From Campylobacterota bacterium (GTDB lineage: Bacteria > Campylobacterota > Campylobacteria > Campylobacterales > Sulfurimonadaceae): a DNA stretch of 51,151 bases. Below, one piece after another: positions 1-51,151 of this stretch (positions are counted from its first letter, which is position 1; each line of letters opens with the position of its first letter). The stretch covers positions 1 through 51,151 of the forward strand of contig JAMCPS010000012.1 of the NCBI GenBank assembly GCA_023379705.1. Reading direction: 5' to 3'. The position numbers were made by a program, and so were the translations under genes. Under the pieces are notes generated by a model. It did not search any database, was not told the DNA's origin, and worked only from the letters and a program-made list of their open reading frames with translations.

Positions 1-127
1 TTGGACAAAACCATGGAGGGACCTGACCATAAAGCAAGCCTTGAACCGGATGAACTCAAAGCCATGATCAAATCCATCAGAAACATAGAGCTTGCGCTGG
101 GAAGCAGTGTCAAAAAACCCAGCAAGA
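1..127. repeat. Left arm of a perfect inverted repeat (partner 213..339), NeuB/LegI coding sequence
   Basis: 1..127 (ttggacaaaacc...cccagcaaga) is the exact reverse complement of 213..339; 85-nt spacer 128..212. The arm runs off the window edge. Confidence 0.95.
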
Positions 128-198
128 GTGAAACACCCAATATCCAAATCGCCAGAAAATCAATCATTGCGAAAACAGACATTAAAAAGGGCGAGATA

Positions 199-1023
199 TT
201 AAGTGAAGAGAATCTTGCTGGGTTTTTTGACACTGCTTCCCAGCGCAAGCTCTATGTTTCTGATGGATTTGATCATGGCTTTGAGTTCATCCGGTTCAAG
301 GCTTGCTTTATGGTCAGGTCCCTCCATGGTTTTGTCCAATGTAAAATGTTTTTCTATGCAGCATGCTCCCATGGCAACAGCCGCAATGTCTACCTCTATG
401 CCAAGAGTGTGATCGCTGTAGCCATATGCCACATCAAACGTATTGCCTATCGTGAGCATCGCCCTTAGGTTTACATCCTCCATCGGAGTTGGGTACATGG
501 TGTTTGCATGCAAAACGGTGATGTTCTCTTTTTTTGTTCCCGCTTCCGTCAAAACATCCAAAGCATCTTCTATCTCGCCCATATCTGCCATACCGGTCGA
601 GAGTATCACTTGTTTGCCCAGTTTACCTATGTGTCTGAGGTAAGGCAGGTTTGTTATCTCGCCGCTGGGGATTTTAAAGATCTCAAGGCCTATATCATCC
701 AACAGCTCTATGCTATCGTGATCAAATGGAGTTGAAAGAAACATGATTTTTTTTTCATTGCAGTACGCTATGAGCTCATGATGAGTTGCTAGATCAAGCT
801 CAAGCTTTTTCAGCATGTCAAATTGGGATTCACTGCTGTCTGTTGTCTGCTTTTGATAGTCGGCTTTTTGAGCATTTTTACTGACTAGCTTTTCAGCTTT
901 AAACGTTTGAAACTTAACAGCATCTGCTCCAGCATCAACTGCTGCATCAATAAGTTTTTTTGCTAATTCTATGTAGCCATTATGGTTCACGCCTGCTTCT
1001 GCTATGATAAATACTTTTTTCAT
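199..1023 (-). CDS. legI: N-acetylneuraminate/N,N'-diacetyllegionaminate synthase (NeuB/LegI family), 3' end disrupted by the inverted repeat junction
   Basis: IIAEAGVNHNG, AVKFQTFKAEKLV, STPFD, KIPSGEITNLPYL, STGMA, EKHFTLDKTMEGPDHKASL are NeuB-family motifs. The ORF ends ...KKPSKILFT, while the + strand at 1..~213 continues ...KKPSKSETPNIQIARKSIIAKTDIKKGEILSEENL (SAF-like domain). Confidence 0.88.
   Translation of the reverse strand: MKKVFIIAEAGVNHNGYIELAKKLIDAAVDAGADAVKFQTFKAEKLVSKNAQKADYQKQTTDSSESQFDMLKKLELDLATHHELIAYCNEKKIMFLSTPFDHDSIELLDDIGLEIFKIPSGEITNLPYLRHIGKLGKQVILSTGMADMGEIEDALDVLTEAGTKKENITVLHANTMYPTPMEDVNLRAMLTIGNTFDVAYGYSDHTLGIEVDIAAVAMGACCIEKHFTLDKTMEGPDHKASLEPDELKAMIKSIRNIELALGSSVKKPSKILFT
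213..339. repeat. Right arm of the perfect inverted repeat (partner 1..127)
   Basis: Exact reverse complement of 1..127. Confidence 0.95.
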
Positions 1024-1592
1024 TTCGCGACGCTTCCAGCTTTTATAAATGAATCGATTGTTATATATTCTTTCGATGTTGCATTGCTACCAAAAAATGT
1101 ATTTGCTTTTACTATTACGCCACCATTTATAATCGCACCCGTAGAGATATGACAGTTATCCTCTACAATGGCATCGTGCTCTATCAAGGCTTTTGAATTG
1201 ATAATACAGTTTTTACCTATTTTGGCATGTGGATTTACAATCGCTCCGTGCATCACTATTGTTCCCTCACCAACTGATGCATGGCGTGAAACATAGGCAA
1301 GTCGAGAAATGATAACCGGCATGTTAAAACCAAGCTTTTTCAAGCTTTCAAAAAGCTTCACTCTCACAGCATTGGACTTGATTTGTCCTATGGTGATTAT
1401 GGCATTTGGAAATTGTTTTTGCAGACTTGGTAGGTCCTCATCCGTTCCAATGATTTTATATCCTAGAACTTCAGTACCTATGAGCTCTTTTTTATCAATT
1501 ATCCCGGCAATTTTATATTTTGCTTGTTGTTCAATCGCATCGATGACTGATTTGCAATGTCCGCCGCCGCCAATTAAGATAATTTCTTCCAT
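1020..1592 (-). CDS. NeuD-family sialic/nonulosonic acid O-acetyltransferase (left-handed beta-helix)
   Basis: N-terminal IILIGGGGHCKSVIDAI plus hexapeptide-repeat pattern (ASVGEGTIVMHGAIVNPHAKIGKNCIINSKALIEHDAIVEDNCHIS). Confidence 0.85.
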   Translation of the reverse strand: MEEIILIGGGGHCKSVIDAIEQQAKYKIAGIIDKKELIGTEVLGYKIIGTDEDLPSLQKQFPNAIITIGQIKSNAVRVKLFESLKKLGFNMPVIISRLAYVSRHASVGEGTIVMHGAIVNPHAKIGKNCIINSKALIEHDAIVEDNCHISTGAIINGGVIVKANTFFGSNATSKEYITIDSFIKAGSVAK

Positions 1593-2749
1593 TAGATTCT
1601 CACACTGCTGGGAATATTCACGACTCTCTCTTCAAGATATTTGGCATTTTCCAAGCTTGTGCATTGGGAGTCTTGAAACATCTCCAGCTCGTTCATCAGT
1701 CGCCATATGGGCCGCGTCATCACGCTGTTTGCATTGGTAAACTTTAAAAACTCATCTCTTTGGTTTTTGTCTTTAAGAAGCACGGCTTGAAGCCAGTAAT
1801 TTGAACGGCTCTCTTGCGGTTCTTTGACGAATTGCACATTGTCAGATGCCCAAAAAAATGTTTCATACTCTTTTGCTAGGGCTCTTTTACTCTCTAAGAA
1901 CGTCTCTAGTTGTTCCAGTTGTGCCACCAAAAGAGCAGCGTTGATATTTGGGAGTCTATAATTGTAGCCTATCTCATCATGGACATACTCATAGGGGTGA
2001 GGGATTTTTGCCGTTGTGCTGAGATGCTTTGCTCTTTTGGCAAAAGCTTCATTGTCCGTGACGATAACACCGCCGCCGCCAGAGGTGATGATCTTGTTGC
2101 CATTAAAACTAAATGCACCCAGTGTGCCAAAAGTACCAGTGTGTTTGTTTTTGTAGTAGCTTCCGAGGCTCTCGGCCGCATCTTCTATGAGTTCTATTTT
2201 CCAATCATTGCAAATGGCTTGGATTTCATCTATCTTGCAGGGGTGTCCAAAGGTGTGCATTGGAACACAGGCTTTGATGACTTTACCGCTGGTTTTATTG
2301 ATACATTTGCCGTCTAGTATCTCACATGTCTTTTTCAAAAATGCGTCTAGTGACTGTGGGCTAAGACCCATAGTGTCTAAGTCCACATCTACAAAAATAG
2401 GTTTTGCACCAATATAGCTTATGGCATTGCACGTAGCGATAAAAGTAAGCGGCTGTGTAATCACTTCGTCATCTCTTTTAACACCTGCTAAGATCAGAGA
2501 GATATGAAGAGCCGCTGTACCGTTTACGGTTGCTATGGCGTACTTGCTGCCAATTGTTTTTGCAAACTCTTTTTCAAAAGTATCTACATATTTTCCAACG
2601 CTCGACACAAAAGTCGAGTCGATGCAGTCGTTGAGATATTTTTTTTCATTACCGATAAATCGTGGCTCATGCAGCGGTATAAATTCTTGTGTGTTAAAGG
2701 TCTGCTTGATAAAATCAACAATAGCCTGCATGCTACATCTTCCCATCAA
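1592..2749 (-). CDS. legC: LegC-type PLP-dependent aminotransferase (DegT/DnrJ/EryC1 family); start probably the internal ATG at ~2731
   Basis: IPLHEPRFIGNEKKYLNDCIDSTFVSSVGKYVDTFE, GTAALHISL, EDAAESLGSYY, GTFGAFSFNGNKI-type lysine motif; nonulosonate operon context. Confidence 0.87.
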   Translation of the reverse strand: MMGRCSMQAIVDFIKQTFNTQEFIPLHEPRFIGNEKKYLNDCIDSTFVSSVGKYVDTFEKEFAKTIGSKYAIATVNGTAALHISLILAGVKRDDEVITQPLTFIATCNAISYIGAKPIFVDVDLDTMGLSPQSLDAFLKKTCEILDGKCINKTSGKVIKACVPMHTFGHPCKIDEIQAICNDWKIELIEDAAESLGSYYKNKHTGTFGTLGAFSFNGNKIITSGGGGVIVTDNEAFAKRAKHLSTTAKIPHPYEYVHDEIGYNYRLPNINAALLVAQLEQLETFLESKRALAKEYETFFWASDNVQFVKEPQESRSNYWLQAVLLKDKNQRDEFLKFTNANSVMTRPIWRLMNELEMFQDSQCTSLENAKYLEERVVNIPSSVRI

Positions 2750-3920
2750 GGTATTTGCCGGTCTCTTTGTGACCGAAATCGGGGATCATGTTGAAAAATT
2801 CTTGGATGATATCTTCTTTTGTCCATGCGAGCTTGCTTTTAAATGTTCTTATTGTTGTTTCAAAATTATTTAATTTTTCCTCGTCAAAGTGTGCTTCGTT
2901 TTTGATGACACCCAGATTTTCAAAGTGTTCCATATCAAGTCTTTCGTTGTTCGTGAAAAATTCTTCAAAGTCTTTCTCACCCGTTGTATCACTGGAGGTA
3001 AAAAGACATGGCCATTTCCCTTGACTTGGTAAAGTCTTTGCCAAGTCTCTTGCTTCATCTTCATCTTTGCACAGGTATGGTTCATAACCCTTTTCTTTTA
3101 GGTACTTTACTGCTATATCTGCGAAAGTAATAAGATGTAGATTTTCGCTAAGTTTTGGAAAGAAGATATCACGATTTTCTCCGAAGATGCAAGACATCAG
3201 ACAAAGCTCACCCGATTCTTGCGGGGTAACGAAATAGCGTTTGATGTCGTTGGGCGCAACAATAGGTTGTTTTTTTTCTAACCGCTGATTAAATCCATGC
3301 AATAGTGACCCATCGCTAAAAGCAACATTTGCAAAACGTGCCATAGAGATGTTGATCTGTTGTGATTTGCGCATCACGAACATTTCCATGATACGCTTGC
3401 TGGCTCCCATCATATTGACCGGATTTGCGGCTTTGTCGGTTGAAACGCAAAAATACTTTTTAGTTCCATTTTCTATGGATTGCTGCAAAGTCTTGTCGGT
3501 ATTAAAAACATTTGTTTCAATCATTCTCATAAGCGTAAAAGGGTCTTTTTCGCTTCGTACATGCTTCAATGCCGAGAGGTTTAGAACGTAGTCATACTTG
3601 CCGTCTGCTTTGATAAAAGCATCATACTCGATAGAGCCGATATCTAATGCAAAGGTTTGGAAATCCCCATGGATATAGCCGTAAGAACTTCGAATATCGC
3701 GGACTAGCTCGACCATATTATTTTCGCTGATATCGACGACGTGGAGTTTAAGCGGATTACGTTTAAATATTTCTTTAGTGACAGCTTTCCCGATTGAACC
3801 AGCTCCACCGATCACAAGAAAAGTGGATGAAGAGACAATTTGGGAGAGTTGAAATTCGTAAGCGTTGATGTCATCAGAAAATAGTTCTTTTTCCCGACCT
3901 ATCAATGAGAGGATATTCAA
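2733..3920 (-). CDS. legB: LegB-type UDP-sugar 4,6-dehydratase (CapD-like SDR)
   Basis: FLVIGGAGSIGKAVTKEIF (Rossmann), STDKAANPVNMMGASKRIMEMF, MARFANVAFSDGSLLHGF; next to legC/legI. Confidence 0.85.
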   Translation of the reverse strand: MNILSLIGREKELFSDDINAYEFQLSQIVSSSTFLVIGGAGSIGKAVTKEIFKRNPLKLHVVDISENNMVELVRDIRSSYGYIHGDFQTFALDIGSIEYDAFIKADGKYDYVLNLSALKHVRSEKDPFTLMRMIETNVFNTDKTLQQSIENGTKKYFCVSTDKAANPVNMMGASKRIMEMFVMRKSQQINISMARFANVAFSDGSLLHGFNQRLEKKQPIVAPNDIKRYFVTPQESGELCLMSCIFGENRDIFFPKLSENLHLITFADIAVKYLKEKGYEPYLCKDEDEARDLAKTLPSQGKWPCLFTSSDTTGEKDFEEFFTNNERLDMEHFENLGVIKNEAHFDEEKLNNFETTIRTFKSKLAWTKEDIIQEFFNMIPDFGHKETGKYLDGKM

Positions 3921-5119
3921 CTTTTAAGCCTTTCAAACTTTTTCAATTCATCAATTTTTTCCCACGGATAATCACTCTGCCCAACTTGCCCACGACTGGC
4001 AACATCAGCATATAAAAATGTTTCTTCGCTCGGATGGTCAAGATTAAACTTGCGAGTAATCCAGTTTGGAGTTAAAGAAAAGTTGTCCATCACAAATTGT
4101 GAAAGGATATCATCATTGAGCCCATCAATACTGGTACCATAGGTATCAACGGCAATAGAAGTGGGTTTGGCAACTCCAATTGCATACGATATTTGTACGA
4201 GACATTTTTTGGCCAGTTCTGCTGCCACAATGTGTTTGGCTATCCATCTGGCTGCATACAATCCTGAACGGTCTACTTTTGTATAGTCTTTGGAGCTTTG
4301 AGCGCCGCCGCCGATAGGGGCATATCCTCCGAAGCTGTCAACGATCAGTTTTCGCCCTGTTAGACCGCTGTCGTGAAGACTGGAGTGAGAGACGTATTTG
4401 CCCGTAGGGTTGATATGGATAATACATGATTTGGGGTCAAACAGATTAGTCGGCAAGCCCGTATCAAGGATCAGCTCCATGATAAGTTCACGAACCTGTT
4501 CAATATTCATCGTATGGACACATGGAGCTGAGACAATGATCGTATGAATATGCTGCGGATTACAGTTTTCAAAGTTGTCTTTGACACCGTAGTCCATGGT
4601 GACTTGTGTTTTGATGTCAACACCGAGTTTATGAGGATGGGCTAGGGCGTAATGGTAGACCTTTTCCATAAGCATACGGGCATAGGTAATGGCACTTGGC
4701 ATATAGTTGGCGGTTTCGCAGTCTGCATAGCCGAACATGATCCCCTGATCGCCTGCGCCGGTTTCACCGCTCTCCTGATCGACGCCTTGATTGATATCAG
4801 GGCTTTGACGGTTTAAGAAAACTTGCACTTCTACGTCATCGGGATGAAGGCACTCTTCACGTGTAAAGTTCGGGTTACCATCGTACCCGATCTTTTTAAG
4901 CGCATCGATGACGATTTGTTTGTATCCCTCAATGCCAAGCTCAGTCGCCGAGGTTACTTCCCCACCGATGATGACATGTTTTCCAGCTATAAATACTTCG
5001 CTGGCAACGCGGCTTTTTGGATCCCCGATGATGAGACGATCGACGATGCTGTCCGCAATGATATCGGCACATTTGTCGGGATGGCCTGGGCTGACGACTT
5101 CACTGGTAAAAAGATACAC
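3917..5119 (-). CDS. metK: S-adenosylmethionine synthetase
   Basis: MYLFTSEVVSPGHPDKCADIIADSIVD, GAGDQGIMFGYA, GGGAQSSKDYTKVDRSGLYAARWIAKHIV. Confidence 0.96.
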   Translation of the reverse strand: MYLFTSEVVSPGHPDKCADIIADSIVDRLIIGDPKSRVASEVFIAGKHVIIGGEVTSATELGIEGYKQIVIDALKKIGYDGNPNFTREECLHPDDVEVQVFLNRQSPDINQGVDQESGETGAGDQGIMFGYADCETANYMPSAITYARMLMEKVYHYALAHPHKLGVDIKTQVTMDYGVKDNFENCNPQHIHTIIVSAPCVHTMNIEQVRELIMELILDTGLPTNLFDPKSCIIHINPTGKYVSHSSLHDSGLTGRKLIVDSFGGYAPIGGGAQSSKDYTKVDRSGLYAARWIAKHIVAAELAKKCLVQISYAIGVAKPTSIAVDTYGTSIDGLNDDILSQFVMDNFSLTPNWITRKFNLDHPSEETFLYADVASRGQVGQSDYPWEKIDELKKFERLKS

Positions 5120-5197
5120 TATTTGCTTTCCTTACGGATGATTTTTAATAAAAATCATATTGTTAGAGTATACAAAATAGTTAATTAAACTGTTCTT

Positions 5198-6827
5198 TTA
5201 TAGTACTTCTATAATGTTAATACTTTTGTAAAGGGCTTTGGAAAAGTTACGGGTGTGGTGGGTTATGTTCATAAAAATGGCAGTCATATGCTTGGAGATT
5301 TTGTAGTTGGCAATCATGTCATTTAAAATACCGATGCTGTTTTTATAACTGGTATCGAGTTTAATAAAAAGTTTTTCTAGTCTTTCTTTTGCTTCTTCGT
5401 CTCCGTTTAGCCAATCGTTATAGGCCATGCACAAAGCGAGGATTTGGTATCGAAGCTCATGATAGAATGCCGCCATTTCAAGGGTATCCGATTCGGCGAG
5501 CATGGTGATGTCTTCGAGGAGATCTTTGATGTATTTTGAAGCAGCGATGAGCTGTGTTGCCATTAAGAGGGTTTGATCAAATTCTTCGCGTACTTTTGGA
5601 AGTACAATACGAGAAGAGAGCGATGAGGCATATTCTAAAATATCGCCTTGCAGCCGCTGAAGTTCATGATAGAGGTCAGAATGGGGAACATCCATAGGTG
5701 TTTCATATGTTTCGATAATTTTTGAGATCGAAGCATGGTGCTTTAAGCCTTCGGATGGGGGAATTTTGATGGCCCATATGGCAAAGGAACATACCTCGCG
5801 GCCTAGGTGAACTACCTCTTTGTGCAGTGCTTCTTGCGCAAGTGCCGGTATGGCTAGAGGCACATTGTGGATATAAAGTGTCGGAGTTAAATTGGGAGTT
5901 TCAAAATGTTTCATCAGCCACATGGACAGCGGTGTAATCATGGGATACCAAATGAGTACCCCAATGACATTGAAGAGGGTATGAAAAAGCGCGAGGGCTT
6001 CGACGCTTTCGTGTAAGCCGGTATGCGTTACTGTCCATGTAAGCGGTATTAATAAAGCAAGTGCAATAGAGGCCGTGCTTACATTCAAAGAGAACATGGG
6101 CAGCGGCAGTGCGTTTTTTGTCCGATGAGCCTCCGATTGCTCCGATCAATACGGTTACGGTAGTGCCCACATTGGCACCAATCACTAAAACAGCAGCATG
6201 TTCAAAGGAGATAACTCCACTATACAAAGCACCTTGTGCAATGACTACGGAAGCTGAACTGCTTTGGATAATTGCTGTCAAGACGATTCCTGCGGCTAAA
6301 AAAACAAAAATGTTATACTTTTGAAGCTCTTGGATATCGATGATTTGGGAAAGTGTTGAGAAACTCTCTTTTAATCCCTCAATCCCTAGAAAAATGAGGC
6401 CAAAGCCGGCAATGGCGCCAAAGGTATGTCGAATTTTTCCTTCTCCGGTCAGAACACTCCCTATCCCTCCAAAACCAACCATGAAAAGAGCAATGATTTT
6501 GATGTTGAATTTGAATCCAATGAGGGCGATGATCCACCCTGTCGCAGTTGTGCCAATATTGGATCCGAACATAATGCCAATACCGCTTTGAAGGCTCATG
6601 ATTCCTGCTCCTATCAAAGAGAGGGTCATCAGGGTGACTGCTGAAGAGCTTTGCAGCAATGCTGTGGCCACACCACCCGTCAGAAGAGCTTTTGGGTTTG
6701 TGTTTGTAGAAATCTTCACCCATCGCTTAAAAGAATACCCGGCTGCTTTTTTGAGGGAATCTTCCAAATAAAGCATGCCAAACAAAAAAAGTCCGAGAGC
6801 TGAAAATGCTTCTATGTAGATAATCAA
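5198..6827 (-). pseudogene. Na/Pi cotransporter family protein with PhoU-like C-terminal region, split by an apparent +1-nt frameshift near 6086
   Basis: ORF 5901..6827 (FLFGMLYLEDSLKKAAG, QSSSAVTLMTLSLIGAG, GSNIGTTATGWI, QSSSASVV, GANVGTTVTVLIGAIGG..KRTAAAHVLF) runs into the frame of ORF 5198..6097 (NVSTASIALALL...). Removing one base (the c of attcaaa, ~6086) restores AAAHVLFNVSTASIALALL. Confidence 0.85.
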
Positions 6828-6926
6828 TCCATAAACCTTTTTGGGTCATTGTTTAATCGTCGTCACTTGCTGAACGTAGATTGAAAATATAATAACGTAT
6901 AATTACGAAAAAAGAGGATAAAAGCG

Positions 6927-7508
6927 ATGAGCCGTGTTGATAATACTACTTTTTATCATGCCTCAATCGCCGAATACGGTTTGGATGCACGTGGGGTTCA
7001 TTGGCATTCGCGCCAAGCACAGGAAATCCGTTTTAAACAGCTGTTAGCGCTTTTGCCCTCGGACGCAAAAGAGATTGTGGATGCGGGATGCGGTTTTGGA
7101 GATCTGTATTGGTATATGAGTGATCAGCAAAGAGAATCAATGGAATATATTGGTTTAGATGCGCTTGAGGTGATGGTAGATGAGGCGCAGATCCGTACAG
7201 CAAAGAAAATCTATCAATGTGATATTCTAAATGATTTATTGCCAAGCGGGGAATTCTATATCTGCAGCGGTGCACTGAATATTTTGACCCGTTATGAGGC
7301 ACATCGATTTATACGGCGCTGTTATGAGGCATCCAGCAGAGGGATTATTTTTAATTTTTTAGAGGGTGAAGATAGCTCTGAAACTTACAATTATTTACAA
7401 AGAAATCAGATTGAGGCCCTGGGAAATCATTTGGGAGCGCGCCTGAAATTTCGAACCGGGTATTACAAAGAGGATTGCACGGTAGCGTTTTATAAGGATG
7501 CCTACTGA
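6927..7508 (+). CDS. Class I SAM-dependent methyltransferase
   Basis: KEIVDAGCGFGDLYWYM motif I, IGLDALEVMVDEA, CDILNDLLPSGEFYICSGAL. Confidence 0.8.
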   Translation: MSRVDNTTFYHASIAEYGLDARGVHWHSRQAQEIRFKQLLALLPSDAKEIVDAGCGFGDLYWYMSDQQRESMEYIGLDALEVMVDEAQIRTAKKIYQCDILNDLLPSGEFYICSGALNILTRYEAHRFIRRCYEASSRGIIFNFLEGEDSSETYNYLQRNQIEALGNHLGARLKFRTGYYKEDCTVAFYKDAY

Positions 7509-9313
7509 TGTGCGGTGTTTTTGGAATCATAGGGGAGTATTCACCCATAAAAGCGCGTGAAGCTCTAAAAACTTTGGCTCACCGTGGGCGGGACCACTGT
7601 GGTATCGTAGAAAAACGGGGTCTATTTTTAGCGCATCAGCGTCTTTCGATCACCGATACACATGAACGCTCTCATCAGCCGATGCGTCACAAAGAACTCC
7701 TGCTTAGTTTTAATGGAGAAATTTATAATCATCGGCAATTACGTTTAGAATTGGAAGGGTATTCTTGGCAGACACACAGTGATGCTGAGGTGATTTTGGC
7801 AGCATACGAAAAATGGGGGATAGAGTGTCTTAGCCGTTTTGAGGGGATGTTTGCTTTTGCCCTTATGGATAGCGAGAAGCTTTATTTAGTACGGGATCGG
7901 TTTGGAAAAAAGCCGATGTTTTATCATCAAAACAATGAAGCATTTATTTTTGCTTCTGAGATCAAGACGATCAAGCCTTTTCTTAAGTCGGTGAGTATGA
8001 ATGAAGACGCGATGCGCTCGTATCTCAGCTTTTTGGCACCTGCGCCGCCACATACGTTTTATCAGGGAATCGAAAAGCTGGAATCAGGGGAGTGGCTGTG
8101 TTTTGAGAAAGGGTGCATAACTAAGCATGCTTACTATGATGTGTTGGATACCCCATCCTCGACAATAACCACCTACGGTGAAGCTTATGAAGTGATCGAG
8201 CAGGAATTACAGAGATCGATAGCAATGAGATTGGAAACAACACAATCTACGGCGGCATTGCTCTCAGGAGGCATTGACAGTGCACTCATTTGCGCCATCG
8301 CGGCAGAGCAGGGAAAAAAGTTGCCGACGTTTACGCTTGGGTACGATGAATACAGCGGTTACGATGAACGAACCAATGCAAAAGAGAGTGCAAAAGAGCT
8401 AGGTCTTGAACATACCGAAGTTGTTATCGGTCAAAAGGACTTTATTGGGAGCTTGGAGCGGGTTCTGGATCATATGGATGAACCTCTCAATGATCCCGCG
8501 GCAGTGCCACTGTATCTGTTGTTTGCAGCCATAGCCAAAGAAGGCCACAAAGTCGTTCTGAGCGGTGAGGGATCGGATGAGCTGTTTTTGGGATATCGGC
8601 AATATTTTGAGTATTTGGACATCGAACAAGCGGCATCGCTGCACCATAAAAACTGGCTCAAAAAGTACTTTCACAGCCACTTTTCCATGAACCGTGAATG
8701 GGAGTGGTATAAACGTGTTTTTGACGAGACCCTGTTGTTTCGTACATCGGGAGAAAAGTTTACCGATTTACAACAAAATCTTTTGCTGCGGCGCAATGTC
8801 CGTGATAATGAATCCCTTCGTTTTTTGCAACCGTATCGAGAAGCATTTGAAAAAAGTACCCATAGTCATCCGGCACAGTGGTACAGCGCGATCGATCTAA
8901 AACTCTTTGTCGGAGAGCATTTTTTGACAAAGCTGGATCGGGTTTCAATGGCACATACCCTCGAAGCCCGATCCCCGTTTTTGGATCATCGATTGGCGCA
9001 GAGTGTTTTTTCGATTTCCCCCCAGCTGCGTATAGGTGAGGGAGGGACGAAATACCTGCTCAAACAAATAGGGCAAAAGTATCTCAGCGCTACGATTTTG
9101 AACCGTAAGAAAAAAGGGTTTGCCAATCCGTACATGGAGTGGTTGATTGCTTCAGGAAAGATTGATTTGATTCGTGAAGTAAATGTTAAAACAGGATTAT
9201 TTCAACCCGATGAGGTTGAGAAGTATCTCCAATTGGCGCGCAGAGGAAAATTCAAGCAACACGTTTGGGGATTGTATGTTTTGAGTCATTGGATAAATCG
9301 TGAGTTGCTATAA
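7508..9313 (+). CDS. asnB: Asparagine synthase (glutamine-hydrolysing)
   Basis: N-terminal MCGVFGIIGEYSP (class II glutamine amidotransferase), LSFNGEIYNHRQLR, LSGGIDSALICAI PP-loop, LSGEGSDELFLGYRQY. Confidence 0.93.
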   Translation: MCGVFGIIGEYSPIKAREALKTLAHRGRDHCGIVEKRGLFLAHQRLSITDTHERSHQPMRHKELLLSFNGEIYNHRQLRLELEGYSWQTHSDAEVILAAYEKWGIECLSRFEGMFAFALMDSEKLYLVRDRFGKKPMFYHQNNEAFIFASEIKTIKPFLKSVSMNEDAMRSYLSFLAPAPPHTFYQGIEKLESGEWLCFEKGCITKHAYYDVLDTPSSTITTYGEAYEVIEQELQRSIAMRLETTQSTAALLSGGIDSALICAIAAEQGKKLPTFTLGYDEYSGYDERTNAKESAKELGLEHTEVVIGQKDFIGSLERVLDHMDEPLNDPAAVPLYLLFAAIAKEGHKVVLSGEGSDELFLGYRQYFEYLDIEQAASLHHKNWLKKYFHSHFSMNREWEWYKRVFDETLLFRTSGEKFTDLQQNLLLRRNVRDNESLRFLQPYREAFEKSTHSHPAQWYSAIDLKLFVGEHFLTKLDRVSMAHTLEARSPFLDHRLAQSVFSISPQLRIGEGGTKYLLKQIGQKYLSATILNRKKKGFANPYMEWLIASGKIDLIREVNVKTGLFQPDEVEKYLQLARRGKFKQHVWGLYVLSHWINRELL

Positions 9314-9322
9314 GTGCCGAGG

Positions 9323-9823
9323 TTATTTTTTGTTTCCCTCAATCAATAAAGCAAGTTCGAGTGTTCCGCTGATGTAATTGGCAAAAAACCCCATTATTCC
9401 CTCATCGCTTTCTGTAAAATCTCCGTTGTACTTATTTAACAGTTGAATCACTCCAACCACATTTTGCTTAGAATTGAAAATAGGGACGGTCAAAATATTA
9501 CGGGTGACAAAACCGCTTTTTTCATCGATCTTGGACAAAAAGCGCGTATCATCATAGGGGTTATTGACGATAACGGAGTGTTCACTGCTCACAGTGGCTC
9601 CGACGATACCGGAGTTAATGTCTATCGCGATACGGCCAATCCCGTCGCTAAGTTTGGTCCACAGCATATCGGTGGCGTGATCAACAATAAAGATTGAACA
9701 TCGTTCGGTATTGATAATCGCTTTGGCTTCTTCGGCGATGGCGGGAAGGGTATCGTCAATGTTGTCAAATTGTGCTAATTTTTTCCCAAATACAGCTATG
9801 CGCTGATAGATCTCAATACCCAT
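9323..9823 (-). CDS. Stand-alone GAF domain protein
   Basis: TERCSIFIVDHATDMLWTKLSDG...GFVTRNILTVPIFNSKQNVVGVIQLLNK. Confidence 0.85.
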   Translation of the reverse strand: MGIEIYQRIAVFGKKLAQFDNIDDTLPAIAEEAKAIINTERCSIFIVDHATDMLWTKLSDGIGRIAIDINSGIVGATVSSEHSVIVNNPYDDTRFLSKIDEKSGFVTRNILTVPIFNSKQNVVGVIQLLNKYNGDFTESDEGIMGFFANYISGTLELALLIEGNKK

Positions 9824-10340
9824 GGGTTTCCTTTTTTAACAGTGAGCCTTGATTGTCATAAGAGATTGCCAGTTCAAGATAAGTACTGATGTAATGAGCG
9901 AAAAAAATCATAAATTTTGAATCTTCAGAGCTAAAGCCATCAGGCTTGTTAAGCAATTGAAAAACACCGATAATCCGTCGCTGAGAATCAAAAATAGGGA
10001 TAGAAGCTATGTTATGGGTGACAAATCCGGTCTTGTCATCAATCGCATGGTGAAAATGTTCATCATTGTAGGGATCGTTGATGAGCAGAGGTTTAGCAAG
10101 TTTAAGTGTTTGTCCTGCAATTCCGTCATCTTCGTGAATGGTAATGGTATCGGTTCCATCGGCAAGTGTCGTCCAAAGCGTTTTTGAAACTGGATTACGG
10201 ACAAAAATAGAACAGCGCTCTGCACCACTGACTTGTTTTGCATATTGGGAAATGAGAGGAAGACCCTCATGTAAAAGAGGTCGAGATAAAAGTGCACGTC
10301 CAAAATCGGCAAGTTTGTTAAATGTAGGATTTGAATCCAT
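9813..10340 (-). CDS. Stand-alone GAF domain protein, tandem paralogue of the previous gene
   Basis: AERCSIFVRNPVSKTLWTTLADG...GFVTHNIASIPIFDSQRRIIGVFQLLNK. Confidence 0.85.
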   Translation of the reverse strand: MDSNPTFNKLADFGRALLSRPLLHEGLPLISQYAKQVSGAERCSIFVRNPVSKTLWTTLADGTDTITIHEDDGIAGQTLKLAKPLLINDPYNDEHFHHAIDDKTGFVTHNIASIPIFDSQRRIIGVFQLLNKPDGFSSEDSKFMIFFAHYISTYLELAISYDNQGSLLKKETHGY

Positions 10341-10466
10341 GGTATTTCCTTATAGGAGATTAAAATTAATTATATTCAGTGAGAATAATACTAACATTGG
10401 AAACCTAAAAGTTGACTCAAATACTTAAGAGGAAGAAAAGGGAAAGTGTATTGAATGGTCAGCAGA

Positions 10467-10490
10467 GACAAAGGGATGAATTCCTTTGTC
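10467..10490 (-). terminator. Hairpin downstream of the DUF465-like gene (possible terminator)
   Basis: gacaaagg-gatgaatt-cctttgtc, 8-bp perfect stem; weak U tract. Confidence 0.45.
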
Positions 10491-10496
10491 GTTCAA

Positions 10497-10733
10497 TTAG
10501 ATATTGTGTGTTTTTTTGTAAGCGATAATCATTGCGTATGCTTCGTCTTTTAGCAATAATTTTTCTTTTTTGAGACCTTCTAACTCTACATCTGTCATTG
10601 GGATCTCACCGTTCTCAACTTTAGTGATTTGATCGTCAAGAGCGTTGTGCTTGTCGAAAATTTTCAAAAAGTGTGCATTTGCTGCGTTATTTTCTTTCAT
10701 ATGAGTGATAATATCACGGTATTCATGTAACAT
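10497..10733 (-). CDS. DUF465/YdcH-like small coiled-coil protein
   Basis: FLKIFDKHNALDDQITKVENGEIPMTDVELEGLKKEKLLLKDEAYAMI resembles the YdcH family. Confidence 0.75.
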   Translation of the reverse strand: MLHEYRDIITHMKENNAANAHFLKIFDKHNALDDQITKVENGEIPMTDVELEGLKKEKLLLKDEAYAMIIAYKKTHNI

Positions 10734-10772
10734 GGTGGTTCCTTAAGAGATGGATTTTCGGAATTTTACCAT

Positions 10773-11348
10773 TTATTGTTTTAAAATACGCGGAAGAGTG
10801 ATTCCTTCTTGCCCTTGGTACTTGCCGCTTTTGTCTTTGTAGCTGGTTTCACACACTTCGTCCCCTTGCAAAAACAAAACTTGCGCAATGCCCTCGTTGG
10901 CGTAAATTTTAGCAGGAAGCGGAGTTGTATTGGAAATTTCAATGGTGATATGTCCTTCAAATTCCGGTTCAAACGGAGTGACGTTAACAATGATGCCACA
11001 GCGTGCATAGGTTGATTTTCCCAAGCAGATGGCGAGAACATCCCGTGGAATTTTAAAATACTCTACCGTGCGTGCCAGCGCAAAGGAGTTTGGAGGAACA
11101 ATACAAACATCACCGATAAAATCAACAACATTGGCATCATCAAAATGTTTTGGATCGACAACAGTAGAATTGAGATTGGTAAATATCTTAAATTCATTGG
11201 TAACACGGATGTCATATCCATAAGAGCTAAGCCCGTAACTAACGACCCCAATACCCACTTGATCTTCGCAAAAAGGGCTAATCATCCCCTCGTTTAATGC
11301 CATTTTTCGTATCCATCCGTCGCTTTTGAGACCCATTGACTTATCCAT
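10773..11348 (-). CDS. dcd: dCTP deaminase
   Basis: [86 protein letters not shown]. Confidence 0.95.
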
Positions 11349-11410
11349 TGTTAAAATATTTTGTGGTAGTATAACACATCTATTACCCTACTTTTAGGAG
11401 CCATACCATT

Positions 11411-11857
11411 ATGGATATGAAACAAATTAAAAGCCTTTTGTCCGATTTTGATGCAAGCGGTTTATCAAAATTGAAAATTACGCAAGAATCGTTTTCGATT
11501 GAACTCGAAAAAAATACAGGGGTTGTTATGGCACCTGTGGGAACAGCTCAAGCAGCAGCTCCCGTTGCTGTATCAGTTGCCCCTGCTGCTGTTACAAGTG
11601 AGGCGCCGGTACTTGCGGGTGATGCAATTCTATCACCTATGGTGGGAACGTTTTATTCTGCCCCTTCTCCGGATTCAGAACCGTTTGTCAAAGTGGGCGA
11701 TCGTGTAAAAAAAGGTCAAGTCATTGCGGTACTTGAAGCAATGAAAATTATGAATGAACTTGAAGCAGAATTTGATTGTAAAATTCTCAGTGTTTTGGTT
11801 TCGGATTCGCAAGCGGTTGAATACGATATGCCACTTTTTGCGGTTGAGAAACTTTAA
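11411..11857 (+). CDS. accB: Acetyl-CoA carboxylase biotin carboxyl carrier protein
   Basis: C-terminal VLEAMKIMNELEAEFDCKI biotinylation motif; PA-rich linker. Confidence 0.94.
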   Translation: MDMKQIKSLLSDFDASGLSKLKITQESFSIELEKNTGVVMAPVGTAQAAAPVAVSVAPAAVTSEAPVLAGDAILSPMVGTFYSAPSPDSEPFVKVGDRVKKGQVIAVLEAMKIMNELEAEFDCKILSVLVSDSQAVEYDMPLFAVEKL

Positions 11858-11859
11858 TC

Positions 11860-13200
11860 ATGGCAGAAATTAAACGTATTCTCGTTGCAAATCGGGGTGA
11901 AATTGCTCTTCGGGCTATTCGCACGATCAAAGAGATGGGTAAAGAAGCCGTTGCCGTTTATTCAACGGCAGATAAAGACGCTTCGTACTTGAAGTTGGCA
12001 GATGCCGCTATTTGTATAGGGGCAGCTCCAAGTTCACAAAGTTATTTGAACATTCCGGCTATTATTTCGGCTGCAGAAATCAGCGGATGTGACGCGATAT
12101 TTCCTGGATACGGGTTTTTGAGCGAGAATCAGCATTTTGTTGAAATTTGTACCCATCATGGGATTAAGTTTATAGGTCCTACCCCTGAAGTTATGGTAAT
12201 GATGTCGGATAAGTCCAAAGCAAAAGATGTCATGATTGCGGCAGGTGTTCCCGTAGTGCCAGGCTCTGATGGCTCTATTAAAGATATCGCCGATGCGGCG
12301 CAGCGTGCAAAAGTAGTCGGTTATCCGGTGATTCTTAAAGCGGCAGCCGGCGGTGGCGGACGCGGTATGCGCGTTGTTGAAGATGAAAGCTATCTTGAAA
12401 ATGCTTTTTTGGCAGCAGAAGCCGAAGCGATCACTGCATTTGGTGATGGAACCATTTATATGGAAAAATTCATCAAAAATCCACGTCATATCGAAGTGCA
12501 AATCATTGCCGACAGTCATGGCAACGTGTTACATATCGGTGAGCGTGACTGTTCGATGCAGCGTCGTCATCAAAAGCTGATCGAGGAGTCTCCGGCAGAG
12601 GCATTGACACCTGAAATTCGTGCTGCTTTACATGCATCAGCAGTGCGTGCAACGAAATACATCAAGTATGAAGGCGCTGGGACGTTTGAGTATCTTTTGG
12701 ATGCCGATAAAAACTTTTACTTCATGGAAATGAATACACGTTTGCAAGTTGAGCATACCGTTTCGGAGATGGTCAGCGGTTTGGATCTCATTGAAATGAT
12801 GATCCAAGTTGCAGAGGGTGGTGTTCTTCCAGCACAGGAAAGCGTGATTTTAAGCGGTCACTCTATCGAGTGCCGCATCACCGCTGAAGACCCGATCAAG
12901 TTTTTACCGTGCCCAGGGAAGATTACGCAATGGATTGCTCCTGGTGGGCGCAATGTCCGTATTGATACGCATGTGCATGGAGGCTATATTGTCCCTGCGA
13001 CATACGATTCAATGATTGCCAAGCTCATTGTCTATGGGAAAGACCGTAATGATGCGATTGCGCGTATGCATCGTGCATTGAGTGAGTTTACCGTTACGGG
13101 AATTAAAACAACCATCCCTTTTCATGCAAAAATGATGGAAAACCCTGATTTCATCAGCAACAACTTCGATACAAAATACCTCGAAAACTATCAGGGTTAG
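11860..13200 (+). CDS. accC: Acetyl-CoA carboxylase biotin carboxylase subunit
   Basis: KRILVANRGEIALRAIRTIKEMG, KAAAGGGGRGMRVV, FMEMNTRLQVEHTVSEMV. Confidence 0.96.
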   Translation: MAEIKRILVANRGEIALRAIRTIKEMGKEAVAVYSTADKDASYLKLADAAICIGAAPSSQSYLNIPAIISAAEISGCDAIFPGYGFLSENQHFVEICTHHGIKFIGPTPEVMVMMSDKSKAKDVMIAAGVPVVPGSDGSIKDIADAAQRAKVVGYPVILKAAAGGGGRGMRVVEDESYLENAFLAAEAEAITAFGDGTIYMEKFIKNPRHIEVQIIADSHGNVLHIGERDCSMQRRHQKLIEESPAEALTPEIRAALHASAVRATKYIKYEGAGTFEYLLDADKNFYFMEMNTRLQVEHTVSEMVSGLDLIEMMIQVAEGGVLPAQESVILSGHSIECRITAEDPIKFLPCPGKITQWIAPGGRNVRIDTHVHGGYIVPATYDSMIAKLIVYGKDRNDAIARMHRALSEFTVTGIKTTIPFHAKMMENPDFISNNFDTKYLENYQG

Positions 13201-13208
13201 AAAGTACA

Positions 13209-13227
13209 GCTTGCCATTATGGCAAGC
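13209..13227. terminator. Bidirectional hairpin between convergent accC and the SurA-like gene
   Basis: gcttgcca-tta-tggcaagc, perfect 8-bp stem at the convergent 3' ends. Confidence 0.6.
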
Positions 13228-14053
13228 GAATAACTTTGATATCTGCGCTCAGGCGTAACCGTGTGAAGTAGTCGTTTAATACTTGGTTGCGTTTTTCCCC
13301 CATAATCATATTGCTAATTTGAGGACGAACGGTATCGAGGTTTTCGGTTACAAGGTTTTGCTTATCCCTCATGTAAAAACTCATAAAACCATTTTTTCCA
13401 TTGGGTAGAATCGGTCCAAATTTCCCTATTTCTATTTTATTGAGGATTTGTGCCAGTTGCGGATTGATATTTTTGGCAGGGATGTTTTCATCTTTGGTTA
13501 TTATATCGGGAACATTACGCATTGGATCATCAATTTTGGCTTGCAAAACTTCAGCTGAAGAAGCAACATAGGTTGTTAGGTCGTAACTTTCAGGATGGGA
13601 AAATTCATCGAGATGGAGTTGATAGTACTCTGCTTCTTCTGCGGGGGTTGGTTGCGCCATTTTTGAAAAGGCGATACTGCTGTAAAGTTTTTGACCGCGA
13701 ATGCTCTCTTCGATTTTTGCTTTTAAATCGCCCTCACTAACTCCGCGAGCCGTTTTCATAGCGTCCAAAAACTGCTCAACCGTAAGATTGTTTTGTTGAG
13801 CCATGCGCTCCATCTCTTCTTTGACTTCGGTGGGGGTGACGGAGATCTTTTTTTCTTGAGCTTCTAGCTGCTCGAGCTTTTTGCGGATAAGAGCATCGGC
13901 ACTTTTTGTCGCGTCCATTCCGCTTTGTTTCATTTCTTGGGTGATTTCATACAGAGTGATCGGACTGTTTTTGACCAGGACAGCGACACCGCCAACGGGG
14001 GCGCTTAGAGCGAAAGTAAATAATAACGACGAGAGGATGAGTGAACGCATCAA
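13217..14053 (-). CDS. SurA N-domain/parvulin-type peptidyl-prolyl isomerase-like periplasmic protein
   Basis: Signal-like N-terminus MMRSLILSSLLFTFALSAPVGGVAVLVKNSPITLYEI; SurA-N-like helical region. Confidence 0.7.
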   Translation of the reverse strand: MMRSLILSSLLFTFALSAPVGGVAVLVKNSPITLYEITQEMKQSGMDATKSADALIRKKLEQLEAQEKKISVTPTEVKEEMERMAQQNNLTVEQFLDAMKTARGVSEGDLKAKIEESIRGQKLYSSIAFSKMAQPTPAEEAEYYQLHLDEFSHPESYDLTTYVASSAEVLQAKIDDPMRNVPDIITKDENIPAKNINPQLAQILNKIEIGKFGPILPNGKNGFMSFYMRDKQNLVTENLDTVRPQISNMIMGEKRNQVLNDYFTRLRLSADIKVIRLP

Positions 14054-14136
14054 TGCTCCTTGAGATAATGGCCTATTTTACCCGCATTTAACCTAGTCTT
14101 AACTAAAATTCGTCAATTGTAAAAAAGGATCTTCTC

Positions 14137-15519
14137 ATGGTAGTCACACGCTTCGCCCCTAGTCCGACAGGATATTTGCATATCGGAGGTCTTCGTACGG
14201 CTTTGTTGAGCTATTTGTGGGCACGTAAAAATAACGGGACCTTTTTATTGCGGATTGAAGATACCGATTTTAGCCGAAATGATGAAGCGGCGGCGTTAGC
14301 GATTGTGGAAGCTTTCAAGTGGGTCGGTTTGAAACATGATGGCAATATTGAGTATCAATCCAGCCGTTTGCCAATTTACCAAGAGTATGTTCAAAAATTG
14401 CTCGATGCGGGCAAAGCGTATAAGTGTTATATGTCTAAAGAAGAGCTTGAAGCTTTGCGTGAAGAACAGACACAGCGTAAAGAGCGTCCAAAGTATGACA
14501 ACCGTTATCGCGATTTTACAGGGACGCCACCTGAGGGAAGAGAAGCCGTTGTCCGTATCAAAGCTCCCCTAGAAGGCAGTATTACAGTACATGATGGCGT
14601 CAAAGGGGATGTTGTCTTTAATGTTCACGATATTTTGGATGATTTTATCATTGCACGTTCAGACGGCACCCCTACGTACAACTTTGTCGTAGCGGTAGAT
14701 GATGCCCTCATGGGGGTGACCGATGTGATACGCGGGGACGACCATCTTTCTAACACCCCCAAGCAGATTGTGGTGTATCAAGCGCTAGGTTTCCCGCTTC
14801 CTAAGTTTTTCCATGTTCCGATGATTCACAACCATGATGGTAAAAAACTCTCAAAACGCGACGGGGCAACCGATGTTATGGCGTATAAAACTTTGGGGTA
14901 TACTCCTGAAGCGTTGCTAAACTTTCTCGTTCGACTGGGTTGGAGTCATGGAGATCAGGAAATTTTCTCGATGGCCGAAATGCTGGAACTTTTTGATCCA
15001 AGTGACATTAACCGTTCAGCTTCGGTTTACAATGTGGAAAAACTCGATTGGCTCAACAGTCATTATCTCAAAAATATGAGTAATGAGAAGTTGTGCCAAT
15101 TGCTCGAATTTCACGGCGTGATGCTGATCAGTCATGACAAACGGGAAATTTTACTCGACGCGGTCAAAGAACGTGCTAAGACATTGGCGGAGATGGCCGT
15201 ACTGACAGCTGAGATTTTGGTGGCTCCGGCAATTTTCGAAGAGGCGGTATTGAAAAAAGGGTATAAAGAGGACAGCAAAGAAGTGTTGGAAAAATTCAGC
15301 ACAGCGTTGAGAGCTGCAGAAGAACTCCATTTGCCAAGTGATTATCATCATGTAATGGAGAGTGTGGTTAGTGAAATGGGGATCGGTTTTGGAAAAATCG
15401 GCCAGCCTTTGCGTATTGCGCTGCTGGGGAAGCTTTCCGGGCCCGGATTGGACAGCGTTATGGCGATTATCGGCGTTGATGAGACGTTGGCACGGATCAA
15501 TACGCTGATTCAGCGATAA
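14137..15519 (+). CDS. gltX: Glutamyl-tRNA synthetase
   Basis: TRFAPSPTGYLHIGGLRTAL (HIGH), RIEDTDFSR, GKKLSKRDGATDV (KMSKS-type). Confidence 0.96.
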   Translation: MVVTRFAPSPTGYLHIGGLRTALLSYLWARKNNGTFLLRIEDTDFSRNDEAAALAIVEAFKWVGLKHDGNIEYQSSRLPIYQEYVQKLLDAGKAYKCYMSKEELEALREEQTQRKERPKYDNRYRDFTGTPPEGREAVVRIKAPLEGSITVHDGVKGDVVFNVHDILDDFIIARSDGTPTYNFVVAVDDALMGVTDVIRGDDHLSNTPKQIVVYQALGFPLPKFFHVPMIHNHDGKKLSKRDGATDVMAYKTLGYTPEALLNFLVRLGWSHGDQEIFSMAEMLELFDPSDINRSASVYNVEKLDWLNSHYLKNMSNEKLCQLLEFHGVMLISHDKREILLDAVKERAKTLAEMAVLTAEILVAPAIFEEAVLKKGYKEDSKEVLEKFSTALRAAEELHLPSDYHHVMESVVSEMGIGFGKIGQPLRIALLGKLSGPGLDSVMAIIGVDETLARINTLIQR

Positions 15520-16196
15520 CGTATATCCCTCATTGAGGGGGATAATCCCCTCTGTGCAGCCTCTTTTAAAAATCGTTTGTATCCCCGTTTTTCTTTTTCA
15601 CTGATTTTATAACTGATATACTGTAAATAATGGGTAATTTGTGCAGGCGTCAAATCCGATTTTCGGGCATTTTCCATCAGAATATAGTAAGGAATTTTGA
15701 TTGGCTTTCGGATAAAGGCATGGCTGAGACGTTTAAGTTCATTCGTATGATTGTGGGTACATAAAAGGGCGAAGACAAAGGGTAATCCTGTCCGTTCATT
15801 CCAAATCTTTCCCAAATCCGTATGTTCCCTGTCGCTGTAATAATAGCGCAGAGCTTTATCCCCGATGAGTACTTCTCCCTTAATATCCAATACTTGCGCT
15901 AACAAATTGGAGGTTGCAGAATCGGTATCATTTTTATGGCTATTAAAAGGGATGGAGAGGACGCTTAGAACCTCACGCTTGGCAATAATTCCTACACCAA
16001 AATGGTGGCAGTTACGCGCTGTAATACTGGAGATAAAAGCGGCATCGATTCTACGTGCGGCAAAGGATCGGTTCAGAGTTGAAGGAACACCTTTGTGATA
16101 ATTCAAACTTTGATGAACTTTGAGTGTTTTAGCGTAGCGTTTCATAAAAACGTGAAACGGCAAGAGGTTTAAAAAATCAATTTTTCCAAAAATCAC
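15510..16196 (-). CDS. mqnA: Chorismate dehydratase, menaquinone (futalosine pathway) biosynthesis
   Basis: FGKIDFLNLLPFH, FAARRIDAAFISSI, IGDKALRYYY, IWNERTGLPFVFALLC. Confidence 0.82.
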   Translation of the reverse strand: MIFGKIDFLNLLPFHVFMKRYAKTLKVHQSLNYHKGVPSTLNRSFAARRIDAAFISSITARNCHHFGVGIIAKREVLSVLSIPFNSHKNDTDSATSNLLAQVLDIKGEVLIGDKALRYYYSDREHTDLGKIWNERTGLPFVFALLCTHNHTNELKRLSHAFIRKPIKIPYYILMENARKSDLTPAQITHYLQYISYKISEKEKRGYKRFLKEAAQRGLSPSMRDIRYR

Positions 16197-16265
16197 ACTA
16201 AAGACCTTTTCATAGAAGAGGTGCTATTATACTAAAATAACAATGGAATTTAGAGGAATTTTTTT

Positions 16266-16487
16266 ATGATAACGGTAGAGTTTTTAGGGCCGATTCAAAA
16301 GCCTGTTTTGCATATGGAAGCATCGACGCTGCATGATGTCGCACGTGTTTTGAAAGAAGATCATCAAATGGGACAGTGGATTGACAGCTGTGCGGTTGCG
16401 GTGAATGATGCTTTGGTCGCATCACTGGATACGGTGCTTAAAGACGGTGATAAGGTATCTCTTCTACCTCCGGTGTGTGGCGGATGA
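16266..16487 (+). CDS. moaD: MoaD/ThiS family molybdopterin synthase small subunit
   Basis: Small beta-grasp protein ending KDGDKVSLLPPVCGG (C-terminal GG); followed by moaE. Confidence 0.86.
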   Translation: MITVEFLGPIQKPVLHMEASTLHDVARVLKEDHQMGQWIDSCAVAVNDALVASLDTVLKDGDKVSLLPPVCGG

Positions 16488-16936
16488 GAATGTTGGAGCT
16501 TCATGAGGGGGCGTTGAATGTTCCGGAGATTTTGACACGTTGGTATGCTCAAGAATCAACCAGTAACTATGGTGCCTATATCCCATTTGTGGGGACCGTT
16601 CGCGAAGAAGACGGGATTGAGGGTTTGAGTTTTGACGTGTATGAACCTATTTTAAACAGTTGGTTTGATGCATGGGTACAAAAAGTGGCACCTGTGGGGG
16701 CAATGATTAAAATGGCGCACAGTCGCGGGGATGTTTTGGTGCATGAGTCCTCGTACATCGCGGCGGTTTTTTCGCCAAAACGTCGTGTAGCACTTGAAAC
16801 GATTGAAAAGTTTGTCGAAGATTTCAAGGCGTCAGCCCCGATTTGGAAATACGATCTTATAAATGGTGAACGCATTTATGCGCGTGAACGTTCAACGGCC
16901 ATTGCAGGTGCAGGTCTTTTGGGAGGAAAGTCATGA
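16484..16936 (+). CDS. moaE: Molybdopterin synthase catalytic subunit
   Basis: YGAYIPFVGTVREEDGIEGLSFDVYEP, HSRGDVLVHESSYIAAVFSPKR; ATG at 16484 overlaps the moaD stop (ATGA). Confidence 0.9.
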   Translation: MRMLELHEGALNVPEILTRWYAQESTSNYGAYIPFVGTVREEDGIEGLSFDVYEPILNSWFDAWVQKVAPVGAMIKMAHSRGDVLVHESSYIAAVFSPKRRVALETIEKFVEDFKASAPIWKYDLINGERIYARERSTAIAGAGLLGGKS

Positions 16937-18132
16937 TCTCTTACGAAACATCCCAAAATATGATCAGTCTTTTACCTGTGGGTACACTTCGCAGTGAACG
17001 TGTTTTTTTGAGTGCCGCACTGGGACGTGTGCTGGCTGAAGATGTTGTAGCACAGGAAGATTATCCAACCTATCCAACCTCCGCAATGGATGGATATGCG
17101 ATGATGCATAGCGACTTTTCGGAACATAAAGCGCTTGCGATTTTGGGGGATAATCCTGCGGGTGCCGATGAAGTAGCCGAGGTTGAGAGCGGTATCTGTA
17201 TCAAAACGTTTACGGGGTCGTTGATGCCGCTAGGCTCTGATACCCTGATCCCTATTGAAAACGTTACGGTCAAAGATGGTCTGATTGTGATCGATAAACC
17301 AGTCCCATTTGGATTTGCGGTTCGTCCCGTCGGTGAGAGCTATCGAAAAAATGAGGTACTGATTTCACGCGGCACAACACTAGGTTTTGCTGAAATTGGA
17401 GTATTGGCTGGGATCAATCAGGTGATGGTTCCCGTAGTTCAACGTCCGCGTGTGAGTGTGATTGCAACGGGAAGTGAACTTTTGGATATTGGCGAGAGTG
17501 CACGCAATGAAGGACAAATCCGAAGTTCTAATAGTTACACGCTTCAAGCGCTTGTGACACAGCTTGGCGGCGAATGTCTTCAAATGGGGATTGTGGGCGA
17601 TGATAAGGGTTCTATTATGGAACGTTTTGACGAGGCGCTGCGATCGAGTGATATTGTGGTCAGTACGGGCGGGGTCAGTGTCGGAGATTACGATTTCGTT
17701 AAACACATCGTTCCAAAGCTAGGGGCTGAAGTAATCTTCAAAGGGGTGAATATCAAGCCAGGACAGCATGTTATGGTGGCTCAGCGCGGATCGAAATTTA
17801 TCATTTCTTTACCTGGATTTGCGTATTCGTCAACGGTAACGTTTATCCTGTACGTTGCACCTTTGATCGCACGTATGATGGGGCGGAATAACCCATATGA
17901 GCCTATTGAAGCGACACTTAAAGTCCCTTTTTCCAAGCGCTCCAATAAAAGCGAATTCACGGCATGCAACCTCTATTTTGAAGATGGGCGTTATTGGGTT
18001 GATTTTGAGGGTAAAAAGACAGGAAGTTCAGCGATTTTGACCAACTTACTAGGCAATGCTGCATTGATGATATGCGGTGAAGATGATGGTGATTTGGACG
18101 CAGGAACGTTGGTTAGAGTAATTAAACTCTAA
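16933..18132 (+). CDS. moeA: Molybdopterin molybdotransferase
   Basis: TSAMDGYAMMHSD, IATGSELLDIGE, STGGVSVGDYDFVK, LPGFAYSS. Confidence 0.94.
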   Translation: MISYETSQNMISLLPVGTLRSERVFLSAALGRVLAEDVVAQEDYPTYPTSAMDGYAMMHSDFSEHKALAILGDNPAGADEVAEVESGICIKTFTGSLMPLGSDTLIPIENVTVKDGLIVIDKPVPFGFAVRPVGESYRKNEVLISRGTTLGFAEIGVLAGINQVMVPVVQRPRVSVIATGSELLDIGESARNEGQIRSSNSYTLQALVTQLGGECLQMGIVGDDKGSIMERFDEALRSSDIVVSTGGVSVGDYDFVKHIVPKLGAEVIFKGVNIKPGQHVMVAQRGSKFIISLPGFAYSSTVTFILYVAPLIARMMGRNNPYEPIEATLKVPFSKRSNKSEFTACNLYFEDGRYWVDFEGKKTGSSAILTNLLGNAALMICGEDDGDLDAGTLVRVIKL

Positions 18133-18136
18133 CCTT

Positions 18137-19459
18137 TTATTTTTCGATTTTTGCTTTAATGGTGTCTTCATCCATCATCTCTTTGAGATACTTAACAACT
18201 ACCAAGTTTTCGGTTTCATTAATGTACCATTCGGCAATATGGTCGTGTTCAAGTACGAGAAGTTTTTCTTCATCTACATGTTCTCTAGGGATATATAAAT
18301 GGGAAAAACGTTGTGGATTACTCAATCTCATCGTCCACAAAAGCCATAGGGTAGAAACAACAACCAATCCGAGTGACAATGCTTCTTTGGTTGAATATTC
18401 AAGCGCAAGACCCGCTACGATACCGCCGACAAATGTCATGAGATAAGCAAAGCCATTGGCGATTCCAAGAGCTGCCCCTTTTTGATGAACCCTTGCAAAT
18501 TTACTGATCATTGATTGAACCAAAGGCTCCATCATATTAAAGGCCATGAAAAAGCTGATGACTGCGAGGATAAATTCCCAATCTTGTGTCGCAAAGCCCA
18601 TAAGGGTGAACGAAATGATAAAAAGGACGATGGAGATGAGAAAAATCTGTTTTGGTTTGTTGTATTTTTCTCCAAAAACGGCAGCAGGCCCCATTGCGAT
18701 AAGCCCTGCGATCAGTGCCGGAACATACACTTTCCACAGTTCTGCTTTTTCCCAGTTAAATCCATACTCCCCTTGGGTGAGCAAGATAGGAATCAAAACG
18801 AAGGCGACGGTCATAAGTCCTTTTTGCATCCCGTTAATGATAATCATATTGAGAAGGTTGGGGTCTTTGATTATATCACGGGTTGAGGTACTAGAGTGAT
18901 AGATGTGATGAATACGCGGAGGGGTAGGAACCTTGGTAAACAAAATAATCATAGAGAGGATCGATAAAACTCCTGCGATCCAAAACAATGAGCCAATACC
19001 GTAGTGTGCCGCGATAACAGGACCTAGCCCCATAGCAAAAGCAAAACTTATAGCGATGCTTCCGCCCATAAGCGCCATCGCTTTTCCTCGAGATTCTTCG
19101 CTCACTAAATCACTGATCATTGCGGGAATAACGGCACCTATGGCTCCTGAACCTTGCAAAAAGCGTCCGAACATGAGAGTATAAATATCGGTGCTCACAG
19201 CACAAATGATGGACCCGACCAAAAAGATAACCAAACCGATGACCAATGTCGGTTTACGACCGATTTTGTCACTCATGATTCCAAAAGGAAGTTGAAAAAT
19301 AGCTTGAGTGAGAGCATATCCCCCGACGATGACCCCAATTAGAAGAGGCGTTGCCCCTTGCAATGTCAATGCATACGCCGAAAGTACAGGTAAAACTAAA
19401 AAGAGACCGAAGAAGCGAAGCGATAAAATCGCTGAGAGAGGCATGACTGTTTTAAACAC
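18137..19459 (-). CDS. MFS transporter
   Basis: 12-TM pattern; PFGIMSDKIGRKPTLVIGLVIF between TM2/3. Confidence 0.85.
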   Translation of the reverse strand: MFKTVMPLSAILSLRFFGLFLVLPVLSAYALTLQGATPLLIGVIVGGYALTQAIFQLPFGIMSDKIGRKPTLVIGLVIFLVGSIICAVSTDIYTLMFGRFLQGSGAIGAVIPAMISDLVSEESRGKAMALMGGSIAISFAFAMGLGPVIAAHYGIGSLFWIAGVLSILSMIILFTKVPTPPRIHHIYHSSTSTRDIIKDPNLLNMIIINGMQKGLMTVAFVLIPILLTQGEYGFNWEKAELWKVYVPALIAGLIAMGPAAVFGEKYNKPKQIFLISIVLFIISFTLMGFATQDWEFILAVISFFMAFNMMEPLVQSMISKFARVHQKGAALGIANGFAYLMTFVGGIVAGLALEYSTKEALSLGLVVVSTLWLLWTMRLSNPQRFSHLYIPREHVDEEKLLVLEHDHIAEWYINETENLVVVKYLKEMMDEDTIKAKIEK

Positions 19460-19564
19460 GCTGTGACCTTTGATGAGATAAAATATTTGTTATTATAGTC
19501 TATTTAAATCTTCTAATAATCATTGGGAGTGAAATGACTAAGTCTAGTCTAAGGATATGAACGG

Positions 19565-20191
19565 ATGAAAATCGTTTTGGCAACCTCTAACAAAGGAAAA
19601 GTACGGGAAATCAAAGAGCTTTTACATGATCGTGAGGTATGTGCGTATACCGATTTGATGCAAGGGTTTGAGATTATCGAAGACGGCGATACGTTCAAAG
19701 AAAACGCACTTATTAAAGCACGGGCTGTTTATCGTGCATTGGGGGATGAAAATGCGGTTGTTGTCGCCGATGACAGCGGTATCAATGTGGATGTGTTGAA
19801 CGGTGCTCCGGGAATTCACAGTGCGCGATATGCGGGTGAGAATTGCACAGACAAAGACAATCTTAATAAACTTGTAAATGCGGTAAAAAGTACAGGAAAG
19901 CAATCTTCTAAAGCGCACTATACCGCAGCCATTGCGATTGTTTCCAAAGAAGGTGAGGGCTGTGTTCACGGATGGATGCATGGCGAGGTCTCTATCTATC
20001 CTAGTGGAGAAAATGGATTTGGATACGATCCGATTTTCATACCTACTGGACATGCTCTTACATTAGGAGAACTTGACAGTGATGTAAAAGTGGGTATTTC
20101 GCATCGCTCTAAGGCACTTCATTTAGCGAAGATTTTGATTGATCAAATCAAAAATCAACGAAGTCAAGCGGGAAGACTTCCAATGATGTAG
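19565..20191 (+). CDS. rdgB: Non-canonical purine NTP pyrophosphatase (RdgB/HAM1 family)
   Basis: KIVLATSNKGKVREIKELL, ADDSGINVDVLNGAPGIHSARYAG, GFGYDPIFIP, ISHRSKAL. Confidence 0.95.
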   Translation: MKIVLATSNKGKVREIKELLHDREVCAYTDLMQGFEIIEDGDTFKENALIKARAVYRALGDENAVVVADDSGINVDVLNGAPGIHSARYAGENCTDKDNLNKLVNAVKSTGKQSSKAHYTAAIAIVSKEGEGCVHGWMHGEVSIYPSGENGFGYDPIFIPTGHALTLGELDSDVKVGISHRSKALHLAKILIDQIKNQRSQAGRLPMM

Positions 20192-20943
20192 AGAAAAATA
20201 AGCCCTACGACAATTCGATAAATCGCGAACGGAACAAACGTATGGCGGCTAACAAATCCAACAAACAGTTTGACTGTGAAAAATGCAAAGATAAAAGCTG
20301 TTATAAAAGCAACGATAAGCATGCTCCAATCATCGACAACCATTTCGTGGCGATGTTTGAGTAAATCGTAGGCAGTTGCTATGATCATTGTAGGAACGGC
20401 AAGTAAAAACGAAAACTCTGCGGCACTTTTACGTTTAAGCCCCAAAAAAAGGCCCCCAATGATAGTGGCACCTGAACGGCTTGTCCCGGGAACCATTGAG
20501 ATACTTTGAAACAATCCAATCATAAAAGCTTCTTTATAGGAAAGTTCGTCAAGGTCTTTACCTGCATCGATGGCTATGTTGCGTCGAAAATATTCAACGG
20601 CTAAAAAAACCAATCCTCCAGCAATGAGCATAAAACTGACCGTTTCAACTCCAAATAGGGCTTTGATGTGTTTGTAGAATAACAATCCTAGAACACCGGT
20701 AGGGACAAAAGCCACGATGAGTTTGATCCATAGAGTTTTATCCTGCATCAAATGTTTGGCATACAAGAATAAAACAGCAAGAATGCTCCCCAATTGGATC
20801 GCCACTTCAAACGCTTTATGGGCATCGGTTTGTTCAATCCCCAGCAATTGAGAAGCCAAGATGAGGTGACCCGTAGAGGAGACAGGTAAGAATTCGGTTA
20901 CACCCTCTAGCGCACCAAGAAGAATCGAATCAAATAAGGTCAT
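20164..20943 (-). CDS. uppP: Undecaprenyl-diphosphatase
   Basis: LLGALEGVTEFLPVSSTGHLIL, SMVPGTSRSGATIIGGLFLGLKRKSAAEFSFLLAVP. Confidence 0.95.
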   Translation of the reverse strand: MTLFDSILLGALEGVTEFLPVSSTGHLILASQLLGIEQTDAHKAFEVAIQLGSILAVLFLYAKHLMQDKTLWIKLIVAFVPTGVLGLLFYKHIKALFGVETVSFMLIAGGLVFLAVEYFRRNIAIDAGKDLDELSYKEAFMIGLFQSISMVPGTSRSGATIIGGLFLGLKRKSAAEFSFLLAVPTMIIATAYDLLKHRHEMVVDDWSMLIVAFITAFIFAFFTVKLFVGFVSRHTFVPFAIYRIVVGLIFLYIIGSLPA

Positions 20944-21068
20944 GAACAGCTCTTTTTTTAGCGCTATTCTAACATACTAATGGCAATCTTAAAGGAGTAC
21001 TAACCTGTCATTTGTTATAATTCGCACAATTTCTTATAAATTTTTACTCCTAAATAACAAGGACAACA

Positions 21069-22175
21069 ATGCTACTCTTTACCCCAGGACCTACTCCCGT
21101 ACCTGAATCCGTACGTATCGCGATGGCGGGGGAAACACTGCACCATCGCACTCCAGAGTTTGAAGCCATTTTTGAGCGCACTCGTGCTTTGTTGTTTGAA
21201 CTTTTTGGAATGTCAGAGGTGCTTATGCTCGCATCTTCAGGAACAGGTGCGATGGAAGCCGCAGTGACTAATCTGACACATTCTAAACTTCTTTCGATCA
21301 ATTCTGGAAAATTCGGTGAACGTTTTGGAAAGATCGCAGCGGCATATGGACTTGCTAATATCGAGATCAAGCACGAATGGGACACAGCGGCGAGTGTAGC
21401 AGAAGTGCAAACAGCACTCAAGGCACATCCGGATATTGATGCCATCGCTATTCAAATCTGTGAATCTGCAGGGGGGCTTCGCCATAACGCCGAAGCGATT
21501 GCGGCTGCGGTAAAAGCACATAACCCTTCTATTATGGTTATTGCTGATGGGATTACGGCTGTGGGTGTTGAAAAAATTGATGTAAGCAATATCGATTGTC
21601 TGATTTCAGGAAGCCAAAAAGCGTTGATGCTTCCTCCTGGACTTGCAATTATGGGTCTCTCTGCTGAAGCAATCACAAAGATCGGCAAAGGAAAAGGGTA
21701 TTATTTTAACCTTGCCACAGAGATTAAAAATCAGCAAAAAAATACAACGGCATGGACAGCGGCAACAACCTTAATTATCGGTTTGGAAAGCGTTCTTAAC
21801 CGTATCAAGGCAGAGGGCGGATTAGAGAAGCTGTACGATGAGACGGCACGTCGCGCACGGGCAACACGTGAAGCGCTGGTGGCAATCGGATTGCATATTT
21901 ATCCTACTACCCCTGCAGATTCGATGACAACCATCGATGATGAGCAAGCCCCAAAAATACGTTCCATGCTCAAAAAAGAGTTTGAGATCAATATGGCAGG
22001 CGGTCAGGATCACATCAAAGATTTGATTTTCCGTATCAATCACATGGGGCTTATCCCTGCTTATGAAGCGGCATGGGTAGTGAACAGTATTGAGTTGGCT
22101 CTTGAAAAACTCGGACGTAGAGCGTTTGACGGTACGGCTAATAAAGTATTTAGTACCGTTTATTTCGGGCAGTAA
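21069..22175 (+). CDS. Class V PLP-dependent aminotransferase (serine-glyoxylate/alanine-glyoxylate type)
   Basis: LLFTPGPTPVPESVRIAMAG..HHRTPEFEAIF, SSGTGAMEAAV, ISGSQKALMLPPGLA (lysine). Confidence 0.9.
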   Translation: MLLFTPGPTPVPESVRIAMAGETLHHRTPEFEAIFERTRALLFELFGMSEVLMLASSGTGAMEAAVTNLTHSKLLSINSGKFGERFGKIAAAYGLANIEIKHEWDTAASVAEVQTALKAHPDIDAIAIQICESAGGLRHNAEAIAAAVKAHNPSIMVIADGITAVGVEKIDVSNIDCLISGSQKALMLPPGLAIMGLSAEAITKIGKGKGYYFNLATEIKNQQKNTTAWTAATTLIIGLESVLNRIKAEGGLEKLYDETARRARATREALVAIGLHIYPTTPADSMTTIDDEQAPKIRSMLKKEFEINMAGGQDHIKDLIFRINHMGLIPAYEAAWVVNSIELALEKLGRRAFDGTANKVFSTVYFGQ

Positions 22176-22178
22176 CGT

Positions 22179-23024
22179 ATGATTTTTGAACATGAAATTC
22201 CTGAGGGTTCACGGCTCTATTTTGCAGGTACAGCGAAAACCAAACGTCTGATCGAATCAAAAGCCAGCACTTTACTGAGTGCGGCAGGATTTGAAGAAAT
22301 TGTAACCCCACTATTTTCCTATCATCAACATCAAAGTGTGTGTGAGGAGCGTGAGCTGATCCGTATCGGCGATGTTGAAAACCATGCGATGAGTTTACGT
22401 GCGGATTCGACAATAGATGTTGTTCGAATACTCAAAAAGCGACTGGGGACAAATACCACGCATAAAAAATGGTTTTACATTCAGCCTGTATATCGTTTTC
22501 CCTCAACCGAACAGTATCAAGTAGGGGCAGAGATTATTGATGAATGCAATTTGGCGGTTGTTTTAAATGAAGCAACGGCAATTTTAGATGCTTTGGAAAT
22601 TGAGCCGTTACTTCAGATTTCAAACATTAACATCCCTCGGATTCTCTCGGAGATGTTGGATTTACCCCTGGATGATTTTCGGCACGTGAATATCGAAAAA
22701 TTTTTAGCACTTAACATAGAGTGGCTCACGCAGTTGGTTTATCTTGAAACTGTGGAGCAAATTGAACCTTTATTAGGAATTGCTCCGGATGTCATTCGTG
22801 ATGAATTACTCAAAATTAAAAAGCTATGCACAGGACTGCAATATCCCAATTTTGTAATAGCACCTTTATATTACGCTAAAATGTTGTATTACGATGAACT
22901 TTTTTTTAGAGTGATTGAGAAAAATGAAGTGTACGCTATGGGCGGACGCTACAAAGATGAAGAGACCGTTTCAGTCGGATTCGCAATTTATACAGATGCT
23001 TTGGTCGAAGCATTACATCATTAA
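22179..23024 (+). CDS. hisZ: ATP phosphoribosyltransferase regulatory subunit-like (HisZ; class II tRNA synthetase paralogue)
   Basis: HisRS-like core: SLRADSTIDVVRI, YIQPVYRFPSTEQYQVGAEII; no HisRS C-terminal domain; followed by purA. Confidence 0.75.
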   Translation: MIFEHEIPEGSRLYFAGTAKTKRLIESKASTLLSAAGFEEIVTPLFSYHQHQSVCEERELIRIGDVENHAMSLRADSTIDVVRILKKRLGTNTTHKKWFYIQPVYRFPSTEQYQVGAEIIDECNLAVVLNEATAILDALEIEPLLQISNINIPRILSEMLDLPLDDFRHVNIEKFLALNIEWLTQLVYLETVEQIEPLLGIAPDVIRDELLKIKKLCTGLQYPNFVIAPLYYAKMLYYDELFFRVIEKNEVYAMGGRYKDEETVSVGFAIYTDALVEALHH

Positions 23025-24284
<1,260 letters not shown>

Positions 24285-24316
24285 ACTGAGACTGTAAATC
24301 AAAGGGGAGCGACGCC

Positions 24317-24736
24317 ATGAAATCACGCTACGAACCTTTAGTAAAGCTCAAAAAACAAGCTTTGGATAAAGCCGAACAGCAGCTTATGACTGCAAATACG
24401 GAAGTTACTCTAAGTGATGCTGTCTTGCTTAACGCATATGCGGAACTTTCTTCTTTAAAATCCCCCCTTAATGGTCCCATCGGGGAGCTTTTTCAGGCAC
24501 AAATGATACTTCAGGCACAACACCGTGAAATTCAGGCGTGTCGTTTGCGAGTCGAACGGGCACGTGCTAATCAACATAGTGCACGAGAAGCTTATCGATT
24601 GTCTCGAATAGAATTTGAGAAATTCAATTACCTTGAACTTCAAGAAGTGGAAGCGATGATAGCAAAAGTAAAATATGAAGAGGCGAAGATGCTGGATGAA
24701 ATTGGGACAATGATCTATAAAAAGGAGTTGAATTGA
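24317..24736 (+). CDS. FliJ-like flagellar coiled-coil protein
   Basis: About 139-aa coiled coil starting MKSRYEPLVKLKKQALDKAEQQL, immediately upstream of a MotE-like gene. Confidence 0.6.
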   Translation: MKSRYEPLVKLKKQALDKAEQQLMTANTEVTLSDAVLLNAYAELSSLKSPLNGPIGELFQAQMILQAQHREIQACRLRVERARANQHSAREAYRLSRIEFEKFNYLELQEVEAMIAKVKYEEAKMLDEIGTMIYKKELN

Positions 24737-25266
24737 GATACTTTTTAATAGTGGCATTTTATCTAACAAGTACATTAACAGGCGCCCAAAATACCAAGTC
24801 GTATGAGTGTACTAAAATTTTTGAGTCTCGTAAAAATGAGCTTTTAATTGAATTGGGCCGTATTGATGAAGAGCGGCAATCTCTAGATGCGCTAAAGAGA
24901 GCAACAGAAGATTTATTAAAGAAAAAAGAGTCTGTTGTAAAAGGAAAAGACAGCCGTGTAGATCAAAAGCTGCAAGAAATTGCGGCAAAAGAAGCTTCCA
25001 CTAAAAAAATGCTTGAAGAGAATAAAAAAGTGCTCGAAGAAATCAAGCAGCTAAAATCAGACAAAGTTTCCCAAACCTTTGCAAAAATGAAACCCTCAGC
25101 ATCTGCAGGAATATTGGCACAAATGTCTACTGAGGAAGCTTCATCCATAATGACTACGCTTAACTCAAAAGTAGTAGGACAGATTTTGGCAAAAATGGAC
25201 CCAAAAAAAGGCTCTGAGATAACAGCTGCTTTACGTAAAATCCCCTCAACAGAAGCGAAAAAATAA
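24733..25266 (+). CDS. MotE-like periplasmic coiled-coil protein (MgtE-N-like C-terminal motif)
   Basis: Signal-like N-terminus, coiled coil, then AKMKPSASAGILAQMSTEEASSIMTTLNSKVVGQILAKMDPKKGSEIT. Confidence 0.7.
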   Translation: MRYFLIVAFYLTSTLTGAQNTKSYECTKIFESRKNELLIELGRIDEERQSLDALKRATEDLLKKKESVVKGKDSRVDQKLQEIAAKEASTKKMLEENKKVLEEIKQLKSDKVSQTFAKMKPSASAGILAQMSTEEASSIMTTLNSKVVGQILAKMDPKKGSEITAALRKIPSTEAKK

Positions 25267-25276
25267 GACTAAAGTC

Positions 25277-25298
25277 TCCTCTAAGTCATTTTAGAGGA
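25277..25298. terminator. Hairpin between the motE-like gene and DUF507 (possible terminator/attenuator)
   Basis: tcctctaa-gtcatt-ttagagga, 8-bp stem; tataat follows at ~25308. Confidence 0.4.
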
Positions 25299-25338
25299 CA
25301 TCTAAAGTATAATAAGAAAAAAGAAATAGGGCCGCATA

Positions 25339-25890
25339 ATGAAAGTTTCACTCTCACATATACCCCACATTGCGAGTCGAATCGCCGTAGATCTGAACCG
25401 CAGTGGTCTAGTAACAATGACTCAAGGTTTGGAAGCAGCGGCAAAAGAGGCTGAGAAGATATTGGTTGAGAATGTTAAACGTGAAATGGCGCTTGAAGAA
25501 AAAGTAAATGAAATTGTCAATGCGAATGAAGAACAAATTGATTATTATCTGGCGGATGAGCGTCAACTATTTTTTATGATCAAGAAAAAATTAGCACCTG
25601 ACTTCGACGTTATTTTATCGTATGAAGACAGATATTCAGATATTGCACATAAAATTCTTAATGAACTTTATGAAGAAGATTTGATTAAATACGATGTTAG
25701 TGAAAATCGTGTTAAAAATATCATTTACGATTCAATGACAAAATTCATAGCGGATGCAGGCGAAATTGAATCTGCAGTGTATGAAAAAATTAAAAGCTAT
25801 AAGCGTCGTGTGATTCCGGGTACGGATGAGTATGAAATTTTGTATGAAAAATTCTACAAAGATGAATTGGCTCGAAGAGGACTTTCATAA
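25339..25890 (+). CDS. DUF507 family protein
   Basis: MKVSLSHIPHIASRIAVDLNRSGLV..., highly charged helical protein immediately upstream of carA. Confidence 0.7.
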   Translation: MKVSLSHIPHIASRIAVDLNRSGLVTMTQGLEAAAKEAEKILVENVKREMALEEKVNEIVNANEEQIDYYLADERQLFFMIKKKLAPDFDVILSYEDRYSDIAHKILNELYEEDLIKYDVSENRVKNIIYDSMTKFIADAGEIESAVYEKIKSYKRRVIPGTDEYEILYEKFYKDELARRGLS

Positions 25891-27017
25891 TGCGTGATGT
25901 ATGGATTTATCTAGAAAATGGGACTTACATACAAGCAAAAAGTTTTGGAGCAGATACCACCAATGTTGGGGAAATTGTTTTCAATACATCTTTGACAGGC
26001 TATCAAGAGATTATCTCTGATCCATCGTATGCAGGTCAATTTATTACCTTCACAATGCCTGAAATTGGAAACGTAGGGGTGAATGACGAAGACATGGAAA
26101 GTGCCGCTGCCCATTGTAAAGGGGTCATTGTCCGTCAATACCAAAGCAATTACTCAAACTTCCGTGCTGCAGAAGCGCTGCATACATTTTTAGAAAAACA
26201 CGGCGTGATTGGTATTTGCGATATCGATACCCGTTATTTGACGAAAATGCTTCGGACACAGGGGGCAATGATGATGATTGCTTCTACGAAAGTCAGCGAT
26301 AAAGAGCAGCTTAAAGCACTACTTGAAGCAGCTCCTAGAATTGAAGAAGTTAATTACATAGAAGAGGTAAGTACTAAAACTGCTTACCGACATACCTCAG
26401 GTGTTTACAATCCGGTTACTTTCAAATACAATGAGGTACCAACGGTAAAAGCGAAAATTGCGGCCATTGATTTTGGTGTTAAACGTAATATCCTAAACGA
26501 ACTTGCTCAAGTGGGACTGGAAGTAAATGTATATCCCAACCATTTCAGTGCCGATGACTTGATTGCACAATATGATGCACATACCATTGATGGAGTTTTC
26601 CTATCCAATGGGCCGGGAGATCCATTGGTTCTTAAAAAAGAACAAGATGAGATAAAGAAGCTAATAGCGCACAAAATCCCATTGTTCGGTATTTGTTTAG
26701 GGCACCAATTGTTAAGCATTGCCCATGGGCATGACACACATAAGTTGAAGTTCGGTCATCATGGCGGAAACCATCCGGTTAAAAATGTAAAAACAGGGAT
26801 GGTAGAGATAACAGCCCAAAACCACAATTACAATGTTCCTGAATCGGTACGTGAAATTGCAGAGGTCACGCATGTTAATCTTTTTGACAACACCATCGAG
26901 GGACTGAGTTATAAAACGGGACCTGTTTTCTCAGTTCAACACCATCCGGAAGCCAGTCCAGGCCCAAAAGAGAGCCGTTATATTTTTGAAGATTTTTTAA
27001 AACGGATACAACGATAA
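25890..27017 (+). CDS. carA: Carbamoyl phosphate synthase small subunit
   Basis: FNTSLTGYQEIISDPSYAGQ, FLSNGPGDP, FGICLGHQLLSIA, GGNHPVKN, SVQHHPEASPGP. Confidence 0.96.
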   Translation: MRDVWIYLENGTYIQAKSFGADTTNVGEIVFNTSLTGYQEIISDPSYAGQFITFTMPEIGNVGVNDEDMESAAAHCKGVIVRQYQSNYSNFRAAEALHTFLEKHGVIGICDIDTRYLTKMLRTQGAMMMIASTKVSDKEQLKALLEAAPRIEEVNYIEEVSTKTAYRHTSGVYNPVTFKYNEVPTVKAKIAAIDFGVKRNILNELAQVGLEVNVYPNHFSADDLIAQYDAHTIDGVFLSNGPGDPLVLKKEQDEIKKLIAHKIPLFGICLGHQLLSIAHGHDTHKLKFGHHGGNHPVKNVKTGMVEITAQNHNYNVPESVREIAEVTHVNLFDNTIEGLSYKTGPVFSVQHHPEASPGPKESRYIFEDFLKRIQR

Positions 27018-27031
27018 ATCTTTCCTTCTAC

Positions 27032-27051
27032 GCCGATTGAAGATAATCGGC
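27032..27051 (+). terminator. Hairpin downstream of carA
   Basis: gccgatt-gaagat-aatcggc, 7-bp stem just after the carA stop. Confidence 0.4.
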
Positions 27052-27250
27052 CTCACTGCATTTCATACAATTCTTTTATAAATCTTAAAAATATCACTAA
27101 GTTATCAAAAAGAGTAAAAAAATTAATAATTTAAGATTTATTAAATGATTGTATAGCTATCATTAGAGTGTCTAATAGCCTAGAACTGTTACATTTGTGT
27201 TAATAAATGCAATGGAGCTTTTATGCTTTTGAATTTTAAGGAGGTAATAT

Positions 27251-28732
27251 ATGGAAAATCGTCCATTAGAGTATGACTATACGGTTGCAAAACTGTTTAT
27301 GTACAATGCTATATTTGTCGGTGTTGCTGGTATGCTTGCAGGAGTAGTGTTAGCGTGGCAAATGGCATTTCCACAGTTTAACTACATTTTAGGGATGGAT
27401 TTGGCTGAGTATACAAACTTCGGTCGTTTACGTGCGATTCATACGGATAGTGTTATTTATGGATTTGTCCTAAGTGCAGTATGGTCAGCATGGTACTATA
27501 TCGGGCAACGTGTCTTGAAAGTATCCATGGCGGAATCGAAATTTTTGATGTTTATTGGTAAAGCCCATTTTTGGATTTACATGGCAGCATCGGTTGTTAT
27601 CGTTATAGGATTACAATTGGGGATTACCAGTTCAAAAGAGTATTCAGAGTTTGAATGGCCTATTGATTTGGGTATCGTTGTTGTATGGGTGCTGTGGGGG
27701 ATTAGTATCTTCGGTCTTATCGGGATCCGTCGTGAAAAAACACTCTATATCTCTATTTGGTATTTTATCGCTACGTTTTTGGCGGTTGCGATGCTTCACA
27801 TTTTCAACAATGCTGAAATGCCAACGTTCATTATTTCAGGCGGGATAGGGAATTGGTACCATTCGGTTTCCCTGTATGCAGGGACAAATGACGCTCTGGT
27901 ACAGTGGTGGTTTGGACACAATGCGGTAGCATTTGTTTTGACAACACCTATTGTTGCCATGAGTTACTATTTCTTACCTAAAGAATCTGGACAAGCCGTT
28001 TATTCATATAAAATGTCTTTACTTGGGTTTTGGGGCTTGATGTTTGTTTACATTTGGGCTGGCGGACATCACTTGCTGTTTTCCACAGTTCCTGACTGGA
28101 TGCAAACGATGGGTTCTGTATTCTCGGTTGTACTTATTCTTCCATCGTGGGGTTCTGCGATTAATATGATGTTAACCATGAAGGGTGAATGGCAGCAGGT
28201 TGCGGCAAGTCCATTGATTAAATTTATGGTAATGGCAACGACATTCTATATGTTCTCAACTCTTGAAGGTCCGATCCAAGCGATCAAATCGGTTAATGCC
28301 TTGGCGCACTTTACGGATTGGATCATCGGTCACGTGCATGACGGTGCCCTTGGTTGGGTTGGATTTATGGTTATAGGCGCATTGTTTCACATGGCACCTC
28401 GTATGTTTAAACGTGAAATTTATTCAAAATCGTTGATGAATACTCAGTTTTGGATTCAAACACTTGGGGTTATTTTGTATTTCACATCCATGTGGATTGC
28501 AGGTATTACTCAAGGGATGATGTGGCGTGCATACGATGAATTCGGTAATTTGGCATATTCATTTATCGATTCCGTAGTTGCATTACACCCATATTATATT
28601 ATTCGTGCAGTAGGTGGTACTTTGTACCTAATCGGTATGTTTATGTTTGCGTACAATATGTACAAAACAATGACAAGCTCTCGTGTGGTTGAAGAAAATG
28701 AACTTCAAAACGCAACGCCTATGGGCGCATAA
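27251..28732 (+). CDS. ccoN: cbb3-type cytochrome c oxidase subunit I
   Basis: DLAEYTNFGRLRAIHTDSVIYGF, WWFGHNAVAFVLTTPIVAMSYYFLPK, WAGGHHLLFSTVPDW; strong SD aaggaggt upstream. Confidence 0.97.
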   Translation: MENRPLEYDYTVAKLFMYNAIFVGVAGMLAGVVLAWQMAFPQFNYILGMDLAEYTNFGRLRAIHTDSVIYGFVLSAVWSAWYYIGQRVLKVSMAESKFLMFIGKAHFWIYMAASVVIVIGLQLGITSSKEYSEFEWPIDLGIVVVWVLWGISIFGLIGIRREKTLYISIWYFIATFLAVAMLHIFNNAEMPTFIISGGIGNWYHSVSLYAGTNDALVQWWFGHNAVAFVLTTPIVAMSYYFLPKESGQAVYSYKMSLLGFWGLMFVYIWAGGHHLLFSTVPDWMQTMGSVFSVVLILPSWGSAINMMLTMKGEWQQVAASPLIKFMVMATTFYMFSTLEGPIQAIKSVNALAHFTDWIIGHVHDGALGWVGFMVIGALFHMAPRMFKREIYSKSLMNTQFWIQTLGVILYFTSMWIAGITQGMMWRAYDEFGNLAYSFIDSVVALHPYYIIRAVGGTLYLIGMFMFAYNMYKTMTSSRVVEENELQNATPMGA

Positions 28733-28746
28733 TTAAGGAGGGGAAA

Positions 28747-29439
28747 ATGTTTCACTGGTTAGAGAAAAACCCGTTCTTTTTTGCGGTTGCTGTCTTTGTT
28801 GTTATCGCGTTTGCGGGTCTCGTTGAGATCCTGCCAAACTTTGCGCAAGCATCTCGCCCGATTGTCGGCGCGAAGCCTTATTCTACGCTTGAGCTTACGG
28901 GTCGTCTTGTGTACATAAAAAATAACTGTAATGGATGTCATTCACAGTTAATTCGTCCATTTAAGTCGGAAACAGATCGTTATGGTAGTTATTCAAAGAG
29001 TGGTGAATATGCATATGATCGTCCATTCTTATGGGGATCAAAACGCACAGGCCCTGATTTGATGCGCGTAGGAAACTATCGTACAACCGATTGGCATGAG
29101 AACCATATGAGAGATCCAGAAGAAGTTGTTCCAGGATCAATTATGCCTAAATATCCTTGGTTGTTTAAGAACATTGCAGACGTTGATACAGCGTACGCAG
29201 AGCAATTAACGATCAAGCAATTGTTTGCGGTTCCATACAACAAGCCGCTTCCAACGGCAGATGGCTCTACGCAAACTGTAGCACTGGCTGACTCTTTAGA
29301 TGGGGCTCATGCTTCTGCTCTTGAAGAAGCAAAAGTAGTGGTAGCAGATATGAAAGATCAAGCAGTTAAAGATGCAGTTGCGGCAGGAAAAATTCCTGAA
29401 ATAGTTGCTTTGATCGCTTATCTTAACCGATTGAAATAA
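28747..29439 (+). CDS. ccoO: cbb3-type cytochrome c oxidase subunit II (monohaem c)
   Basis: YIKNNCNGCHSQLIRPFKSETDRYGSYSKSGEYAYDRPFLWGSKRTGPDL. Confidence 0.97.
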   Translation: MFHWLEKNPFFFAVAVFVVIAFAGLVEILPNFAQASRPIVGAKPYSTLELTGRLVYIKNNCNGCHSQLIRPFKSETDRYGSYSKSGEYAYDRPFLWGSKRTGPDLMRVGNYRTTDWHENHMRDPEEVVPGSIMPKYPWLFKNIADVDTAYAEQLTIKQLFAVPYNKPLPTADGSTQTVALADSLDGAHASALEEAKVVVADMKDQAVKDAVAAGKIPEIVALIAYLNRLK

Positions 29440-29442
29440 GGG

Positions 29443-29661
29443 GTGAGCGTGGATATTGCAACTCTTCAAGCTTACGGATTCTTTATTCTAACTGCCATTT
29501 TGGTGGCGGTTTTGTATGGTTATATTTATCATCTGTACAGTGACCAAAAAAAAGGAACGAGAGATTATGAAAAGTACAGCAATTTAGTGCTCCATGATGA
29601 GATCAGCGATCAACCGGTCGAAAAGATCTCAAAAAACGATGATATAAAACAGGAGGCATAA
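29443..29661 (+). CDS. ccoQ: cbb3-type oxidase small subunit (CcoQ/FixQ)
   Basis: 72-aa single-TM protein between ccoO and ccoP (LYGYIYHLYSDQKKGTRDYEKYSNLVL). Confidence 0.85.
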   Translation: MSVDIATLQAYGFFILTAILVAVLYGYIYHLYSDQKKGTRDYEKYSNLVLHDEISDQPVEKISKNDDIKQEA

Positions 29662-30582
29662 ATGAATAAGACTATACTTGCCGCTATTGCATTCTTACTG
29701 TTAATGGCTGGTGCTACCTATCTTGCTGTCGGTGGTGCCGGCGGTATGGGTGGAGAAGGCGATTGGGTTAATAAACTGGCCATTTCAGGTGCAGTAGCAC
29801 TGTTCGTTATAACTACTGTTGTGGTTGTAAAATTTGTAAAGCAGATGCAAAATGACACTGCGAGTGGAAAACTTGCAGATGAGAATTGGGATGGCATCGG
29901 CGAATACAAAAATGAAGCACCATTTGGTTACTCAGTTATTTATTTTGGATTGGTCGTTTGGGCGATTTGGTATATGTTAGCAGGGTACCCACTGGGCAGT
30001 TATTCACAAATTGGTGAATACAACAAAGAAGTTACTTCTCATGATAAAAAGTTTGAAGCAAAATATGCAGAAAAAGTAAAAGACCCTGAATATCTAAAAG
30101 AGATGGGTGAATCGGCATTTAACTCTAACTGTGCAGCATGCCATGGTCTTCAAGCCGACGGTATGGATGGAAAAGCATCGGATCTGCATGAGCGTATTAG
30201 TGCTGAATCGGTCAAGTATGTGATTAACAATGGCGGCAATTACATGAAAACCAGTTTCCCTGGTGGAATGCCACCAATGTTGTTGCAAGATCCTGCACAA
30301 ATCGATGCAGTTTCCAACTATGTTGCAAATGGATTTAAAGCTGATGATGCAGCAGGTAAAGCAGCATTTGCAGCAGGTACCTGTAATACGTGTCATGGTG
30401 AAAATGGTGAAGGTATGCCAATGGTTGCTCCAAAACTTAACGCAATGGATGCTGATATGGTTGCGTCCGTATTAAAAGACGGTAAAAAAGGTGCAATCGG
30501 TGCAATGCCGGCATTTAACAATCTTACAGACATACAAATAAAAGCGATTGGTGCATACGTATCAAGCTTGAGTCAAAAATAA
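29662..30582 (+). CDS. ccoP: cbb3-type cytochrome c oxidase subunit III (dihaem c)
   Basis: Two CXXCH motifs (CAACH, CNTCH); DWVNK..NWDGIGEYKNEAP. Confidence 0.96.
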   Translation: MNKTILAAIAFLLLMAGATYLAVGGAGGMGGEGDWVNKLAISGAVALFVITTVVVVKFVKQMQNDTASGKLADENWDGIGEYKNEAPFGYSVIYFGLVVWAIWYMLAGYPLGSYSQIGEYNKEVTSHDKKFEAKYAEKVKDPEYLKEMGESAFNSNCAACHGLQADGMDGKASDLHERISAESVKYVINNGGNYMKTSFPGGMPPMLLQDPAQIDAVSNYVANGFKADDAAGKAAFAAGTCNTCHGENGEGMPMVAPKLNAMDADMVASVLKDGKKGAIGAMPAFNNLTDIQIKAIGAYVSSLSQK

Positions 30583-30592
30583 GGAGCTAATA

Positions 30593-30811
30593 ATGGAAAA
30601 TCGTAGCATCTTTGCATTAGACGGGATCACTGGAATGCTCATTGCGGTCGTTTTGTTGCTCTCGATTGTAGCGGTATTAACGGTTACATCAATCTTTACT
30701 CAACAAAAGAATGCAAGCAATTTTTATAAAATTGATAACGAAAAAGAAATCAAAATGTTCAGTGCCCAAAACGCTAAACATATGGTTGATGTTAAGCAAG
30801 GAGATAAATAA
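30593..30811 (+). CDS. DUF4006-like single-TM protein of the cco operon
   Basis: MENRSIFALDGITGMLIAVVLLLSIVAVLTVTSIFTQQKNASNFYKIDNEKEIKMF. Confidence 0.7.
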   Translation: MENRSIFALDGITGMLIAVVLLLSIVAVLTVTSIFTQQKNASNFYKIDNEKEIKMFSAQNAKHMVDVKQGDK

Positions 30812-30912
30812 TGTCAAATATCATGGGTAAACTTATTACTGTGGCCTTGATCATTTCAGCTATCGTTACATTGTATGCTGTTTTAACTCCTAACCATTTA
30901 TTTGTTGGATAA
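30811..30912 (+). CDS. 33-aa single-TM peptide in the cco operon (absent from the ORF track)
   Basis: atgtcaaat...ggataa encodes MSNIMGKLITVALIISAIVTLYAVLTPNHLFVG*; preceded by aaggag and overlapping both neighbours. Confidence 0.65.
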   Translation: MSNIMGKLITVALIISAIVTLYAVLTPNHLFVG

Positions 30913-31621
30913 GGGACAGCGGTTGTTATTCTCACGAGGGCTTGCGGCCCTCACCTTTTGGTTATTCTTTCTTTGCGTCCCACTTCAAGCAGAATTTTTA
31001 TACAAAGATGATGTTGTTAAGAATCCGAATTTTACAAAACAAATAGAGACAGTAGGTTCTGAGCTCAAGGCAAAGACCGGGGTTTCTCTTTATTTGGTTA
31101 TGGTTCGTGATTTGGAAAACAATCAGTCAATCAGTGATTTGGAAAAACAAATTAGTGCACAGACCGATGGGCCTACGGTCATCATGACGTTTGTTGAATT
31201 GCAAAAACAAGTTGATATTTTGGCACGTCCAACGTCTTTATATAAAGATTTTAACAAGGCACAGATCCTTAACCCGAATGCGACTTTTATTGGGGCAGTT
31301 GTGAGCAGTATATTGTTTGCACGAAGTTATGATGATGCAAAAGAGTTGTTGTCAAACAGTGGTGGAACAGTTTTGCCCATTTTAGCTGAGCGTGCAAAGG
31401 GCGAAGACATCGTTAAAAAATATGCGGTCGGAATGTTTAATGGCTATTCAGATACTGCGGAACAAATTGCGGCTTCGAGAGGTCAAACATTGAGTACCTC
31501 TGCGGGAAGCGAGAGTCAGACATTTATTGATATTTTGCGAGCAATATTTTATGGTACGATATTATTTGCATTAGGAAGATATGTTTGGGGTCGTTATTTT
31601 AAAAAAAAGAGAGCAGAGTAA
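30902..31621 (+). CDS. Secreted/membrane protein with TPM-like domain in the cco operon
   Basis: Signal-like N-terminus, ELKAKTGVSLYLVMVRDLENNQSI..., C-terminal TM FIDILRAIFYGTILFALGRYVWGRYFKKKRAE. Confidence 0.5.
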   Translation: MLDKGQRLLFSRGLAALTFWLFFLCVPLQAEFLYKDDVVKNPNFTKQIETVGSELKAKTGVSLYLVMVRDLENNQSISDLEKQISAQTDGPTVIMTFVELQKQVDILARPTSLYKDFNKAQILNPNATFIGAVVSSILFARSYDDAKELLSNSGGTVLPILAERAKGEDIVKKYAVGMFNGYSDTAEQIAASRGQTLSTSAGSESQTFIDILRAIFYGTILFALGRYVWGRYFKKKRAE

Positions 31622-31624
31622 AAC

Positions 31625-32134
31625 ATGATAAATAAAGATGCGGGCAAAAAATGGCCATGGATTATTAGTATATCTATTATCATAGTGATTGGATTTTCGG
31701 TTGCAACAATTAAAGTAGCACTTAATAATCCTGTTGAAATGTCGGGATACGGGATGCAAAATTATCATGAATACGACAAAAATGTCAATGAGATTATGAG
31801 TGCTAAAATTGAATTTGATAAAAGATACAACATCACTTTTCTAACTCCGCAAATCAGTGATAAAAAATCGGTTCTTACCTATGCGATCAAAGACAAATCA
31901 GGTAATCCGATTGAAGACGCAAATGTAAGTGTTGTGTTGACACGACCTGATACTACCAAGTTTGACATAACGCTCTCTAAACCTGTTAGTGAAAACGGAG
32001 TTTATACTTTTGAAGCAATCGACTTATCCAAGCCAGGACGATGGGATATTATGGCAAAAGTAACGATTGGTGAATACCAACGCTATTATAACCTCAAAGC
32101 CGATACACGAAACCCTAATACTACGGAGTTTTAG
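31625..32134 (+). CDS. FixH family protein
   Basis: N-terminal TM, then MSGYGMQNYHEYDKNVNEIMSAKIEFDKRYNITFL...GRWDIMAKVTIGEYQRYYNLKAD; downstream of ccoNOQP. Confidence 0.78.
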   Translation: MINKDAGKKWPWIISISIIIVIGFSVATIKVALNNPVEMSGYGMQNYHEYDKNVNEIMSAKIEFDKRYNITFLTPQISDKKSVLTYAIKDKSGNPIEDANVSVVLTRPDTTKFDITLSKPVSENGVYTFEAIDLSKPGRWDIMAKVTIGEYQRYYNLKADTRNPNTTEF

Positions 32135-32142
32135 GGGTACCT

Positions 32143-32180
32143 CTCCGTTCGCCCTGAGCCAGTCGAAGGGTTTCGAGCCG
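32143..32180. repeat. Dispersed extragenic repeat of the widespread ...TTCGCCCTGAGCCNGTCGAAGGG... type
   Basis: ctccgttcgccctgagccagtcgaagggtttcgagccgtc; the antisense translation contains FDWLRANGE, a familiar spurious-peptide signature of this repeat. Confidence 0.75.
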
Positions 32181-32286
32181 TCATTCTCCCAACTCGATCT
32201 TGTATCCATCTTCTTTTTTCGTTCACACTTATGCTTTGTCATAATTTCTGTATAATAGCTGACAACAAATACTATAAAGAAGCCCA

Positions 32287-35010
32287 ATGATAAGTCTCTC
32301 TGAAATACGAAATCGCGCCCTAAAGTTTCAAAAAGAGTGGGAAGGTGAGAAATACGAGCGGGGTGAAGCTCAGAGTTTTTGGAATGACTTTTTTCAAATT
32401 TTCGACGTATCGCGCCGTCGTGTAGCGACATTTGAAGAACCAATCAAAAAACTGGGCGGTTCGCAAGGCTTTATCGACCTGTTTTGGAAAGGTCAGCTTC
32501 TCATCGAGCATAAAAGCTTCGGAAAAGACCTGCGCAAAGCGAAAACTCAAGCATTAGACTATTTCCCCAACATGCCTGAGCGCGACCTTCCTAAATTTAT
32601 CCTCGTTTGTGATTTCCAAAATTTCGAGCTGTATGATTTGGATGAAAACACCGAGTACCATTTCCCTCTTAGCGAACTGCACAAAAATATCGAGATTTTT
32701 GCCTTTATCGCTGGGTATCAAAAGAAAACCTACAAAGCCGAAGAACCGACCAACCGTGCCGCCGCAGAGTTGATGGGAAAACTCCATGACAAACTCCTCG
32801 AAAACGGCTACGAGGGGAAGGATTTAGAACTCTATCTTACGCGACTGCTCTTTTGTATGTTTGCCGAGGATACGGGGATATTCCCCAAAAATGGCTTCCG
32901 AGAGTTTATCGATATCTACACCGACGAGGATGGACGTAATCTGGGTTCTCAAATCGGCTATCTGTTTCAGATTTTCGATACCCCCAATGATAAACGCCCT
33001 AAAAATCTCGATGAGAGTTTTGCGCAGTTCCCTTACGTAAACGGTGCTGTTTTCAGTGAGCAGATAAGGATTGCGACGTTTGACCGTACTATGCGCGAAA
33101 TGCTCCTCGATGCTTGTGCTTTTGACTGGAGCCTTATCAGTCCTGCAATTTTTGGCTCAATGTTCCAAGCGTCCATGGACAGTGCTAAGCGCGGAGAATT
33201 GGGGGCGCACTTTACGAGCGAGAAAAACATCCTAAAAGCGATCAAACCGCTTTTTCTAGATGAACTGTGGGCAGAGTTTGAAAAGGTCAAAAAAACACCC
33301 AAACAGCTCTATGCGTTCCATGATAAAATCTCCCGCCTCCATTTCCTCGACCCTGCATGCGGGAGCGGAAATTTTCTCGTTATTGCTTATCGTGAACTCA
33401 AGCTGTTAGAGTTTGAGATTATGAAGATCACCAAATCGCTGTTGCCGCTCATCCACATTGACCAGTTTTACGGGTTCGAGATTGAGGAACTTCCCAGCCG
33501 TATTACGCAGATGGCGATGCTGTTGATCGATCATCAGATGAACCTCGCAGCCGCGCAGATGTTCGGTGATCCTCATTTCAATATTCCGATCAAAGAGAGT
33601 GCGAATATTTTTAACGTCAATGCGTTGAGAGCAGATTGGAAAGCATTGCTCGACGGGACAAATATCGACTACATCATCGGAAATCCACCGTTTTTAGGTG
33701 CTTCGTTACAATCCAAAGAACAAAAAGAGGATATGACTCTCGTTTTTGAGGGGGTTAAAAATGCGGGAGATTTGGATTTTGTAGCGGCATGGTATATCAA
33801 AGCGGCACAACTAATGCAGGGGACAAGTGCAAAAGCCGCGCTTGTATCGACGAACTCGATCACGCAGGGGGAACAGATTGGAATTTTATGGCAAGAGCTA
33901 TTCAATCGCTATCACGTAAAAATCCATTTTGCCCATCGTACTTTTAAATGGAACAATGAAGCCAAGCGTAACGCCGCCGTCTTTTGTGTCATCATCGGAT
34001 TTGCCGCGCATGATACGAAAAATAAACGCCTTTTTGAGTATGAAACTCCAATCTCTGAACCGCATGAAATCATAGTGCCAAATATTAACCCGTATCTAGT
34101 TAACGGCGATGATTTTGTAATCACTTCACGAAGAACACATATACAAGAATCAGTGCCAAAAATTATTTATGGAAGCAAGCCTACAGATGGAGGAAACTTG
34201 CTTCTTTCGGATGAGGATAAGAAAGAACTTTTAAGAAAAGAACCGAATGCCGAAAAATTTATACGTCCACTGTTGTCTGCGCATGAATTTCTCAATGGAA
34301 AACTAAGATGGTGTTTATGGTTAGTGGATGCTAATCCAACAGAATTAAAACAATTACCGATGATCATGGAAAGAATAGAAGCCGTCAAGCAGTTTCGTTT
34401 ATCCAGTCCAAAAGTGCCGACACAAAAAAAAGCCTCCACTCCTACACTTTTTGCAGAAATACGACAGCCTAACAGTTTTTTTATAGTTATTCCTCGTCAT
34501 TCATCTGAAATTCGTCAGTATATACCGATGGGGTTTTTTGATAATTATTATATAGCTAGTGATTCTATAACAGTTGTTCCCGATGCTAGTATTTATCATT
34601 TTGGCATTTTTACTTCTAAAGCACATATGGACTGGGTACGTTATACGTGCGGACGAATAAAAAGCGATTATCGCTACTCAAACGAAATTGTCTATAATAA
34701 TTTTCCATTCCCGCAGAAAATCATCGACAAACAGCGCGAACAAATCGAAACCTTAGCCCAAACAATCCTCGATGCCCGCACACAATTCCCTGACAGTTCC
34801 CTAGCCGACCTCTATAACCCGCTAACAATGCCCCCGAAACTGCTAAAAGCGCATGAAGCACTCGACAAAGCAGTTGATAAGCTGTATCGTAAAGAGGGGT
34901 TTAAAAGTGATACGGAACGGGTGGCGCATTTGTTTGAACTGAATCGTGGGTTGACTAGTTTGGTGGGGGAAGAGACGAAAAAATTTAAGAAACCAAAAGG
35001 TAATCAATGA
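32287..35010 (+). CDS. Single-chain restriction-modification enzyme, MmeI-like (Type IIL/IIG): PD-(D/E)XK nuclease + N6-adenine methyltransferase + TRD
   Basis: Nuclease motif GFIDLFWKGQLLIEHKSFGKDL (D...EXK); SAM motif FLDPACGSGNFLVIAYREL; catalytic NPPF; C-terminal CGRIKSDYRYSNEIVYNNFPFP typical of MmeI-type proteins. Confidence 0.87.
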   Translation: MISLSEIRNRALKFQKEWEGEKYERGEAQSFWNDFFQIFDVSRRRVATFEEPIKKLGGSQGFIDLFWKGQLLIEHKSFGKDLRKAKTQALDYFPNMPERDLPKFILVCDFQNFELYDLDENTEYHFPLSELHKNIEIFAFIAGYQKKTYKAEEPTNRAAAELMGKLHDKLLENGYEGKDLELYLTRLLFCMFAEDTGIFPKNGFREFIDIYTDEDGRNLGSQIGYLFQIFDTPNDKRPKNLDESFAQFPYVNGAVFSEQIRIATFDRTMREMLLDACAFDWSLISPAIFGSMFQASMDSAKRGELGAHFTSEKNILKAIKPLFLDELWAEFEKVKKTPKQLYAFHDKISRLHFLDPACGSGNFLVIAYRELKLLEFEIMKITKSLLPLIHIDQFYGFEIEELPSRITQMAMLLIDHQMNLAAAQMFGDPHFNIPIKESANIFNVNALRADWKALLDGTNIDYIIGNPPFLGASLQSKEQKEDMTLVFEGVKNAGDLDFVAAWYIKAAQLMQGTSAKAALVSTNSITQGEQIGILWQELFNRYHVKIHFAHRTFKWNNEAKRNAAVFCVIIGFAAHDTKNKRLFEYETPISEPHEIIVPNINPYLVNGDDFVITSRRTHIQESVPKIIYGSKPTDGGNLLLSDEDKKELLRKEPNAEKFIRPLLSAHEFLNGKLRWCLWLVDANPTELKQLPMIMERIEAVKQFRLSSPKVPTQKKASTPTLFAEIRQPNSFFIVIPRHSSEIRQYIPMGFFDNYYIASDSITVVPDASIYHFGIFTSKAHMDWVRYTCGRIKSDYRYSNEIVYNNFPFPQKIIDKQREQIETLAQTILDARTQFPDSSLADLYNPLTMPPKLLKAHEALDKAVDKLYRKEGFKSDTERVAHLFELNRGLTSLVGEETKKFKKPKGNQ

Positions 35011-36074
35011 AGCAATCATATGAGTATTTATTTGCTGGAGTAATTTTAGGATTTTCTATTTCATTATTATTTATTTCATTCTTTACTTTGAATTTGGATG
35101 TACTTAAAGTATTGGCATTTATTATTCCATTTGGAGCGTTCTTATTTGCTATTGCTAAATATGTTGAAGAATTACATTATAAAAAGCAAAAAGATACATA
35201 CGAATTTTACGAAAAAGTAATCTATGAGAAATTTACTGATTTAACTAATAAAATTGGTGATAGGTTCAAATATAGAGAATATTTTTTATCTTTATCAACT
35301 GAAGAAAGATTACTGCACAAACAGGATCTTAAAAAAATAGAATTACTTTTACATCTATTATCGTCTAAAATCAAAAATGATGTACTTGATGGCAATATAA
35401 TTAAGTCCGTCTTTAATGAAACTTCAAAACAAATGTTTTTAAGCCTTTTGGTACATTATCAGCTAAGTTTTCTTTCTCGTCCAGCTGTTGTTTTTGAGAT
35501 ATATGAATATTTATATGACGATATAGATGAATTTAATAAGAAAGCAGATATTCAATTACGAGAAATAAACGATTATCTAAATACAATTGGTAAAAACTCT
35601 ATGAAAGTTAGTGTAGATAATAGTGTTAAAAGTGTTGAAGAATGGTTGGCATTTGTAACTGATAAGACGAATAGTTGTATTGATAGAGAGGAAGTGTTAG
35701 ATATATTGCAGACAATAAAATTTGTATATCCTACCTCTGAAATTTATTCAAATATTGGTCTTGTTTATGCGAAGTGCTTTGATGATCATACAATTGCTTT
35801 AAAATATTTTCAAAAATCTTATTTATTGAATAAAAAAAATATTTATGCTTACAGTGGGGCAATGGTCTCAAATTTTAGAATTAATAAAAAAGTAGACTTA
35901 GCATTTATGGAACTAAAAAGCATGAATCCAGATTTGCTTGAAGATGACTTTATATTGAGAAATAAAATTGGACTTTTATTAGAATTTGGTGATAAAAATA
36001 GGGCAGCAATACTATTAGAAAAGGTTAAAGATCACAATTTAAAAGAAGCGATTGTTAAAAAATTGAATGAGTAA
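35007..36074 (+). CDS. Uncharacterised protein: two N-terminal TM helices, helical region, C-terminal TPR-like segment
   Basis: FAGVILGFSISLLFISFFTLNLDVLKVLAFIIPFGAFLFAIAKYV; later SEIYSNIGLVYAKCFDDHTIALKYFQKSYLLNKKNIYAYSGAM. ATG overlaps the RM stop (ATGA at 35007-35010); strongly AT-rich. Confidence 0.7.
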   Translation: MKQSYEYLFAGVILGFSISLLFISFFTLNLDVLKVLAFIIPFGAFLFAIAKYVEELHYKKQKDTYEFYEKVIYEKFTDLTNKIGDRFKYREYFLSLSTEERLLHKQDLKKIELLLHLLSSKIKNDVLDGNIIKSVFNETSKQMFLSLLVHYQLSFLSRPAVVFEIYEYLYDDIDEFNKKADIQLREINDYLNTIGKNSMKVSVDNSVKSVEEWLAFVTDKTNSCIDREEVLDILQTIKFVYPTSEIYSNIGLVYAKCFDDHTIALKYFQKSYLLNKKNIYAYSGAMVSNFRINKKVDLAFMELKSMNPDLLEDDFILRNKIGLLLEFGDKNRAAILLEKVKDHNLKEAIVKKLNE

Positions 36075-36177
36075 TTTATTTCACCCTGCCATATTTTCAT
36101 CCACTTTTGAGCGACGGGATACAATGAAGAGAGATTTTAAATCCGTCGAATTCAACGGGCTTTAGATAGTGAACTGG

Positions 36178-36192
36178 TCACATTTTGTGACT
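36178..36192. promoter_or_regulatory. Small perfect palindrome upstream of the ORF6N gene (candidate operator)
   Basis: gtcaca-ttt-tgtgac, 26 nt upstream of the ATG at 36218. Confidence 0.35.
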
Positions 36193-36217
36193 GGTTTGAA
36201 ATATAAGAGGAACTCCG

Positions 36218-37093
36218 ATGAACGAAGTCACCGCATCCATTGACGACAACATCAAAACCAAAATCTATACCATTCGCGGTATGCAGGTGATACTGGATAG
36301 AGATTTGGCGGAGTTATATGGAGTAGAAACTCGTGTGCTCAATCAAGCTGTTAAAAGAAATATAGAGCGGTTTCCTGAAGAATTTATGTTTCAACTGACA
36401 AAAGAAGAAGCAGAAAATTGGATGTCACAAATTGTGATTTCCAATAAGGAACGGATGGGGATACGTAAAATGCCTTTTGTCTTTACTGAGCAAGGAGTGT
36501 CTATGCTTTCGGCTGTGCTCAAAAGTGAAATTGCAGTATCAATCAGTATAAAAATTATCAAAAGTTTTGTCGAAATGCGGAGATTTATTTCAAATAATGT
36601 ACTGATATTTCAAAGACTTGACTCATTAGAGCAAAAGCAGTCCAAAACGGATGTAAAAGTCGATGCAATACTCAATGCCATCGAAGACAAATCGATCAAA
36701 CAAAAACAAGGTATCTTTTACGATGGGCAAGTGTATGATGCGTATATTTTTGTATCGGATCTCATCAAAAGTGCCAAAGAGAGTATTATTCTTATTGACA
36801 ACTACATTGATGATACTGTTTTGACGTTATTATCCAAACGAGATGCGAAGGTAAAAGCGACGATTTACACGAAAAACATTACCAAACAACTAGAACTCGA
36901 TTTGCAAAAATACAATGCGCAATATCCAAATATAGAGCTAAAAAAGTTTAATTCTTCTCATGATAGATTTTTGATTATTGATGCCAAAGAAGTGTATCAT
37001 ATCGGAGCAAGTCTCAAAGATTTGGGTAAAAAGTGGTTTGCATTTTCGAAATTTGATGTGGGTGCATTGGATATATTGGGGAGATTAAAATGA
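36218..37093 (+). CDS. ORF6N domain protein with a C-terminal phospholipase D-like domain
   Basis: IYTIRGMQVILDRDLAELYGVETRVLNQAVKRNIERFPEEFMFQLT...MPFVFTEQGVSMLSAVL (ORF6N); HDRFLIIDAKEVYHIGASLKDLGKKWFAFSK (HxK..D PLD-like). Confidence 0.85.
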   Translation: MNEVTASIDDNIKTKIYTIRGMQVILDRDLAELYGVETRVLNQAVKRNIERFPEEFMFQLTKEEAENWMSQIVISNKERMGIRKMPFVFTEQGVSMLSAVLKSEIAVSISIKIIKSFVEMRRFISNNVLIFQRLDSLEQKQSKTDVKVDAILNAIEDKSIKQKQGIFYDGQVYDAYIFVSDLIKSAKESIILIDNYIDDTVLTLLSKRDAKVKATIYTKNITKQLELDLQKYNAQYPNIELKKFNSSHDRFLIIDAKEVYHIGASLKDLGKKWFAFSKFDVGALDILGRLK

Positions 37094-37112
37094 AAAATAA
37101 AAGAGACACACT

Positions 37113-39449
37113 ATGAATAGAAGCTGTGTCGTATTCCCGACATCCCGTGCGATTCGTAATGCCTTAGACGGATGCAGTGAAGGATTTCTACCTACTTTTA
37201 TGGGAATGAGCGATTTTTTAGATCGTGCTATTCTTACTGAAAATGTCATTATCCCCGATGATGACTTACGGCTTCTTGGTCTTCATGAAGCGTCAGATTT
37301 CTCTAGCTTTGCCAGTTTGAACATTGAGCGTAACTTTTTTACATTTATCCAAAATTCTCAGTACATCTTTCGTTTTTTTGAAGAACTCAGCGGTGAAATG
37401 GTGGATATCAGTGCTTTGGAAAATGCGGATATTTACGGAGAGTATGAAGAACATATCGCTATTTTGAAGCATCTTCTTCACAGGTATCGTGAGGTAGCCG
37501 TGGCGAACCGTTGGAGCGATCCGATTTTTTCAAAATCGGCAGTGAGTATTAATGAGGGTTACTTAAAAGAGTTTGATGTCATCACGGTGCATGTCGAGGG
37601 GTATTTGAGCCGATACGAGCTGAAAGTTTTGGAAGCGTGTGCGGCAGTCGTATCGCTTCAGTGTGTGTACCATGCGACAGCTTATAATGAAAAGATGTCA
37701 CAACGCCTCAGAGAGTTGTCGCTGGATATAGAAGAGGGGCATCGTGTTTTATTTTCGTTGAGTACGTTGCAAATCCTTGAATCCGTCCCTATTGACGCCT
37801 TGAATCATGTTACGTGTGAGGTATTCCATAATCGCTTGATACAAGTGGGCTTTGTAAAAGCGAAAATTGCGCAGATGGTTGAAAAGGGGATTGATCCGCG
37901 TGCTATTGTGGTTGTGGTTCCTGATGAGCAGTTTGCACAGTATTTGAGATTGTTTGACGAAGAGAATAATTTTAACTTTGCGATGGGTTCTTCGATGAAG
38001 GATGACTCGACGATTCGGACCATTGATGCTATTGAGCTTTATTTGGAAGAGCACAGTGTTGAGAACAAGGCCCGTGTCTCTAAAATCTCTTCGGATTTGA
38101 TGGATTGGGTTAAGGGGCATTATTATCTGCCGTTTAACTATGCAGATCTGGAACATCTGTGCGTGATGATGAGTGAGGAAACGCACAGTACCGAGGTAAA
38201 AGAGATCCTGATTGAAGAATTAAATCGTTTCAAGCCTCTTTCTACGGCTTTAGGGGGCGTCGAATTTAAATTGGCGATGCGAATCTTCTTTAACCGTGTC
38301 AAAAGCCGCTCGATTGATGATATCGGCGGGGGGAAGATTACGGTTATGGGATTGTTGGAAACGCGCGGGATGAGTTTTGATGGGGTGGTGGTGGTTGATT
38401 TCAATGAGGGGTATGTTCCGCATCGAAGTCAAAAAGATCTTTTTTTGAATACCAAAATACGTAAAATAGCCGACCTGCCGACAACTGCTGATCGTGAATC
38501 CTTGCAAAAGCACTATTATTGGATGTTGTTTAACCGTGCGCAAGAGGTGGCGATTTCCTGTGTTCAAAATTCGGAGTCGGTACCCTCACGCTTTTTATTG
38601 CAATTAGGCATTGAGATGCACGAAGCGCAGCTGGATTATGGGAGCGCAATTTTGCCTAAGCCTGCTTTTAAAGAACGCGAAAAACGTCACATTGAGACGC
38701 AATACGATTTTACCGCCCATCCCCTCTCCGCCAGCGGATTAAAAAGTTTTTTGACTTGTAAACGCCAATTTTATTACAAATACATCGAAAAAATAAAAGA
38801 GCACGAAAAAGCTCAGGATCTCTCACGAGAGCGTGAGATTGGAAATCGGCTGCATGGTGCGCTTGAAAAAGTGTACGCGTTCACAGACCATTATGAAAGT
38901 GCATTACAAATCAAAGAAGCTTTGGGAAGCACATTGCGCGAGTATGAGCAGCAGGATGTGATGCAGCGTTATGTCCAAGATCTGTGGCTTGAAAATCTGA
39001 CCCCTTTTTACGATCAGGAGCGTCAGCGTTTTGCACAAGGGGTGCGAGTGGCCTATCGGGAGAAAGAGGGGGATGCTCTCGTTTGCGGTATACGCCTGAG
39101 TGGGCGCATTGATCGTATTGATCGCACACTTGAGGGATTGGAAGTACTGGATTATAAAACGGGAAAATACGCATCAACTTCCAGCGATGTGCGTGAGGAG
39201 GATGTGGATTATCAATTGAGTATTTATGCGCTTCTTGCGGCACCGTTGGGAACGGTGGTGCGGTGCGGGGTGTATGATCTCAATACGGGAAAAATTGAGT
39301 TCGAGCAATTTTTGGAGTCAAAAACGCAAAAACTCAAAGAGATCTTGCAAATGCTGTCCGAGAATACGCAATGGGTGTGGGAAATGTGTGAGGATCTAAG
39401 TCGCTGTCGACATTGTCCCTATGCTACGCTGTGCGAGAGGGAGCTGTAG
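37113..39449 (+). CDS. addB: AddB/RecB-nuclease-like PD-(D/E)XK helicase-nuclease subunit
   Basis: C-terminal LSASGLKSFLTCKRQFYYKYIEKI...GNRLHGALEKVY...LEVLDYKTGKY, ending CRHCPYATLCEREL; followed by the UvrD/RecB-type partner. Confidence 0.78.
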   Translation: MNRSCVVFPTSRAIRNALDGCSEGFLPTFMGMSDFLDRAILTENVIIPDDDLRLLGLHEASDFSSFASLNIERNFFTFIQNSQYIFRFFEELSGEMVDISALENADIYGEYEEHIAILKHLLHRYREVAVANRWSDPIFSKSAVSINEGYLKEFDVITVHVEGYLSRYELKVLEACAAVVSLQCVYHATAYNEKMSQRLRELSLDIEEGHRVLFSLSTLQILESVPIDALNHVTCEVFHNRLIQVGFVKAKIAQMVEKGIDPRAIVVVVPDEQFAQYLRLFDEENNFNFAMGSSMKDDSTIRTIDAIELYLEEHSVENKARVSKISSDLMDWVKGHYYLPFNYADLEHLCVMMSEETHSTEVKEILIEELNRFKPLSTALGGVEFKLAMRIFFNRVKSRSIDDIGGGKITVMGLLETRGMSFDGVVVVDFNEGYVPHRSQKDLFLNTKIRKIADLPTTADRESLQKHYYWMLFNRAQEVAISCVQNSESVPSRFLLQLGIEMHEAQLDYGSAILPKPAFKEREKRHIETQYDFTAHPLSASGLKSFLTCKRQFYYKYIEKIKEHEKAQDLSREREIGNRLHGALEKVYAFTDHYESALQIKEALGSTLREYEQQDVMQRYVQDLWLENLTPFYDQERQRFAQGVRVAYREKEGDALVCGIRLSGRIDRIDRTLEGLEVLDYKTGKYASTSSDVREEDVDYQLSIYALLAAPLGTVVRCGVYDLNTGKIEFEQFLESKTQKLKEILQMLSENTQWVWEMCEDLSRCRHCPYATLCEREL

Positions 39450-42158
39450 ATGAGTCAGTTTGAGCCTTTTTTAGCGTATGAAGCAAGTGCCGGAAGCGGT
39501 AAAACGTTTAACCTGGTTGTTCGATATCTAAGTCTTCTTTTTATGGGGGAAGATCCCTCATCCATTACGGCATTGACGTTTACGAACAAAGCGGCCAATG
39601 AGATGATGCAGCGGGTGATTGAAACACTTAAAGCTTTGGAAACACGTGCGGAACTTGCCGAGATTTCACGTCTGAGCGGATTAAGCTGTGAAGAGATACT
39701 GGCACAGCGAAAAAAAATACTGTTTCGTTTTTTGCGCAGTGATATTCACATTTCGACGATTGACAAATTCTTTGGAACCATCTTGCGTAAATTTGCTCTC
39801 AATGCGGGGATTATGCCAACTTACACGGCGGCAACCTCCCATCATGAAATAAAGTTTTTAGAGCGCTTCTTACATGAAATAGAAGTATCAGGGGAGATGG
39901 GATCGCTGGTTGGATTAGCCCAATTGAGCAGTAAACGTTTGGACGATATTTTTATACTCCTTGCACAGCTGTATGCGAAACACAAAGAGTTTGAAGCCAT
40001 AGAGCTGCCCCGTGTCACTCTTTCTTTTAATCCGTATGAACACGCGATGCATCTTGCATCTGAACTCTCATCGCTTGTATTGAGCAAGCCGTTGAGTGAC
40101 CGTGCCCGCAAAACTATGAAGATCGAGGATTACGATGCGCTTTTGGGCAAAACATGGCTTTTTAAACCAAGTTTAGAGTATTGGGATTTCAAGAAAATCT
40201 ATGATCCAAAGATGGATGAGTTGCTGCGCAGTCTTCAAGAGACGGTACGAATGCAAATGCAATCCCGCGAATCGGATTTTTTCGCAGGAGTGTTTCGCCT
40301 TTTAAACATTTACATCAAAAGCCGTAACACCATCATGCGGCAAAGCCAAGAGCTGACCTTTGATGATATTACCTTGATGGTTCACTCGTTGTTACGGGGG
40401 AAAGTAGAGAGCGAATTTCTCTATTTTCGGCTGGATTCGAGGATGAAACATCTCTTGCTCGATGAATTCCAAGATACGAGCGTCATTCAGTTTGATATTC
40501 TGCGCCCTTTGATCGAAGAGATCAGTGCGGGAAAAGGGATCAATGAGGGGGGAAGTTTTTTCTTCGTTGGAGATGTGAAACAATCCATCTACCGCTTTCG
40601 CGGTGGAGTGAGTGCTTTGTTTTATGATGTTGCCAACCATTTTGAGGTGAAAGTACGTCCTCTTGAGGTGAACTACCGCTCAAAATCGTGCGTGGTAGAA
40701 TTTGTAAACCGAGTCTTCGGCGCCAAAATGAAACGCTACATTCCGCAAGGTTCACCCTCATCCAAACAAGGGGGATACGTCGAAGTCCTTATCAGTGAAG
40801 AACCGCTTAAAACGGTTTATGAGGGGATTGTTGGGTTGTTGGAAATGGGGATTGCTCAAGATGAGATAGCCGTTTTGTGCGTGACGAACTCCGATGCCCG
40901 GAAACTTCAGGAATACCTCGAAGAACACGATTTGGATGTGGTGAGTGAAGCGACGTCCAAACTGATCCATCAGCGAAGTGTCAAAGCGGTGATCGAGTAT
41001 TTACGCTATTGTTATTTTAGAGCCGATATCTACCGGCATAACTGTGCGGCGCTTTTGGGTGTTGAAGCCCAAACGTTACTGCCTGTTGCCATTGTCAATT
41101 TACAAGAACAAGCCATCCGTTTTATACGTGATCAAAGAATCGGTGATAAAAGTGCCATGATGTTTATTGAACAGCTTAATAATTACCGTGACATAGAGGA
41201 AGTGGCTTTTGAAATAGACCGCCTTGATGCGAATGCTCCCCAAAGCGATCTTCACGGAATACGGATTATGACGGTGCATAAATCCAAAGGGTTGGAGTTT
41301 GAGCACGTACTCGTTTTGGATCGTTTAGGGATACCTAGAAGCCGTGGAGAGAGTATCGTTTATGAGTATGAGGGTCTGACACTTTCACGCTTGTTTTACC
41401 GCATCAAAGGGCGCGAAGAGTTGGACACAGGGTATAAAGTGGCGCTGGAGAAGGAAAAAGCATTGGAGGGGGAAGATCAGCTTAACGGTTTGTATGTCGC
41501 CTTAACCCGTGCAGTTCAATCGCTTAGCGTTATTAGCAAGCCTAAATCGTCTTGGTTCGCTCCTTTGGATCTTGTTGAGGGGAGATGGGGAGAAAAAGTA
41601 TTTGAGCCCTCCTGTTCTCAAGCACCACAGCCTCTTGAACCGCTTAGGTATGAAGCAGTATCCTACGGAAGACAAGATGATGTGGTGCGGTTAGAGTCCA
41701 ATGAGACCTTTGACTACGATGCGGTTCAATACGGGTTGGCGTTGCACTACGCATTGGAAATGATGGGTGATTTCAAACATGACTCGATACATGCCGCGAT
41801 TGAATCGGCACGTAAGCGATACGGTGCACGTATCGGGATCGAAAAGATTGATACGATGCGCAATGCATTAGAGATATTGCTGCGTGATGAAATGTTTTGC
41901 GTATTGACGCGAGGAAAACACTATAAAGAGAAACGCTTTTTCTATCAGGGAGAGATGCGTATTATCGATTTACTCATTGAAAGTGATGCAGGGGAGTGGA
42001 CGGTTATCGATTACAAAACAGGACAAGAAGAGAGTTTTTCCCATAAAGTCCAAGTCAAAATGTACATGGATGCGGTACGAGTCCTCGCGGGAGGAGCTGT
42101 AAAAGGGTATCTTTGTTACCTCAATAGTGAGAGTGTAAAATTTATAGAGTGCTTATAG
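39450..42158 (+). CDS. addA: AddA/RecB-like UvrD-family helicase-nuclease
   Basis: YEASAGSGKTFNLVVRYLSLL (Walker A), TFTNKAANEMMQRV, LLLDEFQDTSVIQFDIL, FFVGDVKQSIYRFRGG, IMTVHKSKGLEFEHVLVLD, TVIDYKTGQ. Confidence 0.88.
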   Translation: MSQFEPFLAYEASAGSGKTFNLVVRYLSLLFMGEDPSSITALTFTNKAANEMMQRVIETLKALETRAELAEISRLSGLSCEEILAQRKKILFRFLRSDIHISTIDKFFGTILRKFALNAGIMPTYTAATSHHEIKFLERFLHEIEVSGEMGSLVGLAQLSSKRLDDIFILLAQLYAKHKEFEAIELPRVTLSFNPYEHAMHLASELSSLVLSKPLSDRARKTMKIEDYDALLGKTWLFKPSLEYWDFKKIYDPKMDELLRSLQETVRMQMQSRESDFFAGVFRLLNIYIKSRNTIMRQSQELTFDDITLMVHSLLRGKVESEFLYFRLDSRMKHLLLDEFQDTSVIQFDILRPLIEEISAGKGINEGGSFFFVGDVKQSIYRFRGGVSALFYDVANHFEVKVRPLEVNYRSKSCVVEFVNRVFGAKMKRYIPQGSPSSKQGGYVEVLISEEPLKTVYEGIVGLLEMGIAQDEIAVLCVTNSDARKLQEYLEEHDLDVVSEATSKLIHQRSVKAVIEYLRYCYFRADIYRHNCAALLGVEAQTLLPVAIVNLQEQAIRFIRDQRIGDKSAMMFIEQLNNYRDIEEVAFEIDRLDANAPQSDLHGIRIMTVHKSKGLEFEHVLVLDRLGIPRSRGESIVYEYEGLTLSRLFYRIKGREELDTGYKVALEKEKALEGEDQLNGLYVALTRAVQSLSVISKPKSSWFAPLDLVEGRWGEKVFEPSCSQAPQPLEPLRYEAVSYGRQDDVVRLESNETFDYDAVQYGLALHYALEMMGDFKHDSIHAAIESARKRYGARIGIEKIDTMRNALEILLRDEMFCVLTRGKHYKEKRFFYQGEMRIIDLLIESDAGEWTVIDYKTGQEESFSHKVQVKMYMDAVRVLAGGAVKGYLCYLNSESVKFIECL

Positions 42159-42238
42159 AAAACTTAATTTAAGTAAGTTATAAGTTTAAATGGGTAAAAT
42201 TTCGCCACTATTTATAGAGACTAACAAGGAGGCTCGTG

Positions 42239-42661
42239 ATGAAATTTACTAAAATTGCCACACCTGAGCAAATCGATCGTAAATGGGTTTTGATTGATGC
42301 AGAAGGGAAAACATTCGGTCGTTTAATGACAGATGTTGCTACTCGTCTTCGCGGAAAAGATAAACCTTATTTTACCCCAAATGTTGACTGCGGAGATTTC
42401 GTCGTTATTATCAATGCATCTAAAATCGTTATCAACGGTGGCGGTAAATTGGCTAACAAAGAATACCACACACACAGTGGTTACTTCGGTAGCGTTAAAA
42501 GTGTAAAATTGACAGAGCTTTTGGCTACAAACCCAGAAAAACTCTTCAAACTCGCAGCTCGCGGTATGCTTCCAAAAACAAAATTGGGTCGCGCGATGTT
42601 GAAAAAACTAAAAGTCTATGCAGATGCTGAGCATCCACACTCTGCACAGCTTGCAAAGTAA
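42239..42661 (+). CDS. rplM: 50S ribosomal protein L13
   Basis: KWVLIDAEGKTFGRLMTDVATRLRGKDKPYFTPNVDCGDFVVIINASKI; ATG at 42239 preferred over the ORF-track start 42236. Confidence 0.97.
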   Translation: MKFTKIATPEQIDRKWVLIDAEGKTFGRLMTDVATRLRGKDKPYFTPNVDCGDFVVIINASKIVINGGGKLANKEYHTHSGYFGSVKSVKLTELLATNPEKLFKLAARGMLPKTKLGRAMLKKLKVYADAEHPHSAQLAK

Positions 42662-42670
42662 GGATTAATT

Positions 42671-43060
42671 ATGGCAAAAACATATGCAACCGGCAGAAGA
42701 AAAACATCTATCGCTAAAGTATGGATGACTCCTGGATCTGGTAAAATCACCGTTAACGGTCTTTCACTTGATGCATGGCTTGGTGGTCTTGAAGCAAAGA
42801 AATTGCGTGTTACTCAACCGCTTTCATTGACTAAGCAAGACACATCTGTAGATATCGTAGCTAAAACTACCGGTGGTGGGTTCTCAGGTCAATCTGATGC
42901 ACTTCGTCACGGTATTTCAAGAGCACTTTGTGCATTTGATCCAGCTTTCCGTCCAGTACTTAAACCGTACGGTATGCTTACTCGCGATTCACGTATCGTT
43001 GAGCGTAAGAAGCCGGGCCGTCGTAAAGCACGTCGTTCACGTCAATTCTCTAAGCGTTAA
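42671..43060 (+). CDS. rpsI: 30S ribosomal protein S9
   Basis: [27 protein letters not shown]-terminal [25 protein letters not shown]. Confidence 0.97.
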
Positions 43061-43075
43061 TCGCTTTCTTTCTTC

Positions 43076-43100
43076 CTCCCCGCTTATGGGGAGTTTCTTT
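43076..43100 (+). terminator. Rho-independent terminator of rplM-rpsI
   Basis: ctcccc-gcttat-ggggag followed by tttcttt. Confidence 0.75.
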
Positions 43101-43123
43101 CCTCTATTATTTCTTCATTCTAA

Positions 43124-45058
43124 TCATTTGTCGCTTTTACAAACTTTACCTTTGGATACCTGAAACAATTTTTTGTTGTACATATCGTCCATCACTTTGA
43201 CAAAAGCCAATGCGTCTTTTTCCAGCTCAACATCATGCGGGACACTTTTAAGATGTTGGTTCTCGTAGGTAAAGGTCAATGCTTCTTCGTTGGGCTGAAC
43301 AATAGCTACTTTAGTGCCTACACGCAAAGCAAACGTATCGTTGAACATCATGAGTGCCATCTCTTGTTTTTTGTCACTGTAAATGGAGTGTCCTAAGACG
43401 GGATAGGTCAGATCAGCGCCTATGAGATCCAGTGCCGTAGCAAGAACGTCAGGCTGAGTGGAAAGACGTTGAAACTTTTGAGGCTTAATGCCATCAGCGA
43501 TGATAAGAGCGGGAATATGAAACATATTAACAGGGACGAGATCATCTCCATAGACACGGACATTATGATCGGCAACGACAACAAAGACGGTATTTTTGTA
43601 GTAGGGCTCTTTTTTTGCCAGCTCAAAAAAACGTCCGATGGCAAAATCAGCATATTTAACGGCGTTTTCAACACTTTGGCGCGGTTTTCCATCTATAAAT
43701 GTTATTTTTCCATTCGGAAGCTCAAAGGGGGAGTGGTTAGAGGATGAAAACATCACGCTGACAAACTTCTCTCCTTTGGCCGTATGCGCTTTGAATTTTT
43801 CGTGGGCTTTGATGATTAAATCTTCATCACTTACCCCCCATGTACTCACGAAAGCAGGATTCTTATAATCGCTTTGTTCAATCACTGCATCAAAGCCGTT
43901 GCCCATATACCAACTGCGCATGTTGTCAAATCGTCCTTCGCCTCCATAGATAAAGCTTGATTTATATCCAAGAGGTTTGAGCAGTGATGCAACCGTGAAA
44001 AAATCATTTTGAGATTTGTTACGCTTTACGACTTCTTCACCTGCCAAGGGCAGCCATCCTGATGTCATTGCGGCAAGTCCCCGTATAGAGCGTGTTCCAT
44101 TGCTAAAAAGATTGGTAAATACCAACCCTTCGTGAGAGAGTTGCGCAAGATTAGGGGTGATGTTTACATCGCCGCCGCTGAAGCCGACAAATTGACTTCC
44201 CAGAGATTCTTGGATAAAAATAACCAAATTTTTTGGCTGTGAGGAATGAAAATGGGTGGGTTCGAGACGATTAAACGGTAACTCACTTCCTAACGGTATA
44301 TTTAGACGCTTCGAAACACGCTGGTATGCTAGGGCTAAATTTATTTTTCCGTAACTTTGGATTAGCTTATTGGATTCCTTGTTGTAGCTGTAGTACGCGT
44401 AGCCGACACTGTAAAGAGAATTTTTGGCGATTTCGTTGGCCATACGGTTACAACTGTAAAGGGCATCAGAAATATTGGCAGGTCGGTGGCCGTAAGAGGA
44501 TCGGATTCCCATAAAGAGAAGGGCTCCGATTGGCAGTATCAAAAGGATACGGCGCCAAAGTGGGGTGCGAATTGCCGATTCAAGATGGAGAGGTGAAAAA
44601 CGTAAGTATCCCCATGCCGTAACGATGAGCATTACAAGTGCCATGAGTAATTGTAGAGGGTACTCTTTGAGGATCATAGAGGTGACCTCTTTGGGATACT
44701 TGAGATATTCAACAAAAAGATAGTTCGGACGCACATCGTATTGAGCGACAAATGGGAAAGTGGCATTTTCGACATAAAGGGCAATCAGTAAGAATATCAA
44801 AACGTAACCGCTAATAAGTTTACTGATGATTGTTGCAAACTTTTGCGGGGTAATGGCCAAAAAAACTGCCGGTACAATGAGAATAAACGACGTTGTCATC
44901 GTATCGAGTTTGAGGCCGTAGAGAAATGAGAGGAGTGATTGGGCGAAGCTGATGTCGCTTAAACGATCAAAATAAAGAAAATAAAGACCAAGTCTTCCAA
45001 GAAAAAATAGGGTAATAAAAAGGAGGTAGATTTTGAAGAGCTCTTTGAAAGTTTGCAT
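43124..45058 (-). CDS. LTA synthase/sulfatase-family membrane phosphotransferase
   Basis: Five N-terminal TM helices, then NLVIFIQESLGSQFVG, NGTRSIRGLAAM, SSNHSPFELP, VVADHNVRVYGDD. Confidence 0.85.
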   Translation of the reverse strand: MQTFKELFKIYLLFITLFFLGRLGLYFLYFDRLSDISFAQSLLSFLYGLKLDTMTTSFILIVPAVFLAITPQKFATIISKLISGYVLIFLLIALYVENATFPFVAQYDVRPNYLFVEYLKYPKEVTSMILKEYPLQLLMALVMLIVTAWGYLRFSPLHLESAIRTPLWRRILLILPIGALLFMGIRSSYGHRPANISDALYSCNRMANEIAKNSLYSVGYAYYSYNKESNKLIQSYGKINLALAYQRVSKRLNIPLGSELPFNRLEPTHFHSSQPKNLVIFIQESLGSQFVGFSGGDVNITPNLAQLSHEGLVFTNLFSNGTRSIRGLAAMTSGWLPLAGEEVVKRNKSQNDFFTVASLLKPLGYKSSFIYGGEGRFDNMRSWYMGNGFDAVIEQSDYKNPAFVSTWGVSDEDLIIKAHEKFKAHTAKGEKFVSVMFSSSNHSPFELPNGKITFIDGKPRQSVENAVKYADFAIGRFFELAKKEPYYKNTVFVVVADHNVRVYGDDLVPVNMFHIPALIIADGIKPQKFQRLSTQPDVLATALDLIGADLTYPVLGHSIYSDKKQEMALMMFNDTFALRVGTKVAIVQPNEEALTFTYENQHLKSVPHDVELEKDALAFVKVMDDMYNKKLFQVSKGKVCKSDK

Positions 45059-45173
45059 TGCACTTCTTTGGCGGTGAGATATGACATTATACGAGATGAT
45101 TTACTAATGTACATGCAATAATAAGGTTTAATCTATATTTGATTAAAATTCCTGCGATTATTAAGGATACTAC

Positions 45174-45923
45174 ATGACAAAAACACTCTTAACTTTGAGG
45201 GCAGTAGCACTATTATTGACAACAGCAGGATATGCTCAAGAAGCACATATTGAAACTCCAGAAGCTGTTCATCCATCGCATTGGGATTACGAGACTCATG
45301 GTCCATCATGTTGGGGCGGATATGCGCAAGAGTGTCAAAAAGGGCATTTGCAATCACCGATCAATATCGTTAGCAAAAAAAGTATCCCTCTTAAGGGATC
45401 ATTGAGCTTGAAAATAAATGAGGATATTCATACGACTGCCGATGTTGTTGATAATGGGCACGCAATACAGGTCAATGTGAAGAATGGAGGCAAATTGGTT
45501 ATTGACGGTCGTGAATATACGCTTATGCAATTTCATTTTCATGGACACAGTGAACATACGATTGATGGTAAACAATACGCGCTAGAAGGTCATTTGGTGC
45601 ATAAAAGTGCTGATGGGCATCTAGCCGTTGTGGGGATTATGTTTAATGAGGGGAAAAATAATCCTGTATTGGACAATGTTTTAGGCGGTATCGGACGTAC
45701 GATTCGTATCGATCCTCAGGATTTATTGCCGCATGATAAAAAGCATTATTACCATTATGTAGGTTCATTAACAACACCTCCGTGCACGGAGGGGGTTCAA
45801 TGGTATATTCTAAAGGCACCGATGACAGCCTCAAAAGTTCAGATTTTAGACATGAGAGCCTATTATGATCACAATTTTCGTCCGGTTCAGCCATCAACTT
45901 CTATCAAGCTTGAATCCAAATAA
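45174..45923 (+). CDS. Periplasmic alpha-type carbonic anhydrase
   Basis: Signal-like N-terminus; WDYETHGPSCWGG, QSPINIV, LMQFHFHGHSEHTIDGKQYALEGHLVH, YHYVGSLTTPPCTEGVQWYIL. Confidence 0.95.
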   Translation: MTKTLLTLRAVALLLTTAGYAQEAHIETPEAVHPSHWDYETHGPSCWGGYAQECQKGHLQSPINIVSKKSIPLKGSLSLKINEDIHTTADVVDNGHAIQVNVKNGGKLVIDGREYTLMQFHFHGHSEHTIDGKQYALEGHLVHKSADGHLAVVGIMFNEGKNNPVLDNVLGGIGRTIRIDPQDLLPHDKKHYYHYVGSLTTPPCTEGVQWYILKAPMTASKVQILDMRAYYDHNFRPVQPSTSIKLESK

Positions 45924-45951
45924 AATGGTATAATCTCTCCTAAAAAATGGG

Positions 45952-47457
45952 ATGAGATTGAAAATATTTTTTCTTTTACTTCAAAGTGTCTGGCTGATTG
46001 CTTCGACACTTCATCTGAGCACTTCTTCTAATCCTGCGCGTCTTAATCCACTGATTGCCACTGATTCTGCCAGTTCTTCTATTGCCGGACATCTCTTTAA
46101 TGCTTTGGTTAAATACGATGCAAGCGGACAAAATATTATTGGAGATTTGGCTCACTCCTACCGTTTCATCAGTCCAACCGTCATTGAATTCAAGTTGCGT
46201 CACGGAGTTAAATGGCATGATGGAAAACCGTTTACCGCTAATGATGTCGTATTTACGTATGATTTAATCCGGTCACCTACGACAGTAACCCCCTATGCAA
46301 CCGATTTCCGGGTTGTCAAAGAAGTCCAAGCTCTTGATGACCATACCGTACGTGTGATCTATACAAAACCCTATTTTAAAGCACTCGAAATATGGATGAT
46401 GGGGATTATCCCCCGACATATTCTTAAAAATGAAAAAGACATCATGAGTGCAGCGTTCAATACACGTCCAATCGGCACAGGCCCCTATGTGCTTAAAAAA
46501 TTGGAGTTTTCCAAACAAATTGTGCTGGAAGCCAATCCTGCCTATTTTGAACATCGTCCAAAAATTGATAAAATTATTTTTCATGTGATAGCTGATCCAA
46601 TGACCCGTTTTTTGATGCTTAAAAAAGGAGAAATTGATATTGACGGTTTGGATTCGATGCAGTACGAGCGACAACTCAAGGACGATTTTCATAAAAAGTT
46701 TGCAACTGTAGAGCTGCCTTCCCGTAGTTATACCTATCTTGGATTTAACTTACGTCTTAAAAAGTTTCAAGATCCTAGAGTGCGTGAAGCACTTTCTTTG
46801 GCGATAGATCGCCAAGCATTGATTGATATTTTGTTTTTAAATCACGGCAAGATTTGCACCGGTCCTTTTTTGCCAGGAAGTAAAGGATTTAATGATGAGG
46901 TAAAAGCCCCCAAGCAAAACCTTGTACGTGCACGTATTTTGTTAAAAGAAGCAGGATACGATGCCAAACACCCTTTGAGCTTTGAAATAGCAACGTCCAA
47001 TTCCAATGCGATACGTCCGTATGCCGCAGAAATTATGCAGAGGCAACTGTTAAGCGTAGGAGTCAAAGTAACACTCAAAGTCATGGAATGGCAAGCCTTT
47101 TTGAATACGGTTGTGATGCCCAAAAAATTCGAGACGGTTTTGTTAGGCTGGGGGTTGTCATTGACTCCTGACCCTTACATGATTTGGCACAGCAAAGGCG
47201 ATGTTCCAGGCGGATTTAATATGATCGGCTATCATTCCAAGATTACCGATAAACTTATAGAAGAGATGGAAGACTCTACGGAACCTAAAAAGATAGCGGC
47301 TCTACAGCGTCGTATTTTTGCAAAAATCGTTTCGGATAATCCTTATTTATTTTTGGTAATACCCAATGATATTCATGTCTATAATCGAAAAATAAAGGGA
47401 ATAAAACCAGGGATCAATGGTATCTGGGAAGATTACATCAGTTGGGAGAAAAAGTGA
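45952..47457 (+). CDS. Peptide/nickel ABC transporter substrate-binding protein (SBP family 5)
   Basis: VIEFKLRHGVKWHDGKPFTANDVVFTYDLI, GTGPYVLKK, DPRVREALSLAIDRQALID. Confidence 0.92.
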   Translation: MRLKIFFLLLQSVWLIASTLHLSTSSNPARLNPLIATDSASSSIAGHLFNALVKYDASGQNIIGDLAHSYRFISPTVIEFKLRHGVKWHDGKPFTANDVVFTYDLIRSPTTVTPYATDFRVVKEVQALDDHTVRVIYTKPYFKALEIWMMGIIPRHILKNEKDIMSAAFNTRPIGTGPYVLKKLEFSKQIVLEANPAYFEHRPKIDKIIFHVIADPMTRFLMLKKGEIDIDGLDSMQYERQLKDDFHKKFATVELPSRSYTYLGFNLRLKKFQDPRVREALSLAIDRQALIDILFLNHGKICTGPFLPGSKGFNDEVKAPKQNLVRARILLKEAGYDAKHPLSFEIATSNSNAIRPYAAEIMQRQLLSVGVKVTLKVMEWQAFLNTVVMPKKFETVLLGWGLSLTPDPYMIWHSKGDVPGGFNMIGYHSKITDKLIEEMEDSTEPKKIAALQRRIFAKIVSDNPYLFLVIPNDIHVYNRKIKGIKPGINGIWEDYISWEKK

Positions 47458-48098
47458 AAAAGATAGTTTTGTTTGATTTGGATGGGACGCTGATTGATTC
47501 CACTGAAGCGATTTTGGAGAGCTTTCACCATTCGCTCAAAGAATTAAATCATGCAGTGGATTTAGAAGACGAAGCGATCAAAGCCCTTATTGGGCATCCA
47601 TTGGATGTCATGTTTACGCGATTGGGATGTGAGAGTACAAAAATAGAGGAGCATGTGCTGGTATACAAAGAACACTATCGCACCATCTCAAGAGCCAAAA
47701 CGTTTCTACTTCCCTTTGCCGCAGAAGCGATTGACGAAGCATCAAAGCATGCACGATTAGGAATTGTTACAACAAAAACAGCCCGTTATTCGAGAGAGTT
47801 GATGGAGCATTTTGGCTTGATGCACTATTTCGAGGTTTTGATTGGTCATGAGGATGTGGATAATCATAAACCGCACCCTGACCCGATAAACAAGGCGCTG
47901 GAGGGGATGGACTATGCTCTCGAAGAGGTCTGGATGATCGGTGATACCCGTTTGGACTTGGAAGCATCGCAACGTGCAGGAATCGATGCTGTAGCAGTGT
48001 TAACCGGGTATGATAATTTTGAGCAATTATCTACTTTTAAATTCATGATAAAAGAAAATGCACTTGAGGCAGTACGGCATATTATAAAGCTCCCATAA
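47442..48098 (+). CDS. HAD-family hydrolase, phosphoglycolate-phosphatase-like
   Basis: IVLFDLDGTLIDSTEAI, GIVTTKT, GHEDVDNHKPHPDPI, VWMIGDTRLDLEASQRAGIDAVAVLTGY. Confidence 0.88.
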   Translation: MGEKVKKIVLFDLDGTLIDSTEAILESFHHSLKELNHAVDLEDEAIKALIGHPLDVMFTRLGCESTKIEEHVLVYKEHYRTISRAKTFLLPFAAEAIDEASKHARLGIVTTKTARYSRELMEHFGLMHYFEVLIGHEDVDNHKPHPDPINKALEGMDYALEEVWMIGDTRLDLEASQRAGIDAVAVLTGYDNFEQLSTFKFMIKENALEAVRHIIKLP

Positions 48099-48166
48099 CC
48101 CTAATTAGCCAATCTTTTGTGGAATCTTATTTGCTTTGTTTTAGGAAACAATAAACTGGATTAAAC

Positions 48167-48370
48167 ATGTATAGAATGACTTATAACAATACAGGTATTA
48201 GTGGCTGTTCGGCTCGCGGGATAGCAAAACGGGAAAGCCAAGAAGAGCTTCTAGAACTTGCAGAAGAGCTAAAAGAATCCATTAGTAATATCCACATCGA
48301 AAAGATAGAAGATAACGTGCCCAAGCAAATGCCGTTAAATATCTTTGTTAATATGAAAACACTCAAGTGA
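48167..48370 (+). CDS. Small uncharacterised protein coupled to the downstream sugar kinase
   Basis: 67-aa ORF whose TGA overlaps the GTG start of the next gene (GTGA at 48367-48370). Confidence 0.5.
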   Translation: MYRMTYNNTGISGCSARGIAKRESQEELLELAEELKESISNIHIEKIEDNVPKQMPLNIFVNMKTLK

Positions 48371-49899
48371 GTTCCTACTTTCTGGTAATTGACGCAGGAA
48401 CAGGCAGTATCCGTGCGATCATTTTTGATACGTTTGGAAATCAAATTTCGATTGCGCAATACGAGTGGAATCATGTGGCTGAAGATGGGGTCGCGGGATC
48501 AATGGGATTTGATTATCGCAGTGGTTGGGAGCTGGCCCGTAAGTGCATTAAAGAGTCTGTTGCAAAAGCAAAGATAGACCCAAAAGAGATTCTTTCTGTA
48601 TCAGCTTCGAGCATGCGCGAGGGTATAGTCGTCTATGATAAGGATAAAAATGAGCTTTGGGGTGTCGCAAACGTTGATTCGCGTGCAGGTAGTGAAGTCA
48701 CTCAATTAAAACATGAAAATCCGGATATGGAACGTGAGTTTTATCGATCAAGCGGCCAAACGTTTGCTCTCTCTGCTGCACCAAGACTTTTATGGCTCAA
48801 AAATAATCGTTCTTCTTTGTATGAGAAAGCCGCTTTCTTCACAATGATCAGCGACTGGATACTGTTTAAACTCAGCGGCGAATTGGCGTGTGAACCCTCT
48901 AATGCCGGAACGGCAGGGGCATTTAGCCTCTCGACGAGAAATTGGGAGAAAGAGCAGTTCAGTAAATGTGGTCTCAAAGATCTGTTTGTTCCTATTTTGG
49001 AGAGTGGCGATGTGCTGGGTAAAGTATCAAAACGAACCTCAGAAGAAACGGGTTTAGGTACCCATACCCTTGTGGTAATGGGTGGGGGCGATGTACAAAT
49101 CGGTACGGCGGGACTTGGGGCTTCTTCTTTGGGGGATGCGGTAGTATTAGGCGGGAGCTTTTGGCAGCAAGTGGTGAATGTCCCTGCAAATGCAAAACTT
49201 TCGTATGAAATGCTTCTGCGTGTTAATCCCCATGTGGTGCGTGGAATGTCTCAGGCTGAGGGGATAACGTTTTTTACGGGTCTGGTGATGCGATGGTTTC
49301 GAGATACTCTTGGCGCTGGAAGAAGCTACAGCGAGCTTGAAGCGATGGCTTCTAATATTCCGCTGGGATCGCATGGGATACTTCCCATTTTTAGCGACAG
49401 TATGAAATACGGGGAGTGGGTACATGCCTCTCCTTCGTTTGTGGGGCTTGGGATCGATCCAGAAAAATACAACATAGGTTCGATGTTTCGGGCATTGGAA
49501 GAAAATGCGTGTATCGTAAGCGCCATCAATCTGGAGAACATCAAGGCCTTTAGCGGTGTGTCGCCAAAGTCTTTGATTTTCGCAAGCGGCGCATCCCAAG
49601 GGCCACTTTGGTCACAAATCCTGGCAGATGTTACAGGATTGGAAGTCAAAGTCCCTGTGGTCAAAGAAGCAACAGCTTTGGGCGTGGCAATGGCAGCAGG
49701 AATAGGTGCGGGCGTCTATGGCAGTTTTGAAGAAGCGGGGAAGAACATCGTCAAAATAGAGCGTTCCTATCAGCCAGATTTAGATAATTTTCAAAGCTAT
49801 CAAGAGATTAAAGAAAAATGGATTAAAGTTTATAGCAAGCAGATGCAATTGGTACGTGAGGGAATATTAGAGCCTATGTGGAAGGCTCCAGGGATATGA
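48367..49899 (+). CDS. FGGY-family carbohydrate kinase, autoinducer-2 kinase (LsrK)-like
   Basis: FLVIDAGTGSIRAIIFDTFGNQI, VSASSMREGIVVYDKDKNELWGVANVDSRA, MISDWILFKLSGELACEPSNAGTAGAFSL, FASGASQGPLWSQILADVTGLEVKVPVVKEATALGVAMAAGIGAG. Confidence 0.82.
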   Translation: MSSYFLVIDAGTGSIRAIIFDTFGNQISIAQYEWNHVAEDGVAGSMGFDYRSGWELARKCIKESVAKAKIDPKEILSVSASSMREGIVVYDKDKNELWGVANVDSRAGSEVTQLKHENPDMEREFYRSSGQTFALSAAPRLLWLKNNRSSLYEKAAFFTMISDWILFKLSGELACEPSNAGTAGAFSLSTRNWEKEQFSKCGLKDLFVPILESGDVLGKVSKRTSEETGLGTHTLVVMGGGDVQIGTAGLGASSLGDAVVLGGSFWQQVVNVPANAKLSYEMLLRVNPHVVRGMSQAEGITFFTGLVMRWFRDTLGAGRSYSELEAMASNIPLGSHGILPIFSDSMKYGEWVHASPSFVGLGIDPEKYNIGSMFRALEENACIVSAINLENIKAFSGVSPKSLIFASGASQGPLWSQILADVTGLEVKVPVVKEATALGVAMAAGIGAGVYGSFEEAGKNIVKIERSYQPDLDNFQSYQEIKEKWIKVYSKQMQLVREGILEPMWKAPGI

Positions 49900-49927
49900 A
49901 TAACCAAAAATAAGGTATAATTTTCGT

Positions 49928-50182
49928 ATGAGTAAAAAAGATAGAATCTTAAAAGAGATCGATCAATTACGAGAAAAGCGTCAAAATTGGTTTTCGGTAA
50001 TGTTGGCGTTAGCTTCCGCAATTGCTTTGGTTGTCTATTCAGTGATTGTAGGTGAGAAACCTCTGTATGTATTGATTGTTGGTATTTTAGGATTCATCGC
50101 TTTTAGTTTTACTGCATTTTCATATCGTCGTGTCGATATGGGTATTGATGATTTATTAGATGATCTCGAACAAGAGGAGTAA
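49928..50182 (+). CDS. Small two-TM membrane protein
   Basis: 84 aa; WFSVMLALASAIALVVYSVIVG and LYVLIVGILGFIAFSFTAFSY. Confidence 0.55.
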   Translation: MSKKDRILKEIDQLREKRQNWFSVMLALASAIALVVYSVIVGEKPLYVLIVGILGFIAFSFTAFSYRRVDMGIDDLLDDLEQEE

Positions 50183-50185
50183 AAA

Positions 50186-50278
50186 ATGGAAATATTTGCA
50201 TTAGCCCTATTGGGTGCAACACTGGTGATTTTTATTTATGCGATGAGTGGTGGCAAGATTCGACACTCAAAACATTAA
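50186..50278 (+). CDS. 30-aa single-TM peptide (absent from the ORF track)
   Basis: MEIFALALLGATLVIFIYAMSGGKIRHSKH* just after the preceding stop; caagaggagtaaaaa gives an SD. Confidence 0.45.
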   Translation: MEIFALALLGATLVIFIYAMSGGKIRHSKH

Positions 50279-50500
50279 TCGACTTATAGCTCTTTCATCC
50301 CTTAACACTTCAGCGATATAGGGAATAAGTTCTACTTTTAGTTTTCTGCTTTCATTAAGATAGCGATAGATTGTTTGTTCACTAGGAGTCTCACCTGCTG
50401 CCTTTAGGATTGGTTCTAGTTCAGGAAGCTTGTCTGCAAATTCCTTTTTTGCTATCCCTTTCTCTTTCAGTAAAAAATTTATCTTATCTATAACATTCAC
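50267..50500 (-). CDS. Small HTH/XRE-like DNA-binding protein
   Basis: MNVIDKINFLLKEKGIAKKEFADKLPELEPILKAAGETPSEQTIYRYLNESRKLKVELIPYIAEVL. Confidence 0.55.
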   Translation of the reverse strand: MNVIDKINFLLKEKGIAKKEFADKLPELEPILKAAGETPSEQTIYRYLNESRKLKVELIPYIAEVLRDERAISRLMF

Positions 50501-50530
50501 AAGCGGTCCTACAATCTATTATGTATTAAA

Positions 50531-50701
50531 ATGTACAAATGTCCAAAATGTGGTGGCAGTGGTCATCGAAAACAACTTGATATTGAAAATGATGAAGGTG
50601 AGTAATTTTCACCTTCTACAGGCGATATTGTTTGCGAAAAGTGTGGATATGTTGGAAGTAAAAGTGCATTTGAAGATAAAAAAAGATGGCGTAAAAAATG
50701 A
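50531..50701 (+). pseudogene. Zinc-ribbon protein interrupted by an in-frame TAA
   Basis: MYKCPKCGGSGHRKQLDIENDEGE*FSPSTGDIVCEKCGYVGSKSAFEDKKRWRKK*; CPKCG and CEKCG lie in one frame separated by TAA at 50603-50605. Confidence 0.7.
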
Positions 50702-50870
50702 GAAATAAGTTTCCAGCGGTTGTTGGTATCATTTTCTTGGTATAACCATATTTGTATTGTTTATGAGTTTGGTTGGTAGCCCCCATGTGAATGAAACAGC
50801 TATGGGTCTTGGGATATCAATCGTAGCAGGTCTAGCAGTCTATATAAAACTATCAGGAAAGAAAATGTAA
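50698..50870 (+). pseudogene. Small TM protein split by a likely 1-nt deletion
   Basis: MRNKFPAVVGIIFLV* in one frame; the next frame continues ITIFVLFMSLVGSPHVNETAMGLGISIVAGLAVYIKLSGKKM*. Adding one g at ~50741 joins them. Confidence 0.55.
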
Positions 50871-50892
50871 ATTCTTTAACGGAGGAAAGGGT

Positions 50893-51151
50893 TTAACCCC
50901 CATACGCCTTTTCATCCAGAATTTCCAAATCTTCAGTATATTTGTCCTCAACAAACGGCTCATAGTGGGATTTATAGTAGGCATAGTGTTCAGTATGCTT
51001 ATGCCCCTCAAGTGCCTCATTGTTTGCCCATGACTCGACGGCAAAGAATTTTTTAGGGTTACTTTGCGATTGGAAGATGTAGTAAAAAAGGCATCCCGGT
51101 TCTTTGAGTGAAGGGGCAACCATATCTTCGAGTAATTTTTTAACCGTTTGG
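50893..51151 (-). CDS. Antibiotic biosynthesis monooxygenase (ABM)/YgiN-like protein, 5' end beyond the window
   Basis: Open to the window edge: QTVKKLLEDMVAPSLKEPGCLFYYIFQSQSNPKKFFAVESWANNEALEGHKHTEHYAYYK. Confidence 0.78.
   Translation of the reverse strand, partial: QTVKKLLEDMVAPSLKEPGCLFYYIFQSQSNPKKFFAVESWANNEALEGHKHTEHYAYYKSHYEPFVEDKYTEDLEILDEKAYGG

Follow-up and report, generated by a model that had tools for sequence, protein, structure and literature searches.

Why should a gene of no recognised family begin inside the stop codon of a restriction-modification (RM) gene whose relatives, the Type IIL / IIG RM enzymes of the MmeI family, are described as single genes (PMC4833311)? Is its product a partner of the enzyme, a passenger, or one of many things that such an enzyme may carry? 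The question is raised by contig JAMCPS010000012.1 (assembly GCA_023379705.1; 51,151 nt, forward strand) of a sulfur-oxidising Campylobacterota bacterium of the Sulfurimonadaceae, which, taken at its full length, we call the window. The genome is metagenome-assembled (183 contigs, 7.9% contamination), as are many of the genomes compared with it; the conserved flanks of the locus sit on one contig, which disfavours a misassembly. The features on which the argument turns are these:

32287 to 35010, forward strand: MmeI-like (Type IIL / IIG) single-chain RM gene, 907 aa (five MmeI Pfam domains, PADLOC, catalytic motifs).
34105 to 34716, forward strand: target recognition domain (TRD), residues 607-810, variable specificity module (Pfam; divergence from the homologue in genome G081).
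34980 to 36071, forward strand: exchanged segment, comprising the last ~10 RM codons and the cargo ORF (comparison with locus L036 of genome G070).
34995 to 35000, forward strand: Shine-Dalgarno-like AAAAGG in the last codons of the RM gene, 6 nt before the partner ATG (sequence).
35007 to 35010, forward strand: shared ATGA, in which the RM stop codon and the start codon of the partner overlap (sequence).
35007 to 36074, forward strand: partner (cargo) gene, 355 aa, without a database family (ORF and library searches).
35028 to 35156, forward strand: two predicted transmembrane helices, residues ~8-26 and ~32-50 (hydropathy; model helices 2-27 and 32-81).
35736 to 36017, forward strand: TPR-like helical repeats, residues ~244-337 (model; Foldseek matches to consensus TPR proteins).
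36218 to 37093, forward strand: ORF6N-domain gene, PADLOC candidate PDC-S05, on the conserved far side of the slot (Pfam, PADLOC; present in the G070 allele too).

The RM open reading frame (2724 nt) is intact, and the Pfam domains MmeI_N, MmeI_hel, MmeI_Mtase, MmeI_TRD and MmeI_C, all above cut-off (E 5.6e-22 to 1.1e-88), span the length of its product, which the PADLOC model REase_MTase_IIG matches with E=0. Among ten homologues the nuclease residues D64-x9-E74-x-K76 are invariant, and so are methylase motifs I (DPACGSGNF) and IV (NPPF). By domains and catalytic motifs, the protein is an MmeI-like Type IIL enzyme, predicted to cleave DNA and to methylate adenine on a single strand. Compared with the G081 homologue, its N-terminal, helical, methylase and C-terminal domains are 90-97% identical, its TRD is 56% identical and the cargo is unrelated; in other words, the predicted specificity and the cargo vary while the body of the enzyme is constant. 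Genes of cytochrome-oxidase/FixH type lie on one side of the locus, and the ORF6N gene, followed by AddB/AddA-like genes, lies on the other.

A first-pass annotation, made from the DNA letters, had proposed that a nuclease, an N6A methylase and a TRD in one chain were tightly coupled to an AT-rich, separately acquired protein with two N-terminal transmembrane helices and a C-terminal TPR-like repeat, and most of this picture holds. The MmeI-like chain is as described; the partner ORF is intact and overlaps the RM gene by 4 bp in an exact ATGA, with both frames open; and the partner has two hydropathy maxima near its N-terminus, starting at residues 8 and 32 (2.39 and 2.41), with none above 1.2 beyond residue 60. 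The drop in G+C is real as well, from 39-46% in the three kilobases before to 25.6% in 35001-36000, the partner gene itself standing at 26%. As for the repeat, TPR proteins are marked by tandem 34-residue helix-turn-helix units. The AlphaFold2 model, which was built from two sequences (pLDDT 73), is all-helical apart from one small beta hairpin; the PDB structures that Foldseek ranks nearest to it are TPR proteins, at modest E-values (1e-3 to 1e-2), which suggests a TPR-like fold at the medium confidence of such a model. Pfam gives no TPR match.

What stands at this position in related genomes? A search with the RM enzyme returned many homologues, and the closest of them (91%, 84% and 83% identical) have unrelated genes there. 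In G070, the same locus encodes an RM enzyme that is 85% identical in nucleotides and 91% in amino acids, between flanks that are 71-73% identical in nucleotides on both sides, and yet the coupled gene encodes a DUF2513 protein of 125 aa that is non-homologous to the 355-aa cargo of the window. Homology between the two alleles ends at RM nucleotide 2693 of 2724 (34979), with ~31 nt of the RM gene still to go, and picks up again at 36071, at the cargo stop codon; by this alignment, only the cargo and about ten last RM codons have been swapped. The separate acquisition proposed earlier is supported.

Is the window typical of its relatives? Our survey covered 60 RM loci of Campylobacterota and, outside the phylum, the nearest RM clade (63 loci) and fourteen plasmid regions, which were inspected individually; ORFs in the compared loci were called mechanically. 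A downstream gene was counted as coupled if its start lay between -8 and +1 relative to the RM stop, and other genes of the same loci served as background. Because some 20% of these background genes are themselves coupled, a 4-bp overlap alone is weak evidence. Coupling downstream of the RM gene, however, is found at 39 of the 60 Campylobacterota loci (65%) as against 82 of 409 background genes (20%; Fisher p = 5.5e-12), and we accordingly reject the habit of a compact genome as the whole explanation. The start lies at exactly -4 in 27 of the 39 coupled loci. Relatedness of the enzymes weakens the excess without abolishing it, since 10 of the 17 groups that remain after collapsing RMs at 70% identity are mostly coupled (p = 0.0007). 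The 5' end has no such pattern, the RM start being coupled to the upstream gene in only 2 of 34 cases.

The identity of the coupled gene follows the enzyme poorly. Among 36 pairs of RMs that are at least 80% identical, only two (L036/L195 and L047/L048) have a downstream gene cluster in common, and a SIR2 cargo is common to RMs just 35-38% identical. There are 24 clusters of coupled genes in all, unrelated to one another, and one of them is the helicase that belongs to the RM operon itself. Low G+C is general: the coupled gene lies below its RM in 37 of 39 loci (mean difference -0.082, against +0.002 in the background; p = 4e-13). We also considered whether the tail sequence of the RM gene tracks the cargo family and discarded the idea, as L038, L042 and L088 share a tail and yet the cargo of L042 differs. 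Taken together, these sequence comparisons leave us nearly certain that a slot exists at the 3' end of these RM genes, even though defence loci turn over fast in general and some replacement, which counts against a slot, would be expected without one.

Coupling is rare in the nearest RM clade outside Campylobacterota, where it occurs in 7 of 63 loci, which is not above background (p = 0.16), and most plasmid copies of the RM are without a coupled cargo; as a general trait of MmeI enzymes, coupling is thus unsupported. The first-pass statement that MmeI-type enzymes normally act alone is therefore apt outside Campylobacterota and fails within the phylum, where 39 of 60 are coupled.

How might the cargo be expressed? 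Within the last RM codons, a Shine-Dalgarno-like motif of at least 4 nt is present at 36 of 39 coupled loci, against 61% expected from shuffles and 6 of 21 uncoupled loci at the same place; promoter-like sites in the region are in no excess over shuffled sequence. Translational coupling of the cargo to the RM gene is likely on these signals.

Several of the occupants are known systems, and many of the 24 clusters are without an assigned function. Among the former are GajA/GajB (Gabija) at L058; Avs4 at L063 and, by similarity, L204; PrrC-like PDC-S06 at L072 and, by similarity, L028, L210 and L213; and SIR2 proteins at L196 and L202, with L209 by similarity and a ThsA-like SIR2 protein at L068. 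The slot also carries an Abi_C/AbiJ-like gene (L061), SLFN_AlbA genes (L037, L208), a TPR + HEPN_LA2681 gene (L133) and genes for pentapeptide-repeat proteins (L047, L048). An ApeA-HEPN gene, PDC-S58, lies behind an RM remnant at L053, and genes for TIR (L197), PemK (L070) and nSTAND (L215) proteins are adjacent but not stop-coupled. Because this position holds known defence genes in relatives, an anti-phage role for the 355-aa cargo is likely, and the defence role suggested in the first pass stands as the most likely one by the company that the gene keeps.

We consider it probable, as a whole, that the 3' end of the RM gene is an exchangeable cargo slot and that the 355-aa gene now fills it, as a swappable anti-phage cargo that is translated along with the enzyme and probably acts as a membrane-anchored abortive-infection effector. 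Comparison of alleles shows that recombination swaps the cargo ORF and a few terminal codons of the RM gene, while the remainder of the RM stays where it is, as do both flanks; the incoming gene starts on or beside the RM stop codon, usually with a Shine-Dalgarno-like motif in the last codons of the RM. The cargo, presumably lacking a promoter of its own, would be translated by re-initiation of, or independent entry beside, the ribosomes that finish the RM, and might thus be made wherever the RM is made; judging by the company, it could serve as a second line once phage DNA escapes restriction. Membrane-anchored abortive infection effectors combine transmembrane helices with a cytosolic helical domain, and the partner is like them in its two N-terminal helices and cytosolic helical or TPR-like part, and unlike them in that it has no sequence match to any Abi or effector model. 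Given the two transmembrane helices, the TPR-like cytosolic part and no recognised enzyme domain, membrane-targeted abortive infection is the likeliest mode of action, in which the cytosolic part might sense a phage product or a partner protein and the two-helix hairpin might disturb the inner membrane. Taken by itself, this is our best guess, held with less than even confidence. Against a slot devoted to defence it must be said that the partner matches no defence family, that several cargos are without assigned function and that related RMs are not independent.

Could the gene instead be a passenger, that is, an A+T-rich newcomer behind the RM, unrelated or selfish in function and no more than tolerated there? 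Its low G+C, the want of any recognised domain and the near absence of relatives would fit. The partner has no match in Pfam, NCBIfam or PHROGs, and no family among the 5027 PADLOC models matches it at E up to 1; homologues beyond short TPR-region matches were not found among PDB sequences, genome contigs, plasmids, phages or viral contigs. Across 228 genomes of the family and 399 of the order, there is one distant relative (25% identity, genome G216), which lies at a contig edge, other matches being short and in the TPR region; an exact end overlap between the relative's two G216 contigs was not found. However, the partner ORF is intact, and among the genes that fill the slot elsewhere are several with an established or candidate role in defence, and so we hold a passenger to be unlikely.

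Less plausible still is a dedicated two-component system, in which the membrane/TPR protein would serve this RM specifically, perhaps as a guard set off by RM inhibition or by accumulating DNA ends. The tight 4-bp coupling and the Shine-Dalgarno-like motif in the RM tail are what one would expect of such a pair, and the first-pass annotation had indeed proposed a specific defence pair whose association should recur across genomes. That proposal is not supported: the closest RMs carry unrelated genes, meaning that the RM does not need this partner, and RM genes are not repeatedly accompanied by the partner family, whose one relative in the family and order genomes is that at the contig edge, no RM-linked one having been found in either set. 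We regard a dedicated pair as improbable. Lastly, that the partner regulates or anchors the RM (as a membrane tether, a control on restriction or a guard against toxicity) rather than acting alone is very improbable. In its favour are the coupling and the motif in the RM tail, the fact that TPR domains typically bind proteins, and the chance that overlapping translation helps the two products to assemble; against it, the majority of homologues outside the phylum manage with no coupled gene, and the slot's other tenants are enzymes or sensors whose independent action is known.

How does the exchangeable slot compare with what is known? In Campylobacter jejuni, the rlo genes are embedded in a Type I RM operon. 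Further examples of Type I operons include DarTG2, which lies between hsdS and hsdR in EPEC (PMC12255303), and TgvAB in Vibrio VPI-2, along with a C. jejuni gene between hsdR and hsdS (PMC11411939); defence genes in such operons have experimental support, and their insertion position has been called a potential recombination hotspot (PMC12255303, PMC11411939). The likeness lies in unrelated defence genes inserted in an RM locus; the difference is that those genes sit between subunit genes, whereas the host here is a one-gene enzyme whose stop codon the cargo overlaps. Nor is the window cargo placed between genes of one multi-gene defence system, strict embedding being confined to an MmeI clade of ~40% identity (RM, cargo, helicase, GIY-YIG) and to Moraxella with its DarT/DarG-like genes. 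The PDC/HEC guilt-by-embedding candidates, which we take from the 2024 preprint of Payne et al. as cited in PMC12988326 and PMC11411939, also resemble what is seen here: PDC-S06 is a coupled cargo, PDC-S58 has an RM remnant next to it, and in the window PDC-S05 (ORF6N) is the first gene after the slot, while the 355-aa family matches no PADLOC PDC model. As for candidates of the PDC/HEC, DarTG2 and TgvAB type, the position is held in relatives by different defence genes (24 clusters; GajAB, Avs4, PDC-S06 and SIR2). With the MmeI family (PMC4833311), the enzyme shares the five-domain chain, the D-x9-E-x-K nuclease, the N6-adenine methylase and the swappable TRD, and it departs from that family in that its stop codon is coupled to an exchangeable cargo gene. 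Type I RM operons are known to harbour embedded defence genes; for a slot at the 3' end of a single-gene Type IIL-like enzyme we found no precedent, our literature search, with most subscription journals and preprints outside it, having returned no description of coupled downstream genes for MmeI/Type IIL or Type IIG enzymes.

A broader claim may be put forward tentatively, at somewhat less than an even chance: MmeI-like enzymes of Campylobacterota would be exchangeable at two places, in the TRD, for specificity, and in a 3' defence cargo that is coupled to the stop codon and takes its start signal from the RM tail, so that the RM would be an expression platform tying cargo output to its own translation, and the present cargo would be the first of a new family of membrane/TPR anti-phage effectors. 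If the slot is real, new anti-phage genes have a simple address, the gene fused to the stop codon, and the logic of embedded defence extends from multi-gene operons to a single gene. It would also raise the question of whether coupling to RM translation times the production of a second-line, possibly suicidal, gene.

Five further chromosomal sites have contents that differ between alleles, in some since the RM itself is gone or replaced. The alternatives are an SLFN_AlbA gene or an RM remnant with a coupled ORF6N gene (L037/L052); DUF2513 or no coupled cargo (L038/L039); a KilA-N-like gene, ORF6N, a 135-aa gene or, behind what is left of an MmeI tail, an ApeA-HEPN gene (L040/L041/L042/L053); DUF2971 + DUF3800, a pentapeptide-repeat protein or toxin-antitoxin-like genes behind an RM remnant (L043/L044/L048/L054); and a 195-aa gene or a pentapeptide-repeat protein (L046/L047). 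The RM has decayed to a C-terminal remnant of ~71 residues at L052 (G078, 7733-8071) and to an N-terminal one of ~98 residues at L054 (G088, 7574-7909); because these remnants lie at the same chromosomal sites, the enzyme has been lost there and the site is still used. At L053 (G150, about 5742-9198), a C5-methylase-type RM stands in place of MmeI, and the C-terminal MmeI remnant overlaps the start of the ApeA-HEPN gene (PDC-S58) by 4 bp. At L044, L045 and L046, the first cargo differs from locus to locus and is each time followed by a DUF3800 gene and another conserved gene, which suggests that exchange in the slot is nested. Many loci have an ORF6N, RhuM or KilA-N-like gene directly behind the RM or its cargo. 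In the window, the palindrome GTCACATTTTGTGAC lies in the intergenic stretch before the ORF6N gene (about 36178-36192); no palindrome that could serve as a slot insertion site is consistent across loci.

The clade of ~40% identity has a conserved operon of three genes, RM, DEAD/ResIII helicase and GIY-YIG (T5orf172) protein (L056, L057, L058, L059, L064, L065, L067, L069 and L070; plasmids L168-L171 and L220-L223), which appears to be a larger restriction system in its own right; here the cargo follows the RM and precedes the helicase. The same operon, empty of cargo, is found on enterobacterial, Aeromonas and Acetobacter plasmids. In plasmid p1 of Moraxella osloensis (L172, 4268-6618), RelB/YafQ-like genes and genes for DUF4433 and macro-domain proteins, a DarT/DarG-like pair, lie between the MmeI-like RM and the helicase.
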